Assembly (NCBI GenBank): GCA_903900845.1
Contig: CAIUOU010000083.1
Location: 1 to 64,000 of the forward strand
Reading direction: 5' to 3'
Source of the DNA: an uncultured Opitutia bacterium
GTDB lineage: Bacteria > Verrucomicrobiota > Verrucomicrobiia > Opitutales > Opitutaceae
DNA length: 64,000 nt
Below, piece after piece: positions 1 through 64,000 of this stretch. Position 1 is the stretch's first letter; each line of letters starts with the position of its first letter. The translations under genes were made by a program, and so were the position numbers. A model generated the notes under the pieces. The model was not told the DNA's origin. It did not search any database and was given only the letters and a program-made list of their open reading frames with translations.

Positions 1-369
1 CGATCCGGTGCCGCCGTGCAACACGAGGCCGGGTTGCCCGCCGGTCGCGAGCTCGAGCACGGGATGCGAGTCATCGGCCGAGAACGTGCGCCCGCAATCC
101 GTGAACGTGGCGACGGTCTCGCTCCAGAAGGAGCGGTTGCCGGCGGAGTACAGGTGCGTGCGGGTGATGCTGGCGCCGAGCGCCAAACGACGCGCCTCGG
201 CGCGGAGCGCGTCGATCACACCGACCACGACCGCGCGGGCGGCGGCAGGCCCGGCGACATTGGGATTGCAGCCCGGGCCAACGTGTCGGGCGACGATCGC
301 GCCGGTGGCGTCGAGCAGGATGCCCTCCGTCTTGGTGCCGCCACCGTCGATGCCGATCCGGAATTCCAT
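1..369 (-). CDS. BadF/BadG/BcrA/BcrD-type ATPase / N-acetylglucosamine kinase-like protein (N-terminal part; runs off the window edge)
   Basis: Minus-strand reading from ATG at 369 gives MEFRIGIDGGGTKTEGILLDATGAIVARHVGPGCNPNVAG..., with the ASKHA phosphate-1 motif DGGGTKT. No stop before coordinate 1, so it is absent from the ORF track. Confidence 0.85.
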   Translation of the reverse strand, partial: MEFRIGIDGGGTKTEGILLDATGAIVARHVGPGCNPNVAGPAAARAVVVGVIDALRAEARRLALGASITRTHLYSAGNRSFWSETVATFTDCGRTFSADDSHPVLELATGGQPGLVLHGGTGS

Positions 370-448
370 GGTGAAAGGGGGGTTGGTTCAGGTGACGCGG
401 CGGAGCGGCAACCAAAGCGCTAGGTCGAGGAGTCGAGCCTCGGGTCGC

Positions 449-666
449 AACGCGCTCCCGACTCGCTCCGCGGGTGAGTAACCACGGATGGACACGGATC
501 GACACGGATAAGGAGGGCTCGTGGTAGCCGCGGCTGCTTGCCCGCCTGAGGAGGGTTCACCCGCCTGAGGCGGGCTGCCGCGGATGATGTCGTCGACCTG
601 ACTGCCGCCGGCGTTTCCGAAAGCACCAGATTTTTAACCGCGGATTTCGCGGACCACGCGGATAAA
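449..666. repeat. Modular intergenic repeat element, locus 1
   Basis: Order: gcgctcccg..ctccgcgggtgagtaaccacggatgg / acacggat..gacacggataaggagg / gtagccgcggctg / ttcacccgcctgaggcgggct / ttaaccgcggatttcgcgg..cgcggataaa. Confidence 0.75.
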
Positions 667-944
667 TGCGAAGATAGCTCCACCGATGGGTTTCGCTCCG
701 AAACCACCCGATTCTGAGGTATCGCACTGCGGACTAGGCGGAACATGGAACTCCCCGCCTTCTCTCCGTTACCTCCGTTTGCTCCTGTTGGCTGGTTTGA
801 AACAGGAGGAAACGGAGTCCACGGAGACGAACCCTCCGCGAGCATACCCTTCGTTTCCACTCGGTGTCTCCGTGCCTCCGTGGTGAAAAAAGTCCGCGCT
901 GGGTTCAGGCGTGGGTGCACGGGCTTCGGCGGGCCGGTTGATCC

Positions 945-1673
945 TCAGGCGAGCTGCTTGCTCAGACGGAGCTTGTACTTCTCGCCGACGGCGCGGTTGT
1001 GCTCGATGGCGCCGGGCACGTTCTGGCTGCGGAGCACGGGCAGCGGGTGCCCGCGCTCGTTGAGCCACTCCATCGTCGCGAGCATGAGCCAGTTGAGGAG
1101 CGAGCAGCCGATGAACGTGCTGGTGGGGCCGCTGGAGATGGTCGCGTTGACCGCCATGATCGCGTCGCCGGGCACGCCGCCGTTGTCGAGCACGTGGTCG
1201 GCGACGGCGTGGAGGTTGCGACCCGCGGGGTGGACGGTGCGCGCGGTGGTCGACATCGCGACGGAACAGAGCCCGACGACGACGCAGCCCTTGCCCTTGG
1301 CGTAATGCGCGACCTCGAGGGGCGAGGAGTTTTTCCCGGAGTTGGAAATGACGATGACGACCTCGCCGGCCCGCAGGCCGTACTGGCGGTCGTAACGCTC
1401 GGCGAGGGTGGTGCCGTAGCCGACGAGGTTCTCGATGAAGCCGGCGGTGGGATCCGGGATGGAGCCGATGCAGACCAGGCCGCCGGCGCGGCCGACGACC
1501 TCTCGGGCGATGATGTCGCTGTGGCCGGAGCCGAAAGTGTGGACCATGCCGCCGCCCGCGATGCTGGCGCCGAGCACCGGCGCGAGACGCGCGATGGTAG
1601 CGGCGTTGCGCTCGCGGGCGACGGCGAGCATCTCGAGCGTCTTCGTGTAATAGGCGTCGGCGAGCGGGGACAT
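945..1673 (-). CDS. SIS-domain sugar-phosphate isomerase/binding protein
   Basis: ORF 945..1760, likely start MSPLADAYYTKTLEML. Contains GGGMVHTFGSGHSDI and VIVISNSGKNSSPLEVA, typical of SIS domains. Same strand and upstream of the BadF-type kinase. Confidence 0.85.
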   Translation of the reverse strand: MSPLADAYYTKTLEMLAVARERNAATIARLAPVLGASIAGGGMVHTFGSGHSDIIAREVVGRAGGLVCIGSIPDPTAGFIENLVGYGTTLAERYDRQYGLRAGEVVIVISNSGKNSSPLEVAHYAKGKGCVVVGLCSVAMSTTARTVHPAGRNLHAVADHVLDNGGVPGDAIMAVNATISSGPTSTFIGCSLLNWLMLATMEWLNERGHPLPVLRSQNVPGAIEHNRAVGEKYKLRLSKQLA

Positions 1674-2167
1674 GGCGCAGGAAATGAGGCAGCCCGCGAC
1701 GGAGGGAAAGCCGGAACGTGGCGCTGTGCTTTGGCAGCACAGCAACCAACCGTTCACCACGGAGCCACGGAGGCACAGAGAACGGGAGCGAATCCGGGCA
1801 TCAGGGACCCGGGGAAGAACGGCTCACGCTCTAGGTATCGTAATCGGTGAATCAGGCCGTGTAGCCGCGGCTGCTGCCGCGGACCAGTAGGACAGAGATC
1901 CCCGCGCAGCTATTTCGTTCTCCGGCCTCGTTATGGTCCGCGGCTGACAGCCGCGGCTACACCGGACCAGGCAGCGGCACACCGGATCAGGCAGCGGCAA
2001 TCGTCTGAAAATTTCGCGCGTTCCGTGAACTCCGTAGGCAAAATCCGTTTCGGAAATCCAGTCTCCCCCACTCCCCTTCGCTTTCCCCCATCCCTCCCGG
2101 CGCGGCCTCACCGCGCCGGGATTGAAGCGCCTTGCGGCGTACGACGGCGGCCCTACGGTCCGCGCCC

Positions 2168-2626
2168 GTGATCCGCGGCATCGACCATATCAACCTCGTG
2201 GTGGCCGACCTCGAGCGCTCGGTGCGTTTCTACACCGAGGTGCTGGGCTTCCGGAAAACGGCCGATGTGGTGATGGAAGGCGCGTGGATCGAGGAGATCA
2301 TCGGCTTGCGCGGCGTACGCGGGCTGGTGGCGTTCGTGGAGGCGCCCGGCGGCGGGCCGCGCATCGAGCTGCTGCAGTACGTGGCGCCGACCGGAGCGGT
2401 CCTCCCAGAGACCTCGCGGGCCAACACCCACGGGTTGCGCCACCTCGCGTTCCGCGTCGACGACATCGCGGCGATGGCCGCGCGACTCCGGGCCGCAGGC
2501 GTGACGCTCTTCAGCGATCCGGTGCGCGTGCCCGCCGGCGTCGTGAAATTCGCCGCGGGCGACAAGACCCTGCTCTACTTCCTCGACCCCGACGGCGTGA
2601 TCCTCGAGCTGGCCGAATACCGGTAA
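2168..2626 (+). CDS. VOC family (glyoxalase/bleomycin resistance-like) protein
   Basis: VIRGIDHINLVVADLERSVRFYTEVLGFRKT...ALLYFLDPDGVILELAEYR-type VOC signature (TLLYFLDPDGVILELAEYR in this protein). GTG start at 2168 within ORF 2132..2626. Confidence 0.8.
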   Translation: MIRGIDHINLVVADLERSVRFYTEVLGFRKTADVVMEGAWIEEIIGLRGVRGLVAFVEAPGGGPRIELLQYVAPTGAVLPETSRANTHGLRHLAFRVDDIAAMAARLRAAGVTLFSDPVRVPAGVVKFAAGDKTLLYFLDPDGVILELAEYR

Positions 2627-2800
2627 GAGCGAGCCGGGCTAAAGGCGATAGGCGAGAGGCGATCGGCGACGATCGTACCCTTAACCCATGACCGGTTTGC
2701 TCTGCTCGGTACGCTGCCCGTCGTAGGCTTGGCGGAGGCGGGTCGCCCCTTTGTTCCCCTCCCCGGCCTTCCTGTTCAAAAGCTCCGGCGTCCGCCTTTC

Positions 2801-2860
2801 GTCCCTCAGTCCCTCGTCCCTTAGTCCCTTGTCCCTTAGTCCCTTGTCCCTTAGTCCCTC
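2801..2860. repeat. Short tandem repeat, 15-bp unit (TTAGTCCCTTGTCCC)
   Basis: Direct reading: tccctcagtccctcgtccc ttagtcccttgtccc ttagtcccttgtccc ttagtccctcc, just past the tex stop codon. Confidence 0.9.
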
Positions 2861-2868
2861 CCCGGCCC

Positions 2869-5232
2869 TCACCGCTTCTTCTTCAGCGCGGCGCTGAACC
2901 AATCGCCGGAGAGGTTTTGCGGCGGAAGCGGCGCGGCGGGGGCCGATGGCCGCGGACCACCGCCGGGACGCGACCCGGGACTGGTGCGAGGACCGGAGGC
3001 GCCGGGTGCAGTCTTCGGGCCCAACACAGGATTGCTGCGCATGGAGAGCGCGATGCGCTGCCGCGGCAAATCAACCTCCAGCACCGTGACCATCACCTTC
3101 TGCTGCGGCTTCACGACCTCGGCGGGGTCCTTCACGAAGGAGTCGGCCAGCTGGCTCACGTGCACGAGGCCGTCCTGGTGCACACCGACGTCGACGAACG
3201 CGCCGAACGCCGTGACGTTGGTGACGATGCCGGGCAGTTTCATGCCGGGCCGCAGGTCCCCGGGCTTGTTCACGCCCTCGGTGAAGCTGAACGCCTCGAA
3301 TTTCTCGCGTGGGTCGCGGCCGGGCTTGGCGAGTTCGGCGAGGATATCGTTCAGCGTCGGCAGGCCGACCTCCGGTGTGACGTACTTCTCGGGCCGAATG
3401 CGGGCGCGCAGCGTCCCGTCGCGCATCAGGTCGCCAACGGTGGCGCCGACGTCGGCCGCCATGCGCTCGACCAGCGCGTAACGCTCGGGGTGGACGGCGC
3501 TGCCGTCGAGCGGGTGGGCGCCATCGCGGATGCGGAGGAAGCCGGCGGCCTGCTCGAACGCCTTCGGCCCGAGACGCGGCACCTCGCGCAGATCGGCGCG
3601 GGAACGGAAGGCGCCCTTCTCGTTGCGGCGCGCGACGATCGCGGCGGCGGTCGCGGCGTTGAGCCCCGAGACGTAGCTGAGCAGTTGCTTGGACGCGGTG
3701 TTGAGCTCCACGCCGACGCCGTTCACGGCGCTGACAACGGTGTCGTCGAGGGAACGCTTGAGCGCGGTCTGCTCGACGTCGTGCTGGTACTGGCCGACGC
3801 CGATCGACTTGGGATCGAGTTTCACGAGCTCGGCGAGCGGATCCATGAGCCGGCGGCCGATGGAGACGGCGCCGCGCACCGTGAGGTCGTGGTCGGGGAA
3901 CTCCTCCCGGGCGACCTCACTGGCGGAGTAGATCGAGGCGCCGGACTCGTTGACCATCACCAGCGGGATGGAGGCGGGCAGGCCGAGGGTGCGGACAAAC
4001 GCCTCGGTCTCGCGGCCGGCGGTGCCGTTGCCGATGGCGATGGCCTCGACCTTGAAGAAGTTGACGAAGCCGAGCAGTTTCTCGCGCGCCTCGGAAGGAT
4101 CGCGGTCGGGGAACACGACGTCGTTGTGGAGCAGCTTTCCCTGCCGATCGAGGAGCACGGTCTTGCAGCCGGTACGGAACCCCGGGTCGATGGCCATGAC
4201 CGCGCGCTGGCCCAGCGGGGCGGCAAGGAGCAGCTCGCGGAGATTGCCGGTGAAGACGCGGATCGCGGCCTCGTCGGCGCGCTTCTTGGACTCGAGCCGC
4301 ATCTCGGTCTCCATCGCGGGGCACAGGAGCCGCTTGCAGGCGTCCTGGACGGCGAGCACGACTTGGTCGGCGGCGGGATTACGGCCGCGGACGAAAAGCG
4401 CCTGCACGGCGGCGAACGCCGCGCTCTCGTCGGGCAACTGCACGCGCAGCATGAGAAACAGCTCCTTTTCGCCCCGTCGCATCGCGAGCACGCGGTGCGA
4501 CGGGGCCTTGGCGAGCGGCTCGCTCCAGTCGAAGTAGTCCTTGAACTTCGCGGCCTCGGGGTCGGCCTCCTTGCCGGAGAGAACCTTGGTGGAGATCACG
4601 GCGTCCTTCTGGAACACCGCCCGGAGGCGGGCCCGGGCGTCCTTGTCGTCGCTTACGCGCTCGGCGATGATGTCGCGCGCCCCGGCGAGGGCCTCATCGA
4701 CGGAAGCGATCCGCGCGGGCTGGTTCTTGCCATCGTCGGGCACGTACTCACGGCCGACGTGGGCCTGGGCGGCGGCGTTGACGTCGGTGGCGGCGTCCTG
4801 GGCGAACAGCAGGTCGGCAAGCGGCTCAAGGCCCTTCTCGCGGGCGATGGTGGCGCGGGTGCGTTTCTTCGGACGGAACGGCAGGTAGATGTCCTCGAGC
4901 GCGGTGAGGGTGTCGGCGCCGGCGATCGCCTTGGCGAGGGCGTCGGTGAGCAGGTTGCGTTCCTTGAGTGAGGCGAGGATGGACGCGCGGCGTTCGTCGA
5001 CGGCCCGCATCTGCTCGAGGCGGTCGCGGATGGCGAGCACCTGCACCTCGTCGAGCTCGCCGGTGGCCTCCTTGCGGTAGCGCGCGATGAACGGCACGGT
5101 GGCTCCCTCGGCGAGCAACTGCGCCGTGGCGGCGACCTGGAAGACCTTGACGTTGAGCTCGCCGGCGAGGCGGAGCACGTGGTCGGCGTTGGGCGGAGGC
5201 TGGGTGGAGGCCGGGGCGGCGACGGCGGACAT
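2869..5232 (-). CDS. tex: Tex-family RNA-binding transcription accessory protein (S1 domain)
   Basis: 787 aa. Tex N-terminal ATVPFIARYRKEATGELDEVQV, YqgF-like MAIDPGFRTGCKTVLLD, helix-hairpin-helix region, C-terminal S1 domain GIVTNVTAFGAFVDVGVHQDGLVHVSQL. Confidence 0.97.
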   Translation of the reverse strand: MSAVAAPASTQPPPNADHVLRLAGELNVKVFQVAATAQLLAEGATVPFIARYRKEATGELDEVQVLAIRDRLEQMRAVDERRASILASLKERNLLTDALAKAIAGADTLTALEDIYLPFRPKKRTRATIAREKGLEPLADLLFAQDAATDVNAAAQAHVGREYVPDDGKNQPARIASVDEALAGARDIIAERVSDDKDARARLRAVFQKDAVISTKVLSGKEADPEAAKFKDYFDWSEPLAKAPSHRVLAMRRGEKELFLMLRVQLPDESAAFAAVQALFVRGRNPAADQVVLAVQDACKRLLCPAMETEMRLESKKRADEAAIRVFTGNLRELLLAAPLGQRAVMAIDPGFRTGCKTVLLDRQGKLLHNDVVFPDRDPSEAREKLLGFVNFFKVEAIAIGNGTAGRETEAFVRTLGLPASIPLVMVNESGASIYSASEVAREEFPDHDLTVRGAVSIGRRLMDPLAELVKLDPKSIGVGQYQHDVEQTALKRSLDDTVVSAVNGVGVELNTASKQLLSYVSGLNAATAAAIVARRNEKGAFRSRADLREVPRLGPKAFEQAAGFLRIRDGAHPLDGSAVHPERYALVERMAADVGATVGDLMRDGTLRARIRPEKYVTPEVGLPTLNDILAELAKPGRDPREKFEAFSFTEGVNKPGDLRPGMKLPGIVTNVTAFGAFVDVGVHQDGLVHVSQLADSFVKDPAEVVKPQQKVMVTVLEVDLPRQRIALSMRSNPVLGPKTAPGASGPRTSPGSRPGGGPRPSAPAAPLPPQNLSGDWFSAALKKKR

Positions 5233-5556
5233 CAGGAAAAGCCGCCGAGCACACGTCGCGGCCGCGGCGGGGCAATCCGGAAACGACGCGATCGAAGAAT
5301 CGGGCCGCCGTGCCGCGACGAAGTCGGGCGTGAATCCAGTGCCGCGGGCGGCCCCTCAAACCGGCTCGGGAATCCCAACGGCGAGCGGAGGCGAGAAGGT
5401 CGAGGCGCGGCGTGGCGAGAACGAGGAGCAACGGTGAGAGCAGCCGAGACGGGCTCCTGGGAGCACGGCGGGAAGAAACCGCTGGCCGCCGTGAATAACG
5501 CGGCCAGGCGCGAGGGCTGCGCTTGCCTCGCCGCGGGCTTCCGGCATCCCCGAAAC

Positions 5557-7227
5557 GTGCCCCCGATCCCTCGCCTCACGTTCCTCGCGGCGTTTTTCGC
5601 CCTCCTTGCCCCGGCGGTGTTTTCCGCCGAGCCGCCCAAGCTCGCGGTGGTGATCGTGATCGACCAGTTCCGCGGGGATTATCTCGCGAAGTTCGGCCCG
5701 TATTTCGGCGAAGGCGGTTTCCGCCGGCTGCTCGCGAACGGGGTGAACTACACCCAATGCCATTACCGCCACGCGGCGACGCTCACGGCGCCCGGCCACG
5801 CGACCATCCTCACCGGCACGACGCCCGACACCCACGGCATCACGGCCAACGACTGGCTGGACCGCGCGACGTGGGAGATGCGCAACTGCGTGGAAGACGG
5901 CTCGTCGCCACTGGTGGGAATATCCCCGGCCGAGCTCGGCCCGGTGGCGGCCGCCGCCCCGGAGAAGACCGGGCGCTCGCCGCGGACACTCCTCGCGGCG
6001 ACGCTGAGCGACGAGCTCAAGCAGCGTTTCGGCGCGAAGGCGCGGGTTTTCGCGGTCGCGAACAAGGACCGCTCGGCGCTGCTGCTCGGCGGACAGAAAC
6101 CCGACGGCGCGTACTGGGACGAGAACGGCCGCTTCGTGACCTCACGCCACTACCGCCCCGACCTGCCGGCGTGGGTGCGGGCCTTCAACGCCGGCAACCC
6201 GGTGACCGGCCGCTTCGGCGCGACCTGGGACCGCGTGCTGGACCGCGAGGTTTACGACCGCCTCCAGGGACCCGACGACGGGCCGGGCGAAGCCGACACC
6301 GCAGGCCTCGGCCGCACTTTTCCGCGCCGGATCGACGGCGGTCTCAAGCAACCCGGCCCCGCGTTTTTCACGGCGTTCGACAATTCCCCCTTCAGCACCG
6401 AAGTGCTCGGTGAGCTCGCGGAACGAGCGGTGACGGAAGAGAAACTCGGCCGCGGCGAGGCCACGGATCTCCTGGCCGTGAGCTTCGCGCAGATCGACAC
6501 CGCCGGCCACAATTACGGCCCCGACAGCCACGAGGTGATGGACTCCGTGGTGCGCATCGACCGTACGCTGGCGCGGCTGCTCGCCCACCTCGACCGCGAG
6601 GTCGGGCTGGCGCGGTGCGTCTTCGTGCTGACGGCGGACCACGGCATCATGCCGCTGCCGGAGCACGTGCAGCGCACGCAACCCGGCACCCCCGCCGGCC
6701 GCGTGAAGCCGGCGGAGATGGACGCCATCGCGGTCAAGGCCCTGGAAGCCCGCTTCGGCGCCGTGCCGAAGGGCGAAGCGTGGTTCACGCGGGACGGCGC
6801 GGGTGTGCACCTGCGGTCGACGGCGCTGGCCGCACGCGGCGCCGCGGCCGCGGAGGCGGCCCGGCTGGTGCGCGACGCCTGGGCGAAGCTGCCCTACATC
6901 GCCGCGGTGCACACCCGCGAGGAACTGCTGGCGACGCCGCGCGACGCGGCCGGCATCATCGGCGCGCTGCGGCGGGGCTATCGCGCCGCCAATGACCGCG
7001 ACGTCGTTTACGCCTTCCACCGCAACTTTGTCGCCAAGTCGGGCGCAGGCGTCAGCCACGGTTCGCCGCACGATTACGAGACCCACGTGCCGCTGGTTTT
7101 CTCCGGTCCCGGCGTGCCGCGCGGGGAGCGCGCGGAGCGGGTTTCGGTGGAGGACCTCGCCCCGACGCTGGCGGCGCTGATCGGGGTGCCCGCGCCGGCG
7201 ACGGCGACGGGCCGCCGGCTGTTCTGA
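5557..7227 (+). CDS. Alkaline phosphatase family / type I phosphodiesterase-nucleotide pyrophosphatase, secreted
   Basis: Signal peptide LTFLAAFFALLAPAVFSA, then LAVVIVIDQFRGDYLAKF, TAPGHATILTG, FVLTADHGIMPLPEH. GTG start at 5557 inferred within ORF 5179..7227. Confidence 0.85.
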   Translation: MPPIPRLTFLAAFFALLAPAVFSAEPPKLAVVIVIDQFRGDYLAKFGPYFGEGGFRRLLANGVNYTQCHYRHAATLTAPGHATILTGTTPDTHGITANDWLDRATWEMRNCVEDGSSPLVGISPAELGPVAAAAPEKTGRSPRTLLAATLSDELKQRFGAKARVFAVANKDRSALLLGGQKPDGAYWDENGRFVTSRHYRPDLPAWVRAFNAGNPVTGRFGATWDRVLDREVYDRLQGPDDGPGEADTAGLGRTFPRRIDGGLKQPGPAFFTAFDNSPFSTEVLGELAERAVTEEKLGRGEATDLLAVSFAQIDTAGHNYGPDSHEVMDSVVRIDRTLARLLAHLDREVGLARCVFVLTADHGIMPLPEHVQRTQPGTPAGRVKPAEMDAIAVKALEARFGAVPKGEAWFTRDGAGVHLRSTALAARGAAAAEAARLVRDAWAKLPYIAAVHTREELLATPRDAAGIIGALRRGYRAANDRDVVYAFHRNFVAKSGAGVSHGSPHDYETHVPLVFSGPGVPRGERAERVSVEDLAPTLAALIGVPAPATATGRRLF

Positions 7228-7243
7228 GCGGGAGACGCGCCCC

Positions 7244-8776
7244 GTGCACGGCGTGCTCGCTCTGCTCGCGACGGCCCTGCTGCACGCGGCTGCCGCGACC
7301 CCGGCTGCCGCGACCCCGGCGGGCGCGGCCCCACCGCGGCGGCCGGACGTCCTGTTCATCGCGGTCGATGACCTGAACGACTACATCTCGCCGCTCGACA
7401 ACCATCCCGGCGTCAAGACGCCGCACCTCGAACGGCTCGCCCGGCGCTCGGTCACGTTCGCCAACGCCCACTGCGCGGCGCCCGCCTGCCATCCCTCCCG
7501 GGTCGCGGTGATGACCGGGGTGCATCCCGTGCGGTCGGGCCTGTACCTGAACCTCTTCGGCGCGCACGGGCCCCGCTGGCGCGACGAGTCGCCGGTGCTG
7601 CGCGACGCGGTCGTGCTCTCGCGGCATTTCCGCGACCACGGTTACCGGGCCGCGGGAGGCGGAAAAATTTTCCACGCGCTGCAGTGGACGCCGGGCGACT
7701 CGCAGAACGATCCGGCGGCCTGGGACGCCTACTTCCGCGACCCGCTTGACCCGATCGCCGCCGACTGGCCGCGGCCGCGCCTGCGATCCGACGTCGAGGA
7801 AGGCCTGACTCCCGGGCGCCCGCTCGGCGAACGCCGGCTCTTCGGCGCCGCCCCGCTCGACGTGACGGATGAGGAGACCGGAGACCACAAGGTGGTCGAC
7901 TGGGCCCTCGGCGAGTTAGCGCGGCCGGCGGACCAGCCGCTGTTTCTCGCGGTGGGACTTTTCCGGCCGCACATCCCCTGGGAGGTGCCGCCGAAGTGGT
8001 TCGAGCTGCATCCCCTCAAGGATGTGAAGCTGCCGGAACACCGCCCGGACGACCTCGGCGACGCGCGGGATCACGGCCGGCGCGACTGGCATCGCTGGGT
8101 GGTGGAGAACGGACTCTGGGAGAAATTCGTCCAGGGCTACCTCGCGAGCGTGAGCTACGTGGACCATCAGATCGGCCGGCTGCTCGACGGCCTCGACGCG
8201 TCACCGCGGCGCGAACACACGATCATCGTGCTGTGGAGCGACCACGGCTTCCACCTCGGCGAGAAACAGAACTGGGAGAAATTCGCGCTCTGGGACCAGA
8301 CCACCCGCGTGCCCTGTTTCATCCGCGCGCCGGGCGTGAGCCGCGACGGGGCCAAGACCCGCGCGCCGGTCACGTTGACCGACCTCTACCCGACGCTGTG
8401 CGAACTCGCCGGACTGCCGGTACCGCCGCAATGCGACGGCCTCTCGCTGGTGCCCCAGCTGCGTGATCCGGCAGCCCCGCGCGACCGGCCCGCCCTCACT
8501 TCCTACGTTTTCCGCGGCGATCCCGCACCCTCGCACGCGGTGGCCGACACCCGCCACCGGCTGATCCGCCACGCCAACGGTTTCGAGGAGCTCTACGATC
8601 TCGCGCTTGATCCGCATGAATTCACCAACCGCGCGAACGACCCGGCCCTCGCGGAGGTGAAGGCCCGTCTCACGCGGGACCTGCCCGCGAACGCCGCCGC
8701 GAGCGTCGGCATCCCCGCCGGTTCACCCCTGAATCTCCGCAAGACCCCGGGCAAGAAGGCCAAAGCGGGCCGCTGA
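7244..8776 (+). CDS. Sulfatase (iduronate-2-sulfatase/choline-sulfatase-like), secreted
   Basis: Signal peptide; RPDVLFIAVDDLNDYISPL; formylglycine motif CHPSR in CAAPACHPSRVAVMTG; LWSDHGFHLGEKQNWEKFALWDQTTRVP. Confidence 0.92.
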   Translation: MHGVLALLATALLHAAAATPAAATPAGAAPPRRPDVLFIAVDDLNDYISPLDNHPGVKTPHLERLARRSVTFANAHCAAPACHPSRVAVMTGVHPVRSGLYLNLFGAHGPRWRDESPVLRDAVVLSRHFRDHGYRAAGGGKIFHALQWTPGDSQNDPAAWDAYFRDPLDPIAADWPRPRLRSDVEEGLTPGRPLGERRLFGAAPLDVTDEETGDHKVVDWALGELARPADQPLFLAVGLFRPHIPWEVPPKWFELHPLKDVKLPEHRPDDLGDARDHGRRDWHRWVVENGLWEKFVQGYLASVSYVDHQIGRLLDGLDASPRREHTIIVLWSDHGFHLGEKQNWEKFALWDQTTRVPCFIRAPGVSRDGAKTRAPVTLTDLYPTLCELAGLPVPPQCDGLSLVPQLRDPAAPRDRPALTSYVFRGDPAPSHAVADTRHRLIRHANGFEELYDLALDPHEFTNRANDPALAEVKARLTRDLPANAAASVGIPAGSPLNLRKTPGKKAKAGR

Positions 8777-8830
8777 AGCGGATGTCAGGCGGCCAGGATT
8801 TCCCCGGCCCAATCGGAGGTTGCTAGGCCT

Positions 8831-8856
8831 TTGGAAAACGGTCATCCGTTTTCCAA
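8831..8856. promoter_or_regulatory. Perfect 11-bp inverted repeat TTGGAAAACGG-TCAT-CCGTTTTCCAA (possible operator or 5'-UTR hairpin)
   Basis: Read directly between the sulfatase stop (8776) and the TBDR start (8916). Arms 8831-8841 and 8846-8856 are perfect reverse complements. Confidence 0.55.
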
Positions 8857-8915
8857 GTCACCCCGACTGCAGCCGGCTCCGGTTGCTTCACCCCCAAGAT
8901 CCCCAAGGCATCCCC

Positions 8916-11813
8916 ATGCAAAACACCCGCCCGTATTCCGTGGGCGTGATCCAGGCCACCCGGTCCTGCTTCCACGCCCTTCTTCATCGCGGCGCCGCGG
9001 CGCTCGTCGCCCTCGCGCTGCTCGCGATCCTGCCGGCGCCGGCTTCGGCGCAGAGCAACACCGCCGGCGCCCTCGTCGGCAAAGCCAAGGCCGGCTCTCT
9101 CGTGACGGCCGAACAGGTCGGCACCGGAGCCAAGCGCTCGGTGGCCGCGGAAGCCGACGGCACGTTCCGCATCGGCGCTCTGCCGACCGGCACCTACAAG
9201 GTCACGTACACCGACGCTTCCGGGAAATCCCGCACCGAGTCGGCCGACGTGAGCCTCGGCACGAGCACCGAAGTGGGTGGCGACGTGGTGCGCATCGACA
9301 AGTACGTGGTCTCCGCCGGCTCCATCAACCCCGTCGACTTCCGCAGCACCGAGGCCGTGACGGTGCTGAATGAGAAGCAGATCGCGTTGCTGCCGGTCGC
9401 GCGCGATCCGCAGGCGATCGCCCTGCTCGCCCCCGGCACCGCCCAGGGCGTGAGCGCGTTCGGCAATCTCGTTTCCTTCGGCGGCGCCTCCGTGGCCGAG
9501 AACGCCTACTTCGTGAACGGGTTCAACATCAGTAATTTCCGCAACGGGCTGGACCCCGCTTCGGTCCCCTTCGAGCTCTACAACGACTTCGAGATCAAGA
9601 CCGGCGCCTATTCCGCGGAGTTCGGCCGCTCAACCGGCGGCGTGATCAACACGACCACCAAAAGCGGCTCCAACGAGTACAAGGCCGGGGCGAACTTCTA
9701 CTACTCACCCGACGCCGGCCGGTGGAACTCGCCCGACGTCTGGTACGTGAACGACGCCGGCGCGAGCACCCCTTACATCTACAACAAGCGCGACTACGCC
9801 GAGTCGTGGCAGGCCAACGCCTACGCGAGCGGCCCGCTCTGGAAGAACCGGGTGTTCTTCTACGGCCTCTACCAGCTGCGCGACGCGACGCGCGAGGATG
9901 TCACCACCGAGGGCACGCGTTTCTCCCGCTCCTACTCCAGCGACCCGTTCTGGGGCGCCAAGATCGACATCCTGCCCTTCGACGGCCACCGCCTCGAGTA
10001 CACCGGCTTCCGAGACGAGCGCCGCAGCACCGGCGAGAGCATGAACTACACGATGGCCACCGGCGCCATCAGCGGCACGCCCTCGATCTCCTACGCCGAC
10101 CGCGGCGGCACGACCCACATCGGCCGCTACACCGGCATCTTCTTCGAGAAGCTCACGCTCTCCGCGATGTACGGCACGAGCACCCAGAACCGCACCAGCT
10201 CGGGCACCGATGACGCCGTGCCCTTCATCTACGACGGCCGTTCCGGCAGCCTCGTTTACGTGCAAGGCAACCCCAACCTCACGGTTTCCACCGCAAGCGA
10301 CGAGCGTAAGGCCATGCGCTTCGACGCCGAGTTCCCCTTCACCTTCCTCGGCTCCCACCGCATCCGGGCCGGCATCGACGGCGAGGACAACCTCTCCAAG
10401 GACAACACCAAGTACTCCGGGGATCTCTACTACCGCTACTACGCGATCCCGGCCAGCCGCACCATCAACGGCGCCCCCGTGCCCGCCGGCGCCACCGCCG
10501 CGGTGCGCACCCGCATCTACCGCAACGGCGGCTCCTTCCAGGTGAAATCCAACGCGTGGTACGCCGAGGACAACTGGACCACCATGGGCAACCGCCTGGT
10601 CATGCGCCTCGGCCTCCGCGGCGAGTCGTTCGAGAACCTCGACGCCCAGGACAAGGTCTTCATCAAGGTCACCAACCAGCTCGCCCCGCGCCTCGGCGCC
10701 TCCTTCGACCTCGGCGGCGACCAGAAGACCAAGCTCTTCGCGAACTGGGGCCGCTACCATCTGCCCGTCGCCTCCAACACCAACGTGCGCCTGGCCGGCG
10801 GCGAGTTCTTCACCGAGAAGTACAACGTCCTCACCTCCGCCGACGCCGGCGGCAAGAACCCCGTCCTCGGCGCCCAGATCGGCAACCTGACCACCTACTC
10901 CGACGGTTCGGTCAAAGACCGCCGCGAGATCGTCGACATGGAAGTCCGCCCGATGTACCAGGACGAGATCGCGCTCGGCATGCAGCGCGCGATGAGCAAG
11001 AACCTCTCGGTCGGTGCCCGCTATGTGAACCGCATGCTGGAAGGCACGGCGATGGACGACCTGATCGTCGACCACGCGCTCACCGCCTGGGCCAAGACCA
11101 ACGGCTTCCCGCGGTTCGACGCCAGCGGCGTGCACGCCTACGTGCTCGCCAATCCCGGCCAGCCGATCCGCATGTACTGGGACTTCAACGGCAACGGCAC
11201 CCTCGACTCCAACGAGCAGGCGCTGCTGACGCCGCAGCAACTGCAGTACCCGTCGGCCGTCCGCAAATACCACGCCGTCGAGCTCTTCGCCGAGCGCATG
11301 TGGGATGGCAAGTGGTCGGGCCAGATCTCGTACACCTGGGCCCATTCCTACGGCAATTACGAGGGCTGGGTACTCTCGGACAACGGCCAGGCCGACGCCG
11401 GCATCACGCAGATGTTCGATTCGCCGCTCCTCACCCGGAACACCTACGGGAACCTGCCGAACGACCGCCGGCACCAGATCAAGGCCTTCGGCGCCGTGGC
11501 CCTCACCAGGGACCTCACCCTCGGGCTCAACCAGTATGTCTCCTCCGGCCGCCCCAAGAACCGGATCGGCACCGCGATCGACGCCATCGCCGGCAACTAC
11601 GGCTCCGCCTACCTGCTCGAGCCCCGCGGCTCGCTCGGCACCACCGACTCCATCTGGCGGACGGACGTGGCCCTCACCTACCGCCCGAAGTGGTGGTCGA
11701 AGGCCCGTAGCCTCACATTCCAGCTCGATGTCTTCAACCTGTTCAACCGCCGCGGCGTGACCGAGGTGTTTGAGAACGCGGAGAACGCCGCCGGCGGCAT
11801 CGAGCGCAAGTAA
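8916..11813 (+). CDS. TonB-dependent receptor, Oar-like, with CarboxypepD_reg-like domain; appears C-terminally truncated
   Basis: ATG 8916. Signal peptide, plug LLAPGTAQGVSAFGNLVSFGGASVAENAYFVNGFNISNFRNG, SAEFGRSTGGVINTTTKSGSNEYK, beta-barrel ...FQLDVFNLFNRRGVTEVFENAENAAGGIERK then TAA. The tail GLPTSWQPSRSTRLAVGIEF* follows in the same frame. Confidence 0.9.
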   Translation: MQNTRPYSVGVIQATRSCFHALLHRGAAALVALALLAILPAPASAQSNTAGALVGKAKAGSLVTAEQVGTGAKRSVAAEADGTFRIGALPTGTYKVTYTDASGKSRTESADVSLGTSTEVGGDVVRIDKYVVSAGSINPVDFRSTEAVTVLNEKQIALLPVARDPQAIALLAPGTAQGVSAFGNLVSFGGASVAENAYFVNGFNISNFRNGLDPASVPFELYNDFEIKTGAYSAEFGRSTGGVINTTTKSGSNEYKAGANFYYSPDAGRWNSPDVWYVNDAGASTPYIYNKRDYAESWQANAYASGPLWKNRVFFYGLYQLRDATREDVTTEGTRFSRSYSSDPFWGAKIDILPFDGHRLEYTGFRDERRSTGESMNYTMATGAISGTPSISYADRGGTTHIGRYTGIFFEKLTLSAMYGTSTQNRTSSGTDDAVPFIYDGRSGSLVYVQGNPNLTVSTASDERKAMRFDAEFPFTFLGSHRIRAGIDGEDNLSKDNTKYSGDLYYRYYAIPASRTINGAPVPAGATAAVRTRIYRNGGSFQVKSNAWYAEDNWTTMGNRLVMRLGLRGESFENLDAQDKVFIKVTNQLAPRLGASFDLGGDQKTKLFANWGRYHLPVASNTNVRLAGGEFFTEKYNVLTSADAGGKNPVLGAQIGNLTTYSDGSVKDRREIVDMEVRPMYQDEIALGMQRAMSKNLSVGARYVNRMLEGTAMDDLIVDHALTAWAKTNGFPRFDASGVHAYVLANPGQPIRMYWDFNGNGTLDSNEQALLTPQQLQYPSAVRKYHAVELFAERMWDGKWSGQISYTWAHSYGNYEGWVLSDNGQADAGITQMFDSPLLTRNTYGNLPNDRRHQIKAFGAVALTRDLTLGLNQYVSSGRPKNRIGTAIDAIAGNYGSAYLLEPRGSLGTTDSIWRTDVALTYRPKWWSKARSLTFQLDVFNLFNRRGVTEVFENAENAAGGIERK

Positions 11814-11876
11814 GGCCTGCCCACCTCCTGGCAGCCGTCGCGCTCCACGCGCCTCGCGGTCGGGATCGAGTTCTGA
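11814..11876 (+). pseudogene. In-frame residual C-terminal beta-strand of the preceding TonB-dependent receptor, separated by one TAA codon
   Basis: Codon-by-codon reading after TAA (11811-11813): GGC CTG CCC ACC TCC TGG CAG CCG TCG CGC TCC ACG CGC CTC GCG GTC GGG ATC GAG TTC TGA = GLPTSWQPSRSTRLAVGIEF*. Confidence 0.8.
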
Positions 11877-11901
11877 TCCCGGCCCCGGAGCCCCGGTATC
11901 C

Positions 11902-11932
11902 GACCCCCGCCTCACCGCGGGGGTCTTTTTTT
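11902..11932 (+). terminator. Rho-independent terminator
   Basis: GACCCCCGC-CTCACC-GCGGGGGTC-TTTTTTT: perfect 9-bp GC-rich stem followed by T7, 25 bp after the TGA that closes the extended TBDR reading frame. Confidence 0.9.
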
Positions 11933-12048
11933 GCCGCGGCGCGGAGCCCACTACGGCCACGAGGAGAAACGCTTGCGCGCTCCTCCTCGCGAAAACACAA
12001 AACTCCCCGCCGCGAGAAGGGGCTGATCCCGTCCGCGGCCACCCCACC

Positions 12049-15000
12049 ATGAGCCACCCCGTCCGCCGGTCCGCCGGCCTCCTGCGCCTTTTCGTTGCCA
12101 CGTTTCTCGCCGGCGCGGCGATCCTGGTTTCCGCGAAAGCCCAGCCCGCCGCCGACGGCATCATCACCGGCCGCGTGCTCGGCGAGACGAGCGGTCAGTA
12201 CCTCAACAACGCCCGCCTCGCGGTGCGCGGCACCGGCCTCGTGGCCTTCACCGACGAAACGGGCTCTTTCCGCCTCGATGGCGTGCCGCGCGACGCCGTC
12301 ACACTCGACGTCTTTTACACGGGCACCGAGCCCGCGCAGATGATGGTCGACCTGCGCGCCAGCCGCACCGCCGAACGGGAGATCCGCCTCGCCGGCGCGG
12401 GACGCGCCGCCGGCGACCGTGGTGTCGTGAAGCTCGAGTCGCTCGTCATTTCCGCCTCGCGCGAGATGGACGGCGCGGCGCTCGCGATCAACGAGCAGCG
12501 CTTCGCGGCAAACATCGTCAACGTGGTGGCGGCCGACGAATTCGGCATCGTGCCCGACGGCAACATCGGCGAGTTCCTGAAGATGCTGCCGGGGATCACG
12601 ATGGATTACCGCGGCGGCGATCCGCGCGAAATCTCGATGAACGGCGTCCCTTCGGCCTACGTGCCGGTGACGATCGGCGGCTTCAGCCTGGCGACCTCGG
12701 AAGTCTCGGGCACGGGCCGCAACGTCGAGCTGAACGCGGTCTCGATCAACAACATGTCCCGCGTGGAGGCGGTGCATTCACCCACCCCGGAGTCACCCGG
12801 CTCCGCGCTGGCCGGCTCGGTGAACATGGTGCCGCGCAGCGCGTTCGAGCGGGCGCGGCCGCAGTTCAACGGCAGCGTGTACCTCGCGATGCGCGACAGC
12901 ACGAGGGAGCTCCACCGCACGCCGGGCCCGCAGAAGGATCCGACCCACAAGGTGCGACCGGGCTTCGAGTTCTCCTGGGTGGTACCGGTCAACAAACGCT
13001 TCGGCTTCACCGTCTCCGGCGGCGCCTCGACGCTGTACACCGAGGGGCCCCTGCTCACCAACACCTGGCGGGGCGCCGGCGCGGCCACCAACGGCGGCAC
13101 GCTGCCCGACACCACCCCCGACAAGCCGTACCTCAGCGACTTCCTCGTCCGCACCGAGTCGAAGATCGCCGACCGCTCCTCCTTCGCCACCACGCTCGAC
13201 TACCGCCTCGGCGCCGCGAGCCGCCTCTCGTTCTCATTCCAGCACGGCACGTTCCACACCAACTTCAACCAGCGCTCCCTCACCTTCACCGTGAACCGCG
13301 TGCTGCCGGGTGATTTCTCGCCGACCTTCACCCGCGGCTTTGCCGGCGCCGGCGAGGTGCGGATCTCCAACGGCGGCAACCACCGTTACAGCCGCACCAC
13401 CATGCCGACGCTGTCGTTCCGTCACGACGGGCCAGTGTGGCGCGCGGAGGCCGGCCTCGGCGTGTCTGAGGCGCAGAACCGCTTCCGCAACATCGACCAG
13501 GACCGCTTCGCCTCGACCCTCGCCCGCCGCACGGGCGTGACGGTCTCCTTCGCCGACATCTTCTACCTGCGCCCGAACCGCATCACCGTGACCGACGGCG
13601 CGACCGGCGCGCCGGTGAACCCCTACGACATCAACACCTACGCGCTCAGCACTGCCGGGGCCTCGCCGCAGACCTCGCGCAACGTGCAGCAGACGGCCTT
13701 CGCCAACCTCCGCCGCTCGTTCGGAGGCGCGCTGCCGCTCACGCTCAAGGCGGGTCTCGATGTGCGCCGCTCCCGCAGCGACAACCGCACCGTCAACTAC
13801 TCGTACAATTTCGTCGGCCCCGACGGCCGCGCGAGCACCACTCCGGTCGGGAGCGACGACGGCGCGGGCGCCGTTTACGACCCCCATTTTTCCCAGCGCG
13901 CCGGCTTGTTCGGCATCCCGCGCGTGCAGTGGGTGAGCAACGAGGCGGTGCTGGACCTGTTCCGGGCCCGTCCGGCTCACTTCACCGGCGACGACAACAC
14001 CGTCTACCGCTCGGGCATCAACAACTCGAAGCTCTCGCGGGAGACGATCTCCGCCGCCTATCTTCGCGGCGACCTCGCGTTCCTCGACCGCCGCCTGAAG
14101 CTCACCGGCGGTGTCCGCGCCGAGCAGACCAACATCGAGGCCCGCGGCCCGCTGAACGATCCCACCCGTAATTACCAGCGCGACACCTCGGGCCGGGTCA
14201 TCCTCGGCGCCAACGGCCGCCCCGCGCCGATCACTTCGGACCCGCTCGGCATCGCGCGGCTCACCCTCATCGACCGTGGGGCCCGGGTGCAGAAGGAGTA
14301 CCTGCGCTGGTTCCCCAGCATCAACGCGAGCTACGAGCTCCGCGAGAACCTGATCGCGCGCGCGTCGTGGTACACCTCGGTCGGCCGGCCCAATTTCAAC
14401 CAGTACTCGGGCGGCATCACCCTTCCCGATCTCGAGGCGCCGCCGAGCGTCTCGAACCGCATCTCGGTCAACAACGCCGGCATCAAGGCATGGAGCGCGC
14501 GCACCACGAAGGTCAGCCTCGAGCGGTATTTCGAGCGCGTCGGCCTCCTTTCCGTGGGCGCGTTCCGCCGCGACTTCGCGAACTTCTTCGGCACGACGAC
14601 CTTCGACGCCACACCGGAGTTCCTGTCGCTGTACGGGCTCGACCCGGTGCTCTACGACGCGTTCGAGGTCTCGACGCAGTACAATCTCACCTCCCGCGTG
14701 CGCGCCGAGGGTTTCGACGTGAACTACCGCCAGGCCCTCACGTTCCTGCCGCGCTGGGCGCGGGGGGTGCAGGTCTTCGCCAACGGCAGTTCGCAACGCA
14801 TGATCGGGACGGGCTCGGGCAACTTCACGGGATACTACCCCAAGAGCGGCAACTGGGGCGTGAGCGTGAGCCGCGAGACCTGGAACGCGCGCCTCAACTG
14901 GAACTACCTCGGTCGCCAGCGCCGCGGCGCCGTGAGCGGCCGCAGCATCGAGCCCGGCACCTTCACCTGGGGCCAGAAGCGCTCGTACATCGACCTCACC

Positions 15001-15171
15001 GGCGAGTACTCCGTCCGCCGCAACTTCTCCGTGTTCGCCAATCTCCGGAACGTGAACGACCCGACCGACGACGTGGAGATCACCGGGCCCAACACCCCGA
15101 CCGAGGCCCAGTTCCGCCAGCGCGCGGAGTTCGGCTCCCTCTGGACCTTCGGGATCAAGGGCACGTTCTGA
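12049..15171 (+). CDS. TonB-dependent receptor with N-terminal carboxypeptidase-regulatory-like domain
   Basis: MSHPVRRSAGLLRLFVATFLAGAAILVSAKAQ...IITGRVLGETSGQYLNNARLAVRGTGLVAFTDETGSFRLDGV; GEFLKMLPGITMDYRGGDPREISMNG; C-terminus SLWTFGIKGTF. Confidence 0.93.
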   Translation: MSHPVRRSAGLLRLFVATFLAGAAILVSAKAQPAADGIITGRVLGETSGQYLNNARLAVRGTGLVAFTDETGSFRLDGVPRDAVTLDVFYTGTEPAQMMVDLRASRTAEREIRLAGAGRAAGDRGVVKLESLVISASREMDGAALAINEQRFAANIVNVVAADEFGIVPDGNIGEFLKMLPGITMDYRGGDPREISMNGVPSAYVPVTIGGFSLATSEVSGTGRNVELNAVSINNMSRVEAVHSPTPESPGSALAGSVNMVPRSAFERARPQFNGSVYLAMRDSTRELHRTPGPQKDPTHKVRPGFEFSWVVPVNKRFGFTVSGGASTLYTEGPLLTNTWRGAGAATNGGTLPDTTPDKPYLSDFLVRTESKIADRSSFATTLDYRLGAASRLSFSFQHGTFHTNFNQRSLTFTVNRVLPGDFSPTFTRGFAGAGEVRISNGGNHRYSRTTMPTLSFRHDGPVWRAEAGLGVSEAQNRFRNIDQDRFASTLARRTGVTVSFADIFYLRPNRITVTDGATGAPVNPYDINTYALSTAGASPQTSRNVQQTAFANLRRSFGGALPLTLKAGLDVRRSRSDNRTVNYSYNFVGPDGRASTTPVGSDDGAGAVYDPHFSQRAGLFGIPRVQWVSNEAVLDLFRARPAHFTGDDNTVYRSGINNSKLSRETISAAYLRGDLAFLDRRLKLTGGVRAEQTNIEARGPLNDPTRNYQRDTSGRVILGANGRPAPITSDPLGIARLTLIDRGARVQKEYLRWFPSINASYELRENLIARASWYTSVGRPNFNQYSGGITLPDLEAPPSVSNRISVNNAGIKAWSARTTKVSLERYFERVGLLSVGAFRRDFANFFGTTTFDATPEFLSLYGLDPVLYDAFEVSTQYNLTSRVRAEGFDVNYRQALTFLPRWARGVQVFANGSSQRMIGTGSGNFTGYYPKSGNWGVSVSRETWNARLNWNYLGRQRRGAVSGRSIEPGTFTWGQKRSYIDLTGEYSVRRNFSVFANLRNVNDPTDDVEITGPNTPTEAQFRQRAEFGSLWTFGIKGTF

Positions 15172-15267
15172 GCCGGGACGGCGCCGGGAAAGGGCAACCA
15201 CGGATGGACACGGATAAACACGGAGGCGGAGCCGGGCCCGATCCGGGAATCAGGGACAGCCCCTTCG

Positions 15268-15448
15268 TTTATCCGCGCCATCCGCGAAATCCGCGGTGAA
15301 AAGTCCGGGGACTTCAGAACCGACTTCGGCCGTCCAGCCCACGACATGGTCCGGGGTCGGCGACCCCGGCTACACCAAGCCCGGCTTGTCCGTGTCCATC
15401 TGTGTTTATCCGTGGTTGAACCCTCGTGAAGCTGTTCGGCAACGCCTT
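15268..15448. repeat. Modular intergenic repeat element, locus 2 (opposite orientation to locus 1)
   Basis: tttatccgcgccatccgcgaaatccgcggtgaaaa / acttcggccgtc / gtccggggtcggcgaccccggctaca / tccgtgtccatctgtgtttatccgtggttgaaccctcgtgaag. Confidence 0.75.
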
Positions 15449-15625
15449 AAGATGCCATGGACGGTTAGCCCGAACGACACCTCGGTTGCGGCGGATCCGC
15501 GCTGTGCTCATTGGTGTGCGTCCGCCGTTACCCTCGCGCGGAGCGGTGCGAAGGCGCCTCAGGACTCAAAGGCTGGTGACGGCAAACGACGCTTCGGTTT
15601 CGGCGGCGTCGCGCTGGGCCCATCC

Positions 15626-16441
15626 GTGGTCGGCCTTCGCCTCCTCGCCGTCGCGCTTTTCATTTCCGCCGGCGTCACGCTTTCGTGCGGCGGTGAGGCA
15701 CGGCCGGAGAAGAAGCTCCCGCTGCCGGGCGAGGCGTGGCGGATCGACGGCCACACCGCGTTCCTCATCCCCGCCGCGGAGCCGCCGCCCGCAGGCCGGC
15801 CGAAGCCGTGGGTCTGGTACGCGCCGACGCTGCCTCCCTACCCGGGCGAAGCGGAACGCTGGATGTTTGACCGCTTCACCCGCGCCGGCGTCGCCATCGC
15901 CGGCATCGACGTCGGGGAATCCTACGGCAGCCCCTCGGGTCGCGCCGGTTTCTCGGCCCTTTATGCCGAGCTCACCAACCACCGCGGCTACTCCTCGCAG
16001 CCGGTGCTGCTCGGTCGCAGCCGCGGTGGACTCCAGTTGATCAACTGGGCGGCCGATCATCCCGCGCAGGTCGCGGCCTTCGCCGGCATCTACCCGGTGT
16101 GCAACCTCGCCAGCTACCCGGGCCTCGCGAAGGCCGCCCCCGCCTACGGGCTGACGTTGGAAAAACTCACGGCCGGGCTCAGCCTTCACAATCCCATCGA
16201 CCGTCTCGCTCCACTCGCCGCGGCCCGCATCCCGCTCTTCGCGATCCACGGCGACGTTGATCGGCTCGTGCCCCTCGAGGCCAACTCCGGCTTGCTGCGC
16301 GAGCGCTACACCGCCCTCGGCGGAACGATGAAGCTGGTCGTCCCGCCGGGACAGGGCCACTCGATGTGGACCGGCTTCTTTCAAAGCGAGGAACTCGTCG
16401 CCTTTGTCCTGCACCACGCCTTTCCCTCCCCAACCCCATGA
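15626..16441 (+). CDS. Alpha/beta-hydrolase, secreted
   Basis: GRSRGG nucleophile elbow, HGDVDRLVP acid region, GQGHS histidine. Hydrophobic leader VVGLRLLAVALFISAGVTLSCGG. GTG 15626 start is inferred (open frame begins 15296). Stop overlaps the next ATG (ATGA). Confidence 0.75.
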   Translation: MVGLRLLAVALFISAGVTLSCGGEARPEKKLPLPGEAWRIDGHTAFLIPAAEPPPAGRPKPWVWYAPTLPPYPGEAERWMFDRFTRAGVAIAGIDVGESYGSPSGRAGFSALYAELTNHRGYSSQPVLLGRSRGGLQLINWAADHPAQVAAFAGIYPVCNLASYPGLAKAAPAYGLTLEKLTAGLSLHNPIDRLAPLAAARIPLFAIHGDVDRLVPLEANSGLLRERYTALGGTMKLVVPPGQGHSMWTGFFQSEELVAFVLHHAFPSPTP

Positions 16442-19400
16442 CCCCGCTGCTCCGTCTGCTCATCCTTCCGCTTGCCCTCGCCGTCTTCGCACCGGTCCAT
16501 CGCGCCGCCGAAACACCCGCCGCAGTGTCCGGCCGCGTGCAGAACGCCGTCACCGGCCAGTACCTGCCCAACGCCCGCGTCACCCTCCGCGGCACCGACC
16601 GCGTCGCATTCACCGACGACGCCGGCATCTTCCGGCTCACCGGCTTGGCCCCCGGCGCGGTGACGCTCGAGGTCTTCTACACGGGACTCGATCCGCAGGA
16701 ACTGAAACTGGACCTCGCGCCCGGCTCGACCGTGACCCGCGAGGTCGCGCTGACGAACGTCGCCCGTTACGGCCGCGACACCGCCGCGGTGCGGCTCGAC
16801 TCGTTCGTGGTCGCCACGTCGCGCGACACCGAGGGCGAGGCGCTCGCGACCAACGAGCAGCGCTTCGCGCCCAACCTCAAGGCGGTGATCTCGACCGACT
16901 CCTTCGGCGACATGGCCGAGGGCAACGTCGGCGAGTTCCTCAAGTTCCTGCCGGGCATCACGGGCGATCACGATGACGCGCAGATCAACACCGTCTCCCT
17001 GCGCGGGTTTTCCACGAACCTCACCACCGTGCTCGCCGACGGCGCGCAGCTCGCCAACGCCAACTTCAACGGCAACTCGCGCACCTTCCAGTTCTCGCAG
17101 CTCGCGATCAACAACGTCTCCCGCATCGAGGTTGCGAAGGTCCCCACCCCCGCGACCCCCGCCGACTCGGTCTCGGGCTCGATCAACATGGTGAGCAAGA
17201 GTGCGTTCGAGCGCAGCCGCGCCGAGTTCCGCTACCGCCTCTATGCGGCGGGCAACGGCGACTACCCCACGCTTTCGCCCCAGCCGCACTCCTACGAGCG
17301 TCGCCAGCGCAAGGTGATGCCCGGGATCGATTTCGACGCCACGCTTCCCGTGAGCCGCGACTTCGGCGTCGTCGTCACCGGCAGCCGCTCGCTGTCCGCC
17401 GGCGAGGAGGACCACTCCACGCTCACCTACAACGCCGCCGGCACCTCCACCGGCGCCTCGGCATCGCGGCCCTACCTCCAGCAATACGGGGTCAACGACG
17501 GTTCGAAGGACATCACCCGCAACTCGCTCAGCGTGAAGGCCGACTGGCGCCCCACGCCCAACGGGGTGCTCTCCGCCAACGCCATGATCAACCAGTACCA
17601 GGCTTACTGGGGCCACCAGAGCATGGACTTCAACGCCGGCACCAACGGCACGCCGGCCATCGCGGCCAACCTCGGCGGTGTGCCGCTCGCGTTCGGGCCC
17701 GACTTCACCTCCGGCGCCACCGGGCGCGGCGCCGTGACCCTCGGGAGCGGCAACTTCATGACGCGCTACGAGGAGGTGCGGGCCGCCGGCCTGAGGTACC
17801 GTTTCGACAACGGCGCATGGCGCATCGACTCCAGCCTCACGCTTTCCGTATCCTCCAATGCCTTCCGCAGCACCGACGAGGGCAACTTCGCCGGGATGAA
17901 CGTCACCCTCGTGCCGGCGGTGCGGATCGTGATGACGGGCATCACCGACATCCAGCCGGCCTCGATCAAGGCCTTCGACAACAACGGGCGCGAGGTCGAC
18001 CTCTACGACATCGGCAATTATCGGGTGAACAACGCGACGGCGCTGTCGCGTGACGTCTCCGAGGACATGCGCGCCGCCGATCTCAACGTGCGCCGCCGCA
18101 TCGGGTTCCTGCCGTTCCCCGCCTCGGTGCAGGCCGGCGGGCTCATCCGCCGCCAGACGCGCGACAGCCGAAAGGAGAGCGCGACCTATACCCACAACGG
18201 CGTGAATGGGAATCTCGCGGCGGCGCCCTACCGCAACGAGGTCTACACCGGCCGCAATTCGCACTTCGGCCTGCCGGGACTGGTGCCGCCGTGGACGTCG
18301 AAACACCGCGCCTACGCGGCCTGGCGCCAAAACCCCTCGCTCTTCACCACGACCCCGGCGCAAGCGGTCGCGGCCGAGCAATTCCACATCACCAACTCCG
18401 AGTGGATCCAGGAGACCGTGGGAGCGTCTTACGCGCAGACCGAATTCCGGCTCTTCTCCAACCGGCTCAACGTGTTGACCGGCGTGCGCTGGGAACACAC
18501 CCACGACGAGGGCGTCGGCCCCGTCTTCGAGCCCGGCAATGTCTTCGTGCGCCGGGCCGACGGCACCTTCGCCCGCGATGCGCGCGGCCAGCGGATCCGG
18601 CGGCCCGAGGCCGGCGCGGTGGGATCGATGGAGGAACTGCGACTCACCCGCGAGGAGCGCGGTTACCGCGCCGAAAGATCCTACGCCGGCTTCTACCCCA
18701 GCCTGCACCTCACTTGGAACCTCACGGAAAACCTGCAGGCCCGCGCCGCCTACGCCCGCACCTACGGCCGGCCCGACTTCAGCGAGATCATCCCCAACTC
18801 GACCATCAGCGAACGCGACCTGGACGAGACCCAGCTCGGCGATCCCAACGTGATCCGCGGCACGATCGACATCCGCAACACCGGCCTGAAGCCATGGACG
18901 GCCGACAACTACGATTTGTCGCTCGAGTACTACACCGCGCAGGGCGGCATGTTCACCGCCGGCGCCTTCACCAAGGAGATCCGGGATTTCTTCGCCAACG
19001 ACGTGCGCGTCGCGACCGCCGCCGACCTCGAGGCGCTCGGGCTCGAGGCGCAGTACGTCGGCTGGCAACTCTCGACGAAGTATAACTCGGGCGCGGCCCG
19101 GGTGCGCGGGGCGGAATTCAGCGCGCGCCACCCGCTCGGGGTGCTCGGCGCGTGGGGCAAACCGTTCACCGTTTTCTTCAACGCGACCCGCCTCGAGCTC
19201 AGCGGCGACCGGCAGGCTGATTTCTCCGGCTTCATCCCGTGGAACATGAACTGGGGCGTCACCTTCTCCCGCCGCCCGTTCACCCTCAACGCCAAGTGGA
19301 ACCACCGCGGCGAACAGAAGCTCGCTGCGCAGCCGGCGTTCGGCGCCGACGCCTTCAATTACACCGCCGCCCGCACCACGCTGGACCTCGGCGCCGACGT

Positions 19401-19563
19401 GCAGGTGAGCCGACGGCTGTCCCTGAACGCCAACATCCGCAACCTGTTCAACGCCTACCTCTCCAGCACGCGCTACGGCTCGCTGACCCCAGCGTACGCG
19501 ATCCCGCGCCAGCACCGTCACTTCGGCGTGTACGTTTCCGTCGGCCTGAAGGGCACGTTCTGA
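16438..19563 (+). CDS. TonB-dependent receptor with N-terminal carboxypeptidase-regulatory-like domain
   Basis: MTPLLRLLILPLALAVFAPVHRAAETPAAVSGRVQNAVTGQYLPNARVTLRGTDRVAFTDDAGIFRLTGLAPG; NVGEFLKFLPGITGDHDDAQINTVSLRGF; C-terminus VYVSVGLKGTF. Paralogous to 12049..15171. Confidence 0.93.
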   Translation: MTPLLRLLILPLALAVFAPVHRAAETPAAVSGRVQNAVTGQYLPNARVTLRGTDRVAFTDDAGIFRLTGLAPGAVTLEVFYTGLDPQELKLDLAPGSTVTREVALTNVARYGRDTAAVRLDSFVVATSRDTEGEALATNEQRFAPNLKAVISTDSFGDMAEGNVGEFLKFLPGITGDHDDAQINTVSLRGFSTNLTTVLADGAQLANANFNGNSRTFQFSQLAINNVSRIEVAKVPTPATPADSVSGSINMVSKSAFERSRAEFRYRLYAAGNGDYPTLSPQPHSYERRQRKVMPGIDFDATLPVSRDFGVVVTGSRSLSAGEEDHSTLTYNAAGTSTGASASRPYLQQYGVNDGSKDITRNSLSVKADWRPTPNGVLSANAMINQYQAYWGHQSMDFNAGTNGTPAIAANLGGVPLAFGPDFTSGATGRGAVTLGSGNFMTRYEEVRAAGLRYRFDNGAWRIDSSLTLSVSSNAFRSTDEGNFAGMNVTLVPAVRIVMTGITDIQPASIKAFDNNGREVDLYDIGNYRVNNATALSRDVSEDMRAADLNVRRRIGFLPFPASVQAGGLIRRQTRDSRKESATYTHNGVNGNLAAAPYRNEVYTGRNSHFGLPGLVPPWTSKHRAYAAWRQNPSLFTTTPAQAVAAEQFHITNSEWIQETVGASYAQTEFRLFSNRLNVLTGVRWEHTHDEGVGPVFEPGNVFVRRADGTFARDARGQRIRRPEAGAVGSMEELRLTREERGYRAERSYAGFYPSLHLTWNLTENLQARAAYARTYGRPDFSEIIPNSTISERDLDETQLGDPNVIRGTIDIRNTGLKPWTADNYDLSLEYYTAQGGMFTAGAFTKEIRDFFANDVRVATAADLEALGLEAQYVGWQLSTKYNSGAARVRGAEFSARHPLGVLGAWGKPFTVFFNATRLELSGDRQADFSGFIPWNMNWGVTFSRRPFTLNAKWNHRGEQKLAAQPAFGADAFNYTAARTTLDLGADVQVSRRLSLNANIRNLFNAYLSSTRYGSLTPAYAIPRQHRHFGVYVSVGLKGTF

Positions 19564-19587
19564 CCCGCCCGCCGCCTTCCCTTAGCC

Positions 19588-20484
19588 ATGAAAAACACCG
19601 CCCGCCTCGCCGCCCTGCTGCTCGCCCTCGCCGCCCCCGCCGTCTCCGCGGCCGAGAAGAGCAGCTTCAAGTACCCGCCTTCGTTCAACGGCGCCCGCAC
19701 CGAGGTCTACAAGACCGTCGGCGACGTGAAGCTCACCCTCAGCATCTTCGAGCCGGCGTCAGGCCCCAAGTCGGGTCGCCCGGCCATCGTGTTCTTCTTC
19801 GGCGGCGGCTGGTCCAGCGGGTCGCCCGCCCAGTTCGAGCAGCAATGCCGCCACCTCGCCGAACGGGGCATGGTCGCCATCACCGCCGATTACCGCGTGG
19901 CCTCGCGGCATCAGGTGAAACCCGTCGCCTGCGTCGCCGACGCGAAGTCGGCGATGCGCTGGGTGCGCGCCAACGCCACGCGGCTGGGCATCGACCCGCG
20001 CCGCATCGCGGCCGGCGGCGGCTCCGCCGGCGGCCATCTCGCCGCCGCCACCGCCACGCTGCCCGGTCTCGACGAACCGGGCGAGGACACCCGCGTGAGC
20101 GCCGTGCCCGACGCCGCCGTGCTGTTCAACCCCGCCCTCGTGCTGGCGCCGATGGAAGGCCTCGCGCTCGAGGGCTTCGGCACCCGCGTGCCGGAGGAGC
20201 GGCTCGGCACCAAGCCCGAGAACCTGTCCCCCGCCCACCACGTGAAGCGCGGCGCGCCGCCGACGATTATCTTCCATGGCACGGCCGACACCACCGTGCC
20301 CTTCGCCACGGCCGAGGCCTTCGCGCGCGTGATGAAGGCCGCCGGCAACCGCTGCGAACTCGTCGCCTACGACGGCCAGCCGCACGGCTTCTTCAACTTC
20401 GGCCGCCAGGGCGGCAAATACCCCGAGACCCTCGCCGCCACGGACGCGTTCCTCGTGTCACTCGGCTGGCTCCCGGCGAAGTGA
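19588..20484 (+). CDS. Alpha/beta-hydrolase (esterase/lipase-like), secreted
   Basis: Signal peptide; AIVFFFGGGWSSGSPAQFEQQC; GGGSAGGHLAAA nucleophile elbow; IIFHGTADTTVPF; GQPHGFFNFG. Confidence 0.88.
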   Translation: MKNTARLAALLLALAAPAVSAAEKSSFKYPPSFNGARTEVYKTVGDVKLTLSIFEPASGPKSGRPAIVFFFGGGWSSGSPAQFEQQCRHLAERGMVAITADYRVASRHQVKPVACVADAKSAMRWVRANATRLGIDPRRIAAGGGSAGGHLAAATATLPGLDEPGEDTRVSAVPDAAVLFNPALVLAPMEGLALEGFGTRVPEERLGTKPENLSPAHHVKRGAPPTIIFHGTADTTVPFATAEAFARVMKAAGNRCELVAYDGQPHGFFNFGRQGGKYPETLAATDAFLVSLGWLPAK

Positions 20485-20604
20485 GGCATCGCGGAAAAAT
20501 TGTGGTAATGCGCACCCACCGCCGGCCTTCACGACCTTCCCGGCCTTCCTGCTAGAATCCGCCCGTTTGCTCCGGTCAGTCGGACACGCTGAAAGCCTCC
20601 CGGG

Positions 20605-20780
20605 TTTTATCCGCGCCATCGGCGAAAACCGCGGTTAAAACGCGGAGCGGATCGGGAGAGCCTTCGGCCGTCGCAGATCCAAAATGGGTCCGCGGCTGGC
20701 AGCCGCGGCTACAGCAACCCATGGCCTCCTTATCCATCCGTGGTTACTCACCCGCGAAGCGCTTCGGGAGCGCATTACGA
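20605..20780. repeat. Modular intergenic repeat element, locus 3
   Basis: ttttatccgcgccatcggcgaaaaccgcggttaaaa / ccttcggccgtc / ggtccgcggctggcagccgcggctaca / ccttatccatccgtggttactcacccgcgaagcgcttcgggagcgc. Confidence 0.75.
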
Positions 20781-20851
20781 CCTTTCGGCCTGGCTCTCCG
20801 CACGTTCCGCGTCCCCGGGTTGGGACTAGTTCCGGCGCGGCGTGACGCGCG

Positions 20852-23794
20852 TCAGTACGTGAGCTTCACGCCCATCGCGTAGAGCGTGCCCTGCTTCTGG
20901 GCGTTGTACTTCAAGCCGCCCTCACGCACGAACGTCTGGGCGAACTCGTTGGTGAGGTTCATCACCTCGAGATACAGCTCCGCGCGGCGGTTGATCCGGT
21001 ACTGGCCCTTGAAATCGACGATCAGACGGGGGTCGCTGTAGACCGCCGCGTTGCCCTCACCGCTCCGGTAATAGCGGTCGTTCCAGTTCGCCAGCAGGCG
21101 CAGTTGTGCGCCGAAACCCACGTAGGACAGACCGGCGTTGGCCGCGCGCGGCCGCTGGTTGGCGATGCGATTCTGCACGACGAGGCCTCCGAAGTCGCCC
21201 TCCGCCTGGGTGTACGTGAAGTTGGCGAAGGAGCCGAAGCCGCGCCAGTACCCGGGCAGGAACGTGTACTGCTGCTGGTAGCTCACCTCGACGCCGCGGA
21301 TCCGCGCGCTCCCGACGTTGCGGGTCTGCCGCAGGGTGTAGCCCGCGAACTGGCCTTCGAAGCCATTGTCCTCCCCGGTCGCGACGATGCCGTCGATCGA
21401 CCGCGTGTAATTCGTGATCTGCTTCAGGAAAGCGCTCACCTCGACCAGCCCGACCGGCTCGAAATACCGCTGCACCGCGGCCTCGAAGTTGTCCGAGGTG
21501 TAGGGCCGCAGGTCCGGGTTGCCGGTGGTGATCAGACGCGAGTCGTCGTTGACGTTCGTCGTCGGCAGCAGGCTGGCGACGGGCGGACGCGTGATCGACT
21601 TGTTGTAGCTTACGCGCAGCTGCAGGCGCGGTCGCGGTTCCGCGACCACGTGCACCCCGGGGAACACATTCGCATAGTCGCCTCCCGTCGTGAACTTGCC
21701 CGCCGCGAACTGCGCCGCCGCGCGGGCGGCGTTCTGCGCCGGCGGCAGCGAGGTCACCGAGGTCGTGCCGCCCGAAGCCGAAGTCTTGCGACGGTACGCG
21801 CGCCCCTCGTTTTCCGTCCGCTCCACGCGCAGGCCGGCGAGTACCCGCACCGGCCCGAATCTCACGCCGCCCTGGCCGTAGGCGGCCCCGATCGTCTCGA
21901 TGAAGCTCGCGTCGCCCTGCAACGAACTCGTCACGCTGTTGTAGGCGTCGGCCGCGCTTTGCGTCCAGAGATCCGTCCGCGTCGTGATGTCGCCCGGTCC
22001 GCCGGCACCGGGCGCGAGCAGGAAAGGAAACGGCCCGTAGTTGCCGGACGCCTGGACGAACTGCGCCCCGAGGAACGGACCGATGCCGCGCGGTCCGTTG
22101 TAGGTGTAGTTCTGGACGTCGGTGTTCTGGCTGCGCCAGTCGCGTTCCCAACGCGCGCCCACCTTCCAGTGGGCGGGCAACGCGGTCGCGAGGTTGCGCC
22201 GGAAGTCGAGCCGCAGGCCGGCCCGCTCGTTGGGGGCGCGGTAGCTGCGCCGGATGTAGGCGCGCGGCGTGTAATTCGCCGGGTCGTAGATCGAGGGTCC
22301 CGAAGTCTGGCGAAACGCCGGGTACCAGGCGGGCTGGCCGCGGCGGTCGATCTCCCAGCCGATGCCGGAGACGTTGGCCGTGAGGTCGGCGTTGATGGGA
22401 TACCAGGTGGTCGCGCGCGAGTAGTTGGCGTCGACGTTCAGCAAGCCGGCTCCGCCCGCGAGGCGGTGCTCGAGACCGCCCGACACCGCGTAGGTGGACG
22501 CCTTCTTCCGCGACTGGCCCGAGAAAACCTCGGAGACCGAACCCGTGATGGGCAGCGCCCGCTGGAAATCGTAGGTGCTACCCGCCTCGAAACTCGCCGC
22601 CGCCGCGGTGGTCGACGTCGATTGGCGGTAGATTTTCGAGGTCTCCGGCGTGACATTCAGGTTCAGGGTGTTGCGCCAGTAGAGGGCGGTGCGCTCGCCC
22701 AGCTTGTAGTCAAGATTGAGCCCCACGTTCTGCTTGTGTGTCGGCGCGTACGTCTCGCCCGAGCCGATCGCGCGGAGCAGCGGCGTCGACAGGCCGTTGG
22801 TCGCAGTCGGCAGCACATGCCCCGCGCCCGCGGCCGCCGCCCCGATGCCGCCCACCGCGTCGGTGAGCGTGGGCGCCGAACGGTGGCTCACATTGAACGC
22901 CACCCCCAGGTTGCGGCTCCCGCCGAACGCGCCGAGCACGTCGGAGTAGTTAAGGGTGACGAGGTCGAGGCGCGCAGGGTCCCTCGAGGGGCTCCGGCTC
23001 TCGTACAGATCGGTCCACCTCGTGCCGAAGGTGATATCCACGCGGCGCCCGCGCCGGTCGAAACCGCGACGCGAGACCAGGTTGAGGTAGCCGGCGATCG
23101 CGTTGGCGGGCATGTCGGGCGTCGGCGCCCGCACGATCTCCGCCGTCTCGATGTTGCCGGTGTCGAGCGCCGTGAGCTGGAAGTCCCGGCTCGACGAGGT
23201 GCCGACCGAGGAGGCGAGGTTGTTACCGTCCGTCATGAGCGAGATGAAGCTCGTGCCCATCCCGCGCAGGAAGATCTCCACCGCCTCGCCTGAGGTGTAG
23301 TTCACCGCCACGCCGGGCAGGCGCATCAGCAGTTCGCCGGGATTGGCCGCGGGGTTGCCGAAGGAATCCGCCGCCGCGACCGTCTTGGCGTTATCCGCCT
23401 GGCTTTGCCGCTGGATGGCGAGCGCCTGGCCCTCGCGCAGACCGCTCACCGTGAATTTCTCCAGCCGGTAGATGACCGCGGTCAACGCCGCGTCGACGCG
23501 CATCTGGCCGCCGGCGGGCACCTCGACCGGGCGACGCCACGTCTCAAGTCCGGCGAAGGAGACCACCAGCGTCGCCGGACCCGCGGCGGCGGGCAGCGCG
23601 AAGGATCCGTCGCGTTCGCTCTCCGTCTCGGCCGGAGCGCCCTCGATCCGCACCCGCGCGCCGGCCAGCAGGTCACCGGTCGCCTCGTTGGTGACGATCC
23701 CCGTCACGACGCCGCGCGGCTCGGCGGCAGAAAGCGGGGCGCAGGAGAACCAGACGGCAAGCAGGACGCGTGAAAGCGGGTTCGCGGGAGACAT
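20852..23794 (-). CDS. TonB-dependent receptor with CarboxypepD_reg-like domain
   Basis: Start MSPANPLSRVLLAVWFSCAPLSAAEPRGVVTGIVTNEATGDLLAGARVRIEG; NPGELLMRLPGVAVNYTSGEAVEIFLRGMG; C-terminus YAMGVKLTY. The track ORF extends to 25441 only because the frame stays open antisense to nagA. Confidence 0.92.
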   Translation of the reverse strand: MSPANPLSRVLLAVWFSCAPLSAAEPRGVVTGIVTNEATGDLLAGARVRIEGAPAETESERDGSFALPAAAGPATLVVSFAGLETWRRPVEVPAGGQMRVDAALTAVIYRLEKFTVSGLREGQALAIQRQSQADNAKTVAAADSFGNPAANPGELLMRLPGVAVNYTSGEAVEIFLRGMGTSFISLMTDGNNLASSVGTSSSRDFQLTALDTGNIETAEIVRAPTPDMPANAIAGYLNLVSRRGFDRRGRRVDITFGTRWTDLYESRSPSRDPARLDLVTLNYSDVLGAFGGSRNLGVAFNVSHRSAPTLTDAVGGIGAAAAGAGHVLPTATNGLSTPLLRAIGSGETYAPTHKQNVGLNLDYKLGERTALYWRNTLNLNVTPETSKIYRQSTSTTAAAASFEAGSTYDFQRALPITGSVSEVFSGQSRKKASTYAVSGGLEHRLAGGAGLLNVDANYSRATTWYPINADLTANVSGIGWEIDRRGQPAWYPAFRQTSGPSIYDPANYTPRAYIRRSYRAPNERAGLRLDFRRNLATALPAHWKVGARWERDWRSQNTDVQNYTYNGPRGIGPFLGAQFVQASGNYGPFPFLLAPGAGGPGDITTRTDLWTQSAADAYNSVTSSLQGDASFIETIGAAYGQGGVRFGPVRVLAGLRVERTENEGRAYRRKTSASGGTTSVTSLPPAQNAARAAAQFAAGKFTTGGDYANVFPGVHVVAEPRPRLQLRVSYNKSITRPPVASLLPTTNVNDDSRLITTGNPDLRPYTSDNFEAAVQRYFEPVGLVEVSAFLKQITNYTRSIDGIVATGEDNGFEGQFAGYTLRQTRNVGSARIRGVEVSYQQQYTFLPGYWRGFGSFANFTYTQAEGDFGGLVVQNRIANQRPRAANAGLSYVGFGAQLRLLANWNDRYYRSGEGNAAVYSDPRLIVDFKGQYRINRRAELYLEVMNLTNEFAQTFVREGGLKYNAQKQGTLYAMGVKLTY

Positions 23795-23908
23795 GGGGAA
23801 GGCGGGCTTTCGAGCACACGCCGAACCGGGCTCGCGACAAACCGATTCCGCAGCCGGAGGGAAGCCCGCGCGGTTGCCCCCGGCACCACGGTCACGCACG
23901 CTCCGTCC

Positions 23909-25114
23909 ATGCCTCGCCCCGCCGCCTCCCGAATGGTCTTCCACAACGGCATCGTCGTTCTGCCCGACCGCGTGCTGGAAAACGCGTTCGTCGAATGCGC
24001 CGGCGGCCGGATCCGCCGCATCGGCCGCGGCCGGCCGCCCAGGGGCGGTGAACTCGTCGACGCGCGCGGCGGCTATATCACGCCGGGGTTCGTCGACATC
24101 CACGTCCACGGCGGAGACGGCGCGGACTTCATGGACGGCGACCCGGCGGCGGTGCGGACCGCCTGCCGGGCGCACTCGCGCCACGGCACGACCACGATTT
24201 TCCCCACGACCACGACGGGAGCCCCGGCGCGGATCACCGCGATGCTGCGCGCGTGCGCGGAAGTGAAGCAGGCCGGGTCGACCGCCGACGGCGCGCGGAT
24301 CGAGGGGGTGCACTTCTACGGTCCGTACTTCGCGCCCGACAAGGTGGGCTGCCATCCGGCGGAGGGGCGACGTGATCCCGACGCACGCGAATACCGGCGG
24401 CACTTCGCCACCGGCGTCATCCGCATCGCGACCTGCGCGGCGGAGCTGCCCGGCGCGGAGGCTTTTTACCGCGCGGCCCGGCGACTCGGCTGCCTCGTGA
24501 CCTGCGGCCATTCCAACGCCACCTGGGCCGAGATGGATCGGGCGTTCCGCGCCGGCATGCGGCACGTCGACCACTTCTGGTGTGCGATGAGCTCGGTGGC
24601 GTCGCTGCGCCAGCGCTGCGGCACGCCCATGCAGGCGAGCATGGAGCAATTCGTGCTCGCGCGGCCGGAGATGAGCACCGAGGTGATCGCCGACGGGCAT
24701 CATCTCTCGTCCGAACTCCTCGAATTCGCCTGGCGCCAGCTCGGCCCGCGCCGGCTCTGCCTCGTGACCGACGCCAACCGCGCCCTCGACCAGCCGCCGG
24801 GCCGCTACCGCTTCGGCTGCGCCGAGGACGGGGAGTGGATCGAGAGCGACGGCAAGGTCGGATTCGTGCCCGGGGGCGGCGCGCTCGCCAGCTCCGTGGT
24901 GGGCCTCGACACCATGGTGCGCAACATGGCGAGGCTGACGCCGGCCCCGCTCGCCGACGTGGTGCGCATGGCGAGCCTCACGCCGGCGGAACGCGCCGGC
25001 ATCGCCGCGGAGACCGGCAGTCTGGAGAAGGGAAAACGCGCCGACCTCCTGGTGCTCGACCGCCGGCTGCGCGTGCGGCGGGTGTTTATCGGCGGCGCGG
25101 AGTTCGCCGGCTGA
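23909..25114 (+). CDS. nagA: N-acetylglucosamine-6-phosphate deacetylase
   Basis: GGYITPGFVDIHVHGGDGADFMDG, GVHFYGPYFAPDKVGCHP, CGHSNATWAEMDRAF, HVDHFWCAMSS, CLVTDANRA, SLEKGKRADLLVLD. Confidence 0.9.
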   Translation: MPRPAASRMVFHNGIVVLPDRVLENAFVECAGGRIRRIGRGRPPRGGELVDARGGYITPGFVDIHVHGGDGADFMDGDPAAVRTACRAHSRHGTTTIFPTTTTGAPARITAMLRACAEVKQAGSTADGARIEGVHFYGPYFAPDKVGCHPAEGRRDPDAREYRRHFATGVIRIATCAAELPGAEAFYRAARRLGCLVTCGHSNATWAEMDRAFRAGMRHVDHFWCAMSSVASLRQRCGTPMQASMEQFVLARPEMSTEVIADGHHLSSELLEFAWRQLGPRRLCLVTDANRALDQPPGRYRFGCAEDGEWIESDGKVGFVPGGGALASSVVGLDTMVRNMARLTPAPLADVVRMASLTPAERAGIAAETGSLEKGKRADLLVLDRRLRVRRVFIGGAEFAG

Positions 25115-25163
25115 GCTCGCCGGGGCATTTGCCGGAAGAGGAGCCCCTCGCATCATATCGGCC

Positions 25164-27398
25164 ATGATACCCGTGCCCCGCGGACGCCTCATCCCCGGCT
25201 CCCACCTGCCGCTGTTTCTGCTGCTACTCGCCACCACGGTGCGCATGGAAGCGGATCCGCGTGCCGGGCTCGCGAAGGAAACCGCGGCCGCGCTCGAGGC
25301 CGCGCTCGCCGCCGACCCGCTGCGAGGCGTGCGCCTGCTGCGCGCGGAGCTCCACGGCTCGCGCCTCGAACTGGATTTCAGTGATGCACTCGCCGCGCTT
25401 GAACCGGGAAGCGCGGCCTTCGAGGCCTTCTCGCGCCGCATCCATCGCGCGACGGGCGACGTGCTCGACCGCGCGCTGGTCTCCTACGAGGTGCGCACCT
25501 CCATCGCCGGCACCCCGTTGCATCAATTACTGGCGTCCTCTGACACTGCGCTCCGCCAGCGTCCGCTCCGCGACGCGCCGGAACCCACCACTCCCTCCGC
25601 CGCCGCGCTCGCGCTCCGCCGGATCGTGGTGAGCCCGGGCCACGGCTATTACCAGAACGCCGCCGGCGCCTGGGTGCTCCAACGCGGCTACTGGCAGGGC
25701 ATCGTCGAGGACTTCGTGAACCACGAAATGATCACGCTCGTGCGCGACGAACTGCAGGCCGCCGGCGCCGAGGTGCTGTCCACCCGCAATCTCGACCGCG
25801 CGGCCGGCAACGGGGAAAGCGGCTTCCCGCGCTGGCAGGAGGCCGCCCGCTATCACCTCAAGGCCATCGGCGCGCCCGCCTCGGTCTGGAGCTCCACCGG
25901 CACCGATCATCTCAGCCAGGACATCCGCTGCCGCCCGCTCTGGGCCAACCAGACCAACGCCGACGTGCTCGTGAGCCTCCACAACAACGGCGGCGGCGGC
26001 ACCGGCACCGAGACACTCTACGACACCGACAACGGCTTCGGCCCCGAGAGCAAGCGGCTGGCCGACGCCGTGCACAACCGCGTGATCGCCGCGATCCGCC
26101 GCGAGTACAACGCGACGTGGTCCGACCGGCGCGTGAAGGGCTTCAACGGCGACTACGGCGAGAACCGCCTCGCCACCCGACCCGCGATCCTGCTCGAGAT
26201 CGCGTTTATGGACCGTCCGACGCCCGACAACGCGGCGCTCCAGGATGCCGGCTTCCACCGCCTCGTCGCCCGCGCGATCCGCGAGGGGGTCGAGGAGTAC
26301 TTCGCCACCTCGCCGGCGATCGCACCCGCGGCACCTTCCACGCTGCTCGCCGCCACGGCGGCGGGAGGCGTGAACCTCACCTGGAAGGACGAGACTTCCA
26401 ACGAGACCGGCTTTCGCGTCGAGCGCCGCACCGCCAACGCGCCCGATTGGCAGACCCTCGCGACCTTGCCGGCCAACGCCACCTCCTACGCCGATACCTC
26501 CGCCCCGGCCGGGACGACGCTCGTCTACCGTGTCGCCCCGTTCAACGCGGCGGGCAGCGGGCCGCAGGCCTCCAACGAGGCCACGGTCGGTCCGGCGATC
26601 GCCCCGCCCGCCGCCACCCCGCGCACCGGCGCGTGGCTCGCCAACCTCTCGCTCCGCACGACTCTCGCGGCGAACCAGCCGGTGACCGTCGGCTTCGTGG
26701 TCAGCGGCGGAGCCCGCGACCTGCTCGTGCGCGCGGCGGGGCCCACGCTCGCGGCGTTCGGTGTGGCCACCGCGATGCCCGATCCTCGCCTCGAGGTCTA
26801 CCGGGGCGCGGTCCGCGCCGCCGCCAACAACGACTGGCCGGCGGCGCTCGCGCCGGTGATGGCGGCGCAGGGCGCGTTCCCGTTCACCACCGCCAGCCGC
26901 GACGCCGCCCTGTTCCAGACGATCGACGGCGCCGCCACCACGCAGGCCTCCGGACCCGCCGGCGGCACGGTCCTCATCGAGGCCTACGACACCGGCGGCA
27001 CCCGCGACGGCCGCATCGTGAACCTTTCCGCCCGCAACCACGTGGGCGCCGGCGGCGATATCCTCATCGCCGGCCTTTACGTCGCCGGCACCGGCACGCG
27101 CCGCGTCCTGATCCGCGGGGTAGGTCCGGGTCTCGCCGCACTCGGCGTCGAGGGCGCACTCGCCAACCCCCGCCTCGAGGTGTTCGCGGTGGACGGCACC
27201 CGGATCGCCGACAACGACGACTGGGATCCCGCGCTCGCCGCGACGTTCCGGACGGTGGCGGCGTTTTCGCTCCCCGACCGCAGCCGGGACGCCGCGCTGG
27301 TGGTCGAGCTGCCGGCCGGGCGCGGCTACACCGCGCAGGTATCGGGCGTGGGCGGCGCCACCGGCGAGGCGCTCGTCGAGGTTTACGAATTACCCTAG
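25164..27398 (+). CDS. Secreted N-acetylmuramoyl-L-alanine amidase (Amidase_3-like) with fibronectin-III-like domain and two C-terminal repeated domains
   Basis: IVVSPGHGYYQ, NADVLVSLHNNGGGGTGTETLYD, ILLEIAFMDRPTPDNAAL (amidase_3 pattern); FN3-like PSTLLAATAAGGVNLTWKDETSNETGFRVERR; repeated VLIRGVGPGLAALGVEGALANPRLEVF / LLVRAAGPTLAAFGVATAMPDPRLEVY. Confidence 0.83.
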   Translation: MIPVPRGRLIPGSHLPLFLLLLATTVRMEADPRAGLAKETAAALEAALAADPLRGVRLLRAELHGSRLELDFSDALAALEPGSAAFEAFSRRIHRATGDVLDRALVSYEVRTSIAGTPLHQLLASSDTALRQRPLRDAPEPTTPSAAALALRRIVVSPGHGYYQNAAGAWVLQRGYWQGIVEDFVNHEMITLVRDELQAAGAEVLSTRNLDRAAGNGESGFPRWQEAARYHLKAIGAPASVWSSTGTDHLSQDIRCRPLWANQTNADVLVSLHNNGGGGTGTETLYDTDNGFGPESKRLADAVHNRVIAAIRREYNATWSDRRVKGFNGDYGENRLATRPAILLEIAFMDRPTPDNAALQDAGFHRLVARAIREGVEEYFATSPAIAPAAPSTLLAATAAGGVNLTWKDETSNETGFRVERRTANAPDWQTLATLPANATSYADTSAPAGTTLVYRVAPFNAAGSGPQASNEATVGPAIAPPAATPRTGAWLANLSLRTTLAANQPVTVGFVVSGGARDLLVRAAGPTLAAFGVATAMPDPRLEVYRGAVRAAANNDWPAALAPVMAAQGAFPFTTASRDAALFQTIDGAATTQASGPAGGTVLIEAYDTGGTRDGRIVNLSARNHVGAGGDILIAGLYVAGTGTRRVLIRGVGPGLAALGVEGALANPRLEVFAVDGTRIADNDDWDPALAATFRTVAAFSLPDRSRDAALVVELPAGRGYTAQVSGVGGATGEALVEVYELP

Positions 27399-27542
27399 CG
27401 CGACCCGCCATGAGCCGCAAACCGCGTCCACCCTCCGAAGCGCCGGGAGGGAGGAGTGCAGGCGAGAGGGATTGAGGGATCGGAAAAGCAGCGTGACCCG
27501 GCAGGCGTTTTCGGAACCAACATGATCTTCGGACACCGAACC

Positions 27543-28991
27543 ATGAAATCCCTGCTTTCCCTCACCGTGGTGGCTCTGCTGGTCGCGCCCGATGCGCCGG
27601 CCGCCGCCCCCGCGGCCCGGCCCAACATCGTCTGGCTGATCGCCGACGACCTTTCACCGGAACTCGGCGCCTACGGCTATCCGCACGTGCGCACGCCGCA
27701 CATCGACCAGCTCGCCGCCGAGGGCGTGCGCTTCAACCGCGCCTTCACGACCGCGCCGATCTGCTCCACCTCGCGCTCCGCCTTCATCACCGGTCTCCAC
27801 CAGACCAGTATCGCCTGCCAGCACCACCGCACCGAGGACCCGCGTCCGTTGCCGCAGGGCGTGCGCACGCTGCCGGAGATCCTGCGCGCCGCGGGCTATT
27901 TCGCGACGAACGGCCAGGGGCCGGAAAGCACCCGCTGGGGCAAGGCCGACTACAATTTCCTCTTCGAGCCGCGGGCGATGTACGACGGTCCCGACTGGCG
28001 GAAACGCCGCCCGGGCCAGCCCTTTTTCGCGCAAGTGCAGTTGAAGTACCCGCACCGGCCGTTCGGCCGTGAACCGGTCACGGAGTCCCGCCATCGCGAA
28101 GCGCCGGTGCCGCCGATCTACCCCGACCATCCGCTCGCGCGCCGCGACTGGGCGGGCTACCTGAAGAACATCGAGGCGCTCGACGCCATGGTCGGCGAGG
28201 TGCTCGCGGAACTGGAGCGTGCAGGCGTGGCGCAGGACACGATCGTGATGTTCTTCGGGGACAACGGCCGGCCGCATGTGCGGGACAAGCAATGGGTCTA
28301 CAACGGCGGCCTTCACGTGCCGTTGATCGTGCGCTGGCCGGGCCGGATCGCGGCCGGTTCGGTGCGGGAGGAGCTGGTCAGCATGGTCGACCTGGCGCCG
28401 ACCTGCCTGCGCCTAACCGGGCTGGACGTTCCGCCGATGATGCAGGGCATCGCCTTCCTGCCGGAGCAGAATCCGCGACGCACGTTCGTGGTGGGCGCGC
28501 GCGACCGGGCCGGGGACGCCGACGACCGCATCCGCTCCGTGCGCACCGCGCGCTTCAATTACATCCGAAATTTCCGCCCGGAGCTGCCCTACGCGCAGCA
28601 CAGCAGCTACAAGGAGGTGCAGTACCCGGTGCTACCGCTGATGCGCCTTCTGCAAGCCGAGGGAAAACTCACCCCCGTCCAGGCCGCGTTCCTCGCGCCC
28701 CGGCGCCCAGCCGAGGAGCTTTACGACCTCGAGGCCGATCCTTGGGAGACCCGGAACCTCGCCACGCTACCCGAGCACGCCGCCACGCTGCGCGATCTCC
28801 GCGCCAAGCTGGAGGAATGGATGCGCGCCACCCAGGATCAGGGCGGCACGCCCGAGACGAATCCGACCCTCGCCGAAATCATCGCCGACACGCGCCTGAA
28901 GACCTACGAGCGCCCGCTCCAGCAGCGCGGCCTTTCCCCAAACCCCACCGACGCCGAGATGGTCCGCTGGTGGCAGTCGCACTACCGCTGA
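27543..28991 (+). CDS. Sulfatase, secreted
   Basis: MKSLLSLTVVALLVAPDAPAAAPAARPNIVWLIADDLSPELGAYGYPHVRTPHIDQLA; formylglycine-type site CSTSR (ICSTSRSAFITG); FFGDNGRPHVRDKQWVYNGGLHVPLIVRWPG. Confidence 0.9.
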   Translation: MKSLLSLTVVALLVAPDAPAAAPAARPNIVWLIADDLSPELGAYGYPHVRTPHIDQLAAEGVRFNRAFTTAPICSTSRSAFITGLHQTSIACQHHRTEDPRPLPQGVRTLPEILRAAGYFATNGQGPESTRWGKADYNFLFEPRAMYDGPDWRKRRPGQPFFAQVQLKYPHRPFGREPVTESRHREAPVPPIYPDHPLARRDWAGYLKNIEALDAMVGEVLAELERAGVAQDTIVMFFGDNGRPHVRDKQWVYNGGLHVPLIVRWPGRIAAGSVREELVSMVDLAPTCLRLTGLDVPPMMQGIAFLPEQNPRRTFVVGARDRAGDADDRIRSVRTARFNYIRNFRPELPYAQHSSYKEVQYPVLPLMRLLQAEGKLTPVQAAFLAPRRPAEELYDLEADPWETRNLATLPEHAATLRDLRAKLEEWMRATQDQGGTPETNPTLAEIIADTRLKTYERPLQQRGLSPNPTDAEMVRWWQSHYR

Positions 28992-29042
28992 GGCACGACC
29001 CGGGGCATTGCGTCCCGGAACACGCGGCGTTGGGCTCGACGC

Positions 29043-29417
29043 GTGCCCACCGTGATCCTCCTCGCGCCGCTCTTCGTGCTGTTCGAGCTCTGGCAGCTGG
29101 TGCTGGGCGAACGCTACCTCGGGGTGAAACAGATCTCGCGCGGCGTCGATCCCCGCGCCCTCGGGCTGGGTGAAGCCACCGCGTTCGGTTGGAGCACGAT
29201 GCTGGTGCTGTACTGGATCTGGATGCTGCTGCTGCTCGTGCCCCCTTTCTGCCGCGTGCACGGCGCGGCCCTGCTGCTCGTCAGCATGTTCGGCTTCTCC
29301 CTGCGCCGCGGCTGCCCGCTGAAACGCGTGCTGGTCATCCTCACCTTCGAGGGCGCGATCCGCATCGGTCTGCTCGTCTCGCTCGCCGCGATGGCCTGGC
29401 GGCGGTTCCTCGCCTGA
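29043..29417 (+). CDS. Small integral membrane protein, unknown function
   Basis: 124 aa, GTG start, about three hydrophobic segments (VILLAPLFVLFELWQLVL; MLVLYWIWMLLLLVPPF; IRIGLLVSLAAMAW). Confidence 0.6.
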   Translation: MPTVILLAPLFVLFELWQLVLGERYLGVKQISRGVDPRALGLGEATAFGWSTMLVLYWIWMLLLLVPPFCRVHGAALLLVSMFGFSLRRGCPLKRVLVILTFEGAIRIGLLVSLAAMAWRRFLA

Positions 29418-29630
29418 ACCGGGAACGGCGCATCCGCGGGATATCCGGCGCCGTCGGAAAAGCCTCCGGCCGGTCTGCATGCCGGGAATCTCCGCGGCTC
29501 CAGCCGCGGCCACATCGGACGAGGATCACCGCGAAAATCGCCCCGGTGTGGCCGAGGGTGTTCACCCGCCCAAGGCGGGCTCCCTCGGATCTTCCGGAAT
29601 TCCTTCCGCCTGGCCTGGCCGGAGCAGGCC

Positions 29631-31442
29631 TCAGGGCAGCGAGGTGCGCTCGAGGGCAGTCAGCGTGCGCAGTTGTTCCAGCGCTGCGGTGTGGCCCATG
29701 GTCTCGAGGAACTCCCAGGCGGCGAGCACGCGGCGGTAAAAAAGGATGCGCGCGGCCGCGGTACGCTGGTCCAGCGCGTCGGCCGGCGGGCGGGAGTTGG
29801 CCGCGGAAGCGACCCGGCCCGCTGCGGGCGCTCCGCCGGGCAGCCGCATGCGCGTGGCGGCCTCGCGCACGGAGGAGTCGGCCGAGGCATGCGCCCAGGC
29901 CCCGACCTTCTCGCGACGCATCGCACCCCATGAGGTGACCGCCTCCGCCTTCGCGACATCGAGGGTGGCCGGCCGAGCGTAGCCCGAACGCCAGAACATC
30001 TCGTTGAGCAGCGCGTCGCCGCCGCGGGAGGTCATGAAGTTTCTCCCTTGGTCCTCGAGCTCGAGCAACCGCTGCTCGAACCCGAGCGCGGCAGCGGCGA
30101 GCCCGGGGATCTCACCGGCGAGGACGGCCTTCTTCCAGGCGGGCCGCACCACCTCGTTCCACGCGCGGCGGGCTTCATCCGGTCCGCCGCGGGAACGCCC
30201 GGACCCGCCGCCCCGGCCGCCCGCCGGGAAGTCTCCCTCCAGCCCGGCCCGGGTCCCGGCGACGAGCCTTGGTCCGGCGGAGGGCGCCTGCTCGGTGATA
30301 CGCCGGGTGAAGCGCGCGTACTGAACCTCGCGTTCGCGCAACGCCGGTGAAGCGGCGGCGATCCGACCGGTGTCCACCGACCACCGGTAGGCGGTGACCG
30401 CGGCCGCGGCCCGGGGAGTCAGCGCGGGATCCTCGGCGATGCGCTCGATGGCGCGCGCCCAGGTTTCGAGGAAATGTTCCGACGTGGAGCGCGGCTTGTC
30501 GATGGTGGCGTCGACGAGGGTGGCAGCCTCGTGGGCCTCGGCCAGGGAACGGCGGCCGGAACCCGTCTCCGCGAGTGTGAACAGATCATAGCCCAGCAAG
30601 GCCTCGGGAACGTAGCGCTCGTAGCCGGCCCAGGTGTCGGGATCAGGCGCCGGGTCGCAACCGGCGGCCGGCGAGGCCTGGTCGGTGGCGGTGAAGCCGG
30701 CGGCGGAAAGCGCCGGCGCCGCCGCGGGGGGCCTGAGCCAAGCGGGACGGCGGTCGAACCATTCCACCGGCGGCGCGACCTCGCGGGGCGATCCGAGCTC
30801 GTGGAAGCCGCCGGAATGGCATTGCGTCATCACGAAAACCACGCGGCCGCGGCCGATGCCCTCCGCGAGCACGCGGCGCAACTCGGCGACCCCCAGCGTC
30901 TCCGCATTGTCGGTCGACCAGGAGTCGCGCCCCTCGGCCTTCCGGAGCTGCCACATCGTGATGACGCTCTCCTTGTTGTCGCCGCGCGACTCGGTGCCGT
31001 GGTCGCCTACGAACAGGTAAAGCGTCCCCCCGCCCCGGACCATGGGAAGGACCTCGTCCCGGAGGGCGCCAAGGAAGCTGGCGCGCGTGGCGGGACGGTT
31101 GTCACGCAGGGGCCCGGGCAGCCACGACTCGACGAGGCGGCCGTCGCGGCGCACCTGCCGGCGCACATCCGCGAGGATCGGCGCCTCGCCCTCCCGGTTG
31201 CCGACGCCGAAGAAAACCCAGTGCGGGCGATCGGCGTAGCGCCGCTGGAAGTAGGTGGCGAAAGCCTTGGCCTGCAGGTATTGCGAGTAGTTGTTCGAAA
31301 GCGGGGTGCCGCCCCCCGAGAGCAGCACGAAGGCGTCGCGCGCCGGCTCGCGGACGACTGGACCCGAAGCGCAACCCGCCAGCGCGAGCAGAGCCCCGGC
31401 GAGGACGAGGGACGGGGAGAGACGCGGGGTCACGGGGCGCAA
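29631..31442 (-). CDS. Lipoprotein with clan-CD (caspase/legumain-like) cysteine peptidase signature
   Basis: Lipobox LALAGCASG; VLLSGGGTPLSNNYSQYLQAKAF; candidate catalytic His in LYLFVGDHGTES; candidate catalytic Cys in VVFVMTQCHSGGF. Confidence 0.7.
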   Translation of the reverse strand: MRPVTPRLSPSLVLAGALLALAGCASGPVVREPARDAFVLLSGGGTPLSNNYSQYLQAKAFATYFQRRYADRPHWVFFGVGNREGEAPILADVRRQVRRDGRLVESWLPGPLRDNRPATRASFLGALRDEVLPMVRGGGTLYLFVGDHGTESRGDNKESVITMWQLRKAEGRDSWSTDNAETLGVAELRRVLAEGIGRGRVVFVMTQCHSGGFHELGSPREVAPPVEWFDRRPAWLRPPAAAPALSAAGFTATDQASPAAGCDPAPDPDTWAGYERYVPEALLGYDLFTLAETGSGRRSLAEAHEAATLVDATIDKPRSTSEHFLETWARAIERIAEDPALTPRAAAAVTAYRWSVDTGRIAAASPALREREVQYARFTRRITEQAPSAGPRLVAGTRAGLEGDFPAGGRGGGSGRSRGGPDEARRAWNEVVRPAWKKAVLAGEIPGLAAAALGFEQRLLELEDQGRNFMTSRGGDALLNEMFWRSGYARPATLDVAKAEAVTSWGAMRREKVGAWAHASADSSVREAATRMRLPGGAPAAGRVASAANSRPPADALDQRTAAARILFYRRVLAAWEFLETMGHTAALEQLRTLTALERTSLP

Positions 31443-31478
31443 GCCACGGCGGGAAGGCCCACCGTGGCAATCCCGCGG

Positions 31479-34319
31479 TCAGGATTTCGGTAGCACGGTG
31501 ACGCGGCTCACGCGGTCGCGCCCAAGGTAACGCCGGGCGAGCTCGGAAAGCTCGGCGGCGGTGATCGCCTCGATGTCGGCCGTGCGCGAACGCGCCCATT
31601 CGAGCACCTCGGGTTTCTCCTGGGAGCGGTTGAGCACCGACTGGAGCCAATAGGAGTTGGTGCGGAGCGATTCGCGGGTCGCGGTGCGGGCCGGGAGACG
31701 GGCGCGCTCGAGCTCCTCGGCCGTGACCCCGTGGCGCGCGAGATCGTCGGCCAGGTCCACGACGGCCTCGCGCACCTTGGCGGCGGTGGCCGGGTCGACG
31801 TCGATGCTGGACGTGATGTAACCGTAACCCGTGAAGGTATCGCTGGTGCTGCTGCCCGCCCGCGGGCTGTAGGTGCCACCCATCTCCTCGCGGATCTTCA
31901 CCCGCAACCGGTCGCTGAAAACGCTCGCGAGCATGGTGAGACGCCGGGTGCGGCGGATGTCGGAGGCGTCGGCCGTGGGCCAGTAGAGGGAAACCACGCC
32001 CTTGGGGATCTCGGAACTGATGCGGTATTCGCGCGTGAACGGCTCCTTCGGGAAGGAGACGCGCCGCAGGTCCGCGAGGTCAGGCCGCGGGTCGCGCGGC
32101 GGGAGCGCGCCGAGGGTACGGGCGACGGCGTCGATCGTGGCGTCGACGTCGAGATCGCCGATGACCGCGACCTCGATCGGGCCGCGCGCCAGCTGGGGAG
32201 CGAGCCACTCGCGCACCTCGTTCAGATTGCGACCGAGCAGGACGTCGCGGGACGGCACACCGAAGCGGTGGTCACCCCCGGCGATGAGGTTGGCGACCTC
32301 CATGGACATCGGGCCGTTGGGCGTGTGCTCGAAGCCGGTGTACATCTGTTCCATGCCGGTGCGGACTTGGCGGAGCGCCTCGGGCCGGTAACCGGGATCG
32401 GTGAGGTGGGCGGTGAGCAGCTGGAGCGTGAGGAGGAGATCGGCGCGCGTCGTGCCGCCGGGTCCGCCCCGGGCGCCGCCGGCGTTGCCGAGCTCCAGCG
32501 CGTCGGAGCCGATCCGGAAGCCAATGGAGGCGTTGCGCCCCGCGAGCAGCCGGCGCAGGTCGTCAAGGCTGTGGCGGCCGAGGCCGCCCGCGGTGAAGGA
32601 GCTGTTCGCGAGCATCGCGAGCCCGCGGCGATCGGCCGGTTCGGTGAGGCCGCCGGTGCCGACGCGCGCGCTGACCCGGATACCGGCCTCGAAATCGGTG
32701 CGTTTGAGATTCAGGCGCACGCCGTTGGCGAAGGTGACGAGGGTGAGGTCGAGGTCGGCGACCTGCTCGCGTTTGACCACCTTGCCCGGGGCGCCGAAGT
32801 CGGTGTAGGCCCACTTGGCCTCGGTCTCGGCCGCGGGCGCGGCGACGGGGACCTTGGCGGAGGCGACGTGCGCGGCGAGGATCGCCGCGGAGGCGTCGCC
32901 GGGGATCGCGGTGTTGCCGCTGACCATGAGGTAAAGACCGTTGCCCGAGAAGGCCTCACGCAGGGCGGCAAGGCATTCGGCCGGGGTGATGCGCTCGATG
33001 ACGGGCAGGTAGAGGTCGCGGTTGGCGACGGGATGCGTGAACACCCGCTCGTCCAGGATCGACTGCGAGATCTCGCCCGCGAGATTGCCGGAGCGGCGCG
33101 TGGCGGCGCCGCGGACGGCCTGCTCAAGGGAGTTGCGGTAGGAGGCCTTGGTCTCGGCGAGTTCGCCGGCCTGGAACCCGTGCTCCAGCGCGCGCCGCAG
33201 CTCCTGCTCCCCGACCGCGAGGGCGGCCGCCCACTGGTCGGGCTTGCAGGTGAGGTCGACGGTGGCTTCGCGGAAGAGCTTGTAGCCCTGGGTGACGGAG
33301 ACGCGCGCGGAGCTGAACGCGGCCCCCTCGCGCTTCGCGAGCACGGAGAGACGGCGGTTGAGCATGGACAGCGCGAACTGCCGCGGAAGCCGCTGCACGC
33401 GGCTGGCGGCGTTGTCGGGCTCCCGCTGGTCGGGCGCCATGACCGCGAGCGAGACGCTCGTGGCGGGGGACTCCGCCTCGGGATGGAAACGGGCGCGCAC
33501 GCCCTCGAAGCGGGTCACCCGGCCGAGGTCGGGCTCCGCGGGGGCGGGGCCGCGGCCGGCGAGCGGGGAAAAGGCCGCGCGCAGCAGCCGCTCGGCGAGA
33601 TCGGGATCGACGTCACCGACGATGACGGCGGCCATGCGCTCCGGACGGTACCATTTGTCCCAGAACTCGACGAAACGCTCGCGCGGGGCGCCCTGAATGA
33701 CCTCGGCGACGCCGATCGGCATGCGACGCGGCAGGATCGTGTCGCCGAGCATGAACTCGAATTGCGCGACGGCGGTGCGGAAACCCACGTTGTCCCGCGC
33801 GCGCTTCTCGCTCATGATGATGCCGCGCTCGCGGTCGATCTCGGCGGGAGCGAGCAGCAGGCCGGAGGCATAGTCGCCGAAGACGCGGAGGCCCTCGGCG
33901 AGAGTGGCCTCGGAGGTCTCGGGCAGCTCCAGCAGGTAGAGGGTGCGGTCGAAACCGGTGGAGGCGTTGGTGTCGCCGCCAAAGCTCATGCCCATGCGCT
34001 GGAAGAACTCGACGAGCGTGCCGGGGGCGAAGTTGCGGCTGCCGTTGAAGGCCATGTGCTCCAGGAAGTGGGCGACGCCGCGCTGGCTTTCCTCCTCGTG
34101 CATGCTGCCCGCCAGGATGAGGAGTCGGAGGGACGCGCGCCCCTTGGGCTCCGCGTTGCGCTGCACGACGTAGCGCAGGCCGTTGTCGAGCTTGCCGAAG
34201 CGCGCGGAAGGATCGGGCTTCAGGTCGCTGCCCTCGTGGGCGAAACGCGGAGCGGACGCGGAAAGGGAAAGGGCGCCCAGAAGGAGCGCCGCGAGCAGAC
34301 GTGGACGGAGGGGGTGCAT
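31479..34319 (-). CDS. M16 family zinc metallopeptidase (pitrilysin-like), secreted
   Basis: MHPLRPRLLAALLLGALSLSASA signal; HFLEHMAFNGS (HXXEH motif) with a distal glutamate region; second M16 domain with EYRISSEIPKGVVSLYWP. Start may instead be 34367. Confidence 0.93.
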   Translation of the reverse strand: MHPLRPRLLAALLLGALSLSASAPRFAHEGSDLKPDPSARFGKLDNGLRYVVQRNAEPKGRASLRLLILAGSMHEEESQRGVAHFLEHMAFNGSRNFAPGTLVEFFQRMGMSFGGDTNASTGFDRTLYLLELPETSEATLAEGLRVFGDYASGLLLAPAEIDRERGIIMSEKRARDNVGFRTAVAQFEFMLGDTILPRRMPIGVAEVIQGAPRERFVEFWDKWYRPERMAAVIVGDVDPDLAERLLRAAFSPLAGRGPAPAEPDLGRVTRFEGVRARFHPEAESPATSVSLAVMAPDQREPDNAASRVQRLPRQFALSMLNRRLSVLAKREGAAFSSARVSVTQGYKLFREATVDLTCKPDQWAAALAVGEQELRRALEHGFQAGELAETKASYRNSLEQAVRGAATRRSGNLAGEISQSILDERVFTHPVANRDLYLPVIERITPAECLAALREAFSGNGLYLMVSGNTAIPGDASAAILAAHVASAKVPVAAPAAETEAKWAYTDFGAPGKVVKREQVADLDLTLVTFANGVRLNLKRTDFEAGIRVSARVGTGGLTEPADRRGLAMLANSSFTAGGLGRHSLDDLRRLLAGRNASIGFRIGSDALELGNAGGARGGPGGTTRADLLLTLQLLTAHLTDPGYRPEALRQVRTGMEQMYTGFEHTPNGPMSMEVANLIAGGDHRFGVPSRDVLLGRNLNEVREWLAPQLARGPIEVAVIGDLDVDATIDAVARTLGALPPRDPRPDLADLRRVSFPKEPFTREYRISSEIPKGVVSLYWPTADASDIRRTRRLTMLASVFSDRLRVKIREEMGGTYSPRAGSSTSDTFTGYGYITSSIDVDPATAAKVREAVVDLADDLARHGVTAEELERARLPARTATRESLRTNSYWLQSVLNRSQEKPEVLEWARSRTADIEAITAAELSELARRYLGRDRVSRVTVLPKS

Positions 34320-34434
34320 GGGCGGCAGGAAAGGCATCCCGGGCCGAAAAGCTAGCGCCGACCGCACTCCCCGCCGCGAGCGCGCTTGTTACCGCGTGAA
34401 ACCCTCCGCAGCCTTCCGCCAACCCTCGCCTTTC

Positions 34435-37317
34435 ATGCGCACTGCACCCCGCCGCGCCTCCGGCGCGCTTGTCCTCCTCGCGGCCCTCGCCGCGCCGGCC
34501 CCCGGCCAACCGGCCCCCGCGGCCGCTTCGCCGAAGGAAGCAGAAGCCCCCGTCACACTGACTCCGTTCGAAGTCACCGCCGGCGGCGACCTCGGGTACG
34601 AGTCGTCCACCGCCATGAGCGGCACCCGCACCAACGAGTCGCTGGCCAATCTGCCCAACTCGATCTCGGTGCTGAACTCCGAGTTCCTCTCCGACCTCGG
34701 TATCACGGACTTCTTCCAGGCGGCGGAGTTCGCGCTCGGGGCCGACAACGTCTACAACGACAACATGCAGGTCGGCGCCCCCGTGGGAGCGCGCTCCGGC
34801 AACCAGATCAATTTCCGCGGGCTTCCGTCGGTGCGTCAGCTCAAGGACGGCTTCCCCACCTACACCCCGCAGGACACGTTCAACACCGAGCGCATCGAGA
34901 TCTCCCGCGGCCCCGGCGGCATCGCGTACGGCGACACCGACGCGACCGGCGTGATCAATCTCACCACCAAGCGCGGGCGCTTCCGCAACGAGGCCGAGGC
35001 CGCCGCGCGGGTCGACGACCGCGGTTCGCGGCGTCTCAGCGCCGACCTCAGCCGGGTCCTCGTCGAACGCCGCCTCGCCCTCCGCCTCAACCTGCTCGAT
35101 TCCGACCTCGAGGGCTGGCACGAGAACACCGCGCGCAACCTCCGCGCCATCGCGGGCGCCGTCCGCTGGCAGCCGTTCGGGTCACCGCAGACCGTGGTCG
35201 ACGCCACCCACGAGGACGGCCGGCTCACCAGCTACATCAGCCACACCGCGCTGAACCACGTGGCCGCGGCCTATGTGCGCGGCACCGGCACCGTCGCCCG
35301 CGACGCCAACCCGAATCTTGCCGGAGTCCAGACCAACGGCATCGGCATGGCCCGCCTCGCCGCCCCGCCCACGGCAACCGCCGATAACCACGCGATGACC
35401 CTGATCGCCGGGCGGCTCTATAACCTGCAGACCATGGGCGCGACGGACGCCTTTCCCGTCTACCGCGCCAACACCATCGTCCAGGGCGCCGCCGCGACCA
35501 GCGCCACCGACCCGCAGAACCCCCTGCGTATCCCGTGGCTGCCGATCCCCGTCTCGCTCTTCCCCCTGCAGCAGGACTGGGCCGGCCCCGACGCCCGCGT
35601 GCGGTACAAGTACGACGCCTCGAACTTCTCCGTGCAGCACACCTTCTCGCCCCGGACCAGCGCGTGGCTCGCCTGGAACCGGCAACGGGAGCTCACCGAC
35701 CAGAACCTCACCCGCAACGGCAACCTCGCCGGCTCCAACGCGCGCTCCGTCTTCATCGACGTCAATCCGCGCCTGCCCGATCCGGCCTTCCCCGGCGATC
35801 CCACGCGGACGATCCCCAATCCCAACTTCGAGCAGTACTTCCTCCCCGCGACGATCCAGCGGCGGCTCGAGTGGCACGACATCGAGTCGGTGCGCCTGAT
35901 CGGCATCCACCGCCTCGACCTCGGCTCCACCAACCACCGCGTGATCCTGAGCGCCAACCACCGCGACGAGACTTACCGCATTAAAAACATGCTGTTCGGC
36001 CTGACCAAGGAGGAGATCGCGCGCCGCGGCTTCACCGGGATCGGGGCGCGGCTCGCCAACAACGTCGTCACGCCATGGCACTACTTCCGCGACGGGAACG
36101 GCGAGGCGCTGCGGGTGCCGGCGCAGCCCGGCGTGATGGACTACTTCATCAACGGCTCCGCGGGACTGCAGTACTTCGACCAGTCGCTCAGCACCGCGGT
36201 CTTCCAGCACCTCGGGACCTTTTTCAAGGGACGGCTTCGCACCAGTCTCGGCGTGAGCCGCGACCACTGGCTGCAGGCGCGGAACCTGCCCACCCGGTCC
36301 TTCGGCGACGCGCAGGAATGGCGCTTCGTCGACGCCGCGGGCAACCCGCTGGACGCCGACGCCGCCGCGGTGCCGACCGCGCGCAACGCCGATACCTGGC
36401 GCACCAACACGAGCTACGGCGCCGTCTACCACCTGACCGGCTGGCTGGGCCTCACCGCCTCCTATCAGGAAACGGCGCTGTTCACGGACAACGTGGGCAC
36501 CGACCTTTACGGCCGGCCCCGCGCGCCGAACACCGGCTCGGGCTTCGACCTCGGGCTGCGCCTGCAACTCCTCGACGGCCGCGTGAACGCGTCGCTCGTC
36601 CGCTACGACAACACCGCGGAGAACAACCGCACCACCATCGGCGCCGCGCTGCGCACCGAGGTGAACGCCGCGCTCAACACCGGCCGCGCCAACCCGTCTC
36701 CCGACGAAATCATCGGCTCGGACGACTCGAACGACCGCCAGACCGAAGGCTGGGAGCTCGAGCTCACCGCCAACCTCACACGCGCGTGGACCACCCGCCT
36801 CGGCCTTTCCACGACCCAGAACCGCCGCTCGGCGTCGGTGCCGCAGCTGCGGGCCAAGGTGCTGGCCGCCGAGGCGCACCTGCGTTCGCTCGGGCGCTCC
36901 GCCGCGGAGATCCAGACCGCGCTCGCCGCCACGCAGGAGTTTCTCTCCGACCAGGCCGCCGAGGACCTGCAGCCCAAGCAGTACCGCGGAAGCATCGTCA
37001 CCCGCTACGATCTGCGCTCCGGCCCGCTCACCGGGCTCGGCCTCGGCGGCTCCCTGCGCTGGGCCCGCGGCCGCGTGCGTGATCCCGGCGGGCTGTACAT
37101 CACCGGTGTGCTGGTCATCCCCGAGCGCCGCAACGCCGACGAGGTGGTCTTCAGCCCCTTCCTCAAGTATTCGGGCAAAACCGGGCGCTTCCGCTGGACC
37201 ACGCAGCTCAACGTCGACAACGCGTTCAACAACGTCACCAACCAGGGCCGGATCGCCCGCTACCCGCGCTACACGGATCCGCGCCTCATCACCCTCACCC
37301 AAACCTTCCGGTTCTGA
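34435..37317 (+). CDS. TonB-dependent receptor, siderophore-receptor-like, without CarboxypepD_reg domain
   Basis: MRTAPRRASGALVLLAALAAPAPG...VTLTPFEVTAGGDLGYESSTAMSGTRTNESLANLPNSISVLNSEFLSDLG; RIEISRGPGGIAYGDTDATGVINLTTKRG; C-terminus LTQTFRF. Confidence 0.92.
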   Translation: MRTAPRRASGALVLLAALAAPAPGQPAPAAASPKEAEAPVTLTPFEVTAGGDLGYESSTAMSGTRTNESLANLPNSISVLNSEFLSDLGITDFFQAAEFALGADNVYNDNMQVGAPVGARSGNQINFRGLPSVRQLKDGFPTYTPQDTFNTERIEISRGPGGIAYGDTDATGVINLTTKRGRFRNEAEAAARVDDRGSRRLSADLSRVLVERRLALRLNLLDSDLEGWHENTARNLRAIAGAVRWQPFGSPQTVVDATHEDGRLTSYISHTALNHVAAAYVRGTGTVARDANPNLAGVQTNGIGMARLAAPPTATADNHAMTLIAGRLYNLQTMGATDAFPVYRANTIVQGAAATSATDPQNPLRIPWLPIPVSLFPLQQDWAGPDARVRYKYDASNFSVQHTFSPRTSAWLAWNRQRELTDQNLTRNGNLAGSNARSVFIDVNPRLPDPAFPGDPTRTIPNPNFEQYFLPATIQRRLEWHDIESVRLIGIHRLDLGSTNHRVILSANHRDETYRIKNMLFGLTKEEIARRGFTGIGARLANNVVTPWHYFRDGNGEALRVPAQPGVMDYFINGSAGLQYFDQSLSTAVFQHLGTFFKGRLRTSLGVSRDHWLQARNLPTRSFGDAQEWRFVDAAGNPLDADAAAVPTARNADTWRTNTSYGAVYHLTGWLGLTASYQETALFTDNVGTDLYGRPRAPNTGSGFDLGLRLQLLDGRVNASLVRYDNTAENNRTTIGAALRTEVNAALNTGRANPSPDEIIGSDDSNDRQTEGWELELTANLTRAWTTRLGLSTTQNRRSASVPQLRAKVLAAEAHLRSLGRSAAEIQTALAATQEFLSDQAAEDLQPKQYRGSIVTRYDLRSGPLTGLGLGGSLRWARGRVRDPGGLYITGVLVIPERRNADEVVFSPFLKYSGKTGRFRWTTQLNVDNAFNNVTNQGRIARYPRYTDPRLITLTQTFRF

Positions 37318-37336
37318 CCCCGGTCCCACCCGCCCC

Positions 37337-40309
37337 ATGACCACCCGCGCCCTGCTGGGCCTTTTCCTTGTTCTCCTCGCGTTCGCCACAGCCACCCGCG
37401 CCGCGGCCGCCGAGGCCGCCGGCGCGGTCGCGGGCCGCGTCCTCAACCCCGCCACCGGCGAGTACGTCGCCAACGCCGAGGTGCGCGTCGCCGGCACCAC
37501 GCTGCTCGCCCTGACCGAGCCCGACGGCAGCTACCGGATCGAGCGCGTGCCCGCCGGGCCGCGCACGCTCACCCTCTCCTACACGGGCTCGGCGCAGCAG
37601 GCGGTGGCGGTCGAGGTGCCCGCCGGCGGCGTGGCGACGCGCGACTTCGAGCTGGCGCCGCGCGGGACCACGGCCGTGCAGCGCATGGAGGCGCTGGTCA
37701 TCCGGTCCGAGCGCGAGGGCAACGCCAAGGCCATCATGGAGCAACGCCGCTCGATGAACCTCACCAACAGCGTGTCGTCGGACTTCTTCGGCGACGTCGC
37801 GGAAGGCAGCGTGGGCGAGTTCCTGAAGAACGTGCCGGGCGTCGACGTGGATTACGTCGGACCCGACGCCCGCGGCCCGCGGCTGCGCGGCCTGGACCCG
37901 CAGTACGTGGGGGTGAGCGTGGACGGCATGAAGATGGCGAGCGCCGACGGCTCCCAGGGCGTGGGCGGCGGCGCGCGCTCGTTCAGCTTCGACCAGGTTT
38001 CGGTGAACAGCCTCGACCGGATCGAGGTCAACTACACGACGGCGGCCGACCAGGACGCCGACGCGCCCGCCGGCACGATCAACCTCAAGACCAAACGCGC
38101 GTTCGAGCGGAAGGGCCGCCGGATCTCGTGGCAGACGCATTTCATGGCCAACGGGGACAACTTCACGTGGCGCCGGGAGCACGGGCCGAGCGACATCCGC
38201 ACGAGCAAGTTCCGCCCGGGCGCCATCGTGGAGTACTCCGATGTGTACCTCGGCGGCCGGCTGGGGCTGGTGTTCAACCTGAGCCAGTCGAGCCAGTACG
38301 TGGTGCAGAGCCGCCTCGACCAGAGCTACAACGCGACGCCGACCGCGGCCGACCCCCGGCCGCGCGTGCTCACCGGCGTGAACTTCATCAGCAACCCGCG
38401 CCTCACCGAGCGCTTCACCCCGTCGCTCACGGCGGATTTCCGCGCCTCGCCCTCGCTGGTGCTCTCGCTGAGCGCGATGTACAACCTCTTCGACGCGTTC
38501 ATCGACAACCGGCAGGTCAACGTGAGCACGACCGGGCGCGCGGCGGTGGCGGGCGACGGGCTGACCGACCTCGTGATCGACAACGGCGCCGCCAGCGTGG
38601 CGCTGAGCACCAACCACGAGCACAAGTTCGCGCAGACGCGCACCGTGACGCCCCGGTTCGAGTTCCGCCGCGGCGCCTGGCTGGCCGACGGCGGCCTGCA
38701 CTACAGCGTCTCGACCAACCAGTACGTGGCGCTGCCGCGCGTCGGCCCGCAGACCGTGCCCGTCGCCGCCCTGTCGGGCCTCTCGCTGCGCCTCCGCCGC
38801 TCGTCCCCGCAGGCGACCGACTGGCGGGTGACGCAGACGGGCGGCCGCGACCTCGCCGACCTCACCAACTTCACGAATCCCCGCATCGGCGATGACATGC
38901 GTTTCTCGGAGCAGGAGATTCTGCAGGCCCAGGGGAACATGCGCTGGACGCCGGGCTGGCGGTTACCGGTCTGGCTGAAGGCGGGCGGCAAGGTGACGGA
39001 GAACTACCACCGCTTCCGCAATCCCAACGCCTGGCTCACCTGGCGCTACGACGGGCCGGGGGGCGGCGCGACGGGCAGCTTCGCGTCGCTGGCGTTCCCG
39101 GAGAACACGTGGCAACTGCGCAACGGCGCCGGCATCACCTCGATCAGCGGCGGCAACCCGGTGTTCCCGAACCGCACGGAGCTCGGCCGCCTGTTCCGGG
39201 AGCGGCCCGAGTACTTCACCAGCCTCGCCACCCCGGCGAACTACTTCACGGCGTTCATCGACACCCCGAGCTACGTGAAGGAACGGCTCGTGGCGGGCTA
39301 CGGGCTCGCCAACGCCCGCCTCGGCCGTCTGCAGCTGCAGGGCGGGCTGCGGTGGGAAGACACGCTGTTCGCGAGCCGGGAGTTCGACGCGCTTTCCGCG
39401 GCGGAGGTGCGCGCCGCCGGCTTCGCGGTCACGCCCGCCAACGGCCGCGCGACGACGATCCCGGGCCTGACTTACCAGTTCATGAGCCGGCCGAAAATCT
39501 CGCGCACCAGCGGGTACGAGAACCTGTTCCCCTCGGCCAGCGCCAAGTACAGCCTTGGCGAGAACCTGCAGGCGCACCTCGGCTACAGCTCAACGATCTC
39601 CCGCCCCTCGATCGGCAACCTCGGCGGCGTGTGGGTCTTCAACGAGACCAACCAGACCGTCTCGGTGCCCAACCGCGACCTGCTGCCCGAGCGCTCGCGT
39701 AACCTCTCGGGTCGCGTCGCCTACTACTTCGAGCCGGTGGGCAGCGCCGCCGTCACCCTGTTCCAGAACCGCATCAGCAACAGCGTGGTCTCGCGCGAGT
39801 TCCCCGCCGAGGCCTTCGGGTATGGCGAAGACCCGCTCTACTCGGGATACCGGTTCCTCTCGGTCGGCAACCGCGCCGGCACCGCGCAGGTGCGCGGCAT
39901 GACCCTCGAGTACAGCCAGGCGTTGTCGTTCCTCCCCGGCGCGCTCCGCGGCCTCAACGCGTCCGCGAGCTACACCCGCAGCTACGCCTCGACGCCCCGC
40001 GCCGCGATGGTGCCGCACATGCTCGGCGGCACCCTCAGCTATCGTCTCGGCCGGCTCTCCCTCGGCGGCAGCGGCAAATGGACCGACCACACGCCCATGT
40101 CCTCCGCGGGCGTCATCACCTGGCGCAAGGCGCGCACCATGATCGATTTTAACGGCGGCTGGCAGCTCTCGCCACGCCTCGGCGCTTTCTTCCAGGTGCG
40201 GAACCTCTTCAACGTTTCCGAGTACCGCTACCAGGTCGACCCGGCCTACATGCTGTCCGACATGATCGTGGGCACGTTTTGGACGTTCGGGCTCAAGGGC
40301 GTGTTCTGA
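37337..40309 (+). CDS. TonB-dependent receptor with N-terminal carboxypeptidase-regulatory-like domain
   Basis: MTTRALLGLFLVLLAFATATRAAAAEAAGAVAGRVLNPATGEYVANAEVRVAGTTLLALTEPDGSYRIERVPAG; SVGEFLKNVPGVDVDYVGPDARGPRLRG; C-terminus TFGLKGVF. Confidence 0.93.
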   Translation: MTTRALLGLFLVLLAFATATRAAAAEAAGAVAGRVLNPATGEYVANAEVRVAGTTLLALTEPDGSYRIERVPAGPRTLTLSYTGSAQQAVAVEVPAGGVATRDFELAPRGTTAVQRMEALVIRSEREGNAKAIMEQRRSMNLTNSVSSDFFGDVAEGSVGEFLKNVPGVDVDYVGPDARGPRLRGLDPQYVGVSVDGMKMASADGSQGVGGGARSFSFDQVSVNSLDRIEVNYTTAADQDADAPAGTINLKTKRAFERKGRRISWQTHFMANGDNFTWRREHGPSDIRTSKFRPGAIVEYSDVYLGGRLGLVFNLSQSSQYVVQSRLDQSYNATPTAADPRPRVLTGVNFISNPRLTERFTPSLTADFRASPSLVLSLSAMYNLFDAFIDNRQVNVSTTGRAAVAGDGLTDLVIDNGAASVALSTNHEHKFAQTRTVTPRFEFRRGAWLADGGLHYSVSTNQYVALPRVGPQTVPVAALSGLSLRLRRSSPQATDWRVTQTGGRDLADLTNFTNPRIGDDMRFSEQEILQAQGNMRWTPGWRLPVWLKAGGKVTENYHRFRNPNAWLTWRYDGPGGGATGSFASLAFPENTWQLRNGAGITSISGGNPVFPNRTELGRLFRERPEYFTSLATPANYFTAFIDTPSYVKERLVAGYGLANARLGRLQLQGGLRWEDTLFASREFDALSAAEVRAAGFAVTPANGRATTIPGLTYQFMSRPKISRTSGYENLFPSASAKYSLGENLQAHLGYSSTISRPSIGNLGGVWVFNETNQTVSVPNRDLLPERSRNLSGRVAYYFEPVGSAAVTLFQNRISNSVVSREFPAEAFGYGEDPLYSGYRFLSVGNRAGTAQVRGMTLEYSQALSFLPGALRGLNASASYTRSYASTPRAAMVPHMLGGTLSYRLGRLSLGGSGKWTDHTPMSSAGVITWRKARTMIDFNGGWQLSPRLGAFFQVRNLFNVSEYRYQVDPAYMLSDMIVGTFWTFGLKGVF

Positions 40310-40382
40310 GCGGCGCCGGAGGTTGGGCCGTCCGGTGGAGAATGCCTTGCCTGATCCGCGCGACCGCGGGTTACTCGCCCGC

Positions 40383-41777
40383 ATGAACGCGCCTACCCCT
40401 CTCCGCCGCGCGGCCGCCTTCCTCGCGCCGCTGCTCTGCCTCGTTTTCGCCCCGCTCACCGCCGCACCGGCGACCTCCTGGCGAGCCGGCACCGCCCGTG
40501 AAAACATCACCCCGCCCGCCGGGCTCTGGATGACCGGTTACGCTTCGCGCGACAAACCCGCCGAGGGCACCGCCCAGGAGCTCTGGGCGAAGGCGCTCGC
40601 CGTCGCCGACCCCGCCGGCAACCGCGGTGTGATCATCACCCTCGACCAATGCGGCATCTCCCGCCAATCGACCGACCGCGTCGCCGCCGAGCTGGTGCGC
40701 CGCCACGGCCTGCCTCGCAGCGCCGTCATGGTGAACGTCTCGCACACGCATTGCTCGCCGCAGCTCGCGGGCAACCTGAACGGTATCCAGATCCTGCCGC
40801 CCGACGGCCTCGCCAAGGCCGTCGCCTATCCCCCCGACCTCGAACAGCGCATGATCCGCGTGGCCGACGCCGCGCTCGCCGCGCTGGCCCCCGCGAGGAT
40901 CGCCTGGGGCGTCGATGAGGCCCACTTCGGCTTCAACCGCCGCGAGAATCCGGAAAAGGACGTCGTCGCCCTGCGCGCCGCCGGCCAGCTTAAGGGCCCC
41001 TTCGATCCCCGCGTGCCCGTGCTCGCCGTGCGCGGCGCCGACGGCGCCCTCCGCGCGCTCCTCGTCTCCTACGCCTGCCACAGCACCACGCTCGGCATCT
41101 TCAAATGGCATGGCGACTACGCCGGCAGCGCCATGCTGGAACTGGAACGCCGCCACCCCGGCGCCAACGTGCTTTTCACCATCGGTTGCGGCGCCGACAT
41201 CAACCCCGGCCCGCGCCGCGAGGAGCGGCTCGCCGACGAGCACGGCCGCGCCTTGGCCGACGCCGCCGACCGCGCCCTCGCCCGCCCCCTCACCCAGGTC
41301 GAAGGCGGCTTCGCCTCGGCCTGGGGGGACGTCACCCTGAAGTTCTCACGCCGCCCGACCGAGGAGCAACTGCGCGAGGCGGAGACGAAGCAGCAGCCCA
41401 ACCAGGGCATGCACCGCGCTTGGGCGGCTTCGGTGCGGGAACTGATCCGCACCCGGGGCGACAAGCTTCTGGAATACGACTACCCCGTGCAGGCATGGCG
41501 CCTCGGCGGGCTCTCCTGGGTCGCGCTCGGCGGCGAGGTCGTGATCGATTACGCGCTGCGTCTGCGCCGCGAAGCGGGCGACAACCTCTGGGTCTTCGGC
41601 TACTCCAACGACGTGATGGCCTACATCCCGAGCGAACGCGTGCTCAAGGAAGGCCGCTACGAGGGCGACACCTCGATGGTCCCCTACGGTCAGCCGGGCC
41701 CGTGGTCCCCGGGCCTCGAGGACCGCATCATCTCCAAAACCCGCGAACTGCTCACCCGCACCGCCCCCCCCCGCTGA
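40383..41777 (+). CDS. Neutral/alkaline non-lysosomal ceramidase-like secreted protein
   Basis: Signal peptide; WRAGTARENITPPAGLWMTGYASRDKPAEGTAQELWAKALAV; VNVSHTHCSPQL; FTIGCGADINPGPR. Confidence 0.78.
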   Translation: MNAPTPLRRAAAFLAPLLCLVFAPLTAAPATSWRAGTARENITPPAGLWMTGYASRDKPAEGTAQELWAKALAVADPAGNRGVIITLDQCGISRQSTDRVAAELVRRHGLPRSAVMVNVSHTHCSPQLAGNLNGIQILPPDGLAKAVAYPPDLEQRMIRVADAALAALAPARIAWGVDEAHFGFNRRENPEKDVVALRAAGQLKGPFDPRVPVLAVRGADGALRALLVSYACHSTTLGIFKWHGDYAGSAMLELERRHPGANVLFTIGCGADINPGPRREERLADEHGRALADAADRALARPLTQVEGGFASAWGDVTLKFSRRPTEEQLREAETKQQPNQGMHRAWAASVRELIRTRGDKLLEYDYPVQAWRLGGLSWVALGGEVVIDYALRLRREAGDNLWVFGYSNDVMAYIPSERVLKEGRYEGDTSMVPYGQPGPWSPGLEDRIISKTRELLTRTAPPR

Positions 41778-41791
41778 CCTCCCGTCCCAAG

Positions 41792-41847
41792 GGGTCAGGG
41801 CGTTTTTTGTTTAACCGGCCCCTCAAACAAAAAACGCCCTGACCCCA
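41792..41847. repeat. Palindromic element, copy A of GGGGTCAGGGCGTT family (perfect 22-bp arms)
   Basis: GGGGTCAGGGCGTTTTTTGTTT - aaccggcccctc - AAACAAAAAACGCCCTGACCCC; arms 41792-41813 and 41826-41847. Confidence 0.95.
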
Positions 41848-41893
41848 TCGGCCTTGCCCCGTCCCCCGGGGCGGTTCCACTCTCAGCTCCCCC

Positions 41894-42922
41894 ATGTCCA
41901 ACGCGAAGATCCCGAAGTTTCCCCGCATCCTCACGACCACGGTCGGCTCCTACCCGATCCCCGACTGGCTCGCCGCGCTCCCCAGCGAACAGGCGGTGAT
42001 CGACGCCACCCGCGTCGTGTTCGACCTGCAACGGCAGGCAGGGATCGATCTTCCCACCGACGGCGAGCTCTACCGCTTCGACGTCAATCACCCCGACACC
42101 AACGGGATGATCGAGTACTTCATCCGCCCGATGGCCGGGGTGTCCTCGGTCGTGGGGCGCTCCGTCACCGACGAGTTCTCGCGGCACCATCCGATGGGCT
42201 TCCGCCGGAAGCCGGCCGGCGTGGTCGTCGACCGCCTCGGCGAGGGTTCGCTTAACCTTTTGGCCGACTGCCAGCGCGCCGCCGCGGTCGCCGGAGGGCC
42301 ATTCAAGTTCACCGTCACCAGCCCGTACATGCTGGCCCGCACGCTGCTCGACCACCACTACCGCGACTTCGACCGTCTCACCATGGCGCTCGGCGAGGTG
42401 CTCGCCGAGCAGGTCAAGGGCCTGCCGGCCCAGTGCGTGCAGGTCGACGAGGCCAACATCCCCGGCAACCCGGCCGACGCCCCCCTCGCGGCCGCGTCGA
42501 TGAACCTCGTGCTCGACGCGATCGACGCCGGCACCGAACGCGCCGTGCACTTCTGCTTCGGCAACTACGGCGGGCAGACGATCCAGAAGGGCAACTGGAA
42601 GAAACTGCTCGGCTTCCTGAACGCGCTGCACACCGACCATCTCGTGCTCGAGCTCGCCCACCGGCCGGCCGCCGACCTGGACGCCCTGAAGGGCATCGAC
42701 AAGCGCATCGCCCTCGGTGTCGGCGTCATCGACATCAAGGTGAACCACATCGAGACGCCCGACGAGGTCGCCGCGCGCATCGAAGCCGTCGAGCGCAAGG
42801 TCGGCGCGGGCCGCGTACGGTGGGTTCACCCCGACTGCGGTTTCTGGATGGTGAAACGCTCGATCGCCGACCGGAAGATCGAGGCGCTCGTCAAAGGGCG
42901 CGACAAGTACCTCGGCCGCTGA
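41894..42922 (+). CDS. MetE-like (cobalamin-independent methionine synthase C-terminal-type) protein
   Basis: LTTTVGSYPIPDWL; CVQVDEANI; HFCFGNYGG; LVLELAHRP; WVHPDCGFWM: metal-site-like H/C, E and C positions of the MetE C-terminal domain. Confidence 0.85.
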   Translation: MSNAKIPKFPRILTTTVGSYPIPDWLAALPSEQAVIDATRVVFDLQRQAGIDLPTDGELYRFDVNHPDTNGMIEYFIRPMAGVSSVVGRSVTDEFSRHHPMGFRRKPAGVVVDRLGEGSLNLLADCQRAAAVAGGPFKFTVTSPYMLARTLLDHHYRDFDRLTMALGEVLAEQVKGLPAQCVQVDEANIPGNPADAPLAAASMNLVLDAIDAGTERAVHFCFGNYGGQTIQKGNWKKLLGFLNALHTDHLVLELAHRPAADLDALKGIDKRIALGVGVIDIKVNHIETPDEVAARIEAVERKVGAGRVRWVHPDCGFWMVKRSIADRKIEALVKGRDKYLGR

Positions 42923-42942
42923 GGAAATCGGCCCGGCCTTTG

Positions 42943-42971
42943 TCGCCCCGCCTTCTGGCGGGGCGATTTTT
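42943..42971 (+). terminator. Rho-independent terminator
   Basis: TCGCCCCGCC-TTCT-GGCGGGGCGA-TTTTTA: perfect 10-bp stem plus T-run, 20 bp after the MetE-like stop. Confidence 0.9.
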
Positions 42972-43215
42972 AGTCCCCTGTAGCCGGCCACCGGCCATCT
43001 CCGGCGGGGTATTCGCCGGAGCGTCCCTTCGTGCTCTTTGGCGGCCATTCTTGGTTCCTCTCCCGCGCCGGGCGCTCTTCGACGATCCGTGTCCGTCCGC
43101 GTTCCTCCGTCGTTTAAAAGCCGTGCTTCGTTCAGGCAACGCCACCGCCCCATCCGGCACAGGTTGCCTTTGACTCGGCCGCGGTCGCGGTCGAGTGATT
43201 GGGACCCTTTTCCCG

Positions 43216-45543
43216 ATGCAAACCCCCGCTGCTTCCCTGCCCGTCATCCGCCGGGTTTTCCATCCCGCCGCCGGCTCGCCCGGTGAAGCCACGGCCGCCT
43301 ATGAACTGGCCAAGCTCACGGGCGCCACGGCCGCGCCATCAGCCGGCGCGGCGCCCGGCGGCGTCGCCGTCGCGCTCGCGTCACGCGGCTGGGTGGCGGC
43401 GGCAAAACTCCCGGCCAAGGCGAAGGAATCCACGGCCTGGATGTGGCTGCGGGTGACGGAGGACGGCTCAGGCGAGATCATCGCGACGCACGGCTCATTC
43501 CTTTTCGCGGCGGTGCGGCTGCTGGCGAACGGCGCGGGGCCGCTCGCGCGGGAAAAACTCGCCGCGGGTGTGCTGCTGCCGGCGACGTTCGGCTGGCACC
43601 GGCCGCATTGGGACGCCTGCTACGCGCAATACTGGCGCTCGGCGCGCGGGTTCGATCCCGAGCAATACGTGGCCGCGCTGGCCGAGGCGGGTTTCACGCA
43701 CTGCGAGGTGAACAGCCTCCAGGGGCAGATGCCGCACGAGGATCTCGTCGCGTTCGAGTATTACCCGCAGTTCTACTCCTACCTGCCCGGCTTCAACCAC
43801 TTCGTGGCGACGGAGCTGACGAAGGGCCTCTGGCCGGCGATGTACCTCGACGCGAATCTCAACCAGCTCGCGAAGCTGGCCGAGCTCGGGCGCAAGTACG
43901 GCCTGCGTCCCGGGGTGTGCATGTTCGAGCCGCGCACCTTCCCCGAGCGTTTCTTCCAGAAATATCCCACGCTCCGCGGCGCGCGCGTCGACCATCCGTT
44001 CCGCTCCCGCCTGCCGCGCTACACGCTCGCGCAGGACCACCCGATCACCCGCCGCCACTTCCGCGAGGCCCTGCAGGGATTGCTGCGACGGGTGCCCGAC
44101 CTCTCGTACCTCTCGATCTGGACCAACGACAGCGGTTCGGGCTTCGAGCACACCGCGTCGCTCTACGTCGGCCGCAACGGCGGGCCCTACATGATCCGCG
44201 AGTGGCGCAGCCACGAGAAGGTGGCCGAGGCCGCGGGCAAGAGCATAGCGCGGTTCCTGCACAACCTGCGCGACGCCGCGGCGCCGCTGAACCCCGACTT
44301 CGACGTCATCCTCCGCATCGAGCCCTTCAAGGTGGAGCACGACCACATCAAGGCGGGCATGGGCCCGCACGTCGCCTACGAGGCGCCCTCGTTGCTCGTG
44401 CGCGGCTACTCGCTTCCGTATCCGCATCCCAAGTACCCGGATAACCTGGGCGTCGCCGGCAGCATCTTCCACACCACGATGGATCCCGCCGAGGCCGGCG
44501 TGCTCGCGCAGTCCCGGGCGCAGGGCATCGAGCCGGTCCTGCACTACTCGCCGTGCGGCGTCTGGAACCAGGAACCGCTCCTCGGGGTGCCGTTCCCGCG
44601 CGCCGTCCACGCCAAGCTGCTCGCCGCGCGCGCCACCGGGATCAACCGCCTGAGCGCGCTCGGCGGCCTCGCCCACACCACCGCCACGCCGTACTGGCCC
44701 AATCCGGTCGCCCTGCAGGCGGCGCAATTCCTGCCCGATCAGCCGGTCGAGGAAGCGCTGGGCGCCTTCGCCCGGCGGCTCGTCGGTCCCGCGCACGCGA
44801 CCGACCTCGTCACGGCGTGGAATGACTTCGAGGAAGCGGTGATGTGGCAGCCCTTCATCCCGCTCTTCAGCGTCTTCGGTTTCTGCTGGCAGCGCTCGTG
44901 GGACCGGCCGTTCGTGCCGGACCTCGAGGCCGTGCCCGCCGCCGAACGCGAGTACTACGCGCGCCACGGCTGCTTCCAGTTCAACAACCCCGGCCTGAAC
45001 GACCTCGGGAAGGACGTGCTCTTCGACCTCATCACCCGCGATTCCGGGGCGAAGATGGCCGCCGACATGGACCGCGAGGTGCTCCCGCGCATGCGCGCGC
45101 TTATCGCCCGGCTCGAGGCGCCCGCCGCCGGCGAGCCGGTGTTCCGCGACCTGCGCGACCGCGCCCGGGCGTTCCTCGCGTGGGCCACCACCATGCGGAA
45201 CTTCTGCGTGTGGTGCGAGACGGTCTACGGTTGGCTTGACCCCAAATCGGACGCCGCCGCACGGTCCGCGTGCGACCGGAAGCTCCAGGCCGCCATCGAC
45301 CTCGAGCTCGCGAATACCCGCGACCTGCTCGACCTCGTGGAGAACTCCCGGACCGAGACGATCGCCATCTCCACCATCTCCGAAACCACGTTTGTGTACG
45401 GCGAGAACCTCGCCGACCACCTGCGCACGAAGCTCCGGCTCACGGAAAAATACCGCCACCACCCGCCGCGGATCGACCGCCACATCTACTGGCGGCCCGC
45501 GCCCGGCACGCATTGGCCCGACGGTTGGTCGACCGAGGAGTGA
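43216..45543 (+). CDS. Large protein with glycoside-hydrolase-like (alpha-glucuronidase/GH20-like TIM-barrel?) features; family uncertain
   Basis: FGWHRPHWDACYAQYWRSARGFDPEQYVAALAEAGFTHCEVNS; DLSYLSIWTNDSGSGFEHT; long single open frame, coding-like composition, followed by same-strand genes. ATG 43216 chosen over GTG 43195. Confidence 0.65.
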   Translation: MQTPAASLPVIRRVFHPAAGSPGEATAAYELAKLTGATAAPSAGAAPGGVAVALASRGWVAAAKLPAKAKESTAWMWLRVTEDGSGEIIATHGSFLFAAVRLLANGAGPLAREKLAAGVLLPATFGWHRPHWDACYAQYWRSARGFDPEQYVAALAEAGFTHCEVNSLQGQMPHEDLVAFEYYPQFYSYLPGFNHFVATELTKGLWPAMYLDANLNQLAKLAELGRKYGLRPGVCMFEPRTFPERFFQKYPTLRGARVDHPFRSRLPRYTLAQDHPITRRHFREALQGLLRRVPDLSYLSIWTNDSGSGFEHTASLYVGRNGGPYMIREWRSHEKVAEAAGKSIARFLHNLRDAAAPLNPDFDVILRIEPFKVEHDHIKAGMGPHVAYEAPSLLVRGYSLPYPHPKYPDNLGVAGSIFHTTMDPAEAGVLAQSRAQGIEPVLHYSPCGVWNQEPLLGVPFPRAVHAKLLAARATGINRLSALGGLAHTTATPYWPNPVALQAAQFLPDQPVEEALGAFARRLVGPAHATDLVTAWNDFEEAVMWQPFIPLFSVFGFCWQRSWDRPFVPDLEAVPAAEREYYARHGCFQFNNPGLNDLGKDVLFDLITRDSGAKMAADMDREVLPRMRALIARLEAPAAGEPVFRDLRDRARAFLAWATTMRNFCVWCETVYGWLDPKSDAAARSACDRKLQAAIDLELANTRDLLDLVENSRTETIAISTISETTFVYGENLADHLRTKLRLTEKYRHHPPRIDRHIYWRPAPGTHWPDGWSTEE

Positions 45544-45589
45544 TCCTAGCGCTTCCCATACCGGCATCCGCGGGGCCATGCTCCAAGGC

Positions 45590-46672
45590 ATGAAGCAGAC
45601 CTACCGCGCCGTCCTCGCCGGCACCGGCGGCATCGGCGACACCCACGTCCGGGCGGTGCATGCGACCCGCGGTCGGGTGGAACTGGTGGGGGCGATGGAC
45701 GTCGACGCCGCCCGCGCCGCCGCCTTCACCGCCAAGTGGTGCATTCCGCGCACCTTCACCGATTACACCGAGATGCTCGCGGCCACGCGGCCCGACCTTG
45801 TGATCATAGCCTCCCCGCCCGCGCTGCACCTCGGTATGAGCGTCGCCGCGATGGAGGCCGGCGCGTGGGTCTGGTGCGAGAAGCCTCTCTGCGGTTCGCT
45901 GGCCGAACTCGCGACGCTCGCCGCGGCCGAGGCTCGCACGGGCCGTTTCACCGACTGCGTTTTCCAAATGCGCTTCGCCTCCTCGACCGCGCACCTGCGC
46001 GCGCTGATGGCGACGGGCACCGTTGGCCGCCCACTCGTCGCGGTGGCGAACACGCTGTGGTTCCGCGATGCCGTCTACTACGCCGTCCCGTGGCGCTCGA
46101 CCTGGGCGAGCGCGTTCGGCGGGCCGACCATGGGGCTCGGCATCCACACGATGGACCATCTGCTTCACATCCTCGGGGACTGGACCGAGGTGCGCGCCGT
46201 CGCGGCCACGCTGGACCGCGCCGTCGAGGTCGAGGATGTCTCGGCCGCCCTGATCACCTTCGCCAATGGCGCGATCGCCACTGTTACCAACAGCGCTCTC
46301 AGCCCGCGCCAGGAAACCTACCTGCGGCTCGACTTCCAGCACGCGACCGTCGAGCTCACGCATCTCTACTCCTACACCGGGGAAAACTGGCGCTTCACCC
46401 CCGCCCCGGCCGCCCCCCCCAGCCTCGCCGAGGCATGGCGCGCCGCGCCGCCCGACGTCGGCTCGACGCACGAGGCCCAGCTTGCCGCGCTGGTCGCGAG
46501 CATGGACGCCGGCACGCGCCCGGCCGTGTCCGGCGAGGAAAGCCGCCGCACGCTCGACCTGCTCTCCTCGATCTATAAATCCGCTTTCACCGGCGAGATC
46601 GTGCGCGCCCGTTCGATCCTGCCCGGCGACCGTTTCCACCGCGCCGTCAACGGCGGCGGCCGGCACGCCTGA
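45590..46672 (+). CDS. Gfo/Idh/MocA family oxidoreductase
   Basis: RAVLAGTGGIGDTHVRAVHATRGRVELVGAMDVD; RPDLVIIASPPALHLGMSVAAMEAGAWVWCEKPLCGSLAEL; GLGIHTMDHLLHILGD. Confidence 0.92.
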   Translation: MKQTYRAVLAGTGGIGDTHVRAVHATRGRVELVGAMDVDAARAAAFTAKWCIPRTFTDYTEMLAATRPDLVIIASPPALHLGMSVAAMEAGAWVWCEKPLCGSLAELATLAAAEARTGRFTDCVFQMRFASSTAHLRALMATGTVGRPLVAVANTLWFRDAVYYAVPWRSTWASAFGGPTMGLGIHTMDHLLHILGDWTEVRAVAATLDRAVEVEDVSAALITFANGAIATVTNSALSPRQETYLRLDFQHATVELTHLYSYTGENWRFTPAPAAPPSLAEAWRAAPPDVGSTHEAQLAALVASMDAGTRPAVSGEESRRTLDLLSSIYKSAFTGEIVRARSILPGDRFHRAVNGGGRHA

Positions 46673-46696
46673 GCCCACCGCGAAATCTTTCCCGCC

Positions 46697-47224
46697 ATGA
46701 AAGCCCGCCTGTTGTTCCTCGCCATCCTCGCGGCCGCCAGCGCCGCCCTCGCCCAGGAGACGTTTCCCGGGCTGCAAAAGGTGCTCTCCGCCGCCGAGTG
46801 GAAACGCGCCGGCCTCGACCGGCTCAGCGCCGACCAGATCGGAGTGCTCGACGCGGCGTTGATCCGCCATCTCGCCTCCCGTCCCGCACCCGCACCGGCA
46901 TGGACCGGCCCCGACACTCCTGATGCGCCGCCGGGCGCCTCGCCCGCCGAGGCCGCGGTCATCCGCTCCCGTTTCTGGGAAAAATTCGGCCTGCAGAAAA
47001 TTTCCGGGGACTGGCGCTCACAGCCGCCCATGAAGGCGAAGGTCACCGCGTGGCAGGGCGCGAACCGCTTCGCACTCGACACCGGGCAGGTTTGGGAAGG
47101 CACCGAATCAATCCCGTTCGAACTGTTGGGGCAGGAGGTCACCATCGAGGCTCGGCCGCTGGGGGCCTACGAGCTGCGGCTGAATGAGAACTCGATGGCC
47201 GTCCGCGTGCGCCGTCTGCAGTGA
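46697..47224 (+). CDS. Secreted protein of unknown function
   Basis: Signal peptide MKARLLFLAILAAASAALAQ; 175 aa; same strand and tight spacing after the oxidoreductase. Confidence 0.6.
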   Translation: MKARLLFLAILAAASAALAQETFPGLQKVLSAAEWKRAGLDRLSADQIGVLDAALIRHLASRPAPAPAWTGPDTPDAPPGASPAEAAVIRSRFWEKFGLQKISGDWRSQPPMKAKVTAWQGANRFALDTGQVWEGTESIPFELLGQEVTIEARPLGAYELRLNENSMAVRVRRLQ

Positions 47225-47413
47225 GCGGACCGAGCCAGGGCCACCACGGATGACCACGGATCGGCACGGCTTCGGGGAATCGGCGCCGGAACTCCCGGCT
47301 GCTTTTCCGAAGCTATCGCGAAAAAAGAATGGTCGTGTGGTGGCCGTCTGTCCGCGCCGGTATCCGTCCGCCTCCATCCGTGGTTCAGCTGAATTGACCG
47401 GCTGAACCGACCC

Positions 47414-48262
47414 ATGCTGCGCCTCGCCAATCGCAACTTGCAGGTCGAGCTGCTCGACCCGGCCGACGACGCCGCGCGCCGCGGTCCGCGCTACTGCCGC
47501 GGCGGCTACATCTGGCAGGTGCATGATGTGGCGCGAGGCCCGTTGGTCAGCGGACCCGAGTACCCGCATCCGGATCCGACGCCGTTCAACGGCCAGGGAT
47601 TACCCGAGTCGTTGCGCCATCGCACCCGCGACGGGCGCCCGCTGACGTGGCGCGGCGCGGAGGGGCTGGGCATCGGCATCGGAAAGCTCAGCGCGGGCGC
47701 CGGCAACGACGTGAAGCTCGAGGAGCCGTGCTCGTGGGCAGTCAGCGGCGACTCCACGCAACTCGTCTTTCAGACGCGCCAGGAGGCCGCCGGATTCGCC
47801 TGCGAGTTGAGCCGCAAGGTTGAGTTGCGCGACCGCGCGGTCGTTTCGGCCACGCAACTCACCAACGTCGGCCCCACCGCCCTCAACCTGCAGTGGTTCG
47901 CGCATCCCTTCTGGGCCCTGAGCGGAGGCCGCGCGCGGGTGAATCTGCCCGACGGCACGACGTTGCCGGAAAATCCGGGCTTCGCCGTCGACGCCGCGGG
48001 CGTCCTCACCTTCCGCCGCCCGTTTGTCACGCCCAAGGATGACCAGTTCGCCCTGCTTTCGCTGCCCCCGGGACGCCCGCTCGCGGTGACACTCGATCAT
48101 CCCTTCCTGCCAGGAGTTGCCTTCTCCACCGACTTTGCCCCCGACGAGTGTCCCGTCTGGGCCAACGCCCGCACCATCTCCGTAGAGCCCTACCTCAACC
48201 TCGCTATCCCGCCGGGCGAAACCCGCCACTGGTCGGCCGAGCACCGCTTCCTCCCCGTCTGA
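47414..48262 (+). CDS. Aldose-1-epimerase/galactose mutarotase-like protein
   Basis: LRLANRNLQVELLDP...GGYIWQV; NLQWFAHPFWAL; TLDHPFLPGVAFSTDF; SVEPYLNLAIPPGETRHWSAEHRF, resembling mutarotase-like beta-sandwich proteins. Confidence 0.65.
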   Translation: MLRLANRNLQVELLDPADDAARRGPRYCRGGYIWQVHDVARGPLVSGPEYPHPDPTPFNGQGLPESLRHRTRDGRPLTWRGAEGLGIGIGKLSAGAGNDVKLEEPCSWAVSGDSTQLVFQTRQEAAGFACELSRKVELRDRAVVSATQLTNVGPTALNLQWFAHPFWALSGGRARVNLPDGTTLPENPGFAVDAAGVLTFRRPFVTPKDDQFALLSLPPGRPLAVTLDHPFLPGVAFSTDFAPDECPVWANARTISVEPYLNLAIPPGETRHWSAEHRFLPV

Positions 48263-48277
48263 AGCCTCCCCCCCAAA

Positions 48278-48349
48278 GGGGTCAGGGCGTTGAACGTTTG
48301 CCGCGCGCCTCGTAAAGACGGCCCTGCAAACAGAAAACGCCCTGACCCC
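48278..48349. repeat. Palindromic element, copy B of GGGGTCAGGGCGTT family (imperfect arms)
   Basis: GGGGTCAGGGCGTTGAACGTTTG ... CAAACAGAAAACGCCCTGACCCC, in the intergenic space before the esterase gene. Confidence 0.9.
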
Positions 48350-48463
48350 TCTTTCGGGGGCCGTATCAACCCGTGTCGATCCGTGGTTGCTCTCCGCAGT
48401 CCACTTCGGAATCGCCTTCCGCCGCGACGGCGGAGCAGGTTCACCACTTTAACCCCGCCCCTC

Positions 48464-50440
48464 GTGAAAACTTCCCGTCTGTTGCTGGCCTCGTTCCTGA
48501 TCCCCGCCGTCCTCGTTCCTGCGCTCTCCGCCGCTTCCGCGCCGCCTTCGGTTCCCGGCCCCGCCGATCTCATGTTCGCGGAATACTTCCGCGCCGAGAC
48601 CGCACGCCTCGCGGACGCCTCGCTCGCCGATGTTCGCACCCTCGATGACTGGAAGGCTCGCCGGGCGACCTACCGCGACCAGTTGCTGGAGATGCTCGGC
48701 CTCTCGCCGCTGCCCGAGCGGACCGACCTCAAACCGGTCGTGACCGGGCGCGTCGAGCACGCGGATTTCACCGTCGAGAAGCTGCATTTCCAATCGCTGC
48801 CCGGGCTGTACGTGACGGCCAACCTCTACGTGCCACGCTTGCCCGGGGGCAAAAGAGCGCCCGCGATCCTCTACGCCTGCGGCCATGCCGTGGTGAAGGA
48901 CGGCGAGACCGTGCTAGGCAACAAGACGGGTTACCAACACCACGGCGCGTGGTTTGCGCGTCACGGCTACGTCTGCCTCGCGATCGACACGATTCAACTC
49001 GGCGAGCTTGAGGGCGTGCACCACGGCACACGGCGCTTCGGCATGTACTGGTGGAATTCCCGCGGCTACACGCCCGCCGGCGTCGAGGCGTGGAACGGCA
49101 TGCGCGCAGTCGACTACCTGCAATCCCGGCCCGAGGTCGACCCCGAGCGCATCGGCATGACCGGCCGTTCCGGAGGCGGCGCCTACACCTGGTACACCGC
49201 GGCGCTCGACGAGCGTATCCGCGTGGCCGTGCCGGTCGCGGGCATCACGGACCTGCACAACCACGTCATCGACGGCGTGGTCAAGGGCCACTGCGACTGC
49301 ATGTACCTGGTGAACACGCACCGCTGGGACTACGGCCACCTCGCCGCCCTGCTCGCGCCGCGCCCGCTCCTGATCGCCAACACCGACAAGGATCCGATCT
49401 TCCCCCTCGACGGCGTGGTGCGCGTGCATGCGGCCGCCGCACGGATCTACGCGCTGCACAAGGCGTCGGACCGCCTCGGGCTCCTCGTCACCGAAGGCCC
49501 GCACAAGGACACGCAGGACCTGCAGGTGCCGGCGTTCCGCTGGTTCAATCGTTTTCTGAAACGCGAGGAGCCGCTGATCACCACGCCGGCCGAGAAACTT
49601 TTCGAGCCCCGCGACCTGCGGGTCTTCGCGCCGGGTACCAAACCCGCCGACGAGCGCACGACGAAGATCCACGAGAGCTTCGTCCCGGAGGCCAGGCCCG
49701 CGCTCCCGGCCGACAATGCCGCGTGGGCGGCGGCGCGCGACGGCTGGCGGCGCGATCTCCGCGCGAAATCATTCGCCGGCTGGCCCGCCGCGCAGGAACC
49801 GCTGCGGTTATCCCGGCTCGGCGGCGACGCCTCGGGGGAGCGCTGGGAATTCACGACCCAGGGTCCGGTGCGCCTTCCCTTGCTCGTTCGTCCGGCCGCC
49901 GGCGGCGCACGTCCCACCGAGGTGATCCTGCGCGTCGTCGACCGCGAAGAACCGATGTCAACCGTGCCGGCCGGCGCCGCCGTGGTGACTTTCTTCCCGC
50001 GCGGTTTGGGGCCGACGGCCTCCACGTTGAACGCCGCCGACCAGAACGAGGTTCGCCGCCGCTACCTGCTGCTCGGCCAGACGGTCGACGGCATGCGGGT
50101 ATGGGACATCTACCGCGCGATCGCCGCGCTGCGTTCACCGGAGCTTTTCGGCAACACGCCGATACGTCTGGTCGGCCATCGCGATCAAGCGGTGAACGCG
50201 GCCTACGCTTCCCTGTTCATCGACGGACTGGCCGCGGTCGAGCTGCGAGACGCGCCCGCATCGCACCGCGAGGGACCGGATTACCTCAACGTGCTTCGTT
50301 TCCTCGATGTGCCCCAGGCGGTCGCGATGGCCGCGGAACGCCAGCCCGTCAGCCTGCCCGGTGCCGACCGCGACGCATGGTCCTGGACCGCGGAAACCGC
50401 CCGCCGCCTCCGCTGGCCCGCGGACCGGCTGAAATTCTGA
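48464..50440 (+). CDS. Secreted acetylxylan-esterase-like alpha/beta-hydrolase
   Basis: GTG start then KTSRLLLASFLIPAVLVPALSAASA; APAILYACGHAVVKDG; RIGMTGRSGGGAYTWYTAALDERI; PLLIANTDKDPIFPLDG; EGPHKDTQDLQ. Confidence 0.8.
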   Translation: MKTSRLLLASFLIPAVLVPALSAASAPPSVPGPADLMFAEYFRAETARLADASLADVRTLDDWKARRATYRDQLLEMLGLSPLPERTDLKPVVTGRVEHADFTVEKLHFQSLPGLYVTANLYVPRLPGGKRAPAILYACGHAVVKDGETVLGNKTGYQHHGAWFARHGYVCLAIDTIQLGELEGVHHGTRRFGMYWWNSRGYTPAGVEAWNGMRAVDYLQSRPEVDPERIGMTGRSGGGAYTWYTAALDERIRVAVPVAGITDLHNHVIDGVVKGHCDCMYLVNTHRWDYGHLAALLAPRPLLIANTDKDPIFPLDGVVRVHAAAARIYALHKASDRLGLLVTEGPHKDTQDLQVPAFRWFNRFLKREEPLITTPAEKLFEPRDLRVFAPGTKPADERTTKIHESFVPEARPALPADNAAWAAARDGWRRDLRAKSFAGWPAAQEPLRLSRLGGDASGERWEFTTQGPVRLPLLVRPAAGGARPTEVILRVVDREEPMSTVPAGAAVVTFFPRGLGPTASTLNAADQNEVRRRYLLLGQTVDGMRVWDIYRAIAALRSPELFGNTPIRLVGHRDQAVNAAYASLFIDGLAAVELRDAPASHREGPDYLNVLRFLDVPQAVAMAAERQPVSLPGADRDAWSWTAETARRLRWPADRLKF

Positions 50441-50754
50441 AGGTCCGTCCGAAGAGGACCCGAAAGTTCACCGCGAAAAACTCGAGGGCCACGAAACCGG
50501 ATTGAGCCCACGGAACACCCGGAAAACGCGGAAAGGGGAACCCCGCGGGGCAGCGTTGGTATCGAGGACGGAGAGAGTCCGGAAATCAGGAACTCCGAGC
50601 TTCGGCGCGAGGTGGCTCGAATACGCCGCAAAGCGGGCTCGCGGAAAACGCGGAAAGACTCGGTGCCTCCGACCTGTTCCGTGGCTTCCGCGCGCTCCGT
50701 GGGCCACCTCTTTTCGGCCGCGCCCACTTCCTCCCCACTCCCTCTCGCCTTCCC

Positions 50755-51390
50755 TTATCCCTCCCGGCGCGGCTCCGGCACGAGGCGCCACACGGCGTAG
50801 GAGACCACCATCGTCGCGAGGAAGGTGATCACCGCGGTGGAAAACGAGTCGTCCGCCGCCAGGGAGTAGACGAGCGCGACGAGGAAGTTCGGGACCAGCG
50901 TGACCAGCACGATGCGGCGCACGGGAATACCCATCGCCGCCGCGATGATCACCGAGGCTTCGGCCAGCACCGGCACGCTGCGCAGGCACGCGAGGGTGAG
51001 GCCGAGCCGGCGTTGCAGCGAGCCGCGCAGCCGCGCGATCTCGGCGTCCGGGAAAAATCTCGGCGCGATCCGTCCGACCGCCACGCGGCCGAGCCATGCG
51101 GCCGCGAGTACGCCGGCGCTCATGCCGATGGTGCCGCCGATGACACCCGCCAACCAGCCGGCCTTCGCCGCAAGGTACATGATTACCAACGTGGCCGGCA
51201 CCGGGGCGACCGAGTCAACCGCCAGCAGCGCGACCGCGATCACGGTGAGCGCACCCACCTGCTGTTCCCGCGTCTTCAGGAGCGGCAGCACGAACTCCTC
51301 GCCGAACACCGCGAACGGCAGGCAGACGAGCGTGAGCACGAACAGGAGGAAGAGTCCGGCGCGGACGGTCTGGCGGGAAGGAAGCGGCAC
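50755..51390 (-). CDS. VTT/DedA-like (TVP38/TMEM64-type) membrane protein
   Basis: LLAVDSVAPVPATLVIMYLAAKAGWLAGVIGGTIGMSAGVLAAAWLGRVAVGRIAPRFF...LRSVPVLAEASVIIAAAMGI: multi-TM with VTT-like pattern. Confidence 0.75.
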   Translation of the reverse strand: MPLPSRQTVRAGLFLLFVLTLVCLPFAVFGEEFVLPLLKTREQQVGALTVIAVALLAVDSVAPVPATLVIMYLAAKAGWLAGVIGGTIGMSAGVLAAAWLGRVAVGRIAPRFFPDAEIARLRGSLQRRLGLTLACLRSVPVLAEASVIIAAAMGIPVRRIVLVTLVPNFLVALVYSLAADDSFSTAVITFLATMVVSYAVWRLVPEPRREG

Positions 51391-51399
51391 GGCGGAAGG

Positions 51400-52857
51400 C
51401 TACTCGTTGATGCGGCCCGTGACCCGGGCGAGGAACTTGATCGCGTAGAAGTAGGCGCGTTCACGCACGAGCATCGGGTCGCCGGCCGAACCCTCGACGC
51501 CGAGCTCCGAGATGTCGTCGAGCACGGGGCCCTCGAGCGGGTGCAGCGCGATGTACGTGAGGACCTTCCTGAGGTTCTCGCGCGGGTAGGTGTCGAGCAG
51601 GTGCTGGTAGACCAGCCGCGGCAGGTAGCGCTCCACCGGCAGCTGGATCGAGTCGGGCACGGCGGCGACATAGAGCAGGTTGCGGATACAGTAGAGCTCG
51701 TCGCCGTCGGCTCCGGGCGACCAGGTGGCCATGCGCTCCTTCACCTTGTCGACCTGTTCCTTCACGAAATCATCCATCTCCTCGTCGGGCGCCGCCATCG
51801 GCGAAACCACCCCGTGGTCGGGCGGGACACGATAGTCCAGGCCCTCCCAGTCGGCGGCCGTGATCTTCATCCAGACCGGGTCGGGCTTCTTCGGCGCCGG
51901 CGGCGCCACGGGGGCGGGAGCAGGAGCGACCGCGACCGGGGCCAGCAGGGCCGGCGACGGCGTGGGCGCGACGGCGGGATTTGCCGGCGCGGTTTTCGGC
52001 GACACCGCGGGCGGCGGCTCGGCGTCGGCGGGCACCGCGATGCGGCCCCGGATCTCGGCGAGCAGGCCGACGGCGAGCCACGTGGCGAACGCGGGCAGCA
52101 GCCAGACCTTGCCGGGCAGCCGCGCGAACCGCTGCTGGGCGTCCCAACGGAAAAGCCGCGCCCCGGCCACACATCCCGCCGCGCCCGTGAGGAAGAGCGC
52201 CAGCAGGCTGAAGCGCAGCCCCGGCAAACCCGGGCCGGTCACGCAACCCTGGATGGCCTCGACCGCGTAACGTCCCGGGAAAAACGCCGAGACGTGCTGC
52301 GCCCACTCCGGCAGCGCGGCGAGCCGCACCGCCACGCCGCCGATAATCAGCATCGGCAGGAAGATGCATTGGCCGAGCGCCTGCACCGCCGGGACGTTGT
52401 CCGCGAGCGCCGCGATCACGAGGCCGAGCCCGATGAACGCGAACGCCACGAGTGAGAACGCCACCCACAGTGAAAGGGGATGCTCGGGAAACGTCATCCC
52501 CAGCGCCAGCGCCGCACCCAGTTGGAGCAGGCCCGCCGTGAGGATGATCAGGTAGCGAGCGAGCACCGTGCTCGTGATCACCACCCAAACCGGCACCGGC
52601 GCCAGCCGGTATCGGCGCCACACGCCGCGCTCGCGTTCGCTCACGAGGGTCGTGGGCAGCCCGAAGCAGGCGCCTCCCAGCACCGCGACGGTCAGCAATT
52701 CACCCATGTGGCGCAGCAGCGGCACGCGCTCGTGGCGGTACAACACCCAGAACGCCACGAGGAAAATCAGCGGGAAAAGATAACCGTAGAGCAGCGCGAG
52801 GCGGTTGCGGAAATGCAGCCGCAGCGAGATCCGCAGGTGCTCGGCCAAGGCGTTCAT
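51400..52857 (-). CDS. ABC-2 type transporter permease with extra C-terminal Pro/Ala linker and soluble domain
   Basis: MNALAEHLRISLRLHFRNRLALLYGYLFPLIFLVAFWVLYRHERVPLL...ERERGVWRRYRLAPV (ABC2 membrane), then a TM, Pro/Ala-rich linker (PPPAVSPKTAPANPAVAPTPSPALLAPVAVAPAPAPVAPPAPKK) and ~145 aa soluble tail. Confidence 0.85.
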   Translation of the reverse strand: MNALAEHLRISLRLHFRNRLALLYGYLFPLIFLVAFWVLYRHERVPLLRHMGELLTVAVLGGACFGLPTTLVSERERGVWRRYRLAPVPVWVVITSTVLARYLIILTAGLLQLGAALALGMTFPEHPLSLWVAFSLVAFAFIGLGLVIAALADNVPAVQALGQCIFLPMLIIGGVAVRLAALPEWAQHVSAFFPGRYAVEAIQGCVTGPGLPGLRFSLLALFLTGAAGCVAGARLFRWDAQQRFARLPGKVWLLPAFATWLAVGLLAEIRGRIAVPADAEPPPAVSPKTAPANPAVAPTPSPALLAPVAVAPAPAPVAPPAPKKPDPVWMKITAADWEGLDYRVPPDHGVVSPMAAPDEEMDDFVKEQVDKVKERMATWSPGADGDELYCIRNLLYVAAVPDSIQLPVERYLPRLVYQHLLDTYPRENLRKVLTYIALHPLEGPVLDDISELGVEGSAGDPMLVRERAYFYAIKFLARVTGRINE

Positions 52858-53786
52858 GCCGCCACCTCCTCGCCACGCGTCAGGCCGAGATAAACATCCT
52901 CCAGCGTCGCGCGCCGCACCCGCAGGTCGACCAGCGCGTTGCCGCTCGCCGCCAAAGTCGCCCCGAGCGCAGCCACCGCCGCGGTCGCGTCGGCCGCCGC
53001 GAACCTCCAATCCGTCCCGTCCCCTCGCAGATCAGAAACCCCGGGCAGCCGCGCCAGCACCGCCGCCTCCAGCGGGGCCGCCACCCGCAGCGCCACCGCG
53101 TGCGGCGCCCCGGCCGCCGCGACGAGATCGCGCGGTCGGCCCGACGCCGTGATGCGGCCCCGGTCGACGATCGCCACGCGGTCGCAGAGTTCCTCCGCCT
53201 CGTCCAAGTGATGCGTCGTCAACAGCACCGTGCAGCCGTCGGCCTTCATCCGCCCGATCGCCGCCAGCAATTCCCGGCGCGCCTGCGGGTCCAATCCGGT
53301 CGTGGGCTCATCGAGCACCACCAGCTCGGGCCGGTTCACGAACGCGAGCGCGAGCGCCAGACGCTGGCGCTGTCCGCCGGAAAGGGTGTCGAGCGCCGCG
53401 TCCGCCTTTGCCCCGAGGTCAAAGCGCGCCAGCAACTCATCGGCGGGCACCCCGCCGCCGTAAAGGGCCCCGAAGAGCCGCAGCGCCTCGCGCGGCGTGA
53501 TCTTGTCCTGCAGCGAGGTCGACTGCAGCGCCACGCCGATCCGGCGTTTCACCTCGCGCGGCTGACGACGGGCGTCGAGACCGCACACGAACAGGTCACC
53601 GGCGTCGGGTTCACGCAGCCCCACCAGGCACTCGACGATCGTCGTCTTGCCCGCGCCGTTGGGTCCCAGCAGGCCGAAGATCTCGCCGCGGCCGACCGTG
53701 AAGTCCACCCCGCGCACCGCCTCCAATCCGCCGTAGGCCTTACGCAGACCGCGGACCTCGATCGACAGGGGGGCGGGATCGGACAT
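52854..53786 (-). CDS. ABC transporter ATP-binding protein
   Basis: Walker A GLLGPNGAGKTT; LSGGQRQRLALALAFVNRPELVVLDEPTTGLDP; H-loop LLTTHHLDEAEELCD. Overlaps the permease start by 4 bp. Confidence 0.97.
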   Translation of the reverse strand: MSDPAPLSIEVRGLRKAYGGLEAVRGVDFTVGRGEIFGLLGPNGAGKTTIVECLVGLREPDAGDLFVCGLDARRQPREVKRRIGVALQSTSLQDKITPREALRLFGALYGGGVPADELLARFDLGAKADAALDTLSGGQRQRLALALAFVNRPELVVLDEPTTGLDPQARRELLAAIGRMKADGCTVLLTTHHLDEAEELCDRVAIVDRGRITASGRPRDLVAAAGAPHAVALRVAAPLEAAVLARLPGVSDLRGDGTDWRFAAADATAAVAALGATLAASGNALVDLRVRRATLEDVYLGLTRGEEVAA

Positions 53787-53835
53787 GCGGGACGAGTAGA
53801 CGGGGGTGACGGCCGCGCAAGCGCTCAGGTTGAGC

Positions 53836-56553
53836 TCAGGTGGTTAGCCCCAGCAGACCGCGGGTGAGCTGGAAGTCGACCGCGCCGTTGCGCTGCACCG
53901 CGACTTGGCGCTCACCACCCGCGACGGCGCCGATCCATTCGGCGAGCAGCGCGGCGGCCGCGGCCGGGGCGGCGGGCAGGAAAGCGTCGATATCCTCCGC
54001 CACGACCGTGCCGCGCTGATCCGCTGCCGCGAACTGGATCACCGGCATCATCGGGTGGCCCTGGCGCGCGTGATCGCGCACCAGTCCGGCCGCCACCTGC
54101 GCGCCGCAGGCGCAGAGCCCCGTGAGGTTTTCGACCCAGTGGTCGGTTTCGGTGGCAACAAGATGCAGCCCCGGCACGGCGAACGGCTCGCCGTAAGCGA
54201 GTGTGGCGCGGGGCGCGACTTCACCTAGAAGCGCCGCGCGGAACGGCCCCACGGCCAGCAGCGGGTCACTTTCGGGCAACACCACCGAGCCACCGGCGGC
54301 GAGCACGGCGCGCGCGACGGCGGCGAACGCCCGCGATGAGGCGTCGTCAACCGGACCGGCGGAAAGCAGCGCGAGGTTTGGCGCGCCTTGGGGAACCAGG
54401 GCCGCCGCGGCAGGCGCCGCCGCGAGGCGCTCCTCGAACCATGCCTCCACTCGGCCCAGAGCGCGCTCGATGCCGCCGTCGAGCTGCACACTCGCCCAAC
54501 CGAAACGCGCGGGGTCGACCCCGGCGGCGGCAAGGTGGTGGCGCATGACATCGTTGGGCACTTTCTCGCACCCGTGCTCCAGCAGGAGCGCGGAAGCCAC
54601 GTTCGGATGCGTGAGATAACCGCGATAGGTTCGGTGCAACAGCTGGTACATCGTCTCGCCACCGAACCCGCACCCCTCGGTGTGCAGGAAACCGAGGAAG
54701 CGCGAGAGCCCGGTCCCCTTGGCCAGCCCGCGGGCGTTAAGCCGCTCGGCGGCCAGCCGAGCGATCTGCGTGGAGCAGAGACTGGTGGGGAGAATCAAGC
54801 CGAGGCGCTCCGTCGCACCGCGTCCACCGGAACCGGCGATGAGGCGGAGCGGCGGCAGCGTCACCGGCGGCACATCCGCGACATTAACAACCGGCAGCGG
54901 ACGCCCGTCCGGAGCCACGCGCGCGCGCAGTTCAACGAGGCGCGAGGTGTCGGTCTGCCGCCAATTGCGCCACACCGAGACCTGGGCGTGACCGGCGTGC
55001 TCACCGCGCGTCCGGCGGCCGCCCGCCGTATCCACCGCCAACTCGAAATACTCGGCGGCCAGCGCCTCCATCGGCTCGCCGTCGAGGTAGCGCCCGGCGT
55101 TGATGTCCATCTCGTGCCGGAGCAACTCGTGACGGCGCGTCGTGGTGGTGACCTTGAGGGTCGGCACGAACGGGAAGTTAGTGATCGAGCCGTTGCCCGT
55201 GGCGAAGAGGATGAGATTGCAACCCGCACCCACCTGGCCGGCGATGCCCTCGAGATCGTTGCCGGGCCCGTTCATGAACGTGAAACCCGGGTCCGCGAGA
55301 TCGCGCAGGGGCTGGGCGTACTCGATCAGGCTCTGGAGCGGCGTGCGGGGATCCTTCTTGTGCACGGCGCCGAGTGATTTCAGCGCGATGTTGTAGAGCC
55401 CGCGGAAGCGGTTGCCGGCCGAGGGGTTGCTTTCGGCGGTGAGTCCGTGCCAGGCGAGTTTCTCCCGGAAGCGGTCGAGCATCGCCGTGAACGCGCGCGC
55501 GGTCGCGAGGTCGCGCACGTTAGCCAGCAGGTAGTCCTCGGCGCCCATCGACTCGTCGGTCTCCGTGAGCACACCGGTGGCGCCATGCCGGATCGCCTCG
55601 TGCACCAACGCGCCGGCCAGCGGATTGCCCGACACGCCCGAGAACGCATCGGATCCGCCGCATTGCAGCGCGATCCGGAGGCCAGACAGCGGTTCCGCGG
55701 TGCGCGCGCAGGCAGCCGCCGCCGGCAACCAGCCGCGCACCAGCCGCTCACCCTCCGCGAGGCCCGCCGCCAGACCCCGGCCAAGGCTCAGGAACGCATG
55801 TGGCACGTGATCAAGCGGGTAGCTTTGCTCGCGCAGAAAGGAGTCGAGCCGGCGGTTGTTGAGAGGTTCCGGCCCTTGGTCGACGGCGAGCACCGCGGCG
55901 ATGTTGGGGTGCACCATGAAGCCGCCGAGCGCCCGCAGGACCTCGAGGCCGTTGTTACCGTCCTCCGGCGCGCCGCCCTCGGTGTGCGCCACGGCCACGA
56001 TGCCGTCGATCCCAGGGGTCACCCGCGCCAACGGCTGCAGCCGCGCGGTGAGCTGCCGCGCGAAACTCGCGGCGCGGGACGAGGTGCCTAGAATGACGAC
56101 GCAGTTGCGCGTGCCTGTGCCGCGGTTGCCGGGCCGGCGGTAGCCTTGGAATGTGCGCGCCGGCGAAGCGCGCGGGACGGGCGGCGCCGGATGAATCCGC
56201 GATTCGTCGAGACGGAAAGGCTCCAGGCCGTCCTCGAAATTGGCCGCCTCGGGTAATCGCGCGCCATCGATGCGGCGGACCGCCAACGACGCGAGCATGG
56301 CGGCGTTGGCGACGTAGTCCCCGGGGGCGATCGCGCGAATCGCGCGCCCGAACGGCAGCCCCCACGATAGCAACGACGCGCCGGATACGATTGGCGCCAC
56401 CGCGAACCGGTGCCCCTCGAGCACGGTGTGCGGCAAAGCCCGCGCGCCCGACGGCAACGCGATTTTCTCCCCGGCCTCGATCCGGCGGATCGCGATCGCG
56501 ACATTGTCCCCCGGCGCGGGCAGACGGCAGACGGCTTGAAGCGGCAACGGCAC
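53836..56553 (-). CDS. UxaA family altronate dehydratase-like protein, extended (905 aa)
   Basis: N-terminal SAF-like region PGDNVAIAIRRIEAGEKIAL; GYRRPGNRGTGTRNCVVIL; LQCGGSDAFSGVSGNPLAGALV; NGPGNDLEGIAGQVGAGCNLILFATGNGS; plus extra C-terminal module with FLHTEGCGFGGETMYQLL. Confidence 0.85.
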   Translation of the reverse strand: MPLPLQAVCRLPAPGDNVAIAIRRIEAGEKIALPSGARALPHTVLEGHRFAVAPIVSGASLLSWGLPFGRAIRAIAPGDYVANAAMLASLAVRRIDGARLPEAANFEDGLEPFRLDESRIHPAPPVPRASPARTFQGYRRPGNRGTGTRNCVVILGTSSRAASFARQLTARLQPLARVTPGIDGIVAVAHTEGGAPEDGNNGLEVLRALGGFMVHPNIAAVLAVDQGPEPLNNRRLDSFLREQSYPLDHVPHAFLSLGRGLAAGLAEGERLVRGWLPAAAACARTAEPLSGLRIALQCGGSDAFSGVSGNPLAGALVHEAIRHGATGVLTETDESMGAEDYLLANVRDLATARAFTAMLDRFREKLAWHGLTAESNPSAGNRFRGLYNIALKSLGAVHKKDPRTPLQSLIEYAQPLRDLADPGFTFMNGPGNDLEGIAGQVGAGCNLILFATGNGSITNFPFVPTLKVTTTTRRHELLRHEMDINAGRYLDGEPMEALAAEYFELAVDTAGGRRTRGEHAGHAQVSVWRNWRQTDTSRLVELRARVAPDGRPLPVVNVADVPPVTLPPLRLIAGSGGRGATERLGLILPTSLCSTQIARLAAERLNARGLAKGTGLSRFLGFLHTEGCGFGGETMYQLLHRTYRGYLTHPNVASALLLEHGCEKVPNDVMRHHLAAAGVDPARFGWASVQLDGGIERALGRVEAWFEERLAAAPAAAALVPQGAPNLALLSAGPVDDASSRAFAAVARAVLAAGGSVVLPESDPLLAVGPFRAALLGEVAPRATLAYGEPFAVPGLHLVATETDHWVENLTGLCACGAQVAAGLVRDHARQGHPMMPVIQFAAADQRGTVVAEDIDAFLPAAPAAAAALLAEWIGAVAGGERQVAVQRNGAVDFQLTRGLLGLTT

Positions 56554-56694
56554 ACCCGGAGCGAAACGCCCGCCCCCGCCGGGCGCGAGTGCGCAGTCGG
56601 GGCCGGATAGCAGATCATCCGCGGCAAGCGGCCGCGGCTACCCCGCAGGCACTTCGACACGAAGGTCCGCCTGCGCGGGAGGCATGCCGCATCC

Positions 56695-57225
56695 CTACCC
56701 CTTCAGTCCCTGGCGCACCATCGCCACGGCGATGGCGGCGAGGAGCATTGAGATGATCTTGGAGATTGCGCGCAGGCCGGTGGCGCCGATGCGGCGGGCG
56801 AGGATGTCGCTGTAGGCGAAGGCGAGCACCACGAGGACGAGGTTCACGACCAGCGCGGCCAACGTGAGCGGCATGCCGTGGGTCTGCGTCAAGAGCAGCA
56901 GCGTCGCGATGAGCGCGGGGCCGGCGATCAGCGGCATCCCGAGCGGCACCACGCCGAAGTCGTCGGAGAGTTTTTCGGGCTCGCCGCCCGATTGGACGAG
57001 GTCACGCGCGGCGAGCATGAACAGGATCAACCCGCCGGCCACCTGGAAGTCCGTCACCGAGATGCCCAGCGCGCGGAAGATGCTAGCGCCGAGGAAGAGA
57101 AACAGCAGCGCCACGCCGCCGCCGGTCAGCGTCGCCTGCCGCGCGATCTTTTGCCGACGCTCCGCGGCAACGCCCTGCCCCAGCCCGAGGAAGATCGCGG
57201 CCAGCCCCACAGGGTCGATGGCCAC
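56695..57225 (-). CDS. MarC family integral membrane protein (start codon uncertain; homology-like N-terminus continues to ~57273)
   Basis: FVAIDPVGLAAIFLGLGQGV, GGLILFMLAARDL, PLGMPLIAGPALIATLLLL, RQGLKG. Upstream in-frame codons read IADLFSRFLQAFIPLFV with no ATG/GTG/TTG. Confidence 0.85.
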   Translation of the reverse strand: MAIDPVGLAAIFLGLGQGVAAERRQKIARQATLTGGGVALLFLFLGASIFRALGISVTDFQVAGGLILFMLAARDLVQSGGEPEKLSDDFGVVPLGMPLIAGPALIATLLLLTQTHGMPLTLAALVVNLVLVVLAFAYSDILARRIGATGLRAISKIISMLLAAIAVAMVRQGLKG

Positions 57226-57369
57226 GAAAAGCGGGATGAAGGCCTGCAGGAAGCGGGAGAAGAGGTCGGCGATGTGGCGAACCTAGCCTTGCCGGGCCCG
57301 GCGGCAAGCGAGGGCCCGGACCCGAACGCGGGCTTGCGCCTCCGCAGTCGAAGGTTCCCCTTTTTAGCC

Positions 57370-57936
57370 ATGGCCGAAAAGAAACGCCCCGCCCCCACCA
57401 CCGCTGAACGCCCGCCGCGCAGCAGCGCCGATCGCAAGTCCAACGCCGGCAACACGCCCGAGCCTTGGGAGATGTGCGCCCGCCTCGAGTACGGCGGCGA
57501 CCGAAGCTTTGCGTGGAGCGTCCGCGAACAGGTGATAGACTCGGGACCCGAGGATCGCGCCCGAATCGAGGACCAACTCCTCAAGGCGCTCGCCCTGCCC
57601 GGATGCACCGATGCCGGCCGGGCTTTCCTTTGCCAGATGCTGGCGCTCGTCGCATCGGTGAAGAGCGTACCCGCGCTCGCGGCTCTCCTGAAGGACGGGA
57701 AGTCGGCCGATGAGGCCCGCTACGCGGTCCAGCAGATCGCTGGGCCCGAAGCGGCGGCTGCGCTCCGCGACGCCTTGGGTTCCCTCTCCGGCGCGCCCAA
57801 GGCCGGCGTGATCGGCAGCATCGCCCACCGCCGTGACACCACCGCCCGCGCGGTGCTCGCCGGCATCCGTGAAAATCCCTCCGAGGCTCCCGTCGTCCGT
57901 GAAGCCGCGGCCCGCGCCCTCGCCCACCTCTCCTGA
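57370..57936 (+). CDS. HEAT-repeat-like protein
   Basis: MAEKKRPAPTTAERPPRSSADRKSNAGNTPEPWEM...ALVASVKSVPALAALLKDGKSADEARYAVQQIAGPEAAAALRDAL...REAAARALAHLS; helical repeats of HEAT type. Confidence 0.75.
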   Translation: MAEKKRPAPTTAERPPRSSADRKSNAGNTPEPWEMCARLEYGGDRSFAWSVREQVIDSGPEDRARIEDQLLKALALPGCTDAGRAFLCQMLALVASVKSVPALAALLKDGKSADEARYAVQQIAGPEAAAALRDALGSLSGAPKAGVIGSIAHRRDTTARAVLAGIRENPSEAPVVREAAARALAHLS

Positions 57937-57946
57937 GCCCCCGCCC

Positions 57947-59248
57947 ATGAATCTCCCCGCTCTCCCCCTCAGCCGCCGTCGTTTTCTCCGCTCCTCCGGG
58001 CTCGCCACCGCGGCCGCCGCGGCTCCGCTCATCCTGCCCTCCGGCCTGCGCGGCCAGAATGCCCCCAGCCGCAAGATCACCGTGGGCATCGTGGGCTCCG
58101 GCAACATCGCCGACAGCCATTACGGCGCCCTGCTGGGCGACGAGAACGTGCGCATCCTCGGGGTGTGCGACGTCGACCGTGAGCGCCGCGATGAAGGCGC
58201 CGAGCGCGTCAACAAGGCCTACGGCAACAAGGACTGCCGCGCCTACGCCGACTTCCGCGAACTTAACCGCCGAACCGACATCGACACGGTGTTCGTCTGC
58301 ACGCCCGACCACTGGCACGCGCTCGTGGCGATCGACGCGATGCGCAACGGCAAGGACGTCTACATCGAGAAGCCGATGACCCTCACCATCGAGGAGGGCC
58401 GGGCGGTCGTGGCGGCGGCGCGCAAGCACAACCGCGTCGCACAGCACGGCACCCAGCACCGCTCGATGAAGCGCTTCCACGACGTCGCCGAGTACGTGCG
58501 CAACGGCGGCCTTGGGAAACTACACCGCATCGAGTGCTTCATCCCGCCGAACAACCGGCACTGCGGCGCCACGTGGAAAACGGAGGCCGTGCCGGAGGGT
58601 CTCGACTGGGACATGTGGCTCGGGCCGGCGCCGTGGCGCCCGTACTCGTCGCTCGGTTGCCACTACAACTTCCGCTTCATCTCCGACGCCGCCTACGGCC
58701 AGGTGACCAACTGGGGCGCACACTACCTCGACATCGGCCAGTGGGCGATGGATGCCGACGCCGGCGGTCCCGTCTCCGTCGAGGGTCGCGGCGAGTTCCC
58801 GAGCTCGGGCCTGTTCACGAACGCGACGAAGGTCGACTTCACCGTGCGCTACGCGAACGGCGTGCCGATGCACTGCCGCACGCGTTACGAAGGTGGCGGC
58901 ACGTCGCGCTTTGTGGGCGAGCGCGGCTGGCTGGACATCGCGCGTAACAAGATGAGCGCGTCGAATCCTGATCTGCTCCGCGAGATGCAGGCGCCCGGGA
59001 AAAAGATCCAGCTCGAGCTGAGCAACAACCACCACGACAACTTCTTCGCCTGCGTGCGCTCGCGCGGTAAGCCGATCGCGGACGTCGAGATCGGCCACCG
59101 CACGACGACCGTGTGCAACCTCGGCCAGATCGCGATGGTGCTCGGCCGTCCTCTCAAGTGGGACCCGGTCAAGGAGGAGTTTGTCGGCGACGACATGGCG
59201 AACCGTCTGCGCGGCCGCGCGATGCGATCGCCCTGGTCGCTCGCCTAA
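57947..59248 (+). CDS. Gfo/Idh/MocA family oxidoreductase with twin-arginine signal
   Basis: MNLPALPLSRRRFLRSSGLATAAAAAPLILPSG (Tat); ITVGIVGSGNIADSHYGALL; TVFVCTPDHWHALVAIDAMRNGKDVYIEKPMTLTIEEGRAVV. Confidence 0.93.
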   Translation: MNLPALPLSRRRFLRSSGLATAAAAAPLILPSGLRGQNAPSRKITVGIVGSGNIADSHYGALLGDENVRILGVCDVDRERRDEGAERVNKAYGNKDCRAYADFRELNRRTDIDTVFVCTPDHWHALVAIDAMRNGKDVYIEKPMTLTIEEGRAVVAAARKHNRVAQHGTQHRSMKRFHDVAEYVRNGGLGKLHRIECFIPPNNRHCGATWKTEAVPEGLDWDMWLGPAPWRPYSSLGCHYNFRFISDAAYGQVTNWGAHYLDIGQWAMDADAGGPVSVEGRGEFPSSGLFTNATKVDFTVRYANGVPMHCRTRYEGGGTSRFVGERGWLDIARNKMSASNPDLLREMQAPGKKIQLELSNNHHDNFFACVRSRGKPIADVEIGHRTTTVCNLGQIAMVLGRPLKWDPVKEEFVGDDMANRLRGRAMRSPWSLA

Positions 59249-59262
59249 GGACCCATCCCCAA

Positions 59263-59319
59263 GGGGTCAGGGCGTTTTTTGTTTATGCCCAACCCTTAAA
59301 CGTTCAACGCCCTGACCCC
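59263..59319. repeat. Palindromic element, copy C of GGGGTCAGGGCGTT family
   Basis: GGGGTCAGGGCGTTTTTTGTTTA - tgcccaaccct - TAAACGTTCAACGCCCTGACCCC. Confidence 0.92.
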
Positions 59320-59327
59320 ATAACCAA

Positions 59328-59521
59328 GGGGTCAGGGCGTTGGGCGTTTAGCGATCGAAGTGAACGGACCGGGTCCGGTTAAGCGCACTTACGTAAAGCC
59401 TTGTTGGCTATGTTTATGGACGCTGCACGGCGGGGCGCCACTTCTTGAGCTCGGCGTTCGGATGGCAAGGGGGCAAAGCCGCATAAACCCAATGCTGCAA
59501 AACGTTCAACGCCCTGACCCC
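59328..59521. repeat. Palindromic element, copy D of GGGGTCAGGGCGTT family with ~150 bp between the arms (MITE-like or decayed mobile element)
   Basis: Left arm GGGGTCAGGGCGTTGGGCGTTTA (59328-59350), right arm AACGTTCAACGCCCTGACCCC (ending 59521), intervening lower-GC sequence gcgatcgaag...accaatgctg-type without a credible ORF. Confidence 0.7.
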
Positions 59522-59541
59522 TTGGGGCGGGGCGGGCTGGG

Positions 59542-60003
59542 TCACTCGATTCGTCCCTCGTCGAAATCCATGAGATCGGGGACGCTCTTGATGTCTTCGA
59601 CCCGGTCGGTGCAGCCCATCGCGGTGAGCGCCTCGCGCAGGAAGTCGCGGCCCGCGACGGTCATGCCCATCTGTACGTAGCGCCGGTTCCATTGCGGCGC
59701 GCGCGGATCGGCCGGCAACAGGGCGCGCAGCCCCGCTTCCACCGCCGCGTCGTCAGGCGCTTCGAAGACGACCCGCTCGACTGCGTTGGGCTCGATCCCG
59801 AGATGCTGGCAAAGGAAACGATCGCACCCGCGCTTGTAATTCTTGGCGTAGCTTGCCGGAAGCGCGCCGTGAGCTTTCACGTGCCGACACTTCGCGAGAA
59901 AACGCGGCAGGTGCAGGAGACCGGTGGAGGGATGCGGCAGGTAGGGCGAAGGCAGCGAGGCAAGGATCTCACCGCTGGAGCCGGGAATGGGCCGGGAGGG
60001 CAT
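59542..60003 (-). CDS. DUF5069-like protein
   Basis: LLHLPRFLAKCRHVKAHGALPASYAKNYKRGCDRFLCQHLGI; WNRRYVQMGMTVAGRDFLREALTAMGC. Start ATG at 60003 inferred. Confidence 0.65.
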   Translation of the reverse strand: MPSRPIPGSSGEILASLPSPYLPHPSTGLLHLPRFLAKCRHVKAHGALPASYAKNYKRGCDRFLCQHLGIEPNAVERVVFEAPDDAAVEAGLRALLPADPRAPQWNRRYVQMGMTVAGRDFLREALTAMGCTDRVEDIKSVPDLMDFDEGRIE

Positions 60004-60552
60004 ATCGGAAAAGGCACACCCGCCGCGCCGGATCGCCAGCCGGAAACGCGAATGAGGCAGGCGGAGGCGGGGCCCCACGAAACACGCGAAAGGCACGAAC
60101 CCATGAAGGTCTGACTTTCCATGGCTTGAACCGTAAGGTCGGGAAGACCGTGAAGGATCGGACGGCATTCGCGCGCTCATTCGTATCCGATTTCTTCGCA
60201 CGATCTGCGGAGAAAAATCCGCCCCCGTCGGAACCGTATTCAGTGGCCCGGACCTTGGTGATATCCGCGGCGGGCGGCCGCGGCCACACCTTACCTCATT
60301 TGTGACGAATCGCCGGACACTTCGTCGTCACGAAAACCGTGCGCTGTAGCCGAGGACGTTTACCCGCCTGAGGCGGGCTCCCCCGGATTTCAGGGATCTC
60401 CTCCCATTTCACTTATCCCGCCTGATCCACGCACGCCGCAGCGCTATGATCGAAACCCGGGTCTTCTCGGCACAACTTCCCTCGGTCACGCCGGCGGCGC
60501 ATTTTCTGCGCGGTCTGCGCCGTCCACGGCTCAAGTTCGCGAAACCGGGAAC

Positions 60553-60670
60553 GACTTTCGGCCGTCCGATCGCCGGCATAGTCCGGGGTCGCCGGACCCC
60601 GGCTACAGACGAATCGCATTTATCCGTGTCGATTCGGGTCCATCCTTAATTGACCCCTCGCAAGGGTATC
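60553..60670. repeat. Modular intergenic repeat element, locus 4 (first module weak)
   Basis: gactttcggccgtc / gtccggggtcgccggaccccggctaca / tttatccgtgtcgattcgggtccatcc / ttgacccctcgc. Confidence 0.7.
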
Positions 60671-60699
60671 CGGAGACGCCCCCCGCCGGGTACGCGGCT

Positions 60700-62253
60700 C
60701 TACGGTGCGCCCGCGCGGATTTTTTCCAGCAGCGCCTTCATCTCGGCGAACTTCGCGGGCTCCTTGGTCGACAGGTCCTGGGTTTCGCCGAGATCGCGGG
60801 CGAGGTTGACCAGCATCGGCGGGCCGCCCGCCTTGCCCTTGGCCTTCGCCTTGGCGCCCGCTTCGCCGCGGGTGTCGGCCGCGCGGATCGGCTGCGCGAC
60901 CTGCAGGTATTTCCAATCGCCGGCGATCAGCGCGAACGGTCCTTCGGTGCCGCCGTTGTGAGCGACAAAATGCGGACGCACCGGTGCGGCGGTTTTTTCC
61001 CCCACCAACGCGGGCAGGATACTGTAGCTGTCGCGGCACTGCCCGGCCGGCACAGGTGTGCCCGTGATCGCGGCGAAAGTCGCGGGCATGTCGAGGTGGG
61101 CGATGAGCACGTCGGATGTCGCGCCGCGCGGGACGCGCCCGGGCCAACGCGCGAGGAAAGGCACCCGGTGTCCACCCTCCCAGAGGGATCCCTTGTAGCC
61201 GCGCAGCGGGTGGTTCGGGTGGTAATCGAAACGGCCGACATCCTCGTAGCCGTCGTCCATCACGCCGCCGTTGTCGCTGGTGAAGATGACGAGGGTGTTA
61301 TCCGCCAGCTTCAGCCGGTCCAGCGTGGCGAGGACCTTTGCGACCAGATCATCGAGTTCCTCGATCGCATCCCCCCGCGTGCCGCCGGCGCTGCGGCCCG
61401 CGAAACGCGGATGCGGCACGCGGGGCACATGGATGCCGTGGGTGGCGAGGTAGAGAAAGAAGGGGGCGCCCGCGCTCCGCTCGATGAAAGACACCGCGCG
61501 CGCGGCGAAGGTGTCGGACATGTCCTCGTCCTTCCAAAGCGCGGCCTTGCCGCCGGTCATCCAGCCAATGCGGCCGACGCCGTTGATGATGGTGAAGTCG
61601 TGGCCATGGGTGTGGCGCAGGCGGAGCAGTTCCGGATTCTCACGGCCGGTGGGCTCGTTGCCGACTTTCTCGCGGTAGCTCACGCGGATCGGGTCGCGGG
61701 GATCGAGGCCCACGACGCGGCGATCCTCGACGTAGACGCAGGGCACGCGGTCGCCGGTGGCCGGCAGGAGAAAGGCATGGTCGAAGCCGATCTCGAGCGG
61801 GCCGGGCTTGATCTGGCCGTTCCAGTCGGGACCGCCCTCGGGCCCGAGGCCGAGGTGCCACTTGCCGACCACGCCGGTGCGGTAGCCGGCTGACTTGAGC
61901 AAGGAGGCGACGGTGGTCGTGCCGGGCGGGATGCTCAGCGGGGAGTCACCGGGCGCGATGGCGGAACCGGGCCGCTGCCGCCACGAGTAGGTGCCCGTGA
62001 GGAAAGCGCGTCGGGTGGGCGTGCAAGTCGACGCCGGCGAATGCGCGTTCGTGAAACGGATGCCGTCGCGAGCGAGCGAGTCGAGCGCCGGCGTGCGTGC
62101 GTGTTTACCGCCGGTGCACGAGAGGTCGGCGTAGCCGATGTCGTCGGCGAGGATGAAGATGATGTTGGGCCGGCCGGCAGGCGCGGACGAAGCCATGGTC
62201 ACGGCGAAGAAGGCGAGGACGGCGACGAGCAGCGGACGGGGTGCGGAGATCAT
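60700..62253 (-). CDS. Sulfatase (arylsulfatase-like), secreted
   Basis: MISAPRPLLVAVLAFFAVTMASSAPAGRPNIIFILADDIGYADLSCTGG; formylglycine motif CTPTR (STCTPTRRAFLTGTYSWR); GVVGKWHLGLG; FTSDNGG. Confidence 0.94.
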   Translation of the reverse strand: MISAPRPLLVAVLAFFAVTMASSAPAGRPNIIFILADDIGYADLSCTGGKHARTPALDSLARDGIRFTNAHSPASTCTPTRRAFLTGTYSWRQRPGSAIAPGDSPLSIPPGTTTVASLLKSAGYRTGVVGKWHLGLGPEGGPDWNGQIKPGPLEIGFDHAFLLPATGDRVPCVYVEDRRVVGLDPRDPIRVSYREKVGNEPTGRENPELLRLRHTHGHDFTIINGVGRIGWMTGGKAALWKDEDMSDTFAARAVSFIERSAGAPFFLYLATHGIHVPRVPHPRFAGRSAGGTRGDAIEELDDLVAKVLATLDRLKLADNTLVIFTSDNGGVMDDGYEDVGRFDYHPNHPLRGYKGSLWEGGHRVPFLARWPGRVPRGATSDVLIAHLDMPATFAAITGTPVPAGQCRDSYSILPALVGEKTAAPVRPHFVAHNGGTEGPFALIAGDWKYLQVAQPIRAADTRGEAGAKAKAKGKAGGPPMLVNLARDLGETQDLSTKEPAKFAEMKALLEKIRAGAP

Positions 62254-62317
62254 GGGGAGAACGGGGGAAAGAGACGCCGCCACGGAAGAAGCGGTAACCG
62301 GTTGAAACCCTTGCGGC

Positions 62318-62893
62318 TCAGACGCCGAGGCGCGGCAGCGCGAGATGGAACAAGCCGACGTGGGAAGCCTGGGAAAAACTTCCGTCGCGGATCAACCCGT
62401 GCACGGCGGAAATAGGGAATAAGCCGCACTCGATCGCCTCGGTGTCGTCGAGTTCCAGCGATCCCGTGACAGTGACATCCTCGGCGAGGAAGCAGTGCAC
62501 GCGATTGGTCTGGCGCGCGGGGTTGGGATGCAGGGCGGCGACGAAGCTCCAGCGCGGAGCGGTCGCGCCGGTCTCCTCGCGCAACTCGCGTTGCGCCGCC
62601 GCCAGCGGCTCCTCGCCGGCATTGATCCAGCCGCCCGGCAATTCCCAGGTGAAGACGTCCGCCGGGTATCGGTACTGGCGCACGAGCAGGATCTCCCGCG
62701 CGGCGCTGACGGCGACGGTGTGCACCCAGTCGGGCTCCTCCATGACGTAGAACGGGTCGAGGACGACACCCGGCTTCAGCTCGCAACGGTCGGCGCGCAG
62801 CCGCAGCCAGCGGTCGCGCACGACGTCGCGGCGAGAGAGGGTCTTCCAACGCTGGGGCTTCATCGGGGAAAAATCGGGGAGGGCCGGTTTCAC
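62318..62893 (-). CDS. NUDIX hydrolase (ADP-ribose pyrophosphatase-like)
   Basis: NUDIX box GGWINAGEEPLAAAQRELREETGA; ILLVRQYRYPADVFTWELPGG. Start may be 62863 (MKPQRWKTL). Confidence 0.92.
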   Translation of the reverse strand: MKPALPDFSPMKPQRWKTLSRRDVVRDRWLRLRADRCELKPGVVLDPFYVMEEPDWVHTVAVSAAREILLVRQYRYPADVFTWELPGGWINAGEEPLAAAQRELREETGATAPRWSFVAALHPNPARQTNRVHCFLAEDVTVTGSLELDDTEAIECGLFPISAVHGLIRDGSFSQASHVGLFHLALPRLGV

Positions 62894-62941
62894 GCACCGC
62901 CTGCACGTCTAGCGTGAGCCGGACCGGAAGGTGCCGCCGGC

Positions 62942-63793
62942 TCAGGCCTTCGCCACCGGAGTCGTGTAACCCCCGCCCGCCGGGCCGCCCGCGGGGATCA
63001 GCGGGGTGTGTTTGCCGATGGGCCCCAGATAGGCCGCAGCGCCCGCTGCCATCAGGCCAAGTTCGGTCGGTCCCATGAGGAATTGAAATCCGGCGGCGCG
63101 GTGCCGCTCAACGTCAGCGGGGGTGATGGCCGGCCGGCCGATAAACTTCCCGTGGCGACGGGCCGCATCGGCGATGCGCTTCACCGCCGCCTCGAGCTCG
63201 GGCACGTCCTGCCGGCCGCGGAAGCCGAGCGAGAAAGAGAGGTCGCTCGTGCCGATAAAGATGACGTCGATGCCGGGGGTCGCGGCGATTTCTTCCGCGT
63301 TCCGCAGGCCCTCGGCGTCCTCGACGACGGCGACGGCGAGCACGGCATCGTCGGCGAAGTCGTGGTATCCCTCCGGGGCCTGCCAGCGGATCGCGGCCAG
63401 GTCGGAACCACAGCCCCGCAGGCCCCGCGGCGGGTAACGGCAGCCGTCGGCCAAGCGGCGGGCATCCTCCGGCGTGCGGGTGAACGGCGTGATGATGCCG
63501 AGCACGCCCGTGTCGAGGAAACGTTTGATGGTCCAAAGCTCGTTCACCGCCGGGCGGGCGAAAGGCACGGCGGGCAGACCACGCGTCGCGAGCACGATCT
63601 GCCGCAGCGTCTCGTGCGAAACCGGCGAGTGTTCCATCTCCACCCAAAGAAAATCGAAGCCGAGCTGCGCGCCGAGCGCGGCGGTCTCCACGTTGCCCGA
63701 CCACACCATCATGCCGACGACCGCCTCGCCGCGGCGCATCTTTTCCTTCACGGCGTTGACCATGCGGGGGGCGGGGGAAGGCGGGGTATTCAT
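62942..63793 (-). CDS. HpcH/HpaI aldolase family protein
   Basis: GMMVWSGNVETAALGAQLGFDFLWVEMEHSPVSHETLRQIV; VPFARPAVNELWTIKRFLDTGVLGIITPF; IDVIFIGTSDLSFSLGF. Confidence 0.92.
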   Translation of the reverse strand: MNTPPSPAPRMVNAVKEKMRRGEAVVGMMVWSGNVETAALGAQLGFDFLWVEMEHSPVSHETLRQIVLATRGLPAVPFARPAVNELWTIKRFLDTGVLGIITPFTRTPEDARRLADGCRYPPRGLRGCGSDLAAIRWQAPEGYHDFADDAVLAVAVVEDAEGLRNAEEIAATPGIDVIFIGTSDLSFSLGFRGRQDVPELEAAVKRIADAARRHGKFIGRPAITPADVERHRAAGFQFLMGPTELGLMAAGAAAYLGPIGKHTPLIPAGGPAGGGYTTPVAKA

Positions 63794-64000
63794 GGCGGGG
63801 GGGAGGCTCGGCGTCGCACCCTCGCAACTCAAGCGTCGATCAGCAGGGAGTCCGCGGGCCATGCCGGTTTTGATCCGCCGCTCAGCGCGTGATACGTGTG
63901 AGGCGGAAACGGGGTTTAAACAGAGCGGCCGGGAATATCGGAAAGGATCACGGTCCATGAGCCGCGTCCGCGTGATCCCCGCTAAGACATCCGCGGAAGA

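Follow-up and report, generated by a model that had tools for sequence, protein, structure and literature searches.

A premature stop codon before the predicted last barrel strand of an Oar-like TonB-dependent receptor in an Opitutaceae draft genome

The Oar-like TonB-dependent receptor gene at position 8916 is interrupted by a single TAA, behind which the normal C-terminus of the receptor family lies intact and in frame. The probable cause is a recent nonsense mutation specific to this lineage, most likely an inactivating one, and the affected gene is one of about 118 receptors. The window, which is the whole stretch of 64,000 nucleotides that was analysed, corresponds to contig C83 in a draft genome of 4.4 Mb and 205 contigs, a number that suggests a metagenome-assembled draft. 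The named relatives of this genome are draft genomes of Opitutaceae and other Verrucomicrobiota.

The receptor gene and its dormant tail

The combination of a CarboxypepD_reg domain, a plug and a barrel is the domain layout of Oar-type proteins (PMC6434023). Like Oar-type TonB-dependent transporters (PF13620, PF07715 and a barrel), such as Oar of Myxococcus xanthus, the receptor at 8916 has a plug and a large barrel; its N-terminal extension is CarboxypepD_reg-like, with a PF13620 score slightly below the curated cut-off. It differs from them in that it ends before the last strand. In the Pfam search, Plug and OMP_b-brl_4 were found over the cut-off, and the outer-membrane barrel with a TonB-receptor fold is present as a PF25183 match of 66.9 bits. 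The features of the locus are as follows:

8916..11813, + strand: Oar-like TonB-dependent receptor in its present reading, 965 codons plus the premature TAA (Pfam, translation)
9078..9275, + strand: CarboxypepD_reg-like N-terminal extension, residues 55-120 (PF13620, E=6.3e-07, 30.1 bits, just under the cut-off of 32.3)
9345..9644, + strand: TonB receptor plug domain, residues 144-243 (PF07715, 30.2 bits, cut-off 23.9)
11811..11813, + strand: premature TAA, codon 966, Tyr or Phe in homologues (alignment column, homologue codons)
11814..11873, + strand: in-frame tail of 20 codons, intact and untranslated, GLPTSWQPSRSTRLAVGIEF (alignment to the homologue C-terminus, profile score)
11844..11870, + strand: codons 977-985, modelled as the last strand of the barrel in the read-through form; the BAM signal usually lies in this region (AlphaFold2, pLDDT ~90)
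11874..11876, + strand: ancestral stop TGA (aligns with homologue stops)
11902..11932, + strand: intrinsic terminator with a 9-bp stem and T-run, 3' of the ancestral stop (scan)

Translation from the ATG at 8916 gives a product of 965 amino acids that ends in FENAENAAGGIERK (..GGIERK) directly before the TAA. The first-pass annotation had located the stop and the in-frame tail up to the TGA correctly, both in coordinates and in sequence. It had described the receptor as 997 amino acids long; an open reading frame of that length does exist, from an upstream TTG at 8820, but it is not the one that starts at the ATG. The aromatic-ended C-terminal strand that carries the BAM signal is absent from the present product (..GIERK), although the gene is descended from intact members of the family, and the aromatic end sits behind the TAA. 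The profile score of the tail is inside the range of intact relatives and the terminator is in place, which agrees with the earlier statement that neither of them is degraded. An oddity of the tail is Ala981, a position occupied by Ser in 26 of the 27 homologues.

Repeats were also observed elsewhere in the window. Three related imperfect palindromes are located at 41778-41848, 48265-48351 and 59250-59321, with arms like AAGGGGTCAGGGCGTTTTTTGTTT, and these presumably resemble the REP-type repeats mobilised by tyrosine transposases. A dispersed intergenic repeat (ACCACGGATGGACACGGAT.. and TTTATCCGCG..) is found at 443-546, 15181-15460 and 20606-20782, and the related genome G026 contains numerous copies of it.

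Receptor ends in homologues and in the same genome

The family search covered 252 genomes and gave a strong match in 31 of them, the window's own genome included. The end alignment consists of the 27 homologues that reach the C-terminus. At the column of the TAA, 22 of the 27 have Tyr and five have Phe; all of them continue into the tail, where the final residue is Tyr (17) or Phe (10), and none of the 27 read through the site has a stop there. The TAA as the normal end of the family is thereby ruled out. Since the tail can be aligned with the conserved C-terminus of every homologue and the TAA falls on a Tyr/Phe column, the read-on is not a matter of chance, and the tail is the normal C-terminus of the family, as the first-pass annotation had recognised. 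A single change of a Tyr codon to TAA, which had also been proposed there, explains the stop, because the homologues have Phe or Tyr at this position (mostly TAC, some TAT) and none of them stops at ERK; this is the homologue pattern that had been predicted.

The nearest homologue with sequence at the site, at ~75% identity, reads VDRK-Y-GVASSWQAPRSVRLSVGLDF (RK-TAC-GV). No close strains of the window genome were found, the nearest being G026 (~91%), in which the contig ends at codon 745, short of the site, and the next syntenic contig begins past the receptor gene. Among viral contigs, no relatives were found.

A premature stop that is missing from orthologues and is followed by homologous sequence, as found here, is what marks a nonsense pseudogene or null allele. 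Nonsense pseudogenes and null alleles of outer-membrane receptors combine a single premature stop, an intact downstream frame and relatives without such a stop, all three of which are seen in the receptor at 8916. The difference is that the break comes just 21 codons short of the end and leaves nearly the whole protein encoded.

With 118 Plug matches in 4.4 Mb, the genome has a very large set of receptors. End regions were read for 106 receptors, and the 100 with a stop inside the available sequence form the basis of the census. Their final residues are F (78), L (13), Y (3), R (3), W (1), G (1) and K (1), giving 82 aromatic ends in total, and the one ending in K is the receptor at 8916. The aromatic ends that had been reported for the other receptors of the window are seen in this census as well. 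The stops used are TGA in 82, TAA in 10 (including the receptor at 8916) and TAG in eight of the 100, and the dormant TGA is thus a typical receptor stop in this genome.

Further early-stop receptors were looked for among the five that end in R, G or K, and were rejected, as reading on in frame leads to an aromatic, family-type terminus in the receptor at 8916 only. A second receptor (contig C92, near 17340, L220) has a frameshift some 40-50 codons upstream of its end, and another frame runs to a normal aromatic end (..ITAGVSGRF, stop).

Age of the stop and the possibility of an error

Branch counts were made for the window lineage versus G026, with G003 as the outgroup and three neighbouring genes as the control. 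On the window branch, the ratio of nonsynonymous to synonymous changes is 34/55 for the receptor and 62/159 for the three neighbours (p=0.10), and the neighbouring sulfatase-like gene has a branch excess similar to that of the receptor. Relaxed selection in the window lineage had looked suggestive in a first count (36/55 versus 19/67) and was dropped, because the sulfatase-like neighbour is equally biased and the excess of the receptor is not significant. Judged from these sequences, a gene-specific decay of the receptor does not appear clear, which would fit a recent event and would equally fit an error. With the tail and terminator intact and no clear gene-specific decay, the stop is therefore either recent or an error.

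The main rival to a nonsense mutation in the lineage is that the TAA arose as an error in the sequence or assembly, or stems from a minority allele that became the consensus in a draft from a mixed population, while the common allele of the organism is intact. This is possible, but clearly the less probable of the two. The 205-contig state of the genome, a gene body without clear relaxed selection, a tail that has not been eroded and the presence in the same assembly of the C92 receptor, with its single frameshift and intact alternative frame, are all in line with it. However, the site is neither a homopolymer nor a repeat, and short-read assemblies rarely contain consensus errors of a single base. 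In addition, other genomes of the family have comparable single breaks, though these genomes are mostly drafts too.

Within the same receptor family, one gene of a Candidatus Didemnitutus draft genome is frameshifted near codon 850 and one of G056 near codon 834, and a paralogue of G003 contains a TAG. Matches to an unrelated control, the S1-domain gene at 2869, which we take to be Tex-like, were examined among 148 genomes and contain three or more in-frame stops. From this base rate in the family, the C92 receptor and the control gene, it follows that one or two breaks among 118 receptors are unremarkable, whether caused by mutation or by assembly error. For a draft genome with about 118 receptors, one isolated premature stop is ordinary and within the range seen elsewhere.

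Three members of the family with one frameshift or stop in an otherwise intact gene are located at L070 near 8478 (Candidatus Didemnitutus draft genome), at L008 near 1900 and at L032 (codon 784 of the match).

Barrel assembly and the meaning of the allele

The read-through protein was modelled with AlphaFold2 using 31 aligned sequences, and the truncated form with the same relatives. The read-through model has a mean pLDDT of 81.2 and places strands at 969-972 and 977-985; the second of these reaches ~90 and is the final barrel strand, which falls inside the lost tail. In Foldseek, solved TonB receptors dominate the matches of the read-through form (FusA, PirA, FpvA and FepA, E down to 7e-35). 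For the truncated form, the mean pLDDT is 76.5; residues 941-965 have a confidence of ~39-60, with 946-965 below 50, and residues 261-290, which lie at the first barrel strands, decrease from ~86 to 65-77. A loss of confidence in these two regions would be expected if both flank the missing strand, and is suggestive only, as AlphaFold is no measure of folding.

Most outer-membrane proteins engage BamA through a C-terminal beta-signal, GXX-aromatic-X-aromatic, and those with defective signals are removed with the involvement of Skp and DegP (2026 review, PMC13067283). According to the preferred explanation, the conserved aromatic codon 966, most likely Tyr, would have changed to TAA in the window lineage. 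The frame now stops 21 codons short of its ancestral end, and the missing part holds the predicted last barrel strand and the aromatic C-terminus. The product would not have the C-terminal strand from which BAM normally starts assembly, and its barrel would be unable to close. The receptor would then fail to insert and would probably be cleared by periplasmic quality control, making this a loss-of-function allele. Loss of receptor function is the consequence best supported by these considerations. As the remainder of the gene still appears to be under constraint, the change would be recent, and the loss is probably tolerated since the approximately 118 Plug matches represent many other receptors.

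Two related readings depart from a fixed loss of function. The stop may be a standing polymorphism in the population, with the receptor switched off in part of the cells (e.g., under selection by phages or bacteriocins that use the receptor as a door), or the truncated receptor may still be assembled via an internal signal; taken together, these are improbable. Just as improbable, or slightly more so, is that the truncation is tolerated and leaves a functional receptor, with the preceding strands and an internal signal sufficing for assembly. Some outer-membrane proteins without a C-terminal beta-signal are known, and an internal signal located five strands before the C-terminus has been described (PMC13067283), which together with the lack of a clear gene-specific relaxation would allow for such a variant. 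Nevertheless, none of the 27 homologues is shortened in this way, and the truncated model is less ordered on either side of the missing strand.

Translational read-through or recoding of the TAA, giving some full-length receptor, is very unlikely. The intact, in-frame tail is compatible with it, but a TAA with G as the next base terminates efficiently, and TAA is an ordinary receptor stop in this genome. Moreover, the absence of a stop at the site in relatives means that there is no conserved recoding signal. Reversible on/off control by slippage, inversion or cassette exchange is hardly credible: phase variation is known for outer-membrane receptors of other bacteria, but a base substitution has no built-in fast reversal, no simple repeat, notable local inverted repeat or invertible element was found at the site, and neither a second copy of the tail in the window or the genome nor a shufflon elsewhere was found. 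Both alternatives had been raised in the first-pass annotation and find no support.

Read as a recent nonsense mutation, the receptor at 8916 represents a clean natural case in which a TonB receptor retains everything but its last strand, and this carries little weight by itself. Automatic annotation will score this gene as intact, and this calls for caution. If the allele is real, it would offer a ready opportunity to test whether assembly in Verrucomicrobiota needs the terminal strand.
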